Shown here piece after piece: positions 1-64,000 of a stretch of 64,000 nucleotides of DNA. Below the pieces are notes generated by a model, which did no database searches, was not told the origin of the DNA, and was given only the letters and a program-made list of their open reading frames with translations. The translations under genes and the position numbers were made by a program. Origin of the DNA: Candidatus Blochmannia vicinus. Its GTDB lineage: Bacteria; Pseudomonadota; Gammaproteobacteria; Enterobacterales; Enterobacteriaceae. The stretch's first letter is position 1, and the number at the start of each line of letters is the position of its first letter. The stretch is taken from contig NZ_CP097763.1 in NCBI RefSeq assembly GCF_023586525.1, forward strand, positions 1-64,000, read 5' to 3'.

Positions 1-2
1 AT

Positions 3-497
3 ACCATCCCTGAAAAAAAGAAAAATCAACACACCACATCCACAAAAAATACATTAGTACATAATGAACAACCAAATAATTTACCTCCTGATGCTAACGT
101 ATTAAGCAATCTATTAAATACACTAATTAGTAAACAAAATTCCGTAAAAAATAACGACAAAATTAAATTAAACTTTATAATAAAAAAAAATAACAATCAT
201 GACGATATTACAAGCAACATAATTAAAAATAACGAAATTAATGTATATAAACGCATGATTAGCGAATCAATTCAAAAAAAATTTTACAATGCCTCTAACT
301 ATACTGGCAAAAAATGTGACCTGCGCATCAAATTAGCGCCTGATGGTACATTATTGTCAATAACCGCTATATCTGGAGACATTTCTCTGTGTCAAGCGGC
401 AATTATCGCTACTAAATCAGCAAAAATGCCTAAACCACCAAATACGGATGTATATGAAGTCTTTAAAAATATAATTTTAAATTTTTCTCCTCAATAA
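3..497 (+). CDS. tolA: TolA, C-terminal part (5' end outside window)
   Basis: The reading frame is open from the first bases of the window, so this is the 3' part of a larger gene. The last ~80 residues match the TolA C-terminal domain III: GKKCDLRIKLAPDG, then SLCQAAIIATKSAKMPKPP and VYEVFKNI. The two domain cysteines (in KKCDL and SLCQA) are present. Upstream of this lies a Lys/Asn-rich stretch typical of the TolA periplasmic linker. TolA spans the periplasm and couples the TolQR motor to TolB-Pal for outer-membrane constriction at division. tolB, pal and cpoB follow in the standard order. An internal ATG at 255 is not the true start, because the frame continues upstream. Confidence 0.9.
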   Translation, partial: TIPEKKKNQHTTSTKNTLVHNEQPNNLPPDANVLSNLLNTLISKQNSVKNNDKIKLNFIIKKNNNHDDITSNIIKNNEINVYKRMISESIQKKFYNASNYTGKKCDLRIKLAPDGTLLSITAISGDISLCQAAIIATKSAKMPKPPNTDVYEVFKNIILNFSPQ

Positions 498-559
498 ACT
501 AAATATTTACACATTCATAAAATGAGAATATATTAGTCCATTAAATAAATTTAATTTTT

Positions 560-1942
560 ATGCAAAATTTTTCAATGCGTTTAATAATTAAAAAAATTAA
601 TAAACCATCAGTATGGAAAAACTGGTTGATACAAATATCTCTATCAATAATGTTAATATTATATTTGTACCCATTTTCATTGCTTGCAGATATGCATATT
701 GAAATTACGTGTGGAGTGAATACTTCGTACCCCATTGCTGTAATGCCTTTTGAATATGTTAATAATCAATGTGGGAAATCTGAATCAGATGAAGACATAG
801 CATTAATAATAGCTTCCGATTTACGCAATAGTAGCAAATTTAATACTGTACCCGTAGAATATTTACCACATAAGCCTACCAAAATATCTGATATAATTCC
901 AACGTTTTGGGAAAAATTAGGTATTAATACTATTGTATTAGGTACAACACATATAAGTTACAATGGAAATTACATTATTTCATATCACTTAATAGATACT
1001 TCCAGAAATCCTGCTTTGATAATTTTAGAAAACCAATATTCAGTAGAAAAAAAATGGCTACGTCATGCAGCTCACACTATAAGTAATGAAATTTTTGAAA
1101 AATTAACCGGTATAAAAGGTGCATTTTGCGCACGTATTGCTTATATATCACATATCAATGATAATAAATATCCCTATGAGTTATATATTTCTGATTACGA
1201 TGGCCATAACCAAATTTCAATTTGTCGATCCACTGAACCATTGATGTCTCCAGCTTGGTCTTCAGACGGAGAAAAAATTGCTTATGTCACTTTTGATTCT
1301 GGTCATTCAGAACTTGTTGTTCAAACATTACGAACTGGATTAATTAATAATATTGTTAATTTTCCAAATCATAACGGAGCTCCCGCTTTTTCTCCCGATT
1401 GTAAAAAAATAGCTTTCGCATTATCAAAAACAGGTAGCTTAAATTTATATATTATGGATTTAGAATCTGGAGAAATTAGACAATTAACCAAAAACAGAAG
1501 CAACAATACTGAACCTAGTTGGTTTCCAGACAATAAACATATAGCTTATACTTCTGATCAGGGAGGGAAACCACAAATATATAAAATTAATATCAATACT
1601 GCTGATATCCAAAGACTATCTTGGTTACACACGAGTAATCAAAATCCACAGGTTAGTTCAGACGGAACATTTATAATGATGGTAAATAGACACCAAGGGA
1701 GACAAAATATTGCTAAATTGAATTTATTAACTGGTCGGGAAGAAATATTAACAGATGTGCTATTAGCTGATACTCCTAGTATAGCACCTAACAATACCAT
1801 GGTAGTGTATAGCAGTATTAAAGATTTCACAACAACATCTAATTTAGAATTAATTTCTACAGATGGACATTTTAAAGCTCATATAAAAGGAGGAAAAGGA
1901 GATATAAGATTTCCTACTTGGTCTCCATTATATGTAAAATAA
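560..1942 (+). CDS. tolB: TolB, periplasmic beta-propeller of the Tol-Pal system
   Basis: 460 aa, about 30 more than E. coli TolB, mostly an N-terminal extension before the signal peptide. The hydrophobic segment is near residues 25-43 and ends in SLLA-D. An N-terminal D1 domain follows ([11 protein letters not shown] at its end), then WD40-like PD40 repeats with [34 protein letters not shown] and [20 protein letters not shown]. TolB shuttles between TolA and Pal in the periplasm. The start could also be the ATG at 575, which shortens the extension; no clear Shine-Dalgarno decides. It sits 62 bp after tolA and 61 bp before pal, probably in one operon. Confidence 0.93.
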
Positions 1943-2003
1943 AATATGAAGCTCTATTTCCATTACAATCAACAATTTAACAAAAATTATAAATAATAAA
2001 CAT

Positions 2004-2531
2004 ATGATTAAATTAAACAATTTTTTTAAACAATTAACATTTGCGGTAAGTATAAGTATAATTATAACCGCATGTTCTGTGTTTCCCAAACATACTATTA
2101 TTAATGATAAAAAAAAAATGGAACTAAATCCTTTTACACAAATTAACACAAAAAATAATAAAATAATCGATGAAAAATTAGAACTAGAAACACAAGAATT
2201 AAAATCTAATAATATTATTTATTTTTCTTTAGATCAATATGATATTTCTTCTCAGTTTTTTTATACATTAAACATTCATGCTAATTTTTTATATAATCAT
2301 CCATTATATCGTATTAAAATTGAAGGTCATGCAGATGAACGCGGTACTCCAGAGTATAATATTGCATTAGGTGAACGTCGAGCTAACTCAATAAAATTAT
2401 ATTTACAAAGTAAAGGTATATTACCTGAACAAATATTTACTGTATCCTATGGTAAAGAAAAACCAGCTGTACCAGGGCATAACGAAGCAGCTTACTCCAA
2501 AAATAGACGTGCTGTATTGATATATAAATAA
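2004..2531 (+). CDS. pal: Pal, peptidoglycan-associated lipoprotein
   Basis: 175 aa. The N-terminus is a lipoprotein signal peptide with lipobox IITAC (Cys24 acylated). An Asn/Lys-rich linker follows, then an OmpA-like peptidoglycan-binding domain from about residue 70: [11 protein letters not shown], then [20 protein letters not shown] and [26 protein letters not shown] and the second Arg-rich helix are the diaminopimelate-binding signature. Pal tethers the outer membrane to murein and binds TolB. It lies between tolB and cpoB, 11 bp before the latter. Confidence 0.95.
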
Positions 2532-2542
2532 TATTTAATATA

Positions 2543-3328
2543 ATGAAACTATCACTATTTTTGTTTAAATTACAAACAATCATCATTATGATCACTGGAT
2601 ATTTTAATATCACAAATTCTAATATCGTATACGCCAAAGACATAAGCAATAAAACATACAAGAATCAAAATATCAATCAATTACATCAAATATCCGATGC
2701 TCATAGTCAATGCTTAATTCAAATACAACAACAATTAGCCGAAAATCAACAAGATATTGACACATTACGTGGATATATTCAAGACATGCAACATCACATA
2801 TCAGAAATTATAAATAATCAAAATGAATCATGTCAAAAAATAAATAATATCTTAAAACAACATAACAATACACATTATTCCAATGATAATTCTGATCAAT
2901 TATCCATTAACTCAAATACTCAAAAACATCAAGAAATTAATAACACAACAGTAATTGATGCAGATACTGCTTATAAAAAAGCAGTATTATTAGTATTAGA
3001 AAAAAAACAATACAACAAAGCAATAGAAGCTTTTCAAAATTTTATAAAAAATTATCCAAAATCAACTTATCAAGCTAATTCTCATTATTGGTTAGGACAA
3101 CTTTATTACAATAAAGGAAACAAAGACGACGCTTCTTATTATTTTGCTTTAGTAGTTAAAAATTATCCTAAATCAATAAAAGCACCGGACGCATTATTAA
3201 AAATTGGTATCATCATGCAAGAATCAGAACAAAAAGAGAAAGCTAAAGCAATATATAGACAAGTAGGTAAATTATATCCTAATAGTGAAGCAGCTAAGCA
3301 AGCACAAAAACGTTTAATACATTTTTAA
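2543..3328 (+). CDS. cpoB: CpoB (YbgF), periplasmic TPR protein coordinating division
   Basis: 261 aa, against 263 in E. coli. A hydrophobic leader (about residues 1-31, ending VYA-KD) is followed by a predicted coiled coil rich in Gln/Ile/His (about 45-110) that trimerises in the family. A polar linker follows, then C-terminal tetratricopeptide repeats from about 140: AYKKAVLLVLEKKQYNKAIE, SHYWLGQLYYNKGNKDDA and ALLKIGIIMQESEQKEKAK. CpoB links Tol-Pal to PBP1B during constriction. It is the last gene of the tol cluster, and a hairpin follows about 50 bp downstream. Confidence 0.9.
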   Translation: MKLSLFLFKLQTIIIMITGYFNITNSNIVYAKDISNKTYKNQNINQLHQISDAHSQCLIQIQQQLAENQQDIDTLRGYIQDMQHHISEIINNQNESCQKINNILKQHNNTHYSNDNSDQLSINSNTQKHQEINNTTVIDADTAYKKAVLLVLEKKQYNKAIEAFQNFIKNYPKSTYQANSHYWLGQLYYNKGNKDDASYYFALVVKNYPKSIKAPDALLKIGIIMQESEQKEKAKAIYRQVGKLYPNSEAAKQAQKRLIHF

Positions 3329-3374
3329 TATAAAATAAACACACATTTATATTAACAATCAAATATTATATAAA

Positions 3375-3400
3375 AATTGTGTAATCTTAATTACACAGTT
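3375..3400 (+). terminator. Short hairpin after cpoB, candidate transcription end
   Basis: Inverted repeat TGTGTAAT-ctta-ATTACACA (arms 3378-3385 and 3390-3397), extending by three further pairs including one wobble. It lies ~50 bp after cpoB, at the 3' side of a convergent pair with pgl. There is no T tract, so assignment as a terminator rests on position. Confidence 0.4.
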
Positions 3401-3935
3401 ATAAACAAACAATGATTAAATTGATGAACATTAAATACTATATATTAAAACATAATAAAAATTAAATTCCTATTAATCCTCATTCTAACTCAAAGATACG
3501 CGTATATATAATTTCTTTATATTATTATCATTCCTATTTTAAAATCTACTAGAAAATAACTTCCTTCAATAAATTAAAATATTGCTATTAATATAGTATT
3601 ATATACTTACTAAATAATAAAAAATAACATAAGAACAATAAAACCCTAAAATTATCTGTAATTATCACTACACTTATAATAAGGATATAGAACAAAATCT
3701 ATTTCAACCATAACTATAAAATCCTATTTAACAATTTAAATATAGATCATCACTTAATATGTCTATAATTCAATTCTATTATATTATATTACATACATCC
3801 ATATACCTTTTATGATAAACAATACAAATTACAATAAACACAATAATATAAACGACTATTAATTATAGTAATCTATATCCTCATATATAATATAATTACA
3901 TAAGAAGTATTTCATAATATAACTATATTATACAT
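3401..3935. other. Non-coding AT-rich spacer between cpoB and pgl
   Basis: About 535 bp with no credible reading frame on either strand and no cloverleaf. In E. coli this position holds a tRNA-Lys/tRNA-Val array and nadA-pnuC before gpmA. I see no remnant of these here. Confidence 0.5.
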
Positions 3936-4961
3936 TCATTCATAAAAAGGCACTATATTAACCCACATAGGACCTTTTCCTGCCAAATAACGAGATAATA
4001 TGGTTAATTTCCCACTATTTACATCAATTTGATACAAAGAAATATAATTCGATTTTTGACCTGCAACAACCAAAAATTCTCCTTTATAATCAATAGCAAA
4101 TCCACGGGGTTGTTCCTCAGTAAATTGATAATTAACAAATTTTAATTCTTTTGTATCTTTTAACACTTCAAAACAACTAATAATATTAGCCGCTCTGTCA
4201 GAACAATATAACCAACGACCACTAGGAGTAATATGTATGTCAGCTGCCCAACATCCTTCACAATTTATATCTTTAGGTATTAAACTTATTGTTTGCGTAA
4301 TGCTTGGAATTTTTTGTAAATTACCATATTTTATAACATCAACAGTACTAGTCAATTCATTGATTATATATGCACAACAACTAAAATTATGAAAAATCAT
4401 ATGACGAGGACCAGAACCAATATTAGTTTTAATAATACATGGATTATCTGGTGTTAAAACACCAAACGAGTTTATTTTAAACAACCTAATAGAATGTTCT
4501 TTTAAACATGGAATCCAAAGCAAGGTTGCACATTTATTATCTACATTAGCAGAATGACAACCTAACAAACCTTCTATAATTTGTATTGGATGACGCTTAA
4601 GTACTCCTAGTTTACCTATAGGAATAACACTTACTGTGTTATTCCTATAGGATGTACAATACAAAATTTTACCTTTTTTATCACTAATTAAATGAGTGGG
4701 ACTAGTGAGTAATTCAATTGTTCCGACATCTGTTAATAATCCCTCCGGACTTATACGATAAGTAGTAATTCCAAAATTAGGACGCACCCCAACATATAAA
4801 AATTGTCTACTGGGGTGTACAGCTATAGGCTGAGCTCCTCCAAAAGTAGATATTACCTGAACTAATTCTAATAACCCATGAACATCATCCAATTTCCAAA
4901 CATAAATTTGTTGACTTTCTGGGCTTGCTACATAGATGATTTGCATCATATATTTGTTCAT
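3936..4961 (-). CDS. pgl: 6-phosphogluconolactonase, beta-propeller type
   Basis: 341 aa, near the 331 of E. coli Pgl (YbhE), which it follows along its whole length. Matching blocks are IIYVASPESQQIYVWKLDD, QPIAVHPSRQFLYVGVRP, GCHSAN, GSGPRHMIFH, CWAADIHITPSGRWLYCSDR and EQPRGFAIDYKGEFLVVAGQ. It hydrolyses 6-phosphogluconolactone in the oxidative pentose phosphate pathway, in the cytosol. It is transcribed divergently from gpmA, an E. coli neighbour. The start is uncertain: an ATG pair at 4949/4946 would better match the family N-terminus, and no Shine-Dalgarno is visible for either. Confidence 0.93.
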   Translation of the reverse strand: MNKYMMQIIYVASPESQQIYVWKLDDVHGLLELVQVISTFGGAQPIAVHPSRQFLYVGVRPNFGITTYRISPEGLLTDVGTIELLTSPTHLISDKKGKILYCTSYRNNTVSVIPIGKLGVLKRHPIQIIEGLLGCHSANVDNKCATLLWIPCLKEHSIRLFKINSFGVLTPDNPCIIKTNIGSGPRHMIFHNFSCCAYIINELTSTVDVIKYGNLQKIPSITQTISLIPKDINCEGCWAADIHITPSGRWLYCSDRAANIISCFEVLKDTKELKFVNYQFTEEQPRGFAIDYKGEFLVVAGQKSNYISLYQIDVNSGKLTILSRYLAGKGPMWVNIVPFYE

Positions 4962-5192
4962 TTTTATAATACTACGCTACATATAAACTTAAAATCATAT
5001 CTCTCATTGTATTATATACATATGTAAAACTTAAAAAATTATACTAATTATTATATAATTTAGCGAGAAGATTACTACTTTTAACTATTCTAAAATATAG
5101 ATTAATATACATATTAATAACATAGCCAATCTAAAACAAGCAGTATATAATTTATTTATATATTTATGAATAAAAAATAAGAGAATAAAATT

Positions 5193-5894
5193 ATGAATAT
5201 AACTAAACTTGTTCTTATAAGACATGGAGAAAGTCAATGGAACAAAGAAAATCGATTTACTGGATGGGTTGATATAGATTTATCAGATAAAGGACGTACT
5301 GAGGCACAATGCGCTGGGCAAATATTAAAAAAAAATAGATTTTTTTTTAATTACGGATATACTTCAGTGTTAAAGCGAGCAATTCACACTCTATGGATCA
5401 TACTAGATCAACTAGATCAAGTATGGCTGCCAATTGAAAAATCTTGGAGACTAAATGAACGACATTATGGAACACTGCAGGGATTAAACAAAGATGAAGC
5501 CGTAAAAAAATACGGCTATGAAACGATTCAAAAATGGCGTCGTAGTTTTTATGCTGTTCCCCCGAATATTTGCGAAAACAATCAATTTATTGCAACAGAT
5601 GATAACCGTTATCATAATATAAATACTAACGAATTATCTAAAGGTGAAAGTTTAGAGCTAACTTTAAATAGAGTAATTCCGTACTGGAACGATTATATAG
5701 TTCCTCATATTAAAAATAATAAAAATCTTATTATTGTTGCTCATGGTAATTCTATACGAGCCATCATAAAATTTTTAAACAATTTAAACGAATCAGAAAT
5801 ATTTCAAATTAACATACCAACTGGCGTTCCATTAATATATGAATTTGATGAAGATGCAAATTTTATTCAATATTATTATTTAAATGATTATTAA
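5193..5894 (+). CDS. gpmA: 2,3-bisphosphoglycerate-dependent phosphoglycerate mutase
   Basis: 233 aa. The phosphohistidine motif LVLIRHGESQWNKENRFTGW has His11, as in E. coli. The second catalytic His is in IIVAHGNSIRAI, and SVLKRAIHTLW and LNERHYGTLQGLNK are also present. It interconverts 3- and 2-phosphoglycerate in glycolysis. The protein stops at YYLNDY, 17 residues short of E. coli GpmA (250 aa), so the flexible C-terminal tail that closes over the active site is largely lost. Codons for KKNRFFF are built from a 9-A run (5327-5335) and a 9-T run (5340-5348), sites prone to slippage. ATG follows AAGAGAATAAAATT. Confidence 0.95.
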   Translation: MNITKLVLIRHGESQWNKENRFTGWVDIDLSDKGRTEAQCAGQILKKNRFFFNYGYTSVLKRAIHTLWIILDQLDQVWLPIEKSWRLNERHYGTLQGLNKDEAVKKYGYETIQKWRRSFYAVPPNICENNQFIATDDNRYHNINTNELSKGESLELTLNRVIPYWNDYIVPHIKNNKNLIIVAHGNSIRAIIKFLNNLNESEIFQINIPTGVPLIYEFDEDANFIQYYYLNDY

Positions 5895-6141
5895 ATAATA
5901 ATATTGAATTATACATTGATCTTAATTAAACGAATATACTATACTATATCAAGTATTTATTAAGGATGAACTGACCACAATAACATCATAATTTTAAAAT
6001 ATAGATATTATTGTGTATAAAATTTAATTTTTAATTCGTTTTTAAAATAATGTATTGCAACATTTTGTTGCTCACATGATTCGCTTACGATATAATTTAA
6101 AAAAGGTGTTTTATATTCAATTATTTCTGAAGGTGATAAGT

Positions 6142-6852
6142 ATGGATCGATTTCCCCGTTTTCAAAATACAGTATCGGAACGAGCTAATAACATCATACA
6201 ACCATATATTGCACAAGTGTTTGGTTGGATGTCTTGCGGATTACTGTTAACTGCTTTTGTTGCTTGGTATGCTTCTAGGACTCCAGCAATACTGCAATTA
6301 CTTTTTTCTAATCAAATAATATTTTTTGGTTTAATTATTGGTCAATTAGCATTAGTTTTCGTTCTATCCGGTATGGTGGCACGATTGAATGGTTCTCTAG
6401 CAACTACATTATTTATGCTATATTCCATGCTAACAGGATTAACTTTATCTAGCATTTTTATACTATATACTACGTCCTCTATATCTAGCGCATTCGTGGT
6501 CACATCTGGTATGTTCGGTATCATGACATTGTATGGGTATACTACTAAGCAAGATTTAAGCAGTTTTAGCAATTTGTTATTCATGGCATTAATTGGAATA
6601 ATATTAGCTTCAATCGTCAATATATGGTTAAAGAATACAGCTTTAATGTGGTTAATTACATACGTTGGGGTTATAATTTTTGTTGGTTTAACCGCATACG
6701 ATACTCAAAAACTAAAATCTATAGGAGCTTCTTTATCTATAGATGATCAAGATCAATTTCGTAAATATTCAATTATAGGCGCTTTGACTTTATACTTAGA
6801 TTTCATTAATTTGTTTTTAATGATAGTTCGTATTTTTGGAAACAGACGTTAA
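6142..6852 (+). CDS. ybhL: YbhL, Bax-inhibitor-1 family membrane protein
   Basis: 236 aa from this ATG, against 234 in E. coli. The N-terminus MDRFPRFQ matches E. coli YbhL exactly at MDRFPR, and GAAGGTGAT precedes it as a ribosome site. That decides against the longer frame from 6055. Seven hydrophobic segments are visible; conserved stretches are AQVFGWMSCGLLLTAFVAWY, FMLYSMLTGLTLSSIF, LYGYTTKQDLSSF, VGLTAYDTQKL and ALTLYLDFINLFL. It is an inner-membrane protein of the BI-1/YccA/YbhL group, whose members form pH-sensitive Ca2+ leak channels in some cases; its role in bacteria is unclear. Confidence 0.93.
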   Translation: MDRFPRFQNTVSERANNIIQPYIAQVFGWMSCGLLLTAFVAWYASRTPAILQLLFSNQIIFFGLIIGQLALVFVLSGMVARLNGSLATTLFMLYSMLTGLTLSSIFILYTTSSISSAFVVTSGMFGIMTLYGYTTKQDLSSFSNLLFMALIGIILASIVNIWLKNTALMWLITYVGVIIFVGLTAYDTQKLKSIGASLSIDDQDQFRKYSIIGALTLYLDFINLFLMIVRIFGNRR

Positions 6853-6854
6853 TT

Positions 6855-6938
6855 TTAGAATATGTATTGGCACATTTTAATTAAATTTTCTATTTTTAAA
6901 TAGAAAATTTAATGAAAATGTGCCAATACATATTCTAA
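6855..6938. terminator. 38-bp-arm hairpin between convergent ybhL and ychF
   Basis: Arms 6855-6892 and 6901-6938 are reverse complements at 37 of 38 positions, with an 8-nt loop (TTTTTAAA). The hairpin begins 2 bp after the ybhL stop and ends 12 bp before the ychF stop, so both mRNAs would end in or read through it. It is most simply a bidirectional terminator or 3'-end stabiliser. Confidence 0.75.
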
Positions 6939-6950
6939 TTATATATCTCT

Positions 6951-8027
6951 TTAAATCTTAAATAAAAATTTCAAAATATCTCCATCTTCTACACGATAAT
7001 CCTTCCCTTCATAATTTATCTTCCCAGCTCTCTTTGCGCCTAATTCTCCGTTATAAATAATAAAATCATCAAACTTAATAACCCGAACACGAATAAAACC
7101 CTTTTTAAAATCACTATGCACCTTTTTAGCTGCTTCCAACGCGGTAGTTCCAATAACACATATCCAAGCCCGTGTCACATTTAAATTAATAGTAAAAAAA
7201 GTACACAAATTCAACACAGAAAAAATAGTATTATTTATATCATGTAATATACATTCTTTCCGTTCTATAGTAATTCTATTGCAATTATTCTTATGTGTTA
7301 ATGAAGGCGATATCGCGCAACATGAGACTAATGGTGATTGCTCTTTAGATGCTAATGCGCGTAATCTATTTAAATAAATATTACTTGTAACAGATTTTTC
7401 ATCAATATTGGCAATGTAAATAATTGGCTTAATGGTTAAAAGATTAAGTTTTTCAATATTTATTTTTTCTATATTAGAAAACTGTATTTTTCTTAAAAAA
7501 ACACCGTTATATAAATAATCTAAACATTTTTTTAATACAAACAGCTGTTGTTTGCTATTAACATCAATAATCTTACATTTTTTTTGCACAGCACAAATAC
7601 TTTGTTCACACTGTAAAATATCAAATAATATCAATTCAGCATTAACAACACTAACATCTCTGCAAGGATCTATATCATTAAAAACATGAATAATTTGATT
7701 ATTATCAAAACAACGTACCACATGGCACAACACTTTTGTCGAACGAATATGATTTAAAACTTGAGCCCCCATTCCAACCCCTTGAGCAGCTCCTTTTATT
7801 AAACCAGCAACATCTATAAATTTTATTGTACCGTACACTGTTTTATGTGATGGAAAAATATCTGTTAACTGACATATACGTAAATCAGGTATATAAACTA
7901 TAGATATATTAGGTTGGATAGTACAAAAAGGGAAATTAGCTATTTTAGCGGATACATGAGTTAACACACTAAACAATGTAGACTTACCTACATTAGGTAA
8001 TCCAATTATACTGCAATCGATTTGCAT
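6951..8027 (-). CDS. ychF: YchF/Obg-type ribosome-associated ATPase
   Basis: 358 aa (E. coli 363). The P-loop GLPNVGKSTLF is at residues 8-18, followed by ANFPFCTIQPN, the G3 region DVAGLIKGA and HVVRCFD, which retains the family histidine. The nucleotide-specificity stretch IANIDEK corresponds to NxxE, which favours ATP over GTP. The C-terminal TGS-like domain has HSDFKKGFIRVRVIKFDDFI and GKDYRVEDGDILKFLF. The centre (about residues 235-290) is poorly conserved, and the helix ELGLxExGL of E. coli is unrecognisable. The usual role is ribosome binding and translation-quality or stress control. pth lies upstream, as in E. coli (pth-ychF). Confidence 0.9.
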   Translation of the reverse strand: MQIDCSIIGLPNVGKSTLFSVLTHVSAKIANFPFCTIQPNISIVYIPDLRICQLTDIFPSHKTVYGTIKFIDVAGLIKGAAQGVGMGAQVLNHIRSTKVLCHVVRCFDNNQIIHVFNDIDPCRDVSVVNAELILFDILQCEQSICAVQKKCKIIDVNSKQQLFVLKKCLDYLYNGVFLRKIQFSNIEKINIEKLNLLTIKPIIYIANIDEKSVTSNIYLNRLRALASKEQSPLVSCCAISPSLTHKNNCNRITIERKECILHDINNTIFSVLNLCTFFTINLNVTRAWICVIGTTALEAAKKVHSDFKKGFIRVRVIKFDDFIIYNGELGAKRAGKINYEGKDYRVEDGDILKFLFKI

Positions 8028-8109
8028 AATACCTTAACAATTAAAATTAAAAAATAATTATTACCAATATTTTATAAAAAATTAATAAAATTTCCTAAAT
8101 AAATACCTC

Positions 8110-8700
8110 CTAAACATCAGACTTATAAGAATGCAATTGATTCATAACTTTAATAAATTTTTTAGCTACTATACTTTCAGTATGTAATATTGCTTCATTA
8201 ATTGCGTTATCAATTCTAAATTGCTCATAAATAGATGGTTTACTTAAAACAAAATCAATCACTTTACTTTTTTTTCCAGGATGACCTATGCCAATACGTA
8301 ACCGATAAAAATTAAATTTATTGCTTAATCTAGCAACAATATTTCTTAGTCCATTATGACTATCATGAATTTTTCTACCTAATTTAATACGTATTACGCC
8401 CGGTGGCAAATCAAGATCATCATGTGCTATCAATATTTCTTCCGCATATAACCGATAAAAATCAACGCATTTAGATATTGCAAGTCCATTATTATTCATA
8501 TATGAATCTGGTATTAATAAATACACGATATTATTTTCCAATTTTAATTTCCCAACATAACCACATAACATATCACTTTTATTCAACATTACTCTATATT
8601 TTTTAGCTAATAACTCAACATATTTAGAACCAAAATTATGCCTAGTATTAAAATAACTCACTCCAACATTACCCAAACCAGCAATAAGCTTAATAGTCAT
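8110..8700 (-). CDS. pth: Peptidyl-tRNA hydrolase
   Basis: 196 aa (E. coli 194). The N-terminus MTIKLIAGLGNVGVSYFNTR precedes HNFG with the catalytic His21. PDSYMNNNGLAI and ILIAHDDLDLPPGVIRIK carry the conserved Asn and Asp, and HNGLRNI and RLRIGIGHPG complete the fold. It recycles peptidyl-tRNAs that fall off ribosomes and is normally essential. It lies 82 bp upstream of ychF on the same strand, matching E. coli order. Confidence 0.95.
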   Translation of the reverse strand: MTIKLIAGLGNVGVSYFNTRHNFGSKYVELLAKKYRVMLNKSDMLCGYVGKLKLENNIVYLLIPDSYMNNNGLAISKCVDFYRLYAEEILIAHDDLDLPPGVIRIKLGRKIHDSHNGLRNIVARLSNKFNFYRLRIGIGHPGKKSKVIDFVLSKPSIYEQFRIDNAINEAILHTESIVAKKFIKVMNQLHSYKSDV

Positions 8701-8916
8701 CTTTCACACACAAATTATTATGTAGTCTTGTAAATTAAAATTTACTCAACATTGTTATTAAATTACTAACACAATTATTAATTAAGATATAAATATATTC
8801 TTAAAACGATTTTTACACGTCCTTTTACTAAGGATTAATAAACTCCCTCTATAACGATTATTTTAAACTGCTAACAGAATATACTAAAGTGAAAATATAT
8901 ATATGAAAAAATTCAT

Positions 8917-9855
8917 TTAATGCTCAAACATAGCAGAAATAGATTCCTCATTACTAATGCGACGAATTGTTTCAGCAAGCATACCAGACAAAGTCAATGC
9001 GCGAACATTAGGTAAAGATTTTATTTTTGGTTTTAATGGAATAGTATCGCAAACTATAATCTCATCGATCATAGAATTTTGAATATTTTCATAAGCGTTA
9101 CCAGAAAAAATTGGATGAGTAGTATAAGCAAACACCCGGCAAGCTCCTTTTTCTTTTAAAACATCTGCAGCTTTGCATAACGTTCCACCAGTATCAATCA
9201 TATCGTCTACCAATATGCAATCACGATTACATACATCTCCAATAATATGCATAATTTGAGAAATATTAGCACGAGATCTTCGTTTATCTATAATTGCCAT
9301 ATCGGTATCATTAAGTAATTTTGCGATGGCACGGGCACGTATTACTCCTCCAATATCTGGAGATACTACAATAGGATTATTAAAATTTTGTTGCATCATA
9401 TCTTCTAATAAGATTGGGCTTCCAAAAACATTATCTACTGGTACATCAAAAAATCCTTGTATTTGCTCAGCATGTAGATCTACTGTCAAAATACGATCCA
9501 CTCCTACACTAGATAAAAAATTTGCTACAACTCTAGAAGTAATAGGCACTCTAGAAGAGCGCACCCTTCGATCTTGACGAGCATAACCAAAATAAGGAAT
9601 TACGGCAGTAATTCTAGCGGCCGATGCACGTCTTAATGCATCTACCATAACAATTAATTCCATTAAATTATCATTTGTTGGGGCACAAGTAGATTGAATA
9701 ATAAACACATCGCCTCCACGCACATTTTCATTAATTTGCACACTTACTTCGCCATCACTAAAACGACCAACAGAAGCCTTTCCAAGATTAGTGTATAATC
9801 TATTAGCAATACATCGAGCTAACTCTGGAACAGCATTTCCAGTAAAAAGTTTCAT
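8917..9855 (-). CDS. prs: Ribose-phosphate pyrophosphokinase (PRPP synthetase)
   Basis: 312 aa (E. coli 315, minus the first three residues). Motifs: [20 protein letters not shown], the ATP-binding FGYARQDRR, the [11 protein letters not shown] loop and the PRPP-binding DDMIDTGGT near residue 220. It makes PRPP from ribose-5-phosphate and ATP for purine, pyrimidine, histidine, tryptophan and NAD synthesis. It is one of the best-conserved proteins in the window. It follows ispE on the same strand at ~100 bp, as in E. coli (ispE-prs). Confidence 0.97.
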
Positions 9856-9954
9856 ATCAAAAATATCTCATAAGTTTTGCATTCAATAATATTATTAATG
9901 CCTCAAGATATATAATATATACATATAAACAACATTTACTAATGTAATAAAAAA

Positions 9955-10827
9955 TTATAATATTAATGTATTATATTTTAATAATTTTTGATGTAACGGA
10001 GACAAATTTATGCCTCGTGTTACAATACTTTTTATCCATGACGGCAAATAACTTTGAACTTGATAAGCAAGATATTCGGTATTAAATTCAGAAAAAATAC
10101 AAGAACCTGTTCCTGTAAGTCGCGTAGACGCATACTGTGATAAATAATTAAAATATACCTTTATTTCAGGAGCTATCTCTTTTACAATTTCTTCTAGATC
10201 ATTACTAAAAGACGCAGATAATAACTCACGCATCGAACGATATGGAGAATAAAAACGATTTTTTAATTTATACACTTGAAAGACCCACGAAGTATTGATA
10301 CTAATCGGCGGTATGATAAGAAGATACCACTTCTCAGGTATAAAAACTGGTGTAAGCACATCACCAACTCCTTCAGCAAACGCTGAATACCCATATATAA
10401 ACACTGGTACATCAGACCCCAACATCAAACCTAAACGCATTAAAATATTTTTATTCAAATAACAACGCCATTGTTGATTAAGTATCATTAAAACAGTTGC
10501 AGCATTAGAAGAAGCGCCACCTAAACCAGAACCAATAGGTAACACTTTATTAAGAAAAATATCTGCACCAAGCGCTGATTTTTTATTAGGCCAACAATAA
10601 TATTGTAACAACTTTGCCGCTCGCACGACTAAATTATTACGGTACATTAAACCATCCATCTGAGTAAACAATCTAACTTTACCAGTGTCTGTCACCAACA
10701 CTTCGATACTATCACCATAATCAATAAATTGAAACAAAGTCTGCAAGTAATGGTAATCATTTGCACGATACCCGGTAATATGTAGAAACAAATTAAGCTT
10801 TCCTGGAGATGGCCATTGATAATTCAT
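9955..10827 (-). CDS. ispE: 4-diphosphocytidyl-2-C-methyl-D-erythritol kinase
   Basis: 290 aa (E. coli 283). This is a GHMP kinase: N-terminal WPSPGKLNLFLHITGYR carries the catalytic Lys, the ATP-binding glycine-rich motif LPIGSGLGGASSNAAT lies at about residues 96-110, LGSDVPVF is in the middle and RLTGTGSCIFSEF near the end. It phosphorylates CDP-ME in the non-mevalonate isoprenoid pathway, needed for undecaprenyl phosphate and ubiquinone. The ATG overlaps the lolB stop (ATGA), so the two are translationally coupled as in E. coli. Confidence 0.95.
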   Translation of the reverse strand: MNYQWPSPGKLNLFLHITGYRANDYHYLQTLFQFIDYGDSIEVLVTDTGKVRLFTQMDGLMYRNNLVVRAAKLLQYYCWPNKKSALGADIFLNKVLPIGSGLGGASSNAATVLMILNQQWRCYLNKNILMRLGLMLGSDVPVFIYGYSAFAEGVGDVLTPVFIPEKWYLLIIPPISINTSWVFQVYKLKNRFYSPYRSMRELLSASFSNDLEEIVKEIAPEIKVYFNYLSQYASTRLTGTGSCIFSEFNTEYLAYQVQSYLPSWIKSIVTRGINLSPLHQKLLKYNTLIL

Positions 10828-11444
10828 CGTATATTCCAGTTATTTATTACTAATCTGATGCAATATTGGTCACAATATATATCTAAAATTTTAGGTAAAA
10901 TTGGTATGCTATTAGCATAATAATCACGATAATATATAGATATTTTTTTTTTCTTATAATAAGAATTTATATGGGATAAACATCCGATAGAATTTAAATT
11001 ATATTCCTCGCCATTATTAGGCAACCCGATAATCCATTGTTGTAACTGTTCTAAAAAATAACTAATATCCATCATAAACCATTTTTGAATTTCATTTTTT
11101 AAATCATTATCTTTACGAGATATAATGCTCAAGATAGAAACAACTCCATTTTCTACAGATATCGAAATTATAGTTGATCCAAAAACATTAAATAACTTTA
11201 TGTGAGAATTATCATGATCTTGAGTCCAAATAAACGGAACATACACCTTTCTTTGATTATTAATCATATAAATAATAGCACCTCGTACTTGATAATTAAG
11301 TATACGAGATATTATTTCCTTATGATTATTCCACATATTTGCTACTAATCTGTCTTCATGTAAGCCAAAATTCTGATGATGAACACAAGAAACACAAATA
11401 AAAATAGCTATTCCAAATAATCGAAAACATATATGTCGATACAT
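10824..11444 (-). CDS. lolB: LolB, outer-membrane lipoprotein receptor
   Basis: 206 aa (E. coli 207). The signal peptide ends in lipobox-like CVSC (Cys20). Overall similarity is low, but the LolB signature is readable: YQVRGAIIYMINNQRKVYVP and FIW, then FNVFGSTIISI, LQQWIIGLPNNGEEYNL and a C-terminal IRLVINNW. LolB takes lipoproteins from LolA and inserts them in the outer membrane. Clients made in this window include Pal, Lpp and probably MltC. It overlaps ispE by 4 bp. In E. coli it is divergent from hemA-prfA; here hemA is absent. Confidence 0.85.
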   Translation of the reverse strand: MYRHICFRLFGIAIFICVSCVHHQNFGLHEDRLVANMWNNHKEIISRILNYQVRGAIIYMINNQRKVYVPFIWTQDHDNSHIKLFNVFGSTIISISVENGVVSILSIISRKDNDLKNEIQKWFMMDISYFLEQLQQWIIGLPNNGEEYNLNSIGCLSHINSYYKKKKISIYYRDYYANSIPILPKILDIYCDQYCIRLVINNWNIR

Positions 11445-12081
11445 CTAAATATTAACTTTAAAAATTTTTTATATAAAACGCAGATTTTATTCATTATATT
11501 TACATTAATTCTATATTTTCATATAATCATCTACCCATTAATCGCAAACAAAAATTTTTATCATATAACATGTTAATTAATTTATTTAATTTTTAAATTT
11601 CAATATTTTCTTTCTTAAATATTAACTAAAACATACTACGTAGCATTAATGTTATTATGCAATACCTAATAGCGAAATATTTCAATTAAATAATAAAATT
11701 TACATTGTTTTAATAGTTTAAATATATATATACAAGTGCAATCTTTAATAAAAATATTTTGTAGACTATCTAAATAGATAGAGATTTGATTACTATATAT
11801 ATCTAAAAATAAAAAATTTTTAAATTATTTTTTCATAAACATATACATATATGATATCATTTCATTGTACTAATGATTTTAATATTACTCACAATAAGCA
11901 TACGGATAGCTATCCAAATTTTATATCTAAATATAATTAAGATACAATTTATCTAACACGAATATGATCAAAAAATACTATTTAAACAAAACAATATAAA
12001 TTTTCAATTATACTGATAGCTATTAATATTAATAATTTTCATATAAACAAAAAATATGTAATTATTATAACATAAATATAT
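11445..12081. other. Spacer lolB/prfA; ancestral site of hemA, now empty
   Basis: 637 bp of very AT-rich sequence with no reading frame of note. E. coli has hemA here, divergent from lolB and ahead of prfA. I translated the stretch by eye and found no convincing HemA block. Two small inverted repeats occur: CTATCT-aaat-AGATAG near 11768, and the 12-bp palindrome GGATAGCTATCC at 11904-11915. Their significance is unknown. Confidence 0.5.
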
Positions 12082-13167
12082 ATGAATCCTGTTATTACTA
12101 AAAAACTAATAGTATTACAAGAACGTTTTAACATACTAGAAAAATTGCTCAATGAACCTGATATTATTTGTGATAAAAAACGTTTTTGTATTCTATCTAA
12201 AGAACATGCACGATTATCTGAAATAGTTATTTGTTTTAAACGTTGGTTAAGTATTAAACAAGAAATAACTAACACAAAAGAAATGCTTGCAGATACAGAT
12301 ATGCATGATATCGTTCAAGACGAATTAAAAGAATTCTATTTAGATAAAAATAATCTTGAAAAAAATTTAAAAATACTATTATTACCCACAGATCCTAATG
12401 ATAAATTAGGTTGTTTTATAGAATTGCGAGCTGGAACTGGCGGGAAAGAAGCAGCAATTTTTGCGGGAGAATTATTCCGAATGTACGCTCGTTATTCTGA
12501 GGTACGTCGATGGAAAATAGAAATTATTAACGCTACTTATGGCGAATATGGTGGTTATAAAGAAATAATTGCCAAGATTCCTGACAAAGGAACATATGGG
12601 CAATTAAAATTTGAATCTGGAGGGCATCGTGTACAAAGAATACCTCACACTGAATCTCAAGGTCGAATTCATACTTCCACCTGTACGATCGCTGTAATTC
12701 CAATCATACCAAATACTGAACTTCCTAGTATTAATCCTCATGACTTAAGAATTGATACTTTTCGATCGTCAGGTGCAGGAGGACAACATGTAAATACCAC
12801 TGATTCAGCAATTCGCATTACCCATATACCAAGCGGATTAGTCGTAGAGTGTCAGGACGAACGATCGCAACATAAAAATAAAGCTAAAGCATTATCTGTA
12901 CTGGGTTCTAGATTACATGCTATTGAAATGAAACGTCGACAAAAAGAAGTATCGTGTACCCGACGTATCCTACTAGGTACTGGAGACCGATCTGATCGTA
13001 TTCGTACATATAATTTTCAACAAGGTCGTATTACCGACCATCGCATTTCTTTTACATCATATAAACTAAATGATATAATGAATGGAGATTTGGATATTTT
13101 GATGCAGTCAATCTTTGATAAGCATCAAGCTAATCAACTTGATAAATTATTAGAGCCAGAACAATGA
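12082..13167 (+). CDS. prfA: Peptide chain release factor 1 (RF1)
   Basis: 361 aa (E. coli 360). GGQ (residues 233-235, in [10 protein letters not shown]) triggers peptidyl-tRNA hydrolysis. Stop-codon recognition uses the PxT loop region, seen as [34 protein letters not shown] is also typical. It reads UAA and UAG. Its Gln is methylated by PrmC, whose gene overlaps by 4 bp (ATGA), so coupling is likely. hemA, the usual first gene of this operon, is gone. Confidence 0.96.
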
Positions 13168-14000
13168 CATGGGATCAATGGTTATATTGGGCTAGTTTAA
13201 ATCTAAATAAATCTATGAGTCCAAAAAGAGATGCTGAAATTATTTTAGAAAAAGTCACGAATAAATCTCGCGCCCAATTGTTGGCATTTGGAGAAACACT
13301 ATTAAAAAATGATGCCATCATTCAACTAAAATCATTAATTTCTCGCAGAAAAAAAGGAGAACCTATAGCTTATATAATTGGTTCAAAGGAATTTTGGTCC
13401 TTAGATTTTAAGGTAGCTCCAGGAGTATTTATTCCCAGATCAGACACTGAGTGCTTAGTTAAAAACGTTCTTGATTTATTATATAAGCCCAGATTAAATG
13501 TTTTAGACCTAGGTACTGGCGTAGGCACAATAGCCTTAGCTCTGTCATCAGAAAGACCAAATTGGAGTATTACAGGGGTAGACTGCCAAAGGCAAGCATT
13601 AGCTATTGCTTGCCAAAACAAAATTTTTCTCAATTTAAAAAATGTAAAATTTATGTATGGAAACTGGTTTAGACATTTAGCGGGGGAAAAATTTAACCTT
13701 ATTGTCAGTAATCCGCCATATATTGATAAACATGATCCATGTCTACGAATTAGTGACATGAATTTTGAGCCCAAAAATGCATTAATATCAAGAAAATCAG
13801 GTTTAGAAGATTTAACAGTGATTTGTAAACTTTCTAGTCAACATTTACACCAAAATGGATGGTTATTTTTAGAACATGGCTGGGATCAAGGAAAATATAT
13901 ACGCACATTATTTTATAAATTTGGATTTGATCATATCCATACAATACGCGATTATTATCATTATGAACGTGTAACATTTGGAACATGGATTTCCCATTAA
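13164..14000 (+). CDS. prmC: Peptide chain release factor N5-glutamine methyltransferase
   Basis: 278 aa (E. coli 277). An N-terminal helical domain is followed by a Rossmann methyltransferase: the SAM-binding [15 protein letters not shown] is near residues 113-127 and the catalytic NPPY at 183-186 (SNPPYID), with PRSDTECLV between. It methylates the GGQ glutamine of RF1 and RF2. The ATG lies inside the last codons of prfA. The family ending FLEHGWDQG is present. Confidence 0.95.
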
Positions 14001-14181
14001 ATATTTTTGACACATATGTCTTATATATCACAATAATACATTTTTTAAATAACTAAATTTAAAAATAAATAAAGATAAATCATTTCAATTAAAAAATATA
14101 TAAATTGTATAACAGAACATATTTAATTTAAAATCTAACTAATACTATACATTTGAAATAAAAAATTTAGAAGTGCAATAC

Positions 14182-15015
14182 ATGCAACAATTAACAGTTG
14201 ACATTATCGATATAAAAGTATCAAATAATTTACCGTTAGTGCTGTTTGGAGGAATGAACGTTTTAGAGTCCCGAGACATAGTCATGAAAGTTTGCGAACA
14301 TTATGTTAACGTAACTCAAAAATTAAATATACCTCATGTATTTAAAGCATCTTTTGACAAAGCAAACCGCTCATCAATTGACTCATATCGTGGACCAGGA
14401 TTAGAGAAAGGTTTACGCTTACTTCAGGAATTAAAAAAAATATTCGGAGTGAAGCTGATGACTGATATACATGAAATTAATCAAGTAAATGCTGCATCAG
14501 AAATAGTAGATGTATTACAAATACCAGCGTTTTTAGCTCGTCAAACAGACTTAATCACATCTGTAGCAAAAACTGGAATAGCAATTAATATAAAAAAACC
14601 ACAATATATGAGTCCAACACAGATAGTGCATATTGTTAATAAATGTCGTTCATTCAAAAATAACAAGATCATTTTATGTGAACGAGGTACTTTATTTGGC
14701 TATGATAACTTAATAGTAGATATGTTAGGATTTAATATAATGAATCATATTTCTAAAGGTTGTCCAATAATAGTAGACGTTACGCATGCCTTACAAACAC
14801 GTGATCCTTTAAGTCCTACTTCTGGAGGAAGGAATATGCAGATTTATGATTTAGCTAGAGCCAGTACAGCAGTAGGTATCGCTGGATTGTTTCTTGAAGC
14901 ACACCCAAATCCAAATAATTCCAAATGTGATGGACCTTCTGCATTACCATTGAATAAGCTAGAACATTTTTTAAAACAAATGAAAGCTATCGATGAATTA
15001 ATAAAATCCTTTTAA
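14182..15015 (+). CDS. kdsA: 3-deoxy-D-manno-octulosonate 8-phosphate synthase
   Basis: 277 aa from this ATG (E. coli 284). A GTG at 14173 gives three extra residues without family support. Conserved: [65 protein letters not shown] and [20 protein letters not shown]. It condenses PEP with arabinose-5-phosphate to give KDO-8-P for the LPS inner core. With kdsB, lpxK and msbA here, it indicates a functional lipid A-KDO outer membrane. It lies 180 bp after prmC. Confidence 0.96.
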
Positions 15016-16323
15016 GAATTAAATATTTATATTAAATAGTAGTGCATAAACGACATTTTTTAAATTAAAAAATTAATTATAAATTTATTTTATTTTAATC
15101 TAATTAAAAATTCTTGAAGTTCAAAAACGACAACACCATGATAATTATTTGTACAAAACAATTAACGATACCGTAAGCTCAATATAATTAAAACAAACGT
15201 TCAACATCTTAAAAAAATAAATTTTTCCTGCATCCAGATAATAACAAATTTAAAAGCACAATTATAAAACAATCATTAATTTAAGTCATCTACACTGATG
15301 CAGAAATAAAATCTGAGAAAATTAATATTAATAAATATTCAACAATTTTTTCTAAAATCACAAAATAAATTTACTATTATGCATATTTTTAAATCTTTAT
15401 TAATTTCAACAAAAACTGTAACAGATATATTTTATCTAATAAAATGTTTATAGTACCATAAATACCATATCCATTTTATGAATTAAAATTACATAATACA
15501 ATTTGATATAAAAATATGAAAATACAATCAAAATTTTATTACATATTCATATATTAAAATAAAGAACAAACACAGATTCTTTCTTTCTCTTTTACACAAG
15601 AAAGAATCAATTTCAATTTAAATGTAACAACATCAAGTAGTATAAATACTATTTTATTTATAAATTCTAGTGCATTCTATTATCAAATTATTCAAAAATT
15701 TAAACATTTTTGTATCAAATAAAAATTTCAGTCAATCATTATAAATTTTAAAAAAATTAAATTTAGTTAATAATTAATTATTAAAATTTGATGATAATTT
15801 AAATAAAAACAAACCACTCCTATACATTTATTAAGTAATAAAAATCATAAAAAACTATTTTAAATATATTTATTTAACAAATAAATGTAATATTACTTAA
15901 TAAAAAATAATACAACCTCGAATACGTATCTGAATCTTCTATTACAAAACAAAAATGATATTAACATCATTGTTATCAATCAATTTTAAAAAAATAATAT
16001 TAATTAAATTAAATATAATTTTTACATTTATATTTTTTACGCATAATAATAATATGTTAGAATTGTTTAGTTTTAAATTAAAACATATAATAAACTTATT
16101 ATGATTGTTAAGAAAATTTGCAATCTTATACAAAATATTCAATTATTTACTTATAAAAGATATCGTCTATATATAAAATAAAGATATAATAAAGTATATA
16201 ACACTTGATGATTCTACATTATAAAATAATATACGATGAAAAAATTAAAAAATAAACTTAAAAAATTTAATATCTTATACGATAAAACATATATAAGATA
16301 TTAACAATATAAGGGAATCATCA
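15016..16323. other. 1.3-kb non-coding junction between kdsA and thrS
   Basis: No credible gene on either strand. kdsA (27 min in E. coli) and thrS (38 min) are not neighbours there, so this is a junction between two ancestral blocks. It holds a hairpin with 11-bp arms (GATTCTTTCTT, 15575-15585 and 15598-15608, 12-nt loop) and a wide inverted repeat with 14-bp arms (15827-15840 and 15891-15904). No tRNA, rRNA or recognisable pseudogene was found. Confidence 0.5.
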
Positions 16324-18252
16324 ATGCTTGTAATCATTGTAAATAACGGAAATAAATATCAATATAATTATCCAGTATCTCCTTTACAAATTGCTAAAGA
16401 TATGGATTCAGCGTTGTCTGAAAATTACGTAGCGGCACGAGTCAATGGCAAACTTACTGACATTATAGATTTAATATATCACGATTCAACATTAGAATTT
16501 ATTAATGCAGAAGACAATATAGGATTGAATATAATTCGCCATTCTTGCGCGCATTTATTAGGACATGCTATCAAACAATTATGGCCTATCGCCAAAATGG
16601 TGATTGGACCAGTAATAAGTACAGGATTTTATTATGATATAGATCTTGATTATCGTCTTACTAACAATGATCTAATACTTCTAGAAAACCATATGATTCT
16701 TCTTGTTAATAAAAATTATAATATTACAAAAAAAAGTGTTACCTGGAAACAAGCCAAAGAAATTTTTTTATCCCTTGGAGAAAAATACAAAGTATCTATT
16801 CTCGATGAGGATATTAACCCAACTGAACATATTGGATTATATTATCATGAAGAATATATAGATATGTGTCGCGGACCACATGTACCTAATATTAGTTTTT
16901 GTAGAAATTTTAAATTATATAAGGTTTCTACATCTTATTGGCGTGGAAGTAAAAATAAAAAATTACAACGCATCTATGGTCTTACTTGGACTAACAAACA
17001 ACAGTTCGAAATGCCAAAAAATAATACATTACACGATCTCAAACAACATGATCACCGAAACCTTGCTAAACAATTGCATCTGTATCATACGCAAAAAGAC
17101 GCTTCCGGAATGATATTTTGGCATGAAAATGGATGGATTTTGTTACAAGAATTAAAAAAAATTATACGAATACAACTTAAAATATATAAATACCAAGAAG
17201 TTAAAAGTCCCATTATGATTGATCATGCATTATGGAAAAAAACAGGCCATTGGGATAATTATCATGAACACATATTTACTACTTCTTCAGAAAATCATGA
17301 GTATTGTATTAAACCAATGAATTGTCCAGGACATATTCAAATTTTTAATCAAGACATTAGATCTTATAAAGATTTACCTTATCGTATAGCCGAATTTGGA
17401 AATTGTCATAGAAATGAACCATCTGGATCTTTACATGGATTAATGAGAACACGAGAATTCACTCAAGATGACGGTCATATTTTTTGCACAAAAACACAAA
17501 TATTCGATGAATTAAACCACTGTATTAAAATGATGTATGATGTATACAATACATTCGGATTTAAAACAATTTTAGTAAAACTATCCACTCGTCCAAAAAA
17601 ACGGATTGGAACAGATTTAATATGGGATACAGCAGAGCAACATTTATCTACCGCACTTCAGCATAATAATATCCCATTTCAATATCAACCTAATGATGGT
17701 GCATTTTATGGTCCTAAAATAGAATTTATTTTACTCGATTCTTTTGATAGGACTTGGCAATGTGGTACAATACAATTAGATTTTTCTTTACCAAATTTAC
17801 TGAACGCGCATTATATTGATCATAAGAATAATCGTGTAGCGCCCGTAATGATTCATAGAGCAATCCTTGGTTCTATGGAAAGATTTGTTGGTTTAATTAC
17901 AGAAGAATACGCAGGATTTTTTCCAACATGGCTAGCCCCAACGCAAGTTGCTCTGATGAATGTCACTAATAAACAGTCTGAATATGTTTCTATTATAGAA
18001 AAAAAACTAAAAAATAAACAAATAAGAACAAAAGTAGACTTGAGAAATGAAAAAATAGGATTTAAAATTCGCTATCATACTTTGCAACGTGTACCGTATA
18101 TGCTGATTTGTGGTAATAAAGAGATGAATCAAAATACAGTAGCCATACGTACTTATCGTGGTAAAAAATTAAATAACTGTAATATTGATATATTTATAAA
18201 AAAATTACTATATGAAATTAAAAATTACAGTTTTCATCAAATGGAGGAATAA
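16324..18252 (+). CDS. thrS: Threonyl-tRNA synthetase
   Basis: 642 aa, the same length as E. coli ThrS. Domain order: N-terminal TGS (about 1-60), editing domain N2 with [15 protein letters not shown] and the late cysteine in [11 protein letters not shown], class II catalytic core (motif 2 [20 protein letters not shown]; zinc-site Cys in MNCPGHI and nearby His), motif 3 ([14 protein letters not shown]), and a C-terminal anticodon-binding domain. Shine-Dalgarno AAGGGA precedes the ATG. It is the first gene of the thrS-infC-rpmI-rplT-pheST cluster and ends 3 nt before infC. Confidence 0.97.
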
Positions 18253-18255
18253 CAT

Positions 18256-18798
18256 ATTCTTAAATCAGGAAAAAAAATACAATCAATACGATTAAATCGT
18301 ATTAATAGAGAAATTAACGCTCACAAGGTTCGTTTAACCGGAGTAGACGGAAAACAAATTGGTGTAGTTAGTTTACATGAAGCACTTAAGCAATCTGAAG
18401 ACATTGGTCTTGACTTGGTTGAAGTTAGCCCTAATTCTGATCCACCTGTATGTAGAATTATGAACTATGGTAAATTTCTGTATGAAAAAAATAAATCTAC
18501 AAAAGAACAAAAGAAAAAACAAAAGGTAATTCATATTAAAGAAATAAAATTCAGACCGGCTACTGATGAAGGAGATTATCAAATTAAGCTACGTAGCTTA
18601 ATCAAATTCCTCAAAGAAGGAAACAAAGTAAAGATAACTTTACGCTTTAGAGGAGGAGAATTAATTCACCATCAACTTGGTACAAAAATGTTACACCGTA
18701 TACGAAATGAATTAAATGAATTAACAACAATAGAATTTTTCTCCAATAAAATTGAAGGACGTCAAATGACCATGATTTTAAATCCAAAAAAGAAATAA
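18256..18798 (+). CDS. infC: Translation initiation factor IF-3, AUU start codon
   Basis: 180 aa when read from ATT at 18256, exactly the E. coli length. GGAGG lies just upstream (18244-18248), inside the end of thrS. The N-terminus [17 protein letters not shown] and the later [20 protein letters not shown] and [10 protein letters not shown] match IF-3, and no ATG or GTG offers a full-length alternative. E. coli infC also starts at AUU, the basis of its autoregulation because IF-3 rejects non-canonical starts. IF-3 keeps 30S subunits free and proofreads initiation. A frame starting at 18415 would lack the whole N-domain and is wrong. Confidence 0.95.
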
Positions 18799-18888
18799 TA
18801 GGCCACGAAAATCAAAAATTGAATCATTATATTATTTACATATTAATGTTCAAAATATATAACTAGAAGAGATTATCGAGACTGATTT

Positions 18889-19086
18889 ATGCCTAAAATT
18901 AAAACACTTCAAGCAGCTAGTAAACGATTTAAAATAACAGCTTTAGGAAAATATAAATATAAACACGCTCACATGAGACATATTTTAACTAAAAAATCTA
19001 CTAAACATAAACGCCATTTACGTCAAAAATCTATACTCTCTAAAATTTATCTAACTACAATTATGAGATGTTTACCATATATATAA
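18889..19086 (+). CDS. rpmI: 50S ribosomal protein L35
   Basis: 65 aa, the family length. [20 protein letters not shown] and [15 protein letters not shown] are characteristic, and the protein is strongly basic. In E. coli rpmI-rplT is translationally repressed by L20; whether the operator RNA survives here cannot be judged by eye. It sits 90 bp after infC and 79 bp before rplT. Confidence 0.95.
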
Positions 19087-19165
19087 AACATCCAATTTAA
19101 CTTATTATTGAGATTATTTTTAAATATCATGCCGCATTGTCTACATTATTAGGAGAATAATACAT

Positions 19166-19519
19166 ATGACACGCGTAAAAAATAGTGTAGTGGCACATGC
19201 GCGCCATAAAAAAATATTAAAACAAGCAGCAGGTTACTATGGCGCTAGATCTCGTACTTATCGTATTGCCCATCAATCAGTCATAAAATCTGGACAATAT
19301 TCTTATCGGGATCGTCGTCGGAAGAAACGTTTATTTCGTAGATTATGGATTAATCGCATTAATGCTGCATCGCGAACATCTGGTATTTCTTATAATTATT
19401 TAATAAATGGATTGCATAAATCTGATATTTATATTAACAGAAAAATGCTTGCTGAAATAGCTGTTTGCGATAAAGAAACATTTTCTATTTTAGTCAATAA
19501 GGTAAAAATAGGTTTATAA
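19166..19519 (+). CDS. rplT: 50S ribosomal protein L20
   Basis: 117 aa (E. coli 118). [51 protein letters not shown] and [11 protein letters not shown] match the family, with a very basic N-terminal extension that binds 23S rRNA. AGGAG precedes the ATG. L20 is an early assembly protein and the autoregulator of this operon in E. coli. Confidence 0.97.
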
Positions 19520-19631
19520 CATCTGTATTCCATTAAATTACAAATGCAAAATTTTAATTAAATATTAGATTTAAATATTCAATTCAATAGTAATTTTTTT
19601 TTAAAAATCCACATGAAAACTGGCATTAAAA

Positions 19632-19682
19632 ATGATTATATATAAATATAGTTTCCTTATATTTCACTTTATATATAATCAT
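19632..19682 (+). other. 15-bp hairpin between rplT and pheS
   Basis: Arms ATGATTATATATAAA (19632-19646) and its exact reverse complement (19668-19682), with a 21-nt loop. It occupies the place of the E. coli pheM leader/attenuator, but there is no T tract after it. The nearest short frame (MKTGIKNDYI, from about 19612) contains no phenylalanine. So I see a structured leader but no Phe attenuation peptide. Confidence 0.45.
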
Positions 19683-19760
19683 ATTTGTATTACATGAGAT
19701 TAATTAAATTTAATTATAAATAGTGCATATATAACTAATATATGGCACAAGGATTTATAT

Positions 19761-20753
19761 ATGTCATTAGATCTTATACACAAACTAGTGATGCAAGCAC
19801 AATCAGCTATAATACAATCTAATAGCATAAATACTTTAGAATCGATACGTATTAAATTTTTAGGGAAAAATGGGTACTTAAATCAACAAATTAAAACTCT
19901 TAATAATTGTTCATCAGATATGCGACCTAAATTAGGTGCGGCTATTAATCAAGCAAAAAAAGACATATACACATTATTCATTGAGCAACAAAATATTTTA
20001 AAATCAAAAAATATAAAAAAAACTTTAATTACCGATACATTAGATGTTACTTTACCAGGGCGCCTATCGGATATAGGAACACATCACCCAATAACAAATA
20101 CCATAAAACGTATGAAGCTTTTTTTTACCACTTTAGGTTTTTCTATAACACACGGACCAGAAATTGACGATAATTATTTTAATTTTGATGCATTAAATAT
20201 TCCCACATACCACCCTTCTCGAGACGAACACGACACTTTTTGGTTTGATGAAACACGATTACTTCGCACACATACTTCCGGTATTCAAATACGTGCCATG
20301 GCTAATAAGAATCCTCCGATGCGGATTATTTCTTTTGGACGAGTATATCGTAAAGATTATGATCAAAATCACACACCTATGTTTCATCAAATGGAAGGTT
20401 TCATGATAGATGATAACATTAACTTATGTCACCTAAAAAAAATATTATATGATTTTTTATATAATTTTTTTGAAAAAAAAATTTCTTTACGTTTCAGACC
20501 ATCTTATTTTCCATTTACAGAACCATCTGCAGAAATAGATGTAATAGAACAAAAAACAGGAAATTGGTTAGAACTGTTAGGATGTGGTATGATACATCCT
20601 AAGATATTACGCCAGGCAAATATTAATACAAAAAAGTTTTCAGGATTCGCCTTCGGAATAGGAATAGAGCGACTAACAATGTTACTTTACAATATTAACG
20701 ACATACGAATTTTTTTTAAAAATGATTTACAATTCCTTAATCAATTTCAGTAA
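19761..20753 (+). CDS. pheS: Phenylalanyl-tRNA synthetase alpha subunit
   Basis: 330 aa (E. coli 327). An N-terminal coiled coil (about 1-90) binds tRNA. The class II core has [28 protein letters not shown] [20 protein letters not shown], motif 2 [30 protein letters not shown] and motif 3 [21 protein letters not shown] precedes the ATG. It forms an alpha2beta2 tetramer with the next gene's product, starting 20 bp later. Confidence 0.97.
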
Positions 20754-20773
20754 AGTAATATAGAGATGTTAGA

Positions 20774-23164
20774 ATGAAATTTAGCGAAATGTGGATACGA
20801 GAATGGACAAACCCATCTATCAGTAGCGTCGAATTAGCTGATCAATTAACTATGGCTGGGTTTAAAGTTAGTGAAATCAAGCCTGTTTGTAATATTTTTC
20901 ATGGAGTAGTTATTGGTGAAATTGTAGAATGTAAAATACATCCAAACTTCAATAATGTATGGATAACAAAAGTAAACCACGGCGGTAATAAATTATTGAA
21001 TATTGTTTGTGATGCTACTAATTGTCGTAAAAATATCCGAACAGTTGTTGCTAATATGGGATCAATGTTACCAAATGGACGTAAAATTAAACTAACTGTT
21101 ATACGAGGACAACAATCAGAAGGCATGCTATGTACTTTCTCGGCGCTGGGAATAATTAATCACACAGTAGGTATAATAGAACTACCTATGGATGCTCCTA
21201 TTGGGCAAGACTTTTATAATTATTTGAACCTTAATGATAATATTTTTGAAATAAATGTTACTCCTAATAGAGGAGATTGTCTGAATATAATCGGAATTTC
21301 GAGAGAAATAGCAGCTATCAACCATCTAAAATTAAAAAAAATAAAAATAAATGCAATTCCGCCGACAAATAACGAAACCATTCCAATTTCCATTGAAGTT
21401 CCTGATGCGTGCCCACAATTTCTGGGAAGAATTTTAAAAAACATTTATATTACTACCCCTACACCCTTATGGATATCAGAAAAACTACGTCGTTGCGGAA
21501 TCTGTTCAGTAAATGTAGTTGTTGATATCGCCAATTACGTATTACTAGAATTGGGGCATCCAGTTTATATTATTGATTATGAAAAAATTGAAGGTAATAT
21601 AATACGCATACGGCTTTCCCAAATCGGAGAAATATTAAAGCTCTCTAATAACAATTATTTAAAATTATTTCCTAATACAATAATAATCTCTGATTTCAAA
21701 AAACCATTATCAATAGCCGGAATAACTATTCCTAATCAATATTGCATTTGCTCCAACACCCGTCATGTCATGTTACAATCTGCTTTTTTTAAGCCATCTA
21801 CTATCGCGAATCAATCTAAATTATATCATATACATGATCCTTTTTCCTTTCGTTATGCAAGAGGAGTTGATCCAGGCATATCTAAATTAGCTTTGGATCG
21901 CGTTACATCATTATTGTTAAAAATCTGTGGTGGTTACTCCGGCCCAATAATAAGTATGATCAATAATGATATATTACCAAAACCAACCAACATTAAATTA
22001 CATCGCGCTAAATTAAACAAAGTTCTTGGGTTTAATCTCTTAAATAAAGAAATCACGCATATTTTAACACGACTTGGCTTTAAGACTAAATTTTTAAATA
22101 ATAACTGGAAGGTACTGACACCAACTTGGCGTTTTGATATTTCTATAGAAGAAAATTTAATAGCAGAAATAATACGTATTAATGGATACAACAACATCCC
22201 TCATGTTTTCATTACTACAAAATTAATAACAAATTATAACCACACATCAACTATATCATTATCAAGGGTAAAAAATTTATTAATAGATCGTGGTTATCAA
22301 GAAATAATAACATATAGTTTTGTGCATCCTAACATTCAACAATTATTACACCCACAACACACTCCATTAATTTTAAAAAATCCAATTACATTAGATATGT
22401 CCACCATGAGACTATCTTTATGGCCCGGATTAATCAAATCAGTAATTTATAATCAAAATCGACAAAAAAAACAAATTAAATTATTTGAAAGCGGTATGTG
22501 TTTTATTCCAGAAAAAACCGCTAAAAATCAAGTACATCAAAATTTTATGATAGCTGGAATACGATCTGGTTTTAGATTTAATGAACATTGGGATTTAACA
22601 GAACATCCAGTGGATTTTTATGATATAAAAGGAGATGTAGAATCACTACTAAATATAACTAACAAATTAAGTTATATAAAATTTAAAACATATACACATC
22701 CTGCGCTACATTCTGGACAAAGCGCAGCGATTTATTTAAATAATATATGTATTGGATATATTGGAATGATTCATCCTGTTATACAAACAAAATTAAATTT
22801 GCGGTTACACACACTAGTCTTTGAACTGTCATGGAATATGATTTCTCAATCCACATTATCTAAAATTACTAGCATTTCTAAATTTCCTAAAAATTACCGT
22901 GATATTTCTATAATAGTACCAGACAATGTTTCTGCAGAATCTGTTATTACTGAATGCAAAAAAATTACTCATAAAGATCAATTAGTTGAAATCAAGTTAT
23001 CTGATGTCTATAGGGGCCAAGGTATACCAAAAGGTTTTAAAAGTTTTACTATTAAATTATTTTTACAAAGTCAAACCCATACTTTAAAAGAAGAAGAAAT
23101 TTCTGATATTGTTAACCAATACTCAACAATTTTAATAAAACGTTTCCGTGGCGTCTTAAGATAA
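20774..23164 (+). CDS. pheT: Phenylalanyl-tRNA synthetase beta subunit
   Basis: 796 aa (E. coli 795). Domains: B1 with the EMAP/tRNA-binding fold (about 40-150, [15 protein letters not shown]), B3/B4 editing region (about 200-400, with RYARGVDPG), B5, class II-like B6/B7, and the C-terminal FDX-ACB domain ([20 protein letters not shown], near 705). It edits Tyr-tRNA(Phe) and binds tRNA. E. coli has ihfA 3' of pheT. Here the next 358 bp contain no gene. Confidence 0.97.
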
Positions 23165-23522
23165 TAAAAAAATATTGTCTTATATAAAGACTATTTGAAC
23201 ATTGTTCATAAAGCATTAAATACATAAAATAAATTCAAAAATTGGTTCAAATACATTTTCTAAAAATAAGCATAGGTGTTTTTAATTTTTTAGTTACATA
23301 ATGTTTAAGAAATAAAAGTTTTGTATAAACTATTTAAGTAAGCATATTAAATTTATAAAAAATTAAAACATATATAAAAATTATTGCTAGTACTGATGAT
23401 TTAATAATAAATTTAAAAAACTTACTATTATTCACAATAATATAGTATTCTGTTTAGACATTTACATATGAATATATGAAAAATTTATATATCAGATATT
23501 AAATCCTGATAAAGGAAGATTT
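23165..23522. other. Spacer after pheT; ancestral ihfA site is empty
   Basis: 358 bp with no reading frame resembling the ~99-aa IHF alpha subunit (no GRNPKTG-type DNA-binding arm on either strand). A TTCAAAT stretch near 23245 resembles a T-loop, but no cloverleaf forms around it. Confidence 0.5.
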
Positions 23523-24539
23523 ATGTGTCGTTTGAGATTATTATTTTCTGACTCTTATGATCCATGGTTTAATTTATCACTTGAAGAATATATGTTTAAA
23601 AACATACCTGAAAACCAATCCATATTATTTTTATGGAGAAATCAAAATACAGTGGTAATAGGACGAGCTCAAAACGCATGGAAAGAATGCAACACTCGCC
23701 GTATGGAACGGGATGGCATTAAATTAGCTAGAAGAAGTAGTGGGGGTGGCGCTGTATTTCATGATTTAGGTAATACTTGTTTTACCTTTATATCTACCCA
23801 AAAAAATTACAACAAAAAATTATCCACTAATATAGTTTTAAATGGATTGCATCATATTGGAATTAAAGCTAGCTTCTCTGGACGGAATGATCTTATCATC
23901 AATACAACAGAAGGAGAACGTAAAATTAGTGGTTCTGCATATCGTGAAACACCTAGATGTCAATTTCATCACGGAACATTGCTCTTACATGTTGATATTG
24001 ATAAACTTACTTATTATCTTAACCCAGATATCAAAAAATTGAAGACTAAAGGAATTGCCTCTGTTCGCTCCCGTGTTGCTAATTTAAACCAATTAAAACC
24101 TGATATTAATCATGAAGAAATATGCCAAGGATTAACAAAGGCATTTTTCGAGCATTACAAAATGAGAGTAACACCAGAAGTATTCTCTATAGAGAATACT
24201 TCTCATATCCCAGGATTTTCTGATCAATTTAACAAACAACGTGACTGGAACTGGAATTTTGGCAATACTCCTATATTTACACATCAACTAGACACCCGTT
24301 TTGATTGGGGTAATGTAACATTACATTTTAATATAAAACATGGAATAATTGATTGTTGTCACATTTTTACCGATTGTTTAGAACCAGACCCTTTAGAAAA
24401 ATTAGAAAAAAAATTAATAGGTATCCCATATAATACCAAAAGTGTTTCACATTGTTGTACACAATGGATAAAAAACTGGCCTCAATATAAAAAAGAATTA
24501 CTAGAAGCTTCTGATTGGCTAATTAAGAATATATCATAA
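23523..24539 (+). CDS. lplA: Lipoate-protein ligase A
   Basis: 338 aa, identical in length to E. coli LplA. Conserved: LLFSDSYDPWFNLSLEEYMF, LWRNQNTVVIGRAQNAWKEC, RRSSGGGAVFHDLGNTCFTF, GRNDLIIN, KISGSAYRETP, FHHGTLLLH and KGIASVRSRV. The C-terminal accessory domain is retained. It adenylates free lipoate and transfers it to E2 and GcvH lysines. Shine-Dalgarno AAAGGA precedes the ATG. Its neighbours differ from E. coli, so it was moved by rearrangement. Confidence 0.96.
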   Translation: MCRLRLLFSDSYDPWFNLSLEEYMFKNIPENQSILFLWRNQNTVVIGRAQNAWKECNTRRMERDGIKLARRSSGGGAVFHDLGNTCFTFISTQKNYNKKLSTNIVLNGLHHIGIKASFSGRNDLIINTTEGERKISGSAYRETPRCQFHHGTLLLHVDIDKLTYYLNPDIKKLKTKGIASVRSRVANLNQLKPDINHEEICQGLTKAFFEHYKMRVTPEVFSIENTSHIPGFSDQFNKQRDWNWNFGNTPIFTHQLDTRFDWGNVTLHFNIKHGIIDCCHIFTDCLEPDPLEKLEKKLIGIPYNTKSVSHCCTQWIKNWPQYKKELLEASDWLIKNIS

Positions 24540-24961
24540 TTTTATTATTAGTTTTATGTTAATCTTAATTACTAACTGATGTGTTTATTAATTTTTTAAT
24601 ATGATTATACATATACAGCTTTATACCTACTGATTATAATAAAATCGTATATAAATTATAATATAATTTCATTGGTCTTAAACATAGGCCATGCATACAT
24701 ACTATATATATTAATAATATGGTTTCTAAAATAGATTATATTTACTGTTTGAAAGTATAAATATTAATTTCAAAACACCATTAAAAAAATTAAACCTATG
24801 CTGTTTATAGAAATTGTGCTATATGGTGACATAATGCAATATATAAATAAATTATATAATATATGAAAATACTTTACGATTATAAATATTTAATACAATA
24901 AAATAATTAAAATATTACTTTGATAAAAATATTACATAATAAATTTAAAAGGTAATTTATA
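24540..24961. other. Leader region upstream of the suf operon
   Basis: 422 bp without a gene. It must contain the suf promoter. I could not recognise an IscR, Fur or OxyR site in sequence this AT-rich. AAAAGGT just before the sufA ATG is the ribosome site. Confidence 0.4.
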
Positions 24962-25342
24962 ATGAAAAATGATATCCAAAAAAATACACATTATATGATT
25001 AAAAACCATGTTTCTTGGAGCGGCTTAACCCTAACAGATGCAGCAGTGCAACAAATTCTTCATGTAAAAAACAAAGATCCTGATATTTTAGGATTAAAAG
25101 TAACCATAAAAAAATCAGGGTGCGCGGGCTTTACATATATTATGTCTAAAGTTGTATCATTAAATGATAATAACCTAATGTTTGAACGTAATGGAGCTAA
25201 ATTATTTATACCATTAGATGTAATGCCATTTATTGATGGAACTGAATTAGATTATGTAGAAGAAGGATTAAATCATATGTTTAAATTTAATAATCCTCAA
25301 GCTCAATATTCCTGTGGATGCGGTGAAAGTTTTGGAATTTAA
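24962..25342 (+). CDS. sufA: SufA, A-type Fe-S carrier
   Basis: 126 aa (E. coli 122). A HesB/IscA fold with the three ligand cysteines in KKSGCAGF and SCGCGESFGI, plus LTLTDAAVQQILHV near the N-terminus. It accepts clusters from SufBCD and passes them to targets. It is the first gene of an intact sufABCDSE operon, 15 bp before sufB. Confidence 0.95.
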   Translation: MKNDIQKNTHYMIKNHVSWSGLTLTDAAVQQILHVKNKDPDILGLKVTIKKSGCAGFTYIMSKVVSLNDNNLMFERNGAKLFIPLDVMPFIDGTELDYVEEGLNHMFKFNNPQAQYSCGCGESFGI

Positions 25343-25357
25343 AAAACAGGTATTATT

Positions 25358-26854
25358 ATGATACGCAATAACTTTAACATATACGATATTAATAAAAATT
25401 TAACTACAAATAATGAATTGTATTACAAAGAAGGTTTTTTTACTAAATTAAGCAATGAAGAACTCAAACAAGGTATTAATGAAAATGTAGTATATGCTAT
25501 TTCAAAAAAAAGATTAGAACCAAAATGGATGTTAGAATTTAGACTTGCAGGTTATCATGCCTGGTCTAATATGAAAGAACCACATTGGTTAAAAGGACAT
25601 TATCAAAAACTTGACTATAATTCTTACAGTTATTTTTCTGCTCCAGCATGTGTCGAAAATAAAAAAGATCACAAAATACTAAAAAATACAAACACTCTTT
25701 TAAATAAATCAAAATACTTAACCAAAGAAGTCAAGAAAACCTTTAATAAACTAGGTATACCAATACATGAAAAAGGAAACGTTGCAGTTGACGCTATTTT
25801 CGATTCAGTTTCTGTGTCTACTACATTTCGTACTACTTTATTAAAAAAAGGCATCATTTTCTGCTCATTTTCCGATGCTATTCGTGATTATCCAGATTTA
25901 GTACGTCAATATTTAGGGACTGTAGTATCTTTTAAAGATAATTTTTTTGCTGCACTCAACGCTGCGGTTGTATCTGATGGTACATTCGTATATATTCCTA
26001 AAAATGTACGTTGCCCTATGGAATTATCGACTTATTTTCGTATGAATTCTAAAAAAACTGGGCAATTTGAACGCACTATTTTAATTGCCGATACAGGCAG
26101 TTATGTTAGTTATATTGAAGGATGTTCAGCTCCAATGCACGATAATTATCAACTTCACGCAGCAGTGGTAGAAGTTATCGTACTAAAAGACGCCCAAGTA
26201 AAATATTCAACAGTACAAAACTGGTTTTCTGGTAATCAACGTTCTCAATCTGGAATTTTAAACTTCGTTACTAAACGAGCGCTATGTGCTGGAGAAAATT
26301 CTAAAATGTCTTGGACTCAATCTGAATCTGGTTCTGCCATTACTTGGAAATACCCAAGTGTAATCTTAAAAGGCAATAATTCTATTGGAGAATTTTTTTC
26401 CGTTGCTATTACTAATGGCATACAACAAGCAGATACCGGAACAAAAATGATTCACATTGGAAAAAATACACACTCAACCATTATTTCAAAAGGTATCGCT
26501 CTTGGAAATAGTCAAAATACTTATCGAGGATTAGTAAAAATTGCAAAAACTGCTTCAAATTCACGCAACTTTACACAATGCGATTCAATGCTGATAGGTA
26601 AACAGTGTGGTTCTCATACATTTCCAATCATTGAGTCACATAATAATAGTACACAAATAGAACACGAAGCTACAACTTCACGAATCAGTGATAATCAATT
26701 GTTTTATTGTAGACAACGAGGTATTAATGAAGATGATGCTATCTCTATGATTGTAAATGGATTTTGTAAAGATATACTTTCTAAATTACCTTTAGAATTT
26801 TCTATAGAAGCACAAAAATTGCTAGCAATCACATTAGAGCACAGTGTTGGATAA
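25358..26854 (+). CDS. sufB: SufB, Fe-S scaffold subunit
   Basis: 498 aa (E. coli 495). Typical blocks are KEGFFTKLSNEELKQGIN, DYPDLVRQYLGTVV, FVYIPKNVRCPMELSTYFR, YVSYIEGCSAPMHDNYQLHA, VTKRALCAGENSKMSW and the C-terminal SRISDNQLFYCRQRGI. The late Cys of LFYC is the one implicated in cluster assembly in E. coli SufB. It forms the SufBC2D complex. Confidence 0.96.
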   Translation: MIRNNFNIYDINKNLTTNNELYYKEGFFTKLSNEELKQGINENVVYAISKKRLEPKWMLEFRLAGYHAWSNMKEPHWLKGHYQKLDYNSYSYFSAPACVENKKDHKILKNTNTLLNKSKYLTKEVKKTFNKLGIPIHEKGNVAVDAIFDSVSVSTTFRTTLLKKGIIFCSFSDAIRDYPDLVRQYLGTVVSFKDNFFAALNAAVVSDGTFVYIPKNVRCPMELSTYFRMNSKKTGQFERTILIADTGSYVSYIEGCSAPMHDNYQLHAAVVEVIVLKDAQVKYSTVQNWFSGNQRSQSGILNFVTKRALCAGENSKMSWTQSESGSAITWKYPSVILKGNNSIGEFFSVAITNGIQQADTGTKMIHIGKNTHSTIISKGIALGNSQNTYRGLVKIAKTASNSRNFTQCDSMLIGKQCGSHTFPIIESHNNSTQIEHEATTSRISDNQLFYCRQRGINEDDAISMIVNGFCKDILSKLPLEFSIEAQKLLAITLEHSVG

Positions 26855-26905
26855 AATTTATACTTTAAGTACCGTAAACATAGTCATTCAAAAAGGAGAA
26901 TCACA

Positions 26906-27643
26906 ATGCTATCAATAAAAAATTTGAATGTCAGTGTAAAAGATATGTCTATTTTAAAAGAACTAAATCTAGAAATTAATCCAGGTGAAATACATATTAT
27001 TATGGGACCTAATGGATCTGGAAAAAGCACATTATCTGCTACACTATCTGGTCAACAAGATTATGTTGTTACTGATGGGGAAATTTTATTTAAAAATAAA
27101 AATTTATTACTTCTAAAACCAGAAGAACGTGCCGGCGAAGGAATTTTTGTAGCGTTTCAACATCCAGTAGATATTCCAGGAATTAGCAATCAATTATTTT
27201 TACATAGCGCTGTTAATGCCATACGGAAATATAGAAATCAATCTCTTATTGATCGATTTGATTTTATTCAACTCGTTCAAAAAAATATGAGATTATTAAA
27301 AATGCCCTCTGATCTTTTAACTAGATCAGTAAACGTCGGATTTTCTGGAGGTGAAAAAAAACGTAATGATATCCTTCAAATGATAATGCTAGAACCATTA
27401 CTATGTATTCTTGATGAAACAGATTCTGGTTTAGATATAGATGCGGTAAAAATTGTTTATAACGGTCTTAATTTGTTAAGTAATAAAAAACGTTCATTTA
27501 TCATCATCACGCATTACCAAAGAATTTTAGAATACATTAAACCAGATTATGTTCATATACTGCACAAAGGCCATATTATAAGATCTGGTCATATAGATTT
27601 AGTCAAAAAGCTTGAGGAACAAGGCTATGGCTGGTTGTCTTGA
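26906..27643 (+). CDS. sufC: SufC, ABC-type ATPase of the Fe-S scaffold complex
   Basis: 245 aa (E. coli 248). Walker A GPNGSGKSTLSATLSG near residues 34-49, Q-loop VAFQHPVDIPG, signature FSGGEKKRNDILQM, Walker B CILDETDSGLDIDAV and switch His in ITHYQRIL. It has no membrane partner: it drives conformational change in SufBD. Strong Shine-Dalgarno AAAGGAG. It ends in YGWLS, 17 bp inside sufD. Confidence 0.96.
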   Translation: MLSIKNLNVSVKDMSILKELNLEINPGEIHIIMGPNGSGKSTLSATLSGQQDYVVTDGEILFKNKNLLLLKPEERAGEGIFVAFQHPVDIPGISNQLFLHSAVNAIRKYRNQSLIDRFDFIQLVQKNMRLLKMPSDLLTRSVNVGFSGGEKKRNDILQMIMLEPLLCILDETDSGLDIDAVKIVYNGLNLLSNKKRSFIIITHYQRILEYIKPDYVHILHKGHIIRSGHIDLVKKLEEQGYGWLS

Positions 27644-28916
27644 TAATAAAAATAGAGTACTAAATGAATGGTACCAATTATTTAAACAAAAAAATAGTAA
27701 TAATTCAAGCTTAATGCATAAACATTGGAAACGCATTGAAACGCTCGGATTACCAGATCTCAACAATGATAATTGGAAATATACTTCACTTGAAGAATTT
27801 TTAACCCACAATTTTGACTTCTCCAAAAATGTTGAATTTAACGAGTTTCAATATAAAAAATTAAGACTTTCTATAGATTCCTATTGTCTAACATTTATCA
27901 ACGGTAAATTCTCACCGGAATTAAGTGATAAAAATATTGATCCATGGATAATTAAAATCAATCATAATTCCAATCATTATGAGACACCTAATCCAATTCA
28001 ACCGGAGATGTTCTTATATTTAACTGAATGCCTAAGTGATGCAACGATACATATAACTTTACCTGAACAAAAAATAACAAAAAAACCACTATATCTGCTA
28101 TATATTAATGAAGGATCTAACGAAAAAAATAAATTAATTACATCGCATTATTATCACTGTCTTGAAATCGGATGCCATTCCAATACCTGTGTTATAGAAC
28201 ATTTTATTAGTATAAATAAAAGCGCACACTTTAGTGGCGCACGTATGTCTATGAAAATAAAAAATAACGCTAAATTACGTCATATTAAATTAGTATTTGA
28301 AAATCGTGAAAGTTACCATATAGCACATAATGATATTAACGTAGGACAGCATTCAAATGTAGACAGTAGTATCTTTGTTATTCTTGGCCCTAAACTTACA
28401 TGTCATCAAACCAGCGCACAGATCAATCACTCAGGAGCATCCTTGTCGCTAAATAGTTTAATTTTGCTATCAAAAAAAGATATTGGAGATATACGAACTT
28501 ATTTAGAACATAATAATCAAGAATATGCTATAAGTAGACAAACACATAAAATAATTGCATGTGATTATAGTACTGGTGTGTTTAATGGATTAATAAAAGT
28601 AAATCCAAATTCTATAAAAACTGACGGAAAAATGACAAATAATAACTTACTATTACACCAAAATGCAAACATTAGTAGCACCCCTAAACTTGAGATTTAC
28701 TCCGATGATGTAAAATGCAGTCATGGATCAACAATAGGACAAATTGACGCTGAACATCTATTTTATCTGAGTACACGAGGTATTCCAAAAAAAGATGCAT
28801 TAAAAATGCTTATTTACGCTTTTTCTATTGAAATTACAAGATCAATTGAAAATCCTATAGTACAAGATACCGTTTTAGAAAGAATTAATAAAGCTTTATC
28901 AAGGATAACGACATGA
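27627..28916 (+). CDS. sufD: SufD, Fe-S scaffold subunit
   Basis: 429 aa from this ATG (E. coli 423). MAGCLDNKN aligns with E. coli MAGLPNSSN and GAGG lies upstream. A TTG at 27612 would add five unsupported residues. NWKYTSLEEFL, the central beta-helix, KTDGKMTNNNLLLH and DDVKCSHGSTIGQID (with the conserved His) match the family. The start overlaps the sufC stop by 17 bp, and its stop overlaps sufS by 4 bp, indicating tight coupling. Confidence 0.94.
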   Translation: MAGCLDNKNRVLNEWYQLFKQKNSNNSSLMHKHWKRIETLGLPDLNNDNWKYTSLEEFLTHNFDFSKNVEFNEFQYKKLRLSIDSYCLTFINGKFSPELSDKNIDPWIIKINHNSNHYETPNPIQPEMFLYLTECLSDATIHITLPEQKITKKPLYLLYINEGSNEKNKLITSHYYHCLEIGCHSNTCVIEHFISINKSAHFSGARMSMKIKNNAKLRHIKLVFENRESYHIAHNDINVGQHSNVDSSIFVILGPKLTCHQTSAQINHSGASLSLNSLILLSKKDIGDIRTYLEHNNQEYAISRQTHKIIACDYSTGVFNGLIKVNPNSIKTDGKMTNNNLLLHQNANISSTPKLEIYSDDVKCSHGSTIGQIDAEHLFYLSTRGIPKKDALKMLIYAFSIEITRSIENPIVQDTVLERINKALSRITT

Positions 28917-30145
28917 CAATGTATCCTATAAAAAAAATTAGATCAGATTTTCCCATATTAAATCGTATTATTAATCAACACCCTCTTACCTATCTTGATA
29001 GTGCCGCAGCTGCTCAAAAACCTAATATTGTTATAGACGCGCAAGCTCATTATTATCGCAATGAATATGCTGCCGCGCATCGAGGCATTCACACGTTAAG
29101 TGCTGAATCAACTGATCAAATGGAAATAGCACGCTTACATATAGCCAATTTTATTAATGCATCTAGAGAAGAAATTGTTTTTGTTAAAAACACTACTGAA
29201 GCTATTAACTTAATTGCCAATAGTTGGGGACATAATTTTACAAATTACGGAGATAATATTATTCTGACTGAAATGGAACATCATTCCAATATCGTTCCAT
29301 GGCAAATATTAGCAAAAAACAGAAAAATAATATTGAATTATATACCATTAACTTCCAGCGGTACATTAGATATATCTAGCTTATCAAAGCTTATTAACCA
29401 TCGTACTCAGCTTTTATCAATATCACATATATCTAATGTTTTAGGAACAATAAACCCATTAATAGAAATAATTAATATAGTGAAAAAAAAAAGCGATGCT
29501 TTAATACTAGTAGATGGTGCACAAGGAATTGCGCACCAACCAGTAGATGTACAGAAATTAGATTGTGATTTTTATATATTTTCTGGACATAAAATATACG
29601 GACCCTCTGGTATTGGTGTCATGTATGGAAAAAAAAAATTACTTCAAAAAATGCCTCCATGGATAGTAGGAGGAGGAATAGTTCAAAATGTAAGTTTAAT
29701 TCAAGATACGACGTTTATAGAGTCTCCTTGGAAATTTGAATCAGGTTCCCCTAACGTTGGTGGTATTGTAGGATTAGATAAGGCAATCGCATATGTCAAA
29801 ACAATAGGCATTGACAAAATTTATGCGCACGAAGACCAACTAATACATTATGCTACAAATATACTACAAAAAATTCCAGGTTTAATATTATACGGTCCAA
29901 AAAGTATGCGAAGTAGCATTATTGCTTTTAATATTGGTACACATCATTCATACGATGTTGGAATATTATTAAATCAATATGGTATTGCTATACGAACGGG
30001 ACATCATTGCGCGATACCTACTATGAATTATTTTAAAGTACCAGGTATGTGCCGTGCATCATTTGCTATGTATACAAATAAAGAAGATATCGATCGCTTA
30101 GCACACGGATTAACTAAAGTACAATGTTTACTTAATCAACAATAA
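28913..30145 (+). CDS. sufS: SufS, cysteine desulfurase
   Basis: 410 aa (E. coli 406). PLP-binding Lys227 is in YIFSGHKIYGPSGIGVMYG, with His in MEHHSNIVPW, ISHISNVLGT and VDGAQGIAHQ. The persulfide-forming Cys is in AIRTGHHCAIP, near residue 365. It removes sulfur from cysteine and hands it to SufE. The frame contains two runs of ten adenines (29483-29492 and 29629-29638), both in frame in this sequence but slippage-prone. The ATGA start overlaps sufD; an alternative ATG lies at 28919. Confidence 0.96.
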   Translation: MTMYPIKKIRSDFPILNRIINQHPLTYLDSAAAAQKPNIVIDAQAHYYRNEYAAAHRGIHTLSAESTDQMEIARLHIANFINASREEIVFVKNTTEAINLIANSWGHNFTNYGDNIILTEMEHHSNIVPWQILAKNRKIILNYIPLTSSGTLDISSLSKLINHRTQLLSISHISNVLGTINPLIEIINIVKKKSDALILVDGAQGIAHQPVDVQKLDCDFYIFSGHKIYGPSGIGVMYGKKKLLQKMPPWIVGGGIVQNVSLIQDTTFIESPWKFESGSPNVGGIVGLDKAIAYVKTIGIDKIYAHEDQLIHYATNILQKIPGLILYGPKSMRSSIIAFNIGTHHSYDVGILLNQYGIAIRTGHHCAIPTMNYFKVPGMCRASFAMYTNKEDIDRLAHGLTKVQCLLNQQ

Positions 30146-30163
30146 TTATACTAAAACAAAATA

Positions 30164-30598
30164 ATGACAAATTTCCCAACAAAAGCGCAATTACTACGAA
30201 ATTTTTTAAGTTGTACCAATTGGGAAGAAAGATATATGTATATCATCGACCTAGGAAAATTATTACCTGAATTTCCAAAAAATATGAAAATAAAAAAATA
30301 TTTAATTTCTGGATGTCAAAGTCAAACATGGATCGCTTTAACTAACTCTGTAATGCCCTATAATGATTTAATCACGTTACATGGATATAGCGATTCTTCT
30401 ATTGTAAAAGGAATTATCACTATAATTTTCAGTTTATACCAAGGATTAAATTTACAAGAAGCTGTTAACGTTGATATTAAACCATTTTTAATAAATCAAT
30501 TACAATTAAAACAAAACTTAACTATATCTCGGTCCCAAGGAATATACTTAATATTAAATTCTATACATTCTCAAGCTCATTCTTTATATAAACTGTAA
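30164..30598 (+). CDS. sufE: SufE, sulfur acceptor for SufS
   Basis: 144 aa (E. coli 138). The acceptor Cys51 sits in YLISGCQSQTW at the same position as in E. coli. Other family parts are NWEERYMYIIDLGKLLPEFP and SDSSIVKGIITIIFSLYQG. It carries persulfide from SufS to SufB. It is the last gene of the operon; an exceptional hairpin follows at 30662-30734. Confidence 0.94.
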   Translation: MTNFPTKAQLLRNFLSCTNWEERYMYIIDLGKLLPEFPKNMKIKKYLISGCQSQTWIALTNSVMPYNDLITLHGYSDSSIVKGIITIIFSLYQGLNLQEAVNVDIKPFLINQLQLKQNLTISRSQGIYLILNSIHSQAHSLYKL

Positions 30599-30661
30599 TT
30601 CTTATACTCTACATACATCGATAAATTATAATTAATTGTTCATTTTGAAACTTGTTAATAA

Positions 30662-30734
30662 AACGAAAAAACACAACACCATTGACTCCCTATCAGGATT
30701 TGATAGGGAGTCAATGGTGTTGTGTTTTTTCGTT
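30662..30734. terminator. Perfect 34-bp-arm hairpin between convergent sufE and lpp
   Basis: Arms 30662-30695 and 30701-30734 are exact reverse complements over 34 bp, with a 5-nt loop (GGATT). The right arm ends in GTGTTTTTTCGTT, so read on the plus strand it resembles an intrinsic terminator for suf. The left arm carries the mirror A tract, giving a terminator on the minus strand for lpp. The stem is visibly richer in G/C than its surroundings. Confidence 0.85.
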
Positions 30735-30831
30735 ACATCTTATCGTGATAATAACAACCCGTAAGTTATATTAAATTTTATATATAATTCAATAATTATA
30801 AATATACATATTTTCTACATTCCCACTTAAA

Positions 30832-31068
30832 TTACTTATGATAAGAAGTAGCTTGGTTATCAATACGTTGATTAGCTCGTGCTGCCTCGCTTTTATTTTT
30901 TTCTACTTCAGGACGCAAACTATCTATATCATTACTAATCTGATCAATTTTTTCACTTAAATCATGCACTTCAGAAGACAACTCTTTTATTTTAGTTGTA
31001 CTTGCACAACTAGCTAATACAAAAGAACTTAAAATAATTGCAGAACATATTAATCTATCACGATTCAT
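30832..31068 (-). CDS. lpp: Major outer-membrane (Braun) lipoprotein Lpp
   Basis: 78 aa, the same length as E. coli Lpp. The signal peptide ends in lipobox LASC (Cys21). The body shows heptad-repeat trimeric coiled coil: [20 protein letters not shown], then [10 protein letters not shown]. The C-terminal residue is Lys78 (SYHK), the site of covalent linkage to peptidoglycan. GGAGAAT lies 10 nt before the ATG. The retained Lys implies an L,D-transpeptidase elsewhere in the genome; the E. coli neighbour (ldtE) between sufE and lpp is missing. Confidence 0.95.
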
Positions 31069-31371
31069 CTTTAATATTCTCCTTTATTAAATATACTTAA
31101 ATTATATATAACTTATATCAAACATATCTTAATAGATATGTTACTTATTTTCATTTCTCAACCAAGAACATCCATGTAATAAATATAATTATGTAATCAT
31201 AACTTTCTATATTTTTCTGTAAAACAACAAAACCATTATATTTTTATATAAATAAAAAAATCACAGTTTTATCTTAAATTCAGTACCGCCAATATATTGG
31301 GTTAAATAATTTTATAACTTGTATAAAAGCAACTTACAATCATTTCATTTAGTATGTTTTATTACAACTAA

Positions 31372-31446
31372 TGCGTTCTAATGGACTTGAACCATCGACC
31401 TCTACCATGTCAAAGTAGTGCTCTAACCAATCTGAGCTAAGAACGC
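31372..31446 (-). tRNA. tRNA-Val (anticodon GAC)
   Basis: The complement folds as a cloverleaf: acceptor GCGTTCT/AGAACGC, D-stem GCTC/GAGC, anticodon stem CTACT/GGTAG around loop TTGACAT (anticodon GAC, valine), T-stem GATGG/CCATT with loop TTCAAGT. The sequence is close to E. coli tRNA-Val(GAC). The discriminator A is followed by TTAG, so the 3' CCA is not encoded and must be added by nucleotidyltransferase, unlike E. coli tRNA genes. It lies upstream of lpp and divergent from ribE. Confidence 0.95.
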
Positions 31447-31693
31447 ATACACAACGACAATAAAATTGTTACTACATCTACTCCTCAGTATCACTACATT
31501 CCATTAACTTTAATGATTTTACTGACTTTTCTAAAAAAATTAACCAATGTGATTTAAAAAATAAAAATTAAATAATCCCTCTTCACAAAAATTAACCATG
31601 TATAATTTTATCACATGTCAAATGTTTTTAAAATGTCATTATACAATGAAAACACATTTTTATTATAGTTATTTAAATGTCTTCAAGATATGT

Positions 31694-31721
31694 TTAACAA
31701 AAAAAAGGTGTATGTTATACT
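31694..31721 (+). promoter_or_regulatory. Candidate sigma-70 promoter for ribE
   Basis: TTAACA (31694-31699) and TATACT (31716-31721) each match the sigma-70 consensus at five of six positions with a 16-bp spacer, ~48 bp before the ribE ATG. AT-rich sequence gives many chance matches, so this is a suggestion only. No FMN riboswitch precedes ribE. Confidence 0.4.
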
Positions 31722-31769
31722 GAGCATTAAATATAATTTGACATTATACATGATAGTATTTGAAAAAAT

Positions 31770-32411
31770 ATGTTTTCAGGTATTATACAAGCTATCGTTC
31801 CCGTTCATGCAATTAATGTAACAACTGATTTTAAAACATATATAGTTACATTACCAACACATTTGCTTTTAAATTTAAAAATTGGTTGTTCTATATCAAA
31901 CAATGGATGTTGTTTAACAGTTATTGCAATTAAACACAATCTGGTCAGTTTTAACCTAATACATGAGACATTAAAACTAACTAATATGGGTATGTTAAAA
32001 GTAGGAGACTTAATTAATATAGAAAGACCACTTAGTTATCATTCTGAGGTTGGCGGACATTTAATGAGCGGACACATTGATTGTACTGGAAAAATCAAAA
32101 AAATAATAACTTCAAAAAATAATAAAATAATATGGTTTAGGATAAAAAATAAATATTTTCAAAAATATATCCTACAACAAGGATCCATTGGTGTAGAAGG
32201 AGTAAGCCTTACGATAAGTAAAATACATAACAATTATATACGTGTTTGTTTAACTCCATATACCGCAATAAAAACGACACTTGGAAATAAACAAATAAAT
32301 AATATAATAAATATTGAAATTGACATTATTACAAAATCTGTTATAAACAGTGTTGAAAGAATGTTATCAATTGTTAATTTAAAAAATAGTACTTCTATTA
32401 ACAATAAATAA
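31770..32411 (+). CDS. ribE: Riboflavin synthase alpha chain
   Basis: 213 aa (E. coli RibE/RibC 213). Two lumazine-binding repeats: repeat 1 MFSGIIQAIV, GCSISNNGCCLTVIAI and ETLKLTNMG; repeat 2 beginning SEVGGHLMSGHIDCTGKI, then GSIGVEGVSLTISKI and TTLGN. It dismutates two 6,7-dimethyl-8-ribityllumazines to riboflavin, the last step of the pathway. The symbol ribC is also used in E. coli. There is no strong Shine-Dalgarno. Confidence 0.95.
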   Translation: MFSGIIQAIVPVHAINVTTDFKTYIVTLPTHLLLNLKIGCSISNNGCCLTVIAIKHNLVSFNLIHETLKLTNMGMLKVGDLINIERPLSYHSEVGGHLMSGHIDCTGKIKKIITSKNNKIIWFRIKNKYFQKYILQQGSIGVEGVSLTISKIHNNYIRVCLTPYTAIKTTLGNKQINNIINIEIDIITKSVINSVERMLSIVNLKNSTSINNK

Positions 32412-32534
32412 AAATATATAACTAAATTTAAAACTTAATTATAAGTATTGAATTAATTTTAAAGATAGACAGAACTAATAAAATTACATATAAAATTTAC
32501 TAAATATAATTTAAATTTTTTACTAATAATACAA

Positions 32535-32864
32535 ATGAATCATGCAATAGAAAAAATTAAAAATCAAATTAAAAAAAATACCATTGTCTTATATATGAAA
32601 GGTGCTCCAGACGACCCTAAATGCGGATTTTCTTCAAAAGCTGCTCAGGTGTTGTCTATTTACATCCGATCCTTTTTTTACGTTGATGTATTAATTCATA
32701 CAGATATTAGATGTGCTTTACCAACATTTTCTAATTGGCCTACTTTTCCTCAATTATGGATAGAGGGAAAATTAATAGGAGGCGCAGATATCATAATTAA
32801 TATGCATCGAACAGGAGAACTAAAAGCTCTAATTGATAAAGTTAAATTAAAAAATAACTTATAA
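32535..32864 (+). CDS. grxD: Monothiol glutaredoxin GrxD
   Basis: 109 aa (E. coli 115). The monothiol motif CGFS is at residues 30-33 (DPKCGFSSKAAQVL), with the family ending NWPTFPQLWIEGKLIGGADI and IINM carrying the glutathione-binding TFP and GGxD. It is a cytosolic Fe-S carrier or delivery protein, working downstream of SUF here. It lies beside ribE and rnt, an E. coli neighbourhood. Confidence 0.95.
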   Translation: MNHAIEKIKNQIKKNTIVLYMKGAPDDPKCGFSSKAAQVLSIYIRSFFYVDVLIHTDIRCALPTFSNWPTFPQLWIEGKLIGGADIIINMHRTGELKALIDKVKLKNNL

Positions 32865-32980
32865 TTATATTAATTTACTTGTTTATAAAATAATACTTGG
32901 GCTATGTAATGTCATTCTACATCGTATTGAAAAAATTTTCTTCTTACTATGAAAAAATTATACAAAAACAATAATAATGA

Positions 32981-33634
32981 TTAAAAATCAGAGCCACAAG
33001 GGGTTAATGGCCACCCGCCGAGTCTTTTCCATTTATTTACCAATTCGCAAAATAACATCGCAGTCCGCTCAGTGTCATATAATGCGGAATGTGCTTTTTT
33101 TTTATCAAAAAAAACTCCTGCATGAGCACATGCCTTAGCTAATACTGTTTGCCCAAATACCAAACCACTTAAAGTAGCAGTATCGAATGTAACAAAAGGA
33201 TGAAATGGATTATTTTTCATAAAACTTACACGTTCTACTGCTGCCATCAAAAAACTATGATCAAAAGACGCGTTATGCGCTACAATAATAGCACGACTAC
33301 ATTCTTGAATTTCAATACCCTGGTGTACCATTTCAAAAATTTCACGTAATGCTTCTTGCTCTGTCACTGCAGATCTGCAGGGACTATTTAAGTCAATCCT
33401 ATTAAATGCCAATGATTCTGGTTGAATAATAGCCCCAGGAAATGATTTAATATGAAAATTAATAGAATCATCAACGCACAACCAACCATATTCGTCCATT
33501 TTAAGAGTAACAACAGCAATTTCTAATAAAGCATCAGTATTAGCATTCAGACCTGCTGTTTCTACATCAATTACAACTGGATAAAACCCACGAAATCGTG
33601 CTCGAAGAGTATTTTGATCATCTTTATGAATCAT
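32981..33634 (-). CDS. rnt: Ribonuclease T
   Basis: 217 aa (E. coli 215). A DEDDh exonuclease: [20 protein letters not shown] carries the first acidic pair (D, E), [10 protein letters not shown] the second Asp, and [14 protein letters not shown] the catalytic His and final Asp. RNase T trims 3' ends of tRNA (CCA turnover) and 5S/23S rRNA. It is convergent with grxD. Confidence 0.96.
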
Positions 33635-34344
33635 ATTGATTGTAAAATTATATCTACATGAAATAAACGATTAATATTATCACAGATTGTAATATATCTT
33701 CACCATTTATTATATAAAATTACGATGGTTTTATTATTAATAAATAACAAACAATCAGTTTTTTAAAATAACAGAACTTGCTTATTTCAAAAACAATTTA
33801 ATAAACACAAAAATCCCTGCAAATTTAAAATATTAATTAAAATTTTTTTAATACAACCTACTATTAAAATTGATTATTTATTTATTAACAAAATATTTTT
33901 ACTCAATCAAGTAATTATAATTTCTTATACTAAAAATATTTAAATTATAAAAATAAACTATAATAAAATTTTATTAAAATTACAAATATGTAAATATTGT
34001 ATATTTTATTTATATAAAATCATAAATAAAAATTAATCTATTCATAAAAACATACACCATTCTTATTAATTTTTTAATTACTTCATATATTTGTCCCTTA
34101 AAAATAAATAATGTTAATATAATAAAATTTTTTAAATAATTATTTACTCTTATATTTTATGCATATATACTTTAATGAATTAAATTCTATATAATAACAT
34201 ATTATAATTGATTACCTATAATCATAATCATGTATAATATGACGTATTATTATAATAAATAATATACTTATATAAATGGCAATTAACTTACTTATACTCA
34301 ATAATATATCTAAATAGAATCAACTTAATTAAAAGGAAAAAAAA
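33635..34344. other. Non-coding spacer between divergent rnt and slyA
   Basis: 710 bp of nearly pure A/T with no frame, tRNA or strong hairpin. It must contain the slyA and rnt promoters, but I could not place them. Shine-Dalgarno AAAAGGA for slyA lies at its right end. Confidence 0.5.
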
Positions 34345-34779
34345 TTGGAATCACCATTAGGATCAGATTTAGCGCGTCTTGTGAGAATATGGCGCGCTTT
34401 AATTGATCATCGTTTAAAACCTTTAAAACTTACACAAACGCATTGGATTACATTACATAATATTTGTCAACTACCTCCAGAACAATCTCAAATCCAATTA
34501 GCAAAAGCCATAGGGATCGAACAACCATCTTTAGTAAGAACGCTAGACCAACTTGAAGAAAAAGCGTTAATTATCAGACACACTTGTGTTAATGATCGAC
34601 GAGCTAAACGAATTAAATTAACTGACAAGGCTCAACCTGTTATTATCGAAGTAAATCAGGTTATTTCTACTACTAGAAACGAAATTTTTAGTGGAATCAA
34701 TCATGAAGAAATAATTTTTCTAAATAAAATTATTTCTAAATTAGAAAAAAATATCATAAACTTACATAATAAAAATTAA
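34345..34779 (+). CDS. slyA: SlyA, MarR-family transcriptional regulator
   Basis: 144 aa from a TTG start with AAAAGGA eight bases upstream. No ATG precedes it in frame. [59 protein letters not shown] and [11 protein letters not shown] are nearly identical to E. coli SlyA, including the winged helix-turn-helix recognition helix and the Arg-rich wing. SlyA counteracts H-NS silencing and controls envelope and virulence genes in enterics. Strong conservation in such a reduced genome implies it still acts. Confidence 0.95.
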
Positions 34780-34879
34780 ATACATTTATGAAATAAATAA
34801 TATATATTATCAATAATATTAATTAAAAAATTTATAATAACAAACTTTTTTAGTTCTTAACTTACTATAAATATCTAAT

Positions 34880-34910
34880 AATTACTATTTACTACTAATA
34901 AATAGTAATT
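34880..34910 (+). terminator. 12-bp hairpin after slyA
   Basis: Arms AATTACTATTTA (34880-34891) and its exact complement (34899-34910), loop CTACTAA, about 100 bp downstream of slyA and upstream of pdxH. A second, 11-bp hairpin with a 3-nt loop follows at 34980-35004. Either could separate slyA from pdxH transcripts; there is no long T tract. Confidence 0.35.
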
Positions 34911-35053
34911 TATTTACAAGAAAATAATCTATATTATAAATACTAAAATCTACTAATTATTATTCTTATCTTTTCTAGAGTTATTATTTATTTTAAATAA
35001 TAACACAAGATATGTTATTGTATTTTATAATAATTAACGCTGAATCATATTTT

Positions 35054-35704
35054 ATGTCAATAAATAACACCAATATCTCTCACATCAGACGAGAATATAC
35101 ATCCGGACATCTGCGTCGTTCAGACTTGACTGATCAGCCTATTCTATTATTTTCAATATGGCTAAATCAAGCTTATTTTGCACAAGTACCTGATCCTACC
35201 GCAATGTGTTTAGCTACAGTAGATCACACTGGTCAACCTTATCAACGTATAGTGCTATTAAAAGAATTTACCAATAAAGAAATGATATTTTTTACTAATC
35301 TTAATAGTCGTAAAGCTATACATTTAGCTAATAACCCAAAGATTAGTTTATGCTTTCCTTGGAATATAATAGATAGACAAGTGATAGTAACCGGAACCGT
35401 TTATAAACTTTCAGAAAAAGATGTTTTAAAACAATTTTATACACGCCCAAAAAATAACCAAATTAGTACATGGGTATCCAATCAATCTAAAATTATCTCC
35501 TCTAAAAATATTCTTAACAACAAATTTTTAGAATTTAAAAAAAAATATTCAGATAAAAAAATACCATTTCCTGAATTTTGGGGTGGATATAAAATTAATA
35601 TAAATAGTATGGAGTTCTGGCAAGGCGGAATAAATAGATTACATGACCGATTTATATATCAACGATACAATCATACATGGAATGTTTACCGTTTAGCTCC
35701 TTAA
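35054..35704 (+). CDS. pdxH: Pyridoxamine/pyridoxine 5'-phosphate oxidase
   Basis: 216 aa from this ATG (E. coli 218), whose N-terminus SINNTNISHIRREYTSGHLR aligns with E. coli. An ATG at 35012 would prepend a hydrophobic stretch without family support, though neither has a clear ribosome site. FMN-binding blocks: ADPTAMCLATVD-type PTAMCLATVDHTGQPYQRIV, FTNLNSRKA, FWGGYKIN and FWQGGINRLHDRF. It produces pyridoxal 5'-phosphate, cofactor of SufS and SerC encoded nearby. tyrS follows, as in E. coli. Confidence 0.93.
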   Translation: MSINNTNISHIRREYTSGHLRRSDLTDQPILLFSIWLNQAYFAQVPDPTAMCLATVDHTGQPYQRIVLLKEFTNKEMIFFTNLNSRKAIHLANNPKISLCFPWNIIDRQVIVTGTVYKLSEKDVLKQFYTRPKNNQISTWVSNQSKIISSKNILNNKFLEFKKKYSDKKIPFPEFWGGYKININSMEFWQGGINRLHDRFIYQRYNHTWNVYRLAP

Positions 35705-35830
35705 TTGTAACTACTGTAATTCCAATAAATTTGATAATATATAAAAATATAATCAGATTAATATAATAATATTCCATGTATAAATATAATCATATTAAAT
35801 CCCTATTTAATTTTCTAAAAATATATCTAT

Positions 35831-37114
35831 ATGAACAATAAACATTTAAACATAATACAATATTTACATGAACGTAATTTAATAGCACAAATCACAAATA
35901 AAAAATCATTGATTGAAACATTAAAATCAAAATCAATAACTTTATATTGTGGATTTGATCCCACAGCTGATAGCCTACATATAGGACACTTAATTCCACT
36001 ATTATGTTTAAGACAATTTCAGATATTTGGGCATCGCCCTTTAATCCTAATAGGAGGAGGTACTGGATTAATAGGAGATCCAAGTTTTAAAGAATCAAGG
36101 CGAAATATTAATCTAATTGATACAGTACAACAATGGTCAGAAAAAATAAAACGTCAAATTTCCCTATTTGTAGATTGTTCCTGTGGATCACATTCACAAG
36201 CTTCTATAGTTAACAACTATGACTGGTTATCTTCTATCTCGTTCTTAACATTTTTAAAAGATATCGGAAAATTTTTTTCTGTAAATAAAATGATTAACAA
36301 AGACTCCATAAAAAAAAGATTACAAAAAAACAACTATGGAATCTCTTATTCTGAATTTTCCTATAATTTATTACAAAGTTACGATTTTGCTCATTTGTAT
36401 AAAAACTACAACACAATACTACAAATTGGAGGTTCTGATCAGTGGGGGAACATCGTTTCAGGAATTGACTTAATACGTCGAATATATAAAAGTACTGCCT
36501 ACGGACTTACTGTGCCTTTGCTTACTAAATCTGATAATATTAAATTTGGAAAAACAGAAAAAAATACAATATGGCTAGATGGAAAAAAAACTAGTCCTTA
36601 TAAATTTTATCAATATTGGATTAACTCTTCTGACAAAGAAGTATATCATTTTCTTAAATTCTTTACCAATATAGACATAGATACAATTAACATATTAAAA
36701 CAAAAAGATAGTATTAGTAATTCAAAACCACAAGCTCAAACTATATTAGCAGAAAAACTTACCCGATTAGTTCACGGGAAAGAAGGATTGAAAACTGCTC
36801 AAAACATTACTAATAATCTTTTCATGGGACAGATACATAAATTAACTTTAGATGATTTTGAGCAACTATTACAAGATGGCGTACCGACTGTGCTACTTAA
36901 GTCGGGCATTACATTACAACAAGCACTGGTAGAATCTAACTTAGTATCTTCTCGAACGCAAGCACGAGAATTAATCATATCTAACAGCATTACCATAAAC
37001 TCAAAAAAACAACTAAAAACAGAATATGTTTTTCACGCTACTGATAGATTATATGATCGTTTTACTTTATTAAGACGCGGGAAAAAAAATTATTGTTTAA
37101 TTAAGTGGGAATAA
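35831..37114 (+). CDS. tyrS: Tyrosyl-tRNA synthetase
   Basis: 427 aa (E. coli 424). Class I core with HIGH at residues 50-53 (DSLHIGHLIPL), GGGTGLIGDPSFK, QIGGSDQWGNI and the KMSKS equivalent KFGKTEKNTIWLDGKKTSPY. A C-terminal S4-like RNA-binding domain starts near 360 (LQQALVESNLVSSRTQAREL). It charges tRNA-Tyr. It is convergent with nth. Confidence 0.97.
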   Translation: MNNKHLNIIQYLHERNLIAQITNKKSLIETLKSKSITLYCGFDPTADSLHIGHLIPLLCLRQFQIFGHRPLILIGGGTGLIGDPSFKESRRNINLIDTVQQWSEKIKRQISLFVDCSCGSHSQASIVNNYDWLSSISFLTFLKDIGKFFSVNKMINKDSIKKRLQKNNYGISYSEFSYNLLQSYDFAHLYKNYNTILQIGGSDQWGNIVSGIDLIRRIYKSTAYGLTVPLLTKSDNIKFGKTEKNTIWLDGKKTSPYKFYQYWINSSDKEVYHFLKFFTNIDIDTINILKQKDSISNSKPQAQTILAEKLTRLVHGKEGLKTAQNITNNLFMGQIHKLTLDDFEQLLQDGVPTVLLKSGITLQQALVESNLVSSRTQARELIISNSITINSKKQLKTEYVFHATDRLYDRFTLLRRGKKNYCLIKWE

Positions 37115-37234
37115 ACAACTATAGTAACTCATTACTATCTAATCAAAATTGACATTTTTAAAAAAATATAAAAAGTTTATAACCTCATCCCACCTATAAT
37201 ATTTGTAATAATATATGTTTCTTATACATACAGA

Positions 37235-37864
37235 TCATATTTTTTCCTTAAACTCACACAAATCTTTAATTATACAAATACAGCAATTTGGACGTTTAGC
37301 TCGACAAATATTCCTTCCATGTAACATAAACCACTGATGACAATTATTTTTAAATTCTTTTGGAACCACCGATAACAATTTCTTTTCTACAGACAAAACA
37401 TTGTTTCCTGACGCAAAACAACTGCGATTACAAAATCTAAAAACATGTGTATCCACTGCAATTGTAGGCCGACCAAAAATTAAATTTAAAACAATATTAG
37501 CAGTTTTACGTCCAACTCCAGGTAAAGATTCTAATCCAACGCGACTTGACGGTAATCTACTATTATAGTTTTCTACTAATAAATGACAAGTTTCAATAAT
37601 ATTTTTAGCTTTAGTGTTAAATAAACCAATAGATTTAATGTAATTTTTCACTCCGTCTAAACCAAGTCGTAACATGTCCTTTGGGGTATTAGCTACTTGA
37701 AACAACCTCTTTGTGACTTTATTAACTTGAACATCACTTGTTTGAGCTGAAAGTAACACCGCAATTAACAATTCAAATTCTGATCGATAAATTAATTCTA
37801 TAACTGGATCTGTATTATTATCTCGTAACTTACACAAAATTTGATAACGTTTAATACGATTCAT
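37235..37864 (-). CDS. nth: Endonuclease III (DNA glycosylase/AP lyase)
   Basis: 209 aa (E. coli 211). Helix-hairpin-helix LPGVGRKTANIVLN with catalytic Lys120, and Asp138 in VDTHVFR. The [4Fe-4S] cluster cysteines C187, C194, C197 and C203 sit at exactly the E. coli positions (CRAKRPNCCICIIKDLC). It removes oxidised pyrimidines in base excision repair and needs a cluster supplied by SUF. Retention of this repair enzyme in a reduced genome is common but not universal. Confidence 0.96.
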   Translation of the reverse strand: MNRIKRYQILCKLRDNNTDPVIELIYRSEFELLIAVLLSAQTSDVQVNKVTKRLFQVANTPKDMLRLGLDGVKNYIKSIGLFNTKAKNIIETCHLLVENYNSRLPSSRVGLESLPGVGRKTANIVLNLIFGRPTIAVDTHVFRFCNRSCFASGNNVLSVEKKLLSVVPKEFKNNCHQWFMLHGRNICRAKRPNCCICIIKDLCEFKEKI

Positions 37865-37961
37865 TAATGAAACTTCATTCTTTTATATTATTTTATAAAA
37901 CAATACATAATACCTTACTGTCAATGAAATTTTATATACTATTATAACCACAATAATGGTA

Positions 37962-39362
37962 TCATAATATTTTAGAAGAGTTAATCATATTTTTAGGACA
38001 AACCCATTCATCAAATTGTTTTTCATTTACATAACCTAATTGCAACGCAGATTCTTTTAAACTTAACCCTTCTAAATGTGCTTTTTTAGCAATTTCTGCT
38101 GCTTTATCATATCCAATATAAGGATTCAATGCAGTAACCAACATAAGAGAACTATCAAGCAATTCTGAAATTCGTTGATGCTTCGGTTGAATTCCTATAG
38201 CACAATATCTATGAAAACTATCTATACCATCTGATAGCAAACGTACTGATTGCAAAAAATTATATATAATTAATGGTCTATATACATTTAACTCAAGATG
38301 ACCAGATGATCCACCAATGTTTATACTAACATCATTGCCCATAACCTGAGCACATAGCATAGTCATAGATTCACATTGAGTTGGATTAACTTTTCCAGGC
38401 ATAATCGAACTGCCTGGTTCATTTGCAGGAATACTTAATTCGCCTATTCCACATCTAGGGCCAGAAGATAATAAACGCACATCATTAGCAATTTTCATCA
38501 TAGAAACTGCTAAACCTTTCAAAGAACCATGGCTATGCACCAATGCATCGCATGTTGATAACGATTCAAATTTATTTGGTGAACTAATAAAGTTATATTT
38601 AGTAATAAGTGATAAAACATCAGCAACACGTTCAGCATATTCCGGGTGAGTGTTAATACCCGTGCCTACTGCCGTACCTCCTAACGCTAACTCACATAAG
38701 TGAGGAATAGTAACTTCTATATGATCTGTGCTATGCCTCAGCATAGATACCCAGGCAGAGATTTCTTGCCCCAAAGTCAACGGGGTAGCATCTTGAAGAT
38801 GAGTACGCCCTATTTTAATGATATCATTAAACTTCACAGACTTATCAACCAAGGTTTTTTGTAATACTTTTATTTTAGGTATTAATTGCTCGTTTAAATT
38901 AACTACTGCTGCAATATGCATTGCACTAGGAAAAACATCATTTGAACTTTGATTTTTATTGACATGATCGTTCGGATGCACAAATTTATTATTTACATTA
39001 TGCTTATTACTCAATAATTCATTAGCTCGATTAGCCAAAACCTCATTCATATTCATATTACTTTGAGTTCCAGATCCGGTTTGCCAAACAGATATTGGAA
39101 ACTCATCTTTGTATATTCCAGACAATACTTCATCTGCAGCTTGAATAATCGCTCGAGCTCGTTTACAATCTAACAGTCCTAGATCGTAATTTACTTGGGC
39201 TGCTGCACGTTTAATTTGTGCTAACGCATGTATTAATGAAAAAGGCATTTTTTCGTTGGAAATATTAAAATATTTTAATGCGCGTTGTGTTTGAGCGCCC
39301 CATAACCGATTATTTGATACTAATACTGTTCCCAGTGTATCTTTTTCTATACGTACAGTCAT
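37962..39362 (-). CDS. fumC: Fumarase C (class II fumarate hydratase)
   Basis: 466 aa (E. coli 467). Conserved: [78 protein letters not shown] and the signature [15 protein letters not shown]. It hydrates fumarate to malate. Unlike FumA/B it carries no Fe-S cluster and is oxidant-resistant. It is divergent from the inverse-autotransporter gene. Confidence 0.97.
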
Positions 39363-39611
39363 AATAGTAATAAGAATTTTAACTATAAATTTGTCAATTT
39401 ATTTTTATTAATCTCAAAAAATATGTACTAATTTTTACACTATATAAGTTATTAGTGGTATCATTTTTGAGATGTAGATTTTAAAACTAAATTTTATTAT
39501 TTTAACAAATTCAAGTATATTATCGACTTATTTAAAATAATAAAATTAAAATCTAAGTACAGGATACATTATTTATATATTTAAATACATCAATTAATAT
39601 AAAAAATTAAA

Positions 39612-41606
39612 ATGTTAATTTTTATCATACTAGGAGTAATGTTACAAGCACTCATATATAATGAAATTGCTTGGTGTGACATACTCAAAAACCGTACTAA
39701 ATTTAATATTAACGACAATATATTTCAAGTTGATTCATATCAACAAAAAATAAAACTATATACGTACGATGATCACAAACATAACACTCTGAACATTTAT
39801 CCCTATACAATTCATAAACCAAATGTTCGTAGCCATTATAACTATAAATCTCCGTTTTCTTCTGCCTACAGATCTAAAATACAATTACAAAATGATTCAG
39901 TAAACATATTTCATTCATTTCGAACACAACATAATATATATCAAGAAAATCTATCCTTTATGCAACTAGGAGTACATAATCTTTTATCAAAACAAATTTT
40001 AAATTTTGGAGGAGGAAAAAGACACCTATATAATAACAAACATGCTATTGGATGCAATACCTTATATCACTGTCCTATTTCTAATCAAAGCAACCAACCA
40101 TGCTCAATTAATTTCGGTATAGAATATTGGCTGAATAATACATTTTTAATGCTAAGTAATTACTATAATTTAGACAATATTTTTACTTCTAAAAAATCAT
40201 TGCAACAATATGATATAAAAAATCCAAACAGTGGTTATCAAATGCATATTCAATTTAAATTTCCACATTTTTTAGAATTTACTGGGAAAATAAAATTAGA
40301 ACGACTTCTTTATGACAAAAAATATGAAAAAATTTTTAATACAAAAAACAATGACTATTGTTTATCACTAAATTTAAATTATAAACCCATTCCCATATTA
40401 GGTTTTAATGTAAATAATATTTTTATAAACAAAAAATATTATAATACCATTTGTCAGATATTAATTGACTACCAATTTGGAATTCCTATTTCAGAACAAA
40501 TACAATACACAAATACAAACAATACGTCCCTATTAAAATATCTTGATACTATAATACAACCATTTATACCTACTGTAATTCAACACAATAATTGCATGTT
40601 TCTTAACAATCATAGTAACGAAAAATCATTCCCACATACTCAACAAATAACAGGTTATCCCGGAGAAATCAAAATAATTGAAACTAACAATCATAACGAT
40701 AAATCTGAGCAATGGAATTTTAATGCGTTACAAAATCAAGGAGGAAATGCTATTCTAATAACAAATAATACCTATGCGCTTTATTTACCCAACCATCCTA
40801 TCACTAAAGAAGATGACATCTTTATTTCATATATTACTAATGCAACTCAAAATAATGATCAGAAACAAAAAAAACAAAATATACATATTTTAGTAAAAAA
40901 TTTTTCACAAAAAAAACTATCTAGTACACAACAAAATAACATCTCTGCTGCTATTACTGTTAATAATGACTCCGGAATCAATGTTACAGAAAATACAATC
41001 AAATATTTTCCAACGAACAAGGAAGATCATCACAATTTCAAAAATGAAACATCAATTCCTCATCTCATTATAGGAAATGATGCTATAACAGAAAAAACAA
41101 AAAATATTGAAGAAATACAAGATGATTTTGTATTTCCAGCCCCTCCTCCCCCTCCAATTCCTGTTCTGTTTTCAGAAAAACAATCAACAACAACAGTAAT
41201 GGCATCGTCCACGCCAAATGCTACGTTGTTATCATCTTCAGATTACTCAACAACAATTCCTTTTAACAAAGAATACCAAACTTCTTCTTCAAGAAGCAAC
41301 GATGAATATCAAATAACACATGATAATACTTTTCCAGAATATTCTGATATTGAATTTAATGCAAATGATGATTTATCACAGCGCTTATCAATGCACAAAA
41401 AATATAAATTTTCTTTAATAGGTACTACAGAACATATGAACAAACTCGAAAATGTCATATCGGAACGCAAAAAAACTACACTCCCTAGTAGCGATATGGC
41501 ACAAATACTTTTAAAATTAAATCTCAGTAACCAATCTTCCTCACCATCTATTAGTGAGGATTGTGATACAGACGACAGTAATGATAGCTTTAATTCTAAA
41601 AACTAA
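39612..41606 (+). CDS. Inverse autotransporter (intimin/invasin-like) with reduced passenger
   Basis: 664 aa. A hydrophobic N-terminus (1-20) serves as signal. Residues ~75-300 align with the intimin/YeeJ beta-barrel: LSFMQLGVHNLLSKQILNFG (cf. LFSQLGVRN...LNIGAG), FGIEYWLNNTFLML, NSGYQMHIQFKFPHFLEFTG, LERLLYD, LSLNLNYKPIPILGFNVNNI and LIDYQFGIPISEQI. Residues ~343-410 resemble the first passenger Ig-like unit (QITGYPGEIKII, QWNFNALQNQGGNAILITNN, YALYLPNHPI). The usual periplasmic LysM domain is missing. The remaining ~230 residues are Asn/Ser/Thr-rich with FPAPPPPPIP at 508-517 and an acidic end. Family assignment is from alignment by memory; function unknown, expected at the cell surface. 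It is single, flanked by housekeeping genes, and has the same base composition as its neighbours. Confidence 0.82.
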   Translation: MLIFIILGVMLQALIYNEIAWCDILKNRTKFNINDNIFQVDSYQQKIKLYTYDDHKHNTLNIYPYTIHKPNVRSHYNYKSPFSSAYRSKIQLQNDSVNIFHSFRTQHNIYQENLSFMQLGVHNLLSKQILNFGGGKRHLYNNKHAIGCNTLYHCPISNQSNQPCSINFGIEYWLNNTFLMLSNYYNLDNIFTSKKSLQQYDIKNPNSGYQMHIQFKFPHFLEFTGKIKLERLLYDKKYEKIFNTKNNDYCLSLNLNYKPIPILGFNVNNIFINKKYYNTICQILIDYQFGIPISEQIQYTNTNNTSLLKYLDTIIQPFIPTVIQHNNCMFLNNHSNEKSFPHTQQITGYPGEIKIIETNNHNDKSEQWNFNALQNQGGNAILITNNTYALYLPNHPITKEDDIFISYITNATQNNDQKQKKQNIHILVKNFSQKKLSSTQQNNISAAITVNNDSGINVTENTIKYFPTNKEDHHNFKNETSIPHLIIGNDAITEKTKNIEEIQDDFVFPAPPPPPIPVLFSEKQSTTTVMASSTPNATLLSSSDYSTTIPFNKEYQTSSSRSNDEYQITHDNTFPEYSDIEFNANDDLSQRLSMHKKYKFSLIGTTEHMNKLENVISERKKTTLPSSDMAQILLKLNLSNQSSSPSISEDCDTDDSNDSFNSKN

Positions 41607-41754
41607 AATTGATTACTTTATAAATTATTAAAACTAATTTTATTTTTAAAAATTTTAAACCTAAATCATTAATATTGTACAAACAATATCAAATCATCTG
41701 TTATTCGATCGTATCGATGACGTTCAATTTAATCGTAATAAGATTATTATAATT

Positions 41755-42336
41755 TCAGTGATTAATTCCTAACCAAATAGAAGAGGTATTAGCATTAATT
41801 CCAAATAAATTTAGAGCTCTAACCACAGTATAGAAAACAACATCATCTATAGTTTTTGGATGTACGTAATATGCAGGAACAGGCGGCATAATTACTGCTC
41901 CAAATTCTGTTAATTTGACCATTGTACGCAAATGTCCCAAATGTAATGGGGTTTCCCTAATCATTAACACTAATCTACGTTTCTCTTTTAATGTTACATC
42001 TGCAACACGACCAATCAACGATGATGTCACTCCCGAACTAATTTCCGACATAGTCTTGATAGAACACGGAGCAATTAACATGCCCAAAGTTGGATACGAT
42101 CCACTAGCAACTGATGCTCCCATATCTTGCGGAGAATGAACAACATCTGCTAATTCATATATAGCTTGTTTATTCATCTTTAATTCTTGCTGTAATGTAA
42201 TCAATGCATTTCGAGTGACAATAAGATGAGATTCTACATTTAAATTACATTTTTTTAATATGGTTAACGCGCGAATCCCATAAACACCCCCAGATGCACC
42301 TGATATTCCTACTACTAAACGTAATTGCTGCTGCAT
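41755..42336 (-). CDS. ubiX: UbiX, flavin prenyltransferase
   Basis: 193 aa from this ATG (E. coli 189). RLVVGISGASGGVYGIRALT at the N-terminus fixes the start; ATGs at 42348 and 42375 give extensions without family match. GSYPTLGMLIAPCSIKTMSE, DVTLKEKRRLVLMIRETPLH and FGAVIMPPVPAYY are typical. It makes prenylated FMN, cofactor of UbiD in ubiquinone synthesis. It stands apart from other ubi genes here and is convergent with the inverse autotransporter. Confidence 0.94.
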   Translation of the reverse strand: MQQQLRLVVGISGASGGVYGIRALTILKKCNLNVESHLIVTRNALITLQQELKMNKQAIYELADVVHSPQDMGASVASGSYPTLGMLIAPCSIKTMSEISSGVTSSLIGRVADVTLKEKRRLVLMIRETPLHLGHLRTMVKLTEFGAVIMPPVPAYYVHPKTIDDVVFYTVVRALNLFGINANTSSIWLGINH

Positions 42337-42673
42337 GATTTTTACCATATTCCATATTAACATAAATAAGCACATAGATAATTCTTTAATAATACAGTAC
42401 TACATAGCGCAACTAATATTTTTTACGTTATAAACTAATAAAAATTACTCATATATCTTATAAGATCTAACCGTCCACATTAAAAATGTATGTCTTTATA
42501 TTTACTATTAATAATAGTATTTACTAATTAACTAAGGTATTAGTAATAATGTAAAAATAAAAAATAAATAAAACATCTAAAATTTTACTTATGTTATTTA
42601 AAAAATAATTTATACCATACCTTATTACATGATCAATAAACAATAATGTTGTTGCTCAATATGAAAAGTTCAC
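42337..42673. other. Spacer between kdsB and ubiX
   Basis: About 340 bp, AT-rich, with no gene, tRNA or notable hairpin on either strand. ubiX and kdsB are not E. coli neighbours, so this is another block junction. Confidence 0.4.
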
Positions 42674-43441
42674 TCAATCATTTCCAAATAACATGTTAAC
42701 ACGTCTCAATGATTCTGGAGTATCTACGCTAATATTAAACACATTATCAATTACTGATACATATATTGTTCCTCCATGCCATAGTACTCTAAGCTGCTCT
42801 AGTTGCTCAAGCTTCTCCAATGGGCTTTTAGTCCATTTAATATAATGATACAAAAAATTAACTTGATATGAATAAATACCGATATGACGTAATAAAATTC
42901 TAGATGGCCTACTATCTGGATGATTATCAAAATATCCCCGATTCCATGGAATCATAGAACGAGAAAAATAAAGAGCATTGTTATTCATGTTTATGACAAC
43001 TTTAACAACATTATTATCACATGCCTCTTTTAAAGAATGCAACGATGTTGCTAAAGTGGCCATACCAGTAGTAGATTTAACCGCATCTAAAGTATTAGCA
43101 ACTTGACGAATCATGATAGGGGAAATTAAAGGCTCATCACCTTGAAGATGCACAATAATTTGATTGTCTGGAAATTTATAATTAGCAGCTACTTCTCCAA
43201 GACGTTCAATTCCTGACTGATGATCAGAACGCGTTAAATATACTTCTCCTGACGATCGTTCTGATTCAACTACCTGAGCTATACGAACGCTATCAGTCGC
43301 GACAATTACTTTATCAGCGCCGGAATCTAAAGCTTTTTCCATAACACGAACAATCATAGGTTTTCCGTGAATATCTGCTAAAGCTTTCCCTGGAAAACGT
43401 GTCGAAAAAAATCGGACAGGTATAATTACTACAAAATTCAT
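42674..43441 (-). CDS. kdsB: CMP-KDO synthetase (3-deoxy-manno-octulosonate cytidylyltransferase)
   Basis: 255 aa (E. coli 248). FVVIIPVRFFSTRFPGKALA, the CTP-binding region, with GKPMIVRVMEKA, VIVATDSVRIA, the metal/nucleotide motif VHLQGDEPLI and RHIGIYSYQ. It activates KDO for transfer to lipid A. AAGGG precedes the ATG. ycaR lies 14 bp upstream and lpxK further up, as in E. coli. Confidence 0.96.
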   Translation of the reverse strand: MNFVVIIPVRFFSTRFPGKALADIHGKPMIVRVMEKALDSGADKVIVATDSVRIAQVVESERSSGEVYLTRSDHQSGIERLGEVAANYKFPDNQIIVHLQGDEPLISPIMIRQVANTLDAVKSTTGMATLATSLHSLKEACDNNVVKVVINMNNNALYFSRSMIPWNRGYFDNHPDSRPSRILLRHIGIYSYQVNFLYHYIKWTKSPLEKLEQLEQLRVLWHGGTIYVSVIDNVFNISVDTPESLRRVNMLFGND

Positions 43442-43455
43442 TTTTTACCCTTTTG

Positions 43456-43623
43456 TCACATAATACTACGAGCATCTTTTTTTAAAAGAACCGGAATTCC
43501 TTTTCGCATCGGAAAAGCTAAATTATCAACGTTACAAATTAACTCTTTTTGTTCTAAATCAAAATATAACTTTGAATAACATATAGGACACACAATTATA
43601 CTTAATAACCGATATCTCATCAT
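43456..43623 (-). CDS. ycaR: YcaR, small Trm112-like protein
   Basis: 55 aa, easily missed because it is short. The complement translates to [18 protein letters not shown], then [20 protein letters not shown] and a short tail ending RSIM. E. coli YcaR (60 aa) has the same layout: LLEIIACPVCNGKL and NLAFPLRDGIPVLL. The CPxC pair is kept. The family (UPF0434/Trm112) often stabilises methyltransferases or other partners; the YcaR role is unclear. It ends 14 bp before kdsB, the conserved E. coli arrangement. Start is ATG 43623 or 43620. Confidence 0.92.
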
Positions 43624-43842
43624 AATATAATAAAGCCACCAAATACTAATTTTTTACGCGTTTTGTATATCCTTATTGCATGCAATTTATTTTAAAAATA
43701 TAAAATAACTCATTACCATGACAATAATTTGTATCACTATATAAATAAATACATTAAATCCTCAATATATAATATATTTGTTGAATTCTAATATACAAAA
43801 CAACTATGTCATTGATAAATGTCGCCATAATGGGGACAACTT

Positions 43843-44853
43843 CTATATATTAGAATTATAATCTTTATAATACCTAATCTTATTCTCTACCGCACATAAC
43901 AAACTATCTGTATCTATTTTATTTATTTTAACCTCCATACGCACATACCACCAGTTATTACGCGCAAAATCTAAGCATTTAACTGCATCTTTTTCAGTCA
44001 TTAATAATATTTCATTTTTTTTAGTCAAAGACGTCAACATTCTTTCATAATATATCTGATGATCAGAAAATGAAATTGTTCTAATAGGAGTAACGCCATA
44101 ATTTTTTAAAGTACCAAAAAACTGTGTAGGATATCCGATTCCTGCTATAGCCACAACATTACTCAAACAATTAAGAGATCTACTTTCTCCTGTTAACATA
44201 TTTATTACAGTACTAGGATATAATTGCATTAATACCTCTCCAGCAAGTCTATCTTCCTTAGATCCATTGACAATAACTGCTTGTACTGTATGTAGTCTGT
44301 TCATTCGCTCACGCATAGGACCCGCTGGTAGCCAACAACCATTTCCAAATCGAAATAAACTATTAACTACTACCCATTCTATATCTCTGAAGAGCGCATA
44401 ATGTTGCAGACCATCATCACTTATTATAATATCCAATTCTTGTATTCGTAATAAAGCAGCAACTGCATCAGCACGTTTCGGAGAAACCGCTACTAAAACT
44501 CCAGTACGTCTCCAAATCAGCATAGGTTCATCGCCACATTCATTACTGTTAGTATTTATATTAATAACAATTGGATAATGCTTTGATTTACCTTTATAAC
44601 CCCGTGAAACAACTCCAACCTTCCAACCACGATATTGCAACTGTTCTACTAACCATAACACCATTGGTGTTTTCCCATTTCCTCCGATTGTTACATTTCC
44701 TATAATCACTATTGGCACCGAGAATCTGTATACTTTACGCCATCCATGCTGATAACTAATGCGATTAAGCGTACTCACTAACCCATATAGCCAAGAAAAT
44801 GGGAGCAAAAATAAATAACACAATGATGACCTAAACCAAATACAAGTAAACAT
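43843..44853 (-). CDS. lpxK: Tetraacyldisaccharide 4'-kinase
   Basis: 336 aa (E. coli 328). N-terminal membrane-associated helix, then the P-loop VIIGNVTIGGNGKTP, GVVSRGYKGKSKHYP, the conserved ISDDGLQHYALFRDIE, and a late EKDAVKC. It phosphorylates the 4' position of the lipid A precursor at the inner membrane. The ATG shares one base with the msbA stop (TAATG), so the pair is translationally coupled, as in the E. coli msbA-lpxK operon. Confidence 0.95.
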   Translation of the reverse strand: MFTCIWFRSSLCYLFLLPFSWLYGLVSTLNRISYQHGWRKVYRFSVPIVIIGNVTIGGNGKTPMVLWLVEQLQYRGWKVGVVSRGYKGKSKHYPIVININTNSNECGDEPMLIWRRTGVLVAVSPKRADAVAALLRIQELDIIISDDGLQHYALFRDIEWVVVNSLFRFGNGCWLPAGPMRERMNRLHTVQAVIVNGSKEDRLAGEVLMQLYPSTVINMLTGESRSLNCLSNVVAIAGIGYPTQFFGTLKNYGVTPIRTISFSDHQIYYERMLTSLTKKNEILLMTEKDAVKCLDFARNNWWYVRMEVKINKIDTDSLLCAVENKIRYYKDYNSNI

Positions 44854-46604
44854 TAAGAAAATTGTAATCTATATAATTGAGCATAAATCCCTTGGTGACG
44901 TATCAAAACTTTATGTACACCACGTTCTATAATATAACCATTTTCAATCACCAATATTTCATCCGCATTTTCAATAGTAGATAACCGATGCGCTATAATC
45001 AATGACGTTCTATTTTCTTTCAATGCATCAAGTGATTTATTAATAACATACTCTGATGCAGCATCTAAAGCAGAAGTAGCTTCATCAAAAATTAAAATCG
45101 GACAATTTCTTAATAAAGCACGTGCAATAGCAATACGTTGACGTTGTCCGCTGGATAACAAAATACCATTTTCACCTACAATAGTGTCCAATCCATTTTT
45201 CATTTTAGAAATAAAATCCATAGCACACGCCATGTGAGCTGCAGTTTCAATGGATTCTCTAGAATAAACATTCTTACGTGCATATGCTATATTATTAGCA
45301 ATAGTATCATTAAATAAATGAACATGTTGAGATACTATAGCTACTTGATTACGTAAGGAAGAGAGTTTATAATCATTTAAGTTAAAACCATCAAGCAATA
45401 TACGTCCTTTGTTTATATCATAAAACCGAGTTAATAAATTTACGATAGTAGATTTTCCAGAACCAGACCGCCCCACTAAAGCAACAGTTTTCCCTGCTTC
45501 AATAGCAAAATTAATTTTATAAAGCGATGGTGTATTTTTATCAGGATAAAAAAAAGTAACGTTGTCAAAAACAATATGTCCCTTTACTCGTTTAATATTA
45601 AGTGTACCTCGATCTTTTTCTGTTTCTAAATCCAGAATAGAAAATAAAGTTTGACAAGCTGCCATTCCACGTTGGAATTGAGCGCTAACATTAGTCAAAG
45701 ATTTTAATGGCTTCATCAAAACTATCATAGATGAAAAAATAACAGTAATCGTTCCAGCAGTAAGCATTTCCATAACACTTGGAATACTAGCTGCATACAG
45801 TACGCACGCTAATGCTAATGATGCAAGAAATTGGATCAACGGATCAAAAATAGATGAAGTTTGTACCATCTTCATACTTTGCTGTCTCATACAATTACTT
45901 ACATGATTAAATCGATCTTTCTCTGTATGTTGACCTCCAAACACTAACACTTCTTTATGTCCTTTAAGCATTTGTTCAGCGCTGCTAGTTAATTGACCCA
46001 TAGCGCTCTGCATCTTTTTACTGATTGCTCTAAATCTATAAGACACGAATTTAATAGTGATAGACACTATGGGGGCAATTAATATCAACACTAATGATAA
46101 TTGCCAACTATAATAAAACATCATGATACATAAACCAATAATAGATGCCCCTTCTCGAATAACGGTGATTAAAGCTCCAGAAGAAGAAGAAGCAACTTGA
46201 TCAGAATCATAAGTAATTCTAGATACCAACGTGCCGGTAGATTGTTTTACAAAAAACGAAACTGGCATATTCATGATATGCTTAAACAATGCACGTCTCA
46301 TCTGCATTACTACTTTTCCAGATACCCAGGATATACAATAAGTGGAAGCAAACCCGCTAAACCCACGAACACCCATCAATCCAACTAAAGCTAATGGCAT
46401 CCATACAAATACATCTCTATTGGCTCTTCCAAATCCATCATCAAGTAAAGGTTTTAATAAAGCTAACATTAAAGCATCACTTGTTGCATTTAAAATTAAA
46501 GTAATAGTTGCAACAACCAACCCTATTCTAAAAGGAAAAATTATTGGCCAGAGACGACGAAAAGTTTGCCAAGTAGAGGAATAATTTTTGTTGTACCGCG
46601 ACAT
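44853..46604 (-). CDS. msbA: MsbA, lipid A-core flippase (ABC transporter)
   Basis: 583 aa (E. coli 582). Six-helix half-transporter domain (about 20-310), then the nucleotide-binding domain: Walker A GRSGSGKST (378-386), Q-loop IVSQHVHLFN, signature LSSGQRQRIAIARALL (from 483), Walker B PILIFDEATSALD and the H-loop IIAHRLSTI. The signature is LSSGQ rather than the usual LSGGQ. It flips lipid A-core across the inner membrane as a homodimer. AGGGA precedes the ATG. It overlaps lpxK by one base. Confidence 0.96.
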   Translation of the reverse strand: MSRYNKNYSSTWQTFRRLWPIIFPFRIGLVVATITLILNATSDALMLALLKPLLDDGFGRANRDVFVWMPLALVGLMGVRGFSGFASTYCISWVSGKVVMQMRRALFKHIMNMPVSFFVKQSTGTLVSRITYDSDQVASSSSGALITVIREGASIIGLCIMMFYYSWQLSLVLILIAPIVSITIKFVSYRFRAISKKMQSAMGQLTSSAEQMLKGHKEVLVFGGQHTEKDRFNHVSNCMRQQSMKMVQTSSIFDPLIQFLASLALACVLYAASIPSVMEMLTAGTITVIFSSMIVLMKPLKSLTNVSAQFQRGMAACQTLFSILDLETEKDRGTLNIKRVKGHIVFDNVTFFYPDKNTPSLYKINFAIEAGKTVALVGRSGSGKSTIVNLLTRFYDINKGRILLDGFNLNDYKLSSLRNQVAIVSQHVHLFNDTIANNIAYARKNVYSRESIETAAHMACAMDFISKMKNGLDTIVGENGILLSSGQRQRIAIARALLRNCPILIFDEATSALDAASEYVINKSLDALKENRTSLIIAHRLSTIENADEILVIENGYIIERGVHKVLIRHQGIYAQLYRLQFS

Positions 46605-46947
46605 TTATGTCCCTGACACCAGAGTTTATTTATGATAAAACATACAGATAAATCTCACTTAACACAACTACAGATAGATATAGCACGGTTTAAAATTTAT
46701 CAAATATCTCCAGTATAAACTCTTACGAAATACACCATGTTAAAATATAAACACTACCATATCTATACACGTTTACTATTTCCTATTATATATTTCTATA
46801 TGAATCATATAGAAATATGAACACAAATACTACATGTATATCACCACAATTTTCATTTATTTTTATATTTATAATTTACTGACATCCTCCTTGACGTAAT
46901 ATACCAATAAATTAACATATATACCAAAAATACTTACAATATAGTAG
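46605..46947. other. Spacer rpsA/msbA; ancestral ihfB site, with a hairpin
   Basis: 343 bp without a gene. E. coli has ihfB here, directly after rpsA. A hairpin with 13-bp arms and a 3-nt loop (46790-46818, TATTTCTATATG-aat-CATATAGAAATA at its core) lies ~130 bp after the rpsA stop and may end its transcript; there is no T tract. Confidence 0.45.
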
Positions 46948-48639
46948 TTATTCACTTTTAGTTGCTGCTTTAAATGCCTCCACCATAACATTAGAAAAAT
47001 TTTTATCTTTCTCTTTGCTATGATTCCCAACAATATTTATTTCCGATTGTTTATTTAAATCACGTGTATTATATTCAGATAAAGTAACAATCCTATTTTT
47101 TCGATCTACTCCATCTAATATTGCCTGTATATCATTTCCTACATGTAATGTAGTATACATTATTTTATCAATAGACTTATTATGTGATGCATCAGTCATG
47201 CATAAATATCCAGTTACAGCATTATCACCCAATGTTACAGTTATTCCCTTTTCATCTATAGAAATTATTCTTCCAGATACTATACTTCCTTTTTTATGAG
47301 CAACCAAATAGATATTTAAAGGATCTTCTGTTAATTGCTTAACGCCTAAAGAAATACGTTCCCGTTCAGCATCTACTTGTAAAACCACTGCCATTATTTC
47401 ATCACCTTTTTTATACTTATTTACAGCTTCTTCATTGGATAAATACCAAGAAATATCAGAAAGATGCACTAATCCATCAATACCTCCTTCTAATCCTATA
47501 AAAATGCCGAAATCAGTAATCGATTTTATTCTCCCCATAACTCGATCACCTCTATTATACATGTCTGCAAACTTCTGCCATGGATTAACTTTACATTGTT
47601 TTAACCCTAAAGAAATTCTTCGACGCTCCTCATCAATGTTCAATACCATTACTTCAACAGATTCCCCTATAGTTACTACTTTAGAAGGATGAATATTTTT
47701 ATTAGTCCAATCCATTTCAGACACATGCACCAATCCTTCTATCCCTCCCTCAATTTCAATAAAACACCCATAATCAGTTAAATTAGTCACTTTTCCTATT
47801 AATTTATTTCCTTCTTGATAACGCTTAATAATTGCTGTCCATGGATCTTCGCTTAATTGCTTAAGACCTAAAGACACACGAATACGCTCTCGGTCAAATT
47901 TTAATACCTTTACAATAATTTCATCTCCAACGTTTACTATATCGCTAGGATGTTTAACGCGTTTCCACGCCATATCAGTAATATGTAGCAATCCATCCAC
48001 TCCTCCTAAGTCGATAAAAGCGCCATAATCAGTTAAGTTTTTTACTATCCCTTTAATTTCTATTCCTTCATGTAATTTATTTAATAATTGATCACGTTCA
48101 ACACTATTTTCAGATTCAATCACGGCACGACGAGACACTACAACATTATTACGTTTATGATCTAATTTAATTACTTTAAATTCCAACTCTTGTCCATCTA
48201 AAAATGAAGTATCACGTATTGGTTTAACATCTACCAAAGAACCAGGTAAAAAGGCGCGTACTCCGTTTACTTCAACAGTAAACCCTCCCTTTACTTTACC
48301 GTTAATAATTCCCGTAACGGTAGTCATTTCTTGATATGCTTGTTCTAATAATAACCAAGATTCATAACGTTTGGCTTTTTCACGAGACAACACAGTCTCT
48401 CCAAATCCATCTTCTACCGCATCCAATGTAACATCAACATAATCACCTACTGAAACTTCTAATTCTCCTTGAGAATTATAAAATTGCCCGATAGGAATAG
48501 CAGATTCTGATTTTAATCCTGCATCGACTAATACAATATCTTTCGAAATCGAAACTACAACCCCATGAACAATAGATCCAGGACAAGTTTCTGTTTTTTT
48601 TAAAGATTCTTCAAATAGCTGAGCAAATGATTCTGTCAT
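46948..48639 (-). CDS. rpsA: 30S ribosomal protein S1
   Basis: 563 aa from the ATG at 48639 (E. coli 557), whose product [20 protein letters not shown] is the family N-terminus. A TTG 15 bp upstream is not needed. Six S1 (OB-fold) repeats are visible, e.g. [40 protein letters not shown] and [21 protein letters not shown]1 brings mRNA to the 30S subunit, especially where Shine-Dalgarno sequences are weak, as in many genes here. cmk lies upstream; ihfB is missing downstream. Confidence 0.97.
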
Positions 48640-48714
48640 CTTTATAATCTTCAATTTTTAATTAACATCCATCATATATCCATTCTTGATGAAGTTATAA
48701 CAAATATCTCATCA

Positions 48715-49434
48715 CTATCCTTGATTATGAGTAGTATTATATAGCACTGTTGATGATAATACTAGACTCTCTCTAATATACATAAGTACTTTAGTTTTTA
48801 CTTCTTCTGCAGATAAATGAGTTGAATCTAACATTAATGAATCAATCGCAGGAATCAACGGCGCTAATTTTCGATTATAATCACGTTCGTCTCGTTCTCT
48901 TATTTGCGATAATAAAGTTCTAAAATTAACATTAAAACTTTTATTATGCAACTGATGTAACCTGCGACTCTTTCTTTCTTTAAAAGAAGCATACAGAAAA
49001 ATTTTTAACATTGCACTAGGAAAAACTACCGTTCCCATATCACGTCCATCAGCAACAAGTCCTGGATACTTACAAAATGTACGTTGATACATCAACAAAT
49101 TTTTACGTACTTGATAAAAAGTAGCAATTTTAGACGCATAATTTCCTATATTTTCTGTAAAAATATTTTTTTTAACTTCCTTACCATTTAATGATATTAT
49201 AAATCTATTTTTACTATTTATAAAAGCTATGTGTATAGTGTCAATAAGTACTGCTATTTTTTCTTCATGGTTAATATTAATTTTGTTTTCTAAAGCTATT
49301 AACGCTAAAATTCGATAAATAACTCCTGAATCTAATAGATTCCATCCAAGAATTTTCGCCAACTGTCTCGATAGGGTTCCTTTGCCTACTCCACTTGGCC
49401 CATCAATAGTGATAACCGGAAATATGTTGTTCAC
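48715..49434 (-). CDS. cmk: Cytidylate kinase
   Basis: 239 aa from a GTG start, with AAGGAGA seven to eight bases upstream. A TTG at 49458 would put that ribosome site inside the gene. The P-loop [44 protein letters not shown] and [19 protein letters not shown] match E. coli Cmk (227 aa). It phosphorylates CMP and dCMP. The order cmk-rpsA is as in E. coli. Confidence 0.95.
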
Positions 49435-49569
49435 ACACGATCTCCTTATAGCGAACAATACTCATTATGATGAAATTGAATTTCACATATTTTATAAAAC
49501 CTTAATAATCATAAACCCTAATATATATAACATATATTTACATATACGCGCCGCACACCATATAAAATA

Positions 49570-50871
49570 CTACCGCAATACACTTATACTAAATAATTGC
49601 ATAAAAAAATTAGGAAAAGTTTTATATGTACATTGAGGATCATGAATTACAATAGGAACATCTGATAATGCTGCTAAAGAAAAGCACATTGCTATACGAT
49701 GATCATTGTAAGTATTAATATAAGCCGATTTTATTTTAATTGGAGGGGTTATTTTTAAATAATCATAGCCCTCCACTACTTTTGCTCCTATTTTCCTCAA
49801 TTCAGTAGTCATCGCAATTAGTCGATCACTCTCTTTAACTCTCCAATTATAAATATTACGTAATGTTGTAGGACCATTACTAACAAATAAGGCAGTAGTA
49901 GCAAGAGTCATTGCTGAATCAGGAATATCATTAACATCTAAATCAACTGCATTAAGATCAGATCCACGAGTACATTCTATATAATTATCGTGCCACGAAA
50001 TCTTTGCTCCCATCCTTTCTAATATATTAGCAAAATAAATATCTCCCTGTTTACTATGTTTCCCAACACCTATAACTCGAACAGTCCCTCCTTTGATAGC
50101 TGCAGCTGCTAAAAAATAAGAAGCGCTCGAAGCATCTCCTTCCACTAAGTAATGCTCAGGTGATTGATATACTGAATTTCCTTTACAATAAAAAATACGA
50201 TAATTTTCATCATGCTCTATATTAATCCCAAAATTCTTCATAAGAGATAAAGTAATATCAATATAAGGTCTGGATACTAATGTGCCTTCTACCTTAATAT
50301 AAGTATCTCGAGGAGCCAATGGAGCCATCATAAGAATAGACGACAAAAATTGACTAGAAATACTGCCTTGAATAGAAATCTCACCTCCATAATACCCTCC
50401 ACATAAACGCACCGGAGGATAATTATCACGTTCCATATAATCAATATTAGCTCCTCCTTGTCTTAAAGCCTCTACTAAGTGTAAAATAGGTCTATCTTTC
50501 ATACGAGGATAGCCAGTAAGAACAACATTCTGTGGCTTTATAGACAATGCTGCAATAAGAGGTCTCATAGCAGTTCCAGCATTACCTAGAGATAAAACTA
50601 ATTGGTTATCGCTTTTTGATTGCAAAGCACCACCAATCCCATTAATCTCACAATTTTTTCTATCACTTGAAAGACGATATATTACCCCTAAATCACGCAA
50701 CGCGTCTAACATGAAACGTACATCATCACTATCCAATAAATTAATTAATTTAGTAATACCTACAGATTGAGCTGCTAGCAATAACGCTCGATTTGATATA
50801 CTTTTAGAACCGGGAAGATAAACATTTCCCTGTATTTTCTTGATAGGAGCTAATTTAATAAAATTATTCAC
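49570..50871 (-). CDS. aroA: 5-enolpyruvylshikimate-3-phosphate synthase
   Basis: 433 aa (E. coli 427), starting at GTG (50871). There is no nearby ATG in frame. PEP/S3P-binding blocks: [93 protein letters not shown] and [15 protein letters not shown]. It is the sixth step of the shikimate pathway, relevant to tyrosine/phenylalanine supply to an insect host if this is such a symbiont. serC lies upstream, as in E. coli. Confidence 0.97.
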
Positions 50872-51004
50872 ATTTCACCAACTTTTATAAAAATTAGATT
50901 TAATTTAAAAAATTAATAACTCGTTTATCATTTGATAACAAGCATACACACCAATTGTGTTAAACACATAATGCATTTGTGAAAAACATCTCTATACATC
51001 TAAT

Positions 51005-52093
51005 TTAACTATATTTCTCAGAAAATAATTTCATAAATTCAACTAATTTTTGTACACCTTCTAATGTCATGGCGTTATATAATGATGCTCTCATACCCCC
51101 AACTATTCTGTGTCCTTGTAGCCCACGTAATCCAAAACATATTGACTCTTTTAAAAAAATATTATCCAATTTATTATTTTTTAAAAAGAAAGGGACATTC
51201 ATGCAGGAGCGATTAGATACATCAACATTATTGAAATAAAAATTACTAGAATCAATAGCATTATATAAAAAATCTGATTTCTCTTGATTACGTTTATTAA
51301 TTTTTTTTAATCCTCCTTGCTTTTTTAACCATTTAAATATTAAACTAGCAACGTACCAAGACATAGTCGCAGGTGTGTTAAACATTGAACAATTATCAAC
51401 TAAAATTTTATAGTTCAAAATAGAAGGAATTTCCTGACGAGGGATTTTTAGTAAATCTTTTCTAATAATAACTACTGTTAAACCGGCTATACCAATGTTC
51501 TTCTGAGCTGCAGCATAAACTATACCAAAACGGCTTATATTAATCGGACTCGACAATAAAGTTGAAGAACAATCTGCTATCACTATTTTATCATAAAAAT
51601 TTGGAGTTTCATATATAGCTATACCATCAATAGTTTCATTAGGACAATAATGTATATAAATACTATTTGTAGCAACATCCCATTTAGATATAGGCTGAAT
51701 ATTATATAACCCATTTTTTTTATTAGACACATTTATTATACGTGGATCACAGTATTTTTTTGCTTCTATCGCTGCACTGTATGCCCAATACCCAGTGTTT
51801 ATATAATCAACGTTATCTGAAGATGTTTTCAACAAATTCATAGGAATTGCTGAAAATTGAGCTCGAGCGCCACCATGACAAAACAGTACTTCATAATTTT
51901 CTGGAATATCGAGCAAATCACATATATCTTGTTTCGCGTCTTGCATTAATTGTAAAAATTCTTCGCTGCGATGACTTATCTCCATCACAGATATACCCAT
52001 GTTCTTCCAATTATATAATTCTTTTTTAATTTGTCTTAGAACTTGTTTTGGCAACGTTGATGGGCCTGCGCTGAAATTAAATATCTTATTCAT
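51005..52093 (-). CDS. serC: Phosphoserine aminotransferase
   Basis: 362 aa, equal to E. coli. [52 protein letters not shown], the PLP-lysine region [20 protein letters not shown], and [19 protein letters not shown]. It acts in serine and in pyridoxal phosphate biosynthesis. It heads the serC-aroA pair, with a 133-bp gap between. Confidence 0.97.
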
Positions 52094-52374
52094 ATAATGA
52101 GTTATTAAAAATACTTAAATTAATAAAATAACATTCTTCACAATAAACTATCATAACAACAATATTAAAAATATCTCCATCATAAACAGTTAATTACACT
52201 TTATACTTATAAAAATAAAATATAAACATAATGCATACATTTAACCACTATTAAACCTCAATCACATAATTACTAATAATAAATAATATATAAATATAAC
52301 TCCCCAAGTTTTGATAAAAACGGTAAACACAAAATTTTTTAAAAATAGTTTTGAAAATAAAGCAAGAAATCCAT

Positions 52375-53661
52375 TTAATTAATATGTGTTATCCCATTCA
52401 TATACGGATACAACACTGAAGGAATCGCTATGCGCCCATCTTCCAATTGGTAATTTTCAAGCACGGCCGCTAATGCCCTACCTACTGCTACTCCAGAAGC
52501 ATTTAAAGTGTGCAAAAACTTCGTTTTCCTATGAGTCTTTCCCCGATAGCGTGCTCTTATACGACGTGCTTGGAAATCTCCAACATTCGAACAAGAAGAA
52601 ATCTCACAATAAGTATTACATGCTGGAAGCCATACTTCTAAATCGTATGTTTTACAAGAAGAAAATCCAATATTCCCCGTACATAACAACATTTTTCTAT
52701 ATGGTAACTTAAGTAATTGTAAGACTTGTTCTGCATGACCAGTGATTTCTTCTAATGTCTGCATAGATTTATCTGGATGAACTATTTGCACTAATTCAAC
52801 TTTATCAAATTGATGCATTCTAATCAACCCACGAGTATTATGACCATATGATCCAGCTTCAGAACGAAAACATGGAGTATGAGCAATCATTTTAATTGGT
52901 AATTCTTTTTCATCAAGAATTACATCACGAACTAAATTTATTAACGGTACTTCAGCAGTAGGTATTAACGTATAAGAATTAGTTTCAGATCCTAGATGCT
53001 TAATATGAAATAAATCTTTATAAAATTTTGGTAATTGACCTGAGCCATATAAAGACATTTCATTTACTAGATATGGCAAGTAATACTCTTCATACCCATG
53101 GCATTTAGTATGTAAATCTATCATAAATTGAGATAAAGCACGGTGTAAATGTGCAATTTGTCCTTTCATTACAACAAAACGCGACCCAGTTAACTTCGTT
53201 GCGTCAGAAAAACTTAAACCATTAGTTAACGCACCTAGTTCCGTATGATCTTGTAATGGGAAATTATATTGACCTGGTTCTCCCCATCGCATTATTTCTA
53301 AATTATCTTGATCACTAAACCCATAAGGCACTTGATCATCTGGAATATTTGGTAAAGACAATTCATACTGTCTAATTATTTTCTGTAACGTTTTACTTTC
53401 TAACTTAAGTGAAGTTAATTTTTTTCCTAAAATATATGCTTCTTGACGCAAAAACTCCACATTTTCTCCGTGCATCTTGGCTATTCCTATAATTTTAGCC
53501 TTAACTTTGCGTTCAGTCTGTAAGCTTTCAGTTTTTTTCTGTAAAATTTTGCGTAAACTCTCTTGTTGACGAAATTTATCAGTATTAAATATAAATTTTC
53601 TACGAGCAAGTTTTTTAATAACTACATCAAGATTACTACGCAATAAATTGGGATCTAGCAT
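52375..53661 (-). CDS. serS: Seryl-tRNA synthetase
   Basis: 428 aa (E. coli 430). N-terminal long antiparallel coiled coil (about 30-105), then the class II core: [17 protein letters not shown], motif 2 [40 protein letters not shown] and motif 3 [12 protein letters not shown]. It charges tRNA-Ser (and tRNA-Sec where present). E. coli order lolA-rarA-serS is kept except that rarA is lost. Confidence 0.97.
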
Positions 53662-54378
53662 ATGTAACCTACACTATCTATTTCATCAGATAAAAATATC
53701 TAATAGTTTATTTTAGTAATTAAGATAAACTATTATCCACTTTTTACTCTTCTTATACAAAACAACACTATTCTCAACAAAAAATAATTTATTTATCAGT
53801 TTTTATGTATACACTACGCACCATAATAACAATTAGTATTCTTTATCTAAAAATTCACATTTTCCTTATAAAAAAGATAATTTTTAAATAAAGACGTAAA
53901 TCAAAATATAAAACGATACATATTTTTATATGTAAATAATTCAAATTATCTTACTACGCATTCATTAAATAACAAACAACATGTCAACACATAAAAACTT
54001 TATGCCACTACATTAAGTAATACACGCTTATATCGCCAATCAATAACATAATATATAGAATTACCACGTGCGATTAAGATTGAATTTGATACCTTATGTG
54101 TATAAATATATATAGTCAAACAAGATATGTTATTACAAATACGCTAGATCATAAATTTTATATAATTTCTATTATACAACGATCATATTTAACTGATTAC
54201 TAAAAGTAAAGTTACAATTTTTAACATAATCTTAATATGTAAGATACACAAAATTTTTTATTAACTTAAGGAATAAGATTTTACTTATACGTATCGCATC
54301 TGCTTTCAACCTTTATATTTTGTTTAATAATTTTTATAATTATTAAACAAAATATAAATTTTTATTAATTAATACATA
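53662..54378. other. Spacer serS/lolA; ancestral rarA site is empty
   Basis: 717 bp with no gene. E. coli has rarA (about 1.3 kb) here; no AAA+ motif remnant is readable. Its right end holds the 54312-54358 hairpin. Confidence 0.5.
54312..54358 (-). terminator. Perfect 21-bp-arm hairpin after lolA
   Basis: Arms 54312-54332 and 54338-54358 are exact reverse complements over 21 bp, loop TTTAT, starting 20 bp past the lolA stop on the minus strand. The stem is nearly all A/T. Likely a transcription end or 3' stabiliser of the ftsK-lolA transcript; no downstream T tract. Confidence 0.55.
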
Positions 54379-54996
54379 TTATTCTCTTTGTTCGTCTAGT
54401 TGAATATCTTCAGAAAAATTAAAAGAAAAATTCTTTATATCGATTGTATTATTATTTTGATCTAATAAATAATAATCTACATATTGATCTTTTTTCTCAA
54501 AAATACTAAACTGTTCAATTGTACCACAGTCAGTTATTTTAACTCTACATTCTTGTAAATTACAATTATCGCGGATCGGTATCAAATAAAAAAAATCTCC
54601 TCTCTGAATAACATTATAATTGTCCCATTTATGTATATTGTTATCAGAAAATAACATAAAAAAAATATTATCAGAAAAATTTTGTAACCAATACGCAGTA
54701 ACTTGTTTAATAAAAGGAACATAAAACCAAAGTGTTTTTCCGTCAGAAATTAAAAAATTTTCTTCAGGAGATATCATATGCCAATTAAATAGGTTAGGTC
54801 GCTTTATCCATAGTTCTCCATAACCCTCCAATAATATGTTGTCGTTAGCATTAATAACTTTTTGAGTAAACCGTGCATAAAAATAATTTATTTTTTTAAG
54901 GCGATCTCGTAATGTAATAACAGATGTATCATCAGATATTGCTGAAATAATTATAACAACACTGAAAAAAACAGCATACATTACTTTGTTAATCAT
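54379..54996 (-). CDS. lolA: LolA, periplasmic lipoprotein carrier
   Basis: 205 aa from the ATG at 54996 (E. coli 203). A TTG two codons upstream is unnecessary. Signal peptide about 1-20 (ending IIISAIS), then LRDRLKKINYFYARFTQKV, GELWIKRPNLFNWHM, ISDGKTLWFYVPFIKQVTAY and a C-terminal DEQR. It carries lipoproteins from LolCDE to LolB. It follows ftsK on the same strand, as in E. coli. Confidence 0.94.
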   Translation of the reverse strand: MINKVMYAVFFSVVIIISAISDDTSVITLRDRLKKINYFYARFTQKVINANDNILLEGYGELWIKRPNLFNWHMISPEENFLISDGKTLWFYVPFIKQVTAYWLQNFSDNIFFMLFSDNNIHKWDNYNVIQRGDFFYLIPIRDNCNLQECRVKITDCGTIEQFSIFEKKDQYVDYYLLDQNNNTIDIKNFSFNFSEDIQLDEQRE

Positions 54997-55130
54997 TCTC
55001 AATTAATTAAATGTCCATAATTAATATACACCACATATATTAAAACTATAACGAAAATATGTAATATGGTTATTGTACTTATATAACAATTCTACATGTG
55101 TAACAACACGATCTTTTAGCATATCAAATA

Positions 55131-57560
55131 TCATAAATTAGCCGTTTGGTTTTTCCAAAAATTAGCTACCGCGTATATTTCTTGATCTTCTATAAATGCG
55201 CCATGCACTCGAGTAGATGTAGAAGAATTAGGCCCCAAATACAACATATCACCTATCCCTAACAGGGATTCTGCTCCAGACTGACCAAGAATAGTATGAG
55301 AATCTATTTTGCTTGACACAGTAAAAGCTATACGTGCTGGAATATTTGCTTTAATTAATCCAGTAATCACATCTACTGACGGCCTTTGTGTTGCTAATAT
55401 TACATGAATTCCAGCAGCACGAGCTTTTTGCGTCAAACGAACTACTAACCCCTCTACCTTTTTTGTCGTTGCTATTAAATCTGAAAATTCATCTATAATA
55501 ATTACAATATAAGGTAATTTTTCCAAAACATCAGGAAAAGTTACTATCTTTTCATTAATAAATTTGCTTACAGTGTCGTGTTTAATATATTTTTTAGAAT
55601 AAAACTGCTCTACACGTCTATTATAATTTTCTAAATTCCGTACACCAAGCGCAGCCATCAGCTTATAACGACGTTCCATTTCTTTTATACACCATTGTAA
55701 TGCTTCATAAACTTCTTTCGTATCAGTAATAACCTGTTTTAAAAGATGAGGAATACCTGAATATATGGATAATTCTAAAATTTTAGGATCAATCATAATA
55801 AAACATACTTCTTCCGGCATTGCCTTATATAAAATACTAACAATCATAGCATTAATTCCCACAGATTTACCTGATCCAGTAGTTCCGGCAACTAATAAAT
55901 GAGGCATAGATTTCAAATCCACGATCATAGGGTACCCAGATATATCTTTACCCAAAACTAATGGTAATAAAGTGTCAGTATTCCTAAATTGTTCTGAACT
56001 TATTATATCCCCTAAATATACTATACTGCGCTTTTTATTAGGGATTTCTAATCCAACATATGGAGTACCAGGAATTACCTCTACCACCCTAACCGATGCT
56101 GTATATAAAACACGTGCTAAATCACGTGACAAATTAACAATTCTTGCAGATTTTATACCTGGTGATAAATTTAACTCAAATCGAGTAATTACTGGACCAG
56201 GAATAATATTCGCTACATTTGCTGTAATATGGTATTCTGCTAGCTTAGATTCTAATAACTGAGAAATTTTTTTTAATTCCAATAAACTATTTATATTTTT
56301 TTTTGATTTAGATGTAGTTAACAAATTTATATCTGGAAGCATAGTAGGGACCCGCTTATCGTAAGATAATTTTCTCCGTACCATTGGCGCTCTTGTATAC
56401 TCAAATAAAGACACATGTCGCTCTGTATCTTTATTAATAAACTTAGGTGTTTGTATATTCTGATTACTTTTTATATCTACACGTACCATATCTAAATCTT
56501 GTTCCAATACTACATTATTTTTTTGTTCTCTGTCTTCAATAGCAGACATTTTAAAATTGTTTAAAATTTGATTACCATACTTACTAATTCTTACAGAGCA
56601 ACTTTTTCGTGCAAAAAAAATGCCATTCATATATTTTTTTATATAGTATTTATAATTTATTTTATTTATACATAATTTAAAGCAAGATGATAGATTCTCG
56701 ATAAAATTGAAATTTTTAATAAATATTTTAATTAATGCAATACAATTTTTTTTGAAAAAATTGTTTTTTAAAACAGAATCAAATTGTTTAACAGATCTAT
56801 CAATGTTTTCCGATACATTAGGGATAATATGTATATTTAATAAATTATTTTCTGATTTTTTTTTAAAAAAATTAGGTTCTTGTATAGAAAAAACTGACGG
56901 GCATATACGCTTCTTAATACATAATTGTTGATAATTACATTTTTGTATATATTTTTTATCATAACAAACTAATATTCTTAAATAAGCTGTAAAAAGAGAT
57001 AATTGATTTTTAATAGTTTTTACAATCATCTTAAAAATTTGATTAAAAAAAACTTTAATGTCAATAATTCCAACCAAAAAAAGCAAAATAACACCAATAT
57101 GATAAGTTATTTTTTTGTAAGATAAAATAAAATTACATACCATACTTCCTACTATCCCTCCAGAAGAAAAATAAAAAAGATCATTAACAATTAAATGAGT
57201 TAATCCACAACATACACATAATAATATTAATATCCCTATTAATTTAAAAAAAAACTCAAAAATAGTAACCCAAATCTCCTGTGTATAAATTTTCCAAATA
57301 TAAAATAATATAAAAAATGGGATCATATAAGCCGGAGCGCCAAAAACAAAAAATAAAAAATCAGAAAGTCTTGCTCCTAATACACCTCCAAGATTATGTA
57401 TTGATCCGTCCCATATAGTTTGTAACCATCCAGGGTCTGCAGGATCAAAACTAATTAATATAACAATTAGATATAATAAAATTATGCTTATACTAACAAA
57501 TATAAAATTAATCACTAAAATATCTCTTTTTTTATTTAAATATCCACTAATATATATCAA
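55131..57560 (-). CDS. ftsK: FtsK DNA translocase, lacking the C-terminal gamma domain
   Basis: 809 aa against 1329 in E. coli. The N-terminal membrane domain (about 15-175, four to five hydrophobic segments) holds the divisome function. The linker is short and basic/Asn-rich (about 200-400) instead of the long Pro/Gln region. The motor follows: Walker A GTTGSGKS (559-566), Walker B YIVIIIDEFSDL, VRLTQKARAAGIHVILATQR and NIPARIAFTVSSKIDSHTIL. The protein ends ATVANFWK-like AVANFWKNQTANL, exactly where E. coli continues into the gamma winged helix. It starts with TTG (57560) or GTG at codon 16; no ATG and no clear ribosome site. Confidence 0.93.
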   Translation of the reverse strand: MIYISGYLNKKRDILVINFIFVSISIILLYLIVILISFDPADPGWLQTIWDGSIHNLGGVLGARLSDFLFFVFGAPAYMIPFFILFYIWKIYTQEIWVTIFEFFFKLIGILILLCVCCGLTHLIVNDLFYFSSGGIVGSMVCNFILSYKKITYHIGVILLFLVGIIDIKVFFNQIFKMIVKTIKNQLSLFTAYLRILVCYDKKYIQKCNYQQLCIKKRICPSVFSIQEPNFFKKKSENNLLNIHIIPNVSENIDRSVKQFDSVLKNNFFKKNCIALIKIFIKNFNFIENLSSCFKLCINKINYKYYIKKYMNGIFFARKSCSVRISKYGNQILNNFKMSAIEDREQKNNVVLEQDLDMVRVDIKSNQNIQTPKFINKDTERHVSLFEYTRAPMVRRKLSYDKRVPTMLPDINLLTTSKSKKNINSLLELKKISQLLESKLAEYHITANVANIIPGPVITRFELNLSPGIKSARIVNLSRDLARVLYTASVRVVEVIPGTPYVGLEIPNKKRSIVYLGDIISSEQFRNTDTLLPLVLGKDISGYPMIVDLKSMPHLLVAGTTGSGKSVGINAMIVSILYKAMPEEVCFIMIDPKILELSIYSGIPHLLKQVITDTKEVYEALQWCIKEMERRYKLMAALGVRNLENYNRRVEQFYSKKYIKHDTVSKFINEKIVTFPDVLEKLPYIVIIIDEFSDLIATTKKVEGLVVRLTQKARAAGIHVILATQRPSVDVITGLIKANIPARIAFTVSSKIDSHTILGQSGAESLLGIGDMLYLGPNSSTSTRVHGAFIEDQEIYAVANFWKNQTANL

Positions 57561-58965
<1,405 letters not shown>

Positions 58966-59243
58966 CTTAAAGAAATAATAATTAATAAAAAAAAATAATA
59001 ATACAACTACTTATTAAAGTATAAATAAAATAAATCATATTATTTTTATTGTTTATCATTAAAATACTGTCACTATAACAAACAATCATAGTAATAATTC
59101 CATTATCAAAGAAGATTACATTATAAAAATAACTATTTTTATAATTTTTAAAATATCAAATCTCAATCGACGCATACTACTTGATTAGCTGATATCTTAT
59201 GATAAAATTTTTAGATTATCATTTAATTCTATAGAAGAACCTA

Positions 59244-59462
59244 ATGACAAAAGAAGATAATTTCGAAATGCATGGTGTCGTATTAGATACTTTACCTAAT
59301 ACAATGTTTCGCGTAGAACTAGAAAACGGGCATACTATCATAGCACATATTTCTGGAAAAATAAGAAAAAATTACATTCGAATCCTAACAGGAGACAAAG
59401 TAACTGTTGAACTTACACCATATGATTTAAGTAAAGGAAGAATTATTTTTCGTAGCAGATAA
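59244..59462 (+). CDS. infA: Translation initiation factor IF-1
   Basis: 72 aa, same length as E. coli IF-1 and nearly identical: [40 protein letters not shown] and [15 protein letters not shown] single OB fold that occupies the 30S A site during initiation. It is convergent with the copper-receptor gene, with a perfect palindrome between them. Confidence 0.97.
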
Positions 59463-59485
59463 TAACATTTAAAAATTTAATGCCT

Positions 59486-59541
59486 TTACATGCGTATTTA
59501 TAAAATCATGCTAGCATGATTTTATAAATACGCATGTAAAT
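59486..59541. terminator. Perfect 56-bp palindrome between convergent infA and the receptor gene
   Basis: Arms 59486-59513 and 59514-59541 are exact reverse complements over 28 bp, with no spacer (centre GCTAGC). It starts 23 bp after infA and ends 65 bp before the receptor stop. The likely role is a bidirectional terminator. Perfect symmetry without a loop is unusual. Confidence 0.75.
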
Positions 59542-59606
59542 TTTAAACATAGACTAATTTTAAAAACTTTTTAAATATAAATCAAATTTCTTCTTGCCTT
59601 TTTTAT

Positions 59607-61772
59607 TTATAGCACTATCCCCAATTTAATCCACCAAATGCGTCCTGGTTCATACATTAACGTTCCAGTAGGATATCCAAGGCGTTTATGCATATATAAA
59701 TTAAAATATTCCCTATAATTATGATTCAACAAATTATCCACACCAATACTAAATTTATAAAATTGAGAGTTAGTCCATGCTAAATGTGTAGATAATATTC
59801 CAAACCCTGAAGTATTATAATTCTCACGCGCATGCAATAACGTATTCTTATAAGTAACAGGGGCTGGAGAAATAAATAAATTATTAGATTGTGGAAATGC
59901 AAATCTCCACAAAGCAGTGATGCTGTAACATCCTTTTATCCATTGACATATTACTTTACCTTCCAATGGAGGAATTTTAGGTAAAGAACAATTATTATCT
60001 GCATTTATACCCCAAGACCATGACATATTACTTTCAGCCCGCCAATAATCATTAAATTGATAATTTAATCCTATTTCAGTTCCACATATTTTAGCATTAA
60101 TATTTTCTGTATGATTAATACCACCATTATATGGTATGTAATCATTGTAATAACCACATAAAATAAAATCTCTAATATATCCAGCATAAGACGATATCCA
60201 TCCATTTGTTTGTAGATGTTGAAAATTAGCTCCTATATCTATCTGAACGACCTTCTCAGGTTTTAGTTCTAAAACATTTTCTATACTGCTATTAATATTC
60301 TGACTAAATCTATTAGAAAATAACTCCCAATAATCAGGAAAACGAAAACTTGTTCCAACACCTACATAATATGATAACAATGGATTAACATTGTCCTCAT
60401 AGCGTAAAAATCCCGCAGGATATATAATACTATACCGTTTATATTTAGAAAAATTATTAAAATTAACTACACTGTATTCCAGTCGCGTACCTCCAATAAA
60501 TCTTTTACTTGATAATGAATTCGCAATTAATTCAGTAAATATACCAATATCTTGGGAAACAATATCTTTCTCCCAATTAAAACAAGATTGTACGTGTTCT
60601 CTGTGTTTGTTAACTTGCACATCTGCTCCGCTATAACATTTGATGTTATCCCATTGTGTTGTCGCAACACCTCGCGCACCCCATATTAATCGATCAACAT
60701 TGTTTTCAATATCATTATTAAATCCACAACAATTTTTACAAGATAATCCTGTAACATACGGTAAAGTATCAGCCATAATATGGCTTACATAATTATGCCA
60801 AGCTTGCAACTCAATTTTATCTAATTTTTTAATTATGTCTGTAGTTTCTACTTTTATTCCATAACTTTCTCTAGCAAAACATAATCCATCCATAGATCTA
60901 ACAGCATAATTTGCATTACCGTTACCTTGCCCTAAACTAATCTCTAAATGTATGTCTTCTCTTAAATTTAAAGACAAAATGGCATCAGCGTTCCATTTAT
61001 ACCATGCAGAATGTACTCTATGTTTATGGCCATCATAATAATCATCTGACTGAGAAAGATTACCTATTAATCTAAGATATCCATATTTACTTCCTATAAT
61101 ACTGTCTATATTTCTATCTACTTTATTATTTGCTCCAATCATTAAATTACTGCGCAATTGAACTTTTGATTTATCAAAACAAGGATTATATCGTTCAAAT
61201 TGTAATGTAGCTCCAGATGCTACAGGACCCCATAACACTGTCTGCGGGCCTTTAATAACATTTAAAATATCAAAAGTTTCTGGAGAAATATAAGCGCTAA
61301 TAGGATCCATATGAGAAAAACAAGCACCAAGTATTTCTCCGTTATCCATTAAAATACGTATCCGAGATCCAAACATCCCACGAAAAACTGGTTCGTTATT
61401 AACTCCTCCGTTACGAATAGCAGTAAACCCTGAAATATTTTTCAAATAATCAGCTGCATCAGTTACATATAATGATTGCAATGATCTTGTAGGAGAAGCA
61501 GTAAAAACCAATGGAGAATTTTTTAATGAAATGATAGTCATTATATCATCACGTATTTTTACCTGATGATATAATGTTGGCGATCTTTGTATATCATCAG
61601 ATACTGACATTAAGGTGTCTTTAGATCTATTTCCAATAGACATATCATTCAAATTAGCTTGAGAGTTATTAAGAGTAATCATGATTAAATCAAAACATAT
61701 CAAAAATAACATTTTATAAATTAATGTTCTAAAACTATATAAAAATGTGTCATACATCATATATACGCTCAT
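59607..61772 (-). CDS. TonB-dependent outer-membrane receptor, OprC/NosA copper-receptor type
   Basis: 721 aa. Hydrophobic leader at ~17-34 (start may be the ATG at codon 5, 6 or 21). A plug domain follows: DAADYLKNISGFTAIRNGG, EPVFRGMFGSRIRILMDNGE and AYISPETFDILNVIKGPQTV, then LWGPVASGATLQFER. The order and wording are those of the OprC TonB-copper receptor family. The four copper ligands of Pseudomonas OprC (C143, M147, H323, M325, from memory) have counterparts C151-FSH-M155 and H331-I-M333 at identical spacing. A ~500-residue beta-barrel ends in ...YEPGRIWWIKLGIVL, an outer-membrane C-terminus (aromatic/hydrophobic). The TonB box is not certain. It is divergent from a membrane regulator. 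Confidence 0.85.
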   Translation of the reverse strand: MSVYMMYDTFLYSFRTLIYKMLFLICFDLIMITLNNSQANLNDMSIGNRSKDTLMSVSDDIQRSPTLYHQVKIRDDIMTIISLKNSPLVFTASPTRSLQSLYVTDAADYLKNISGFTAIRNGGVNNEPVFRGMFGSRIRILMDNGEILGACFSHMDPISAYISPETFDILNVIKGPQTVLWGPVASGATLQFERYNPCFDKSKVQLRSNLMIGANNKVDRNIDSIIGSKYGYLRLIGNLSQSDDYYDGHKHRVHSAWYKWNADAILSLNLREDIHLEISLGQGNGNANYAVRSMDGLCFARESYGIKVETTDIIKKLDKIELQAWHNYVSHIMADTLPYVTGLSCKNCCGFNNDIENNVDRLIWGARGVATTQWDNIKCYSGADVQVNKHREHVQSCFNWEKDIVSQDIGIFTELIANSLSSKRFIGGTRLEYSVVNFNNFSKYKRYSIIYPAGFLRYEDNVNPLLSYYVGVGTSFRFPDYWELFSNRFSQNINSSIENVLELKPEKVVQIDIGANFQHLQTNGWISSYAGYIRDFILCGYYNDYIPYNGGINHTENINAKICGTEIGLNYQFNDYWRAESNMSWSWGINADNNCSLPKIPPLEGKVICQWIKGCYSITALWRFAFPQSNNLFISPAPVTYKNTLLHARENYNTSGFGILSTHLAWTNSQFYKFSIGVDNLLNHNYREYFNLYMHKRLGYPTGTLMYEPGRIWWIKLGIVL

Positions 61773-62254
61773 AGTTATTAAATGATTCTTAAAAAGACTA
61801 ATATAACAACTAAAATATGCGCGTTAAAACTTAACATTATTCAGTAAAACACCAAGTACATCAATAATACAAAATAATGTCAACTCAAACACATATCTAT
61901 AATCATATCAGTATATTATACTAAATCACTTCAACTATCTTAATACCTAAAAAAAAGAATATTATTTATGAATATAATCATTTAAATTAAAAAATACTAT
62001 TCTAATAGAAATAAAACCTAAATATTTTCTGTGTTACAATCGGTTAAAATTTTTATATATACATATTTGTTTAAATTAATATCAAAATCAATTAAATAAC
62101 TTCTATGTCATCGACATGTATCAAATATAACAATATCACATATATATATTATTATAATAATGTAATATACATTTACTAATGTACTAGATTTTTAGAGTAT
62201 ATTATTATATTATTTAAAAATTAAATTATGAAAATGCCAAAAAATATGATCACG
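61773..62254. other. Left part of divergent spacer between receptor and regulator genes
   Basis: AT-rich with no gene. It must carry the receptor promoter. No classical CueR or CusR box was recognised by eye. The inverted repeat described next bounds it on the right. Confidence 0.4.
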
Positions 62255-62275
62255 TTACTAACATTATGTTAGTAA
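62255..62275. promoter_or_regulatory. 21-bp inverted repeat, candidate operator
   Basis: TTACTAAC-attat-GTTAGTAA: 8-bp perfect arms with a 5-bp centre, 143 bp before the regulator ATG and 482 bp from the receptor start. Symmetry and spacing suit a dimeric winged-helix regulator, although OmpR-type domains more often bind direct repeats. It could also be a hairpin. No similar repeat was noticed elsewhere in the window. Confidence 0.4.
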
Positions 62276-62418
62276 TAGAATTTTAATAATAAAAATACTG
62301 TTTTATAATCTTTATATATATTGATTAAAGAATAAAAAAATGCTATTATTTTAGATTATATGTAAACAGCTGGCATAAACGTTGCTTAATCCATATACAG
62401 TTCATATGGAGTAACTAA

Positions 62419-63054
62419 ATGAAATATGTCATTCAATCAACTATCATATTCGATACTGCAGAATATATTTTAACATCATTAACTGAACCTAACACATCGG
62501 TGAAGTTATCTAATTCTGCAGGACGAGTATTAGAAGAACTTATTAAACAACGAAATATTGATCCCAACACTCCAGTCACTCGGGACCATTTATTTTCAAT
62601 TGTATGGCGAGTTTATGGGCTCGAGCCATCTAACGGAAACTTAAACCAACAAATTAGTTTAATACGAAAAACTATAACCTCTTTTGGGTTAGATCCTTCA
62701 TCTATTATAACTATACCTAAACGAGGTTTAAAACTAAACAACCAGTTAACTATAGAAAAAATAAATGAAGAGACCCCGTGTTTATCTTCTACTCTACATA
62801 AAACCATAGATAAAAACAACAACTTACCATCTTCCGCTTTACTAAATATAAAAACTCATATAAAATATATGACTACTCTCACAACAATAGTCTCAATCTT
62901 ATTCAGTATTGGGTTTTTTTATTTATACACCAAAAAAGACCATATAAAATTATATTGTTGCAAAGAAATAAACTCATGCAATGTTTGTACTTTTCATTCA
63001 GAACCAGGATTAGATTGTAGCGGCTGTGCTATACAATGTACCGAAGTGACATAA
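62419..63054 (+). CDS. ToxR/CadC-like membrane-anchored transcriptional regulator with Cys-rich periplasmic tail
   Basis: 211 aa. N-terminal OmpR/PhoB-type winged helix (about 5-108): VTRDHLFSIVWRVYG, NLNQQISLIRKTITSFG and IITIPKRGLKL, the pattern of ToxR/CadC cytoplasmic domains. A linker (110-147) leads to one membrane helix (about 151-170), then a ~40-residue tail predicted periplasmic, with seven cysteines: C180, C181, C187, C190, C200, C203, C207, including CNVC and CSGC. GGAG lies eight bases before ATG; a small inverted repeat (62391-62409) could mask it. No phosphorylation domain is present. The sensed signal is unknown; redox or metal is an inference from the cysteines and the divergent copper-type receptor. 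Confidence 0.8.
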   Translation: MKYVIQSTIIFDTAEYILTSLTEPNTSVKLSNSAGRVLEELIKQRNIDPNTPVTRDHLFSIVWRVYGLEPSNGNLNQQISLIRKTITSFGLDPSSIITIPKRGLKLNNQLTIEKINEETPCLSSTLHKTIDKNNNLPSSALLNIKTHIKYMTTLTTIVSILFSIGFFYLYTKKDHIKLYCCKEINSCNVCTFHSEPGLDCSGCAIQCTEVT

Positions 63055-63890
63055 TATAATCAGATATAAGATAATTTATAAAAATTTTACTTTTCATTAT
63101 CATGATCTAAAATTATAAGCAGCTCATCACTATATGAATATATATCTAAACCCCACAACATGTTTTAGTAACTATCTTTAACTTTATAACAATTCTACAC
63201 TAATATCTAACCAATATTAACCTAAAAATTAGTAAATATATTTATACATATTCTTTTAATAAAACAACTATTTAATAAAATTTCTATTTATACGTATCAT
63301 AAAAATCAATCAAATTAAATCTAGTCCTCCCTTTTTATTAAAATTTAAAACATCAACATATGATTAATAATCATTCAATTACAACAAAAACATTATTTTT
63401 ATGAAAGATTTTATTTCAAATATTTAATTGAAATTAACTCATCACAAAAGATATATCATAAAATTACAATCTTTATATTTAATATAGATTGCAATTATAT
63501 TAATATTAATTTCTTACCATTAACAATAATATAAATCCCTATATGAATATAATTAGACCATAAATAAAATTAACATATATACATACGATATTAAAATATC
63601 TATCAAAAAATAAATATACTTGTATATAATCTTATTTATCTAACTTAGACACAATTTATTTACATTCATAACAATTTTTAATTAAATAACATATTTAATC
63701 ATTGTTACATTTGTAATACTATTTTATTCTGTAATTTTAAACTAATATATTCCTAACGATCAAACATCATTTAAATTTTTTATTACTTAATATAATAAAT
63801 AATCGCAGAAAAAATATATCAATATATATCTCCAAGTTTATAAAAAATTAATTTAAAAAATAAAATATTAATCTAAAATTAGATCTATAA
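63055..63890. other. Non-coding spacer between the regulator and mltC
   Basis: 836 bp of A/T-dominated sequence on both strands with no frame, tRNA or strong hairpin. The flanking genes converge. In E. coli mltC has nupG and a tRNA-Phe downstream; neither was found here. Confidence 0.5.
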
Positions 63891-64000
63891 TTAATCCTGA
63901 TTAACATAAATAGAATTAACTTTAGATAAATAACGCTGTGCCTGCGCAGATGGATGATGGGATTGTATATATTGGTAAAATTGATCTGGACTAAGCTTAT
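63891..64000 (-). CDS. mltC: MltC, membrane-bound lytic murein transglycosylase, C-terminal end (5' part outside window)
   Basis: The last 35 codons of a gene entering from the right edge. The complement reads KLSPDQFYQYIQSHHPSAQA, then QRYLSKVNSIYVNQD and a TAA. This matches the E. coli MltC terminus ([27 protein letters not shown]...) in length and key residues HPSA-RYL-KVN. MltC cleaves glycan strands to 1,6-anhydroMurNAc ends and is an outer-membrane lipoprotein. The call rests on this short stretch alone. Confidence 0.8.
   Translation of the reverse strand, partial: KLSPDQFYQYIQSHHPSAQAQRYLSKVNSIYVNQD

Follow-up and report, generated by a model that had tools for sequence, protein, structure and literature searches.

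Introduction

Obligate symbionts are known to lose most of their regulators. Within the first 64,000 bases of the 778,501-bp genome of Candidatus Blochmannia vicinus, an endosymbiont of ants (contig NZ_CP097763.1; this stretch is referred to below as the window), a gene for a membrane-bound transcription regulator (62419–63054, + strand) is retained next to a divergent gene for a TonB-dependent receptor, and the regulator ends in a short periplasmic tail crowded with cysteines. The locus raises the question of where this tail came from, whether its cysteines are anything more than drift, and what the regulator may still control.

A ToxR/YqeI-type regulator with a seven-cysteine tail

The gene begins with ATG, encodes 211 aa and is the ortholog of B. 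floridanus yqeI (Bfl390). The protein consists of a winged helix, a variable linker, a single transmembrane helix and the tail. The winged-helix DNA-binding domain (residues 1–110; 62419–62748, + strand) was recognized from Pfam and from a PDB profile match; its omega is given below. Trans_reg_C of Pfam matched residues 26–104 with an E-value of 5e-5 and 23.7 bits, slightly below the cut-off of 26.2. A profile of six full-length orthologs matched ToxR (8b4b, E = 4e-11) and CadC (5ju7, E = 6e-6) in the PDB, and the window protein scored 19.1 bits with the NCBIfam CadC equivalog, whose cut-off is 400. The transmembrane segment (residues ~147–171; 62857–62931, + strand) lies within a long helix of the predicted model (139–173), and a segment at 149–171 was given for the B. 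floridanus protein (PMC1360075). Beyond it, the tail (residues 172–211; 62932–63051, + strand) carries cysteines at positions 180, 181, 187, 190, 200, 203 and 207, including the motifs CNVC (187–190) and CSGC (200–203). The binomial probability of at least seven cysteines in 40 residues is ~2e-6 for a background of 1.5% Cys and 2e-4 for one of 3%. A preliminary description of this DNA had reported a ToxR/CadC-like protein with a tail of ~40 residues holding seven cysteines and both motifs, and the ORF and the motifs were indeed seen.

Searched against its own genome, the protein matched only itself. An ortholog was found in all 14 Blochmannia genomes, which together with the omega values rules out a chance or artefactual ORF. 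Elsewhere in the window, a MarR/SlyA-type regulator (34345–34779) is a further transcription factor, and a 664-aa product of 39612–41606, between fumC- and ubiX-like genes, looks like what may be an eroded barrel of the inverse-autotransporter kind, followed by a low-complexity tail.

The tail as the remainder of a longer periplasmic domain

When 295 sampled genomes of the family were searched with the full-length-ortholog profile (E ≤ 1e-40), 15 gave matches: three Blochmannia and 12 others, one of them the distant G290 (E = 8e-43). Relatives identified by name are Sodalis sp. dw_96, two Wigglesworthia, a MAG and a record labelled Martelella alba. Six aligned orthologs outside Blochmannia have 98–102 residues with four cysteines after the membrane segment; the 14 Blochmannia genomes have 35–60 residues with four to seven. 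The predicted model of the Sodalis ortholog (mean pLDDT 69, pTM 0.41, hairpin block pLDDT 80–86) has strands at 180–185 and 188–192, a helix at 198–212 and further strands at 223–228, 245–252 and 258–267. Aligned with the full-length orthologs, the Blochmannia tail retains the first beta-hairpin and little else; in the window protein this remnant runs from C180 to C190 (62956–62988, + strand). All three C-terminal ancestral cysteines are gone from the Blochmannia tail, except that in G001 a cysteine of an extension aligned into one of the lost columns. The short thiol-rich tail of the preliminary description is thus real, but it is what is left of a domain of ~100 residues rather than a purpose-built short sensor.

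The same profile aligned with E. coli YqeI over 232 positions (1–232; hhalign 98%, E = 3.6e-14). The periplasmic domain alone was below significance against YqeI and, compared with the PDB by sequence, gave nothing up to E = 5. A FidL_like gene follows the regulator directly in G017, Sodalis dw_96 and G149 (by Pfam) and in G063, G141, G144, G177 and G271 (by BLASTP); BLASTP found no FidL match adjoining the regulator of G290. Among 24 genomes tested, PF15941 was present in four (G017, G063, G141 and G149); it was detected in none of the 14 Blochmannia genomes, in none of three Wigglesworthia-type genomes and not in G092. GrvA/FidL, YqeI/YqeJ and MarT/FidL are described as co-component systems of the VtrA/VtrC superfamily, whose transcription factors, except VtrA, are reported to have a folded periplasmic domain with a disulfide formed through a near-C-terminal cysteine, and whose adjacent partner is a lipocalin of the FidL/VtrC kind (PMC9214523). 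Given the YqeI alignment and the FidL_like neighbours, the ancestor was in all likelihood a co-component cassette, as that account defines it, resembling GrvA/FidL or YqeI/YqeJ.

In the large-genome relatives, FidL is followed by a gene for a dCache-GGDEF protein (L064:11025–12716 and L067:9412–10983), identified by Pfam in G017 and Sodalis dw_96 and by BLASTP in six more; the gene following FidL is in pieces in G063 and G141. This neighbour suggests a link between the ancestral cassette and c-di-GMP signalling. Genome G092 (1.2 Mb) encodes a full-length regulator in the order trxB-receptor-regulator, as here, with a decayed FidL trace downstream (HMM E = 7.6e-5), and represents an intermediate stage in the reduction of the cassette.

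Profiles of FidL and of the missing domain half were run against all six reading frames of the 850 bp downstream of the regulator. A frameshifted or leftover longer domain was rejected, since the best Blochmannia tail score was 4.1 bits against 4.3 in block-shuffled sequence, and so was a FidL remnant in Blochmannia (best 3.6, E = 0.3, against 2.6 in shuffled sequence), a trace being found only in G092. The ortholog profile match overran the stop codon by 84 bases, through several stops, in G000 and by ~40 in G006; this could reflect a weak relic or simply an alignment that was extended too far. As a whole, sequence comparison supports the homology, the truncation and the loss of FidL well.

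Gain, retention and selection of the tail cysteines

C187 is the only ancestral cysteine of the tail. C181 (F or M in the relatives) and C190 (Y in 6/6 relatives) were gained and, like C187, are present in all 14 Blochmannia genomes. The other positions are less general, with C180 and C200 in 12 genomes each, C207 in 10 and C203 in nine, and C200, C203 and C207 (63016–63039, + strand) appear from the alignment to be later or less stable gains; a 111-column winged-helix tree was poorly resolved within Blochmannia and was not used to order them. All seven positions are cysteine in nine of the 14 genomes, and no Blochmannia tail has fewer than four. Conservation of the seven, which had been raised as a check on the preliminary description, therefore extends across the genus for C181, C187 and C190 but not for the other four.

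In clade A (nine genomes), all seven cysteine positions of the tail are invariant, compared with 18 of the 33 others; across Blochmannia the corresponding numbers are 3/7 and 3/33. Nei-Gojobori omega values in clade A were 0.119 for the winged helix, 0.372 for the linker, 0.176 for the membrane helix and 0.127 for the tail, the last thus showing purifying selection on the tail.

If the two-residue turn was read correctly, C181 and C190 should stand opposite one another on the two strands of the hairpin. This cross-strand pairing rests on the strand limits of the ortholog model, because the tail of the window protein was itself modelled weakly (block pLDDT ~45–56, with low-confidence strands E177–181/E189–191).

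Cysteine drift in exported proteins

BamA, TamA and a porin were sought as controls in eight of the fourteen Blochmannia genomes. BamA has 4–15 cysteines in the eight and 2 in G017; TamA has 2–13 in seven, some of its frames being short (323–610 aa), and 1 in G017; the porin has 1–7 in the eight and 0–1 outside. Other symbionts are also cysteine-rich, with 8 (G073) and 6 (G138) in BamA and 7 in TamA (G185 and G138). Cysteines have drifted into exported proteins in this genus and in some other symbionts (G073, G138, G185). The extra cysteines of the Blochmannia outer-membrane proteins mostly stand at positions that are not common between species.

Fixed columns were compared in six of the eight genomes, those without a receptor (G008 and G012) being left out. 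New-cysteine columns fixed in all six numbered 0/32 in BamA, 0/27 in TamA and 0/12 in the porin (0/71 in total), against 3/50 in the receptor and 3/11 in the regulator. Against the controls, Fisher's test gave P = 0.008 (pair), 0.002 (regulator alone) and 0.07 (receptor alone); these values are indicative only, because the Blochmannia rows are related and the test overstates their independence. With all eight genomes included, fixed new cysteines numbered 0 in BamA and 0 in the porin, against 2/11 in the regulator. General drift as the whole explanation of the tail cysteines was rejected: it is partly true, yet no control column was fixed in the six genomes.

An OprC-type receptor with gained cysteines

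The receptor (59607–61772, − strand; 721 aa) is of the OprC/NosA type. It scored 456 bits against TIGR01778 (TonB-dependent copper receptor), below the cut-off of 472.45, which the G006 receptor exceeded with 493 bits, and it matched OprC in the PDB with E = 7e-131. The copper ligands of the CxxxM motif (C151/M155, OprC C143/M147; 61308–61322, − strand) and of the HxM motif (H331/M333, OprC H323/M325; 60774–60782, − strand) are conserved in 17/17 aligned receptors, an alignment from which those of G073 (5 Cys) and G185 (6 Cys) were left out. The G009 receptor has one TGA inside the matched range, its frame still being 717 aa.

Three cysteines, C298 (60879–60881, − strand) and C348-C349 (60726–60731, − strand), were gained in 12/12 Blochmannia receptors and occur in 0/5 aligned receptors outside the genus. 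Counted from H323 in the OprC alignment, C298 lies four residues past the equivalent of Met286, and C348-C349 fall within the loop that holds Met339, Met341 and Met343 in OprC. These methionines of OprC bind Ag(I) (PMC8610252). The Met286 equivalent is retained in all 12 Blochmannia receptors. The Met339/341/343 stretch is absent from them and also from G017 and G092, and methionines stand there in G030 and G149; the loss thus preceded the new cysteines. A move from methionine to cysteine ligands may be proposed from these positions, and a disulfide between the two receptor loops is just as possible.

Where infA and the receptor gene converge, a strong palindrome (59476–59547) separates their ends; it is probably a bidirectional terminator. 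A search of 59000–64000 for RNA elements with Rfam gave nothing at the gathering score; four weak matches at this palindrome are chance matches to the hairpin.

The divergent pair and its intergenic block

As had been noted beforehand, the regulator is divergent from the OprC-type receptor, with 646 bp between the starts (61773–62418). The pair is adjacent and divergent in all 12 Blochmannia genomes that have both genes, at a spacing of 347–646 bp. Receptors (E ≤ 1e-60) were sought in a sample of equal size, drawn as for the regulator search. Seven regulator-bearing genomes outside the genus had one, and in five the genes are adjacent (G017, G063, G092, G141 and G149); they lie on separate contigs in G177 and G271. 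The arrangement therefore predates the genus. The adjacency expected at the outset accordingly held in Blochmannia and in most of these relatives, although two of the adjacent pairs (G063 and G141) have broken receptors and G177 and G271 keep the genes apart. Regulator identity to G017 is 76–99% among G063, G141 and G092 and 44% in G149, where a DUF2946 gene lies between receptor and regulator.

A conserved 38-bp block (62177–62214), a candidate promoter/operator of the receptor, was found by matrix scan in all 12 receptor-bearing Blochmannia genomes and in neither of the two without a receptor. The G001 block, which has a two-base gap, did not enter the matrix. Leave-group-out scores were 23–30 bits, against 8.1 for the next-best site in the window, 5.4–14.2 in six window shuffles, and 9.4 (G008) and 9.0 (G012) at the receptor-less loci. 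Neither the rest of the 64-kb window nor the cyo loci of six genomes yielded a second copy that outscored the shuffles. A sigma-70-like site directed toward the receptor (62232–62204, − strand) overlaps the block; such sites were no more frequent than in shuffles.

Regulator without receptor, and the copper and redox context

Two Blochmannia genomes, G008 (B. turneri) and G012 (B. obliquus), have the regulator but no receptor. Three Wigglesworthia-type genomes with a regulator were not among the receptor matches listed, and no receptor was present in the regulator flanks fetched from them. In these genomes the regulator must therefore have another use, and because it is kept there the receptor cannot be its sole reason to persist. 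The sensor-plus-uptake module first proposed as possible for this locus is not supported as a dedicated one, the regulator persisting alone in G008, G012 and apparently the three Wigglesworthia-type genomes.

A COX1-family oxidase subunit was found in all 14 Blochmannia genomes, whereas a search for exporters of the E1-E2 ATPase family gave no match in any of the 14; TonB is present in the B. vicinus genome. DsbA was found in 13 of the 14. Genome G010 gave no DsbA-family match, despite five tail cysteines and a receptor with 19, which is awkward for an obligatory DsbA-made disulfide and mildly favours free or metal-bound thiols there, or another oxidant.

Discussion

We consider the regulator to be a reduced co-component regulator, an anatomy and history that, including the selection of new cysteines, the alignments support well. 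The ancestor was most likely a membrane-tethered winged-helix factor whose periplasmic domain had ~100 residues and whose gene adjoined that of a FidL-like protein. The ancestral Blochmannia then lost FidL and trimmed the domain to the first beta-hairpin. The truncation removed three of the four ancestral cysteines, and new ones arose around the one that stayed. With C181 and C190 predicted to face each other on two strands, the stub may work by thiol chemistry, through a cross-strand or inter-subunit disulfide that would determine, from the other side of the membrane, how the DNA-binding domain dimerizes, the signal possibly being periplasmic redox or Cu(I). The regulator may then control the neighbouring OprC-type receptor through 62177–62214, plus other targets. 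Our preferred reading is that a thiol switch or staple within a single protein took the place of the lost sensor. That a thiol-acting stub of such a reduced regulator controls the receptor from the 38-bp block, among other targets, we regard as having an even chance of being right: the thiol function, the signal, the binding site and the target are what we infer, and copper sensing by the regulator is unproven.

A more specialized arrangement, in which the tail thiolates bind Cu(I) and adjust receptor transcription while the receptor has itself gained thiolates near its copper site, is possible but clearly less probable. On this account, uptake would have to be controlled, given the copper need of the heme-copper oxidase and the lack of a detectable P-type copper exporter; the distribution of oxidase and E1-E2 ATPase across the 14 genomes and the TonB of the B. 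vicinus genome agree with it, as do the invariant CxxxM and HxM ligands and the three cysteines fixed in the OprC methionine loops. The 38-bp block follows receptor presence, and so does C180 (12/12 receptor-bearing genomes against 0/2), but the distribution of C180 and of the receptor is confounded with phylogeny. The two receptor-less Blochmannia genomes keep the regulator with C181, C187 and C190, the absence of the methionine stretch from G017 and G092 precludes a simple Met/Cys swap, no copy of the block outscored the shuffles in the six cyo loci, and exported proteins in general have been gaining cysteines by drift.

It is rather unlikely that the cysteines only stabilize or dimerize a vestigial tail against proteolysis, the regulator being constitutively active and sensing nothing. 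The constant presence of at least four cysteines despite the loss of three ancestral ones, and the replacement of F/M and Y by C181 and C190 on facing strands, would fit such a role, and titles cited in PMC9214523 tie the cysteines of ToxR and TcpP to proteolysis; the retention of C203 and C207 in all nine clade-A genomes and the absent DsbA match in G010 would be left unexplained.

A bolder proposal, which we think unlikely, is that a two-protein co-component sensor, of a kind proposed to sense lipids, was rebuilt as a one-protein copper(I)/thiol sensor whose controlled receptor gained cysteines by its copper site. Partner and domain would have been lost and thiolate ligands gained on the stub, and the receptor cysteines would have been gained after the lineage had lost part of its methionine track. 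The lack of the methionine stretch in G017 and G092 as well lowers our estimate slightly.

That the tail is a decaying relic with cysteines acquired by drift or hitch-hiking is most improbable, for although the truncation and FidL loss are plainly erosive and cysteine gains are scattered through Blochmannia BamA, TamA and porin, the omega of the tail is near that of the DNA-binding domain, none of the 71 control columns was fixed, and the core cysteines stand in all 14 genomes of a symbiosis dated to ~40 million years (PMC4389277).

The retained regulator has lost its sensor and not its selection: cysteines arose in the truncated lineage and were then kept. Should these cysteines be functional, the locus would let one follow how a signalling protein exchanged its input chemistry as the genome eroded. 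The stages are still alive, as the full cassette in large-genome relatives, the cassette with decayed FidL in G092, the regulator alone in Wigglesworthia, and the truncated form with four to seven cysteines in Blochmannia. Whether ant symbionts regulate their uptake of copper can also be tested concretely on this gene pair.

Comparison with known systems

The ortholog Bfl390 (yqeI) of B. floridanus was annotated in 2006 with a CadC-type winged helix and a transmembrane segment, and a role in transcription was proposed (PMC1360075). These two elements were therefore already described, and the part of that account dealing with Bfl390 makes no mention of the cysteines, the truncation, FidL or the linkage to the receptor. 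Among the matches listed by an open-access literature search, we recognized no paper describing the cysteine tail or the gene pair. The preliminary description had known of no system of this form, which calls for some restriction: the kind of ancestor is described in PMC9214523, the present regulator being a reduced derivative of it, and the B. floridanus ortholog has its 2006 annotation.

The receptor resembles OprC/NosA as presented in PMC8610252 in its overall match and in the retained CxxxM-HxM ligands, and differs in lacking the Met339/341/343 stretch and in having gained Cys298, Cys348 and Cys349. ToxR and CadC are like the regulator in the DNA-binding domain, as the ortholog profile indicates (8b4b and 5ju7); the regulator differs from them in having no long sensor domain, no FidL-like partner that could be found, and seven cysteines in its tail. 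The closest likeness is to GrvA/FidL, YqeI/YqeJ and MarT/FidL, with which the regulator shares the winged helix, the linker, the single transmembrane helix and a periplasmic end, and whose FidL_like neighbour recurs beside the regulator in its large-genome relatives. Blochmannia departs from these systems in being without FidL, most of the periplasmic domain and the C-terminal cysteines, and in carrying new cysteines instead.
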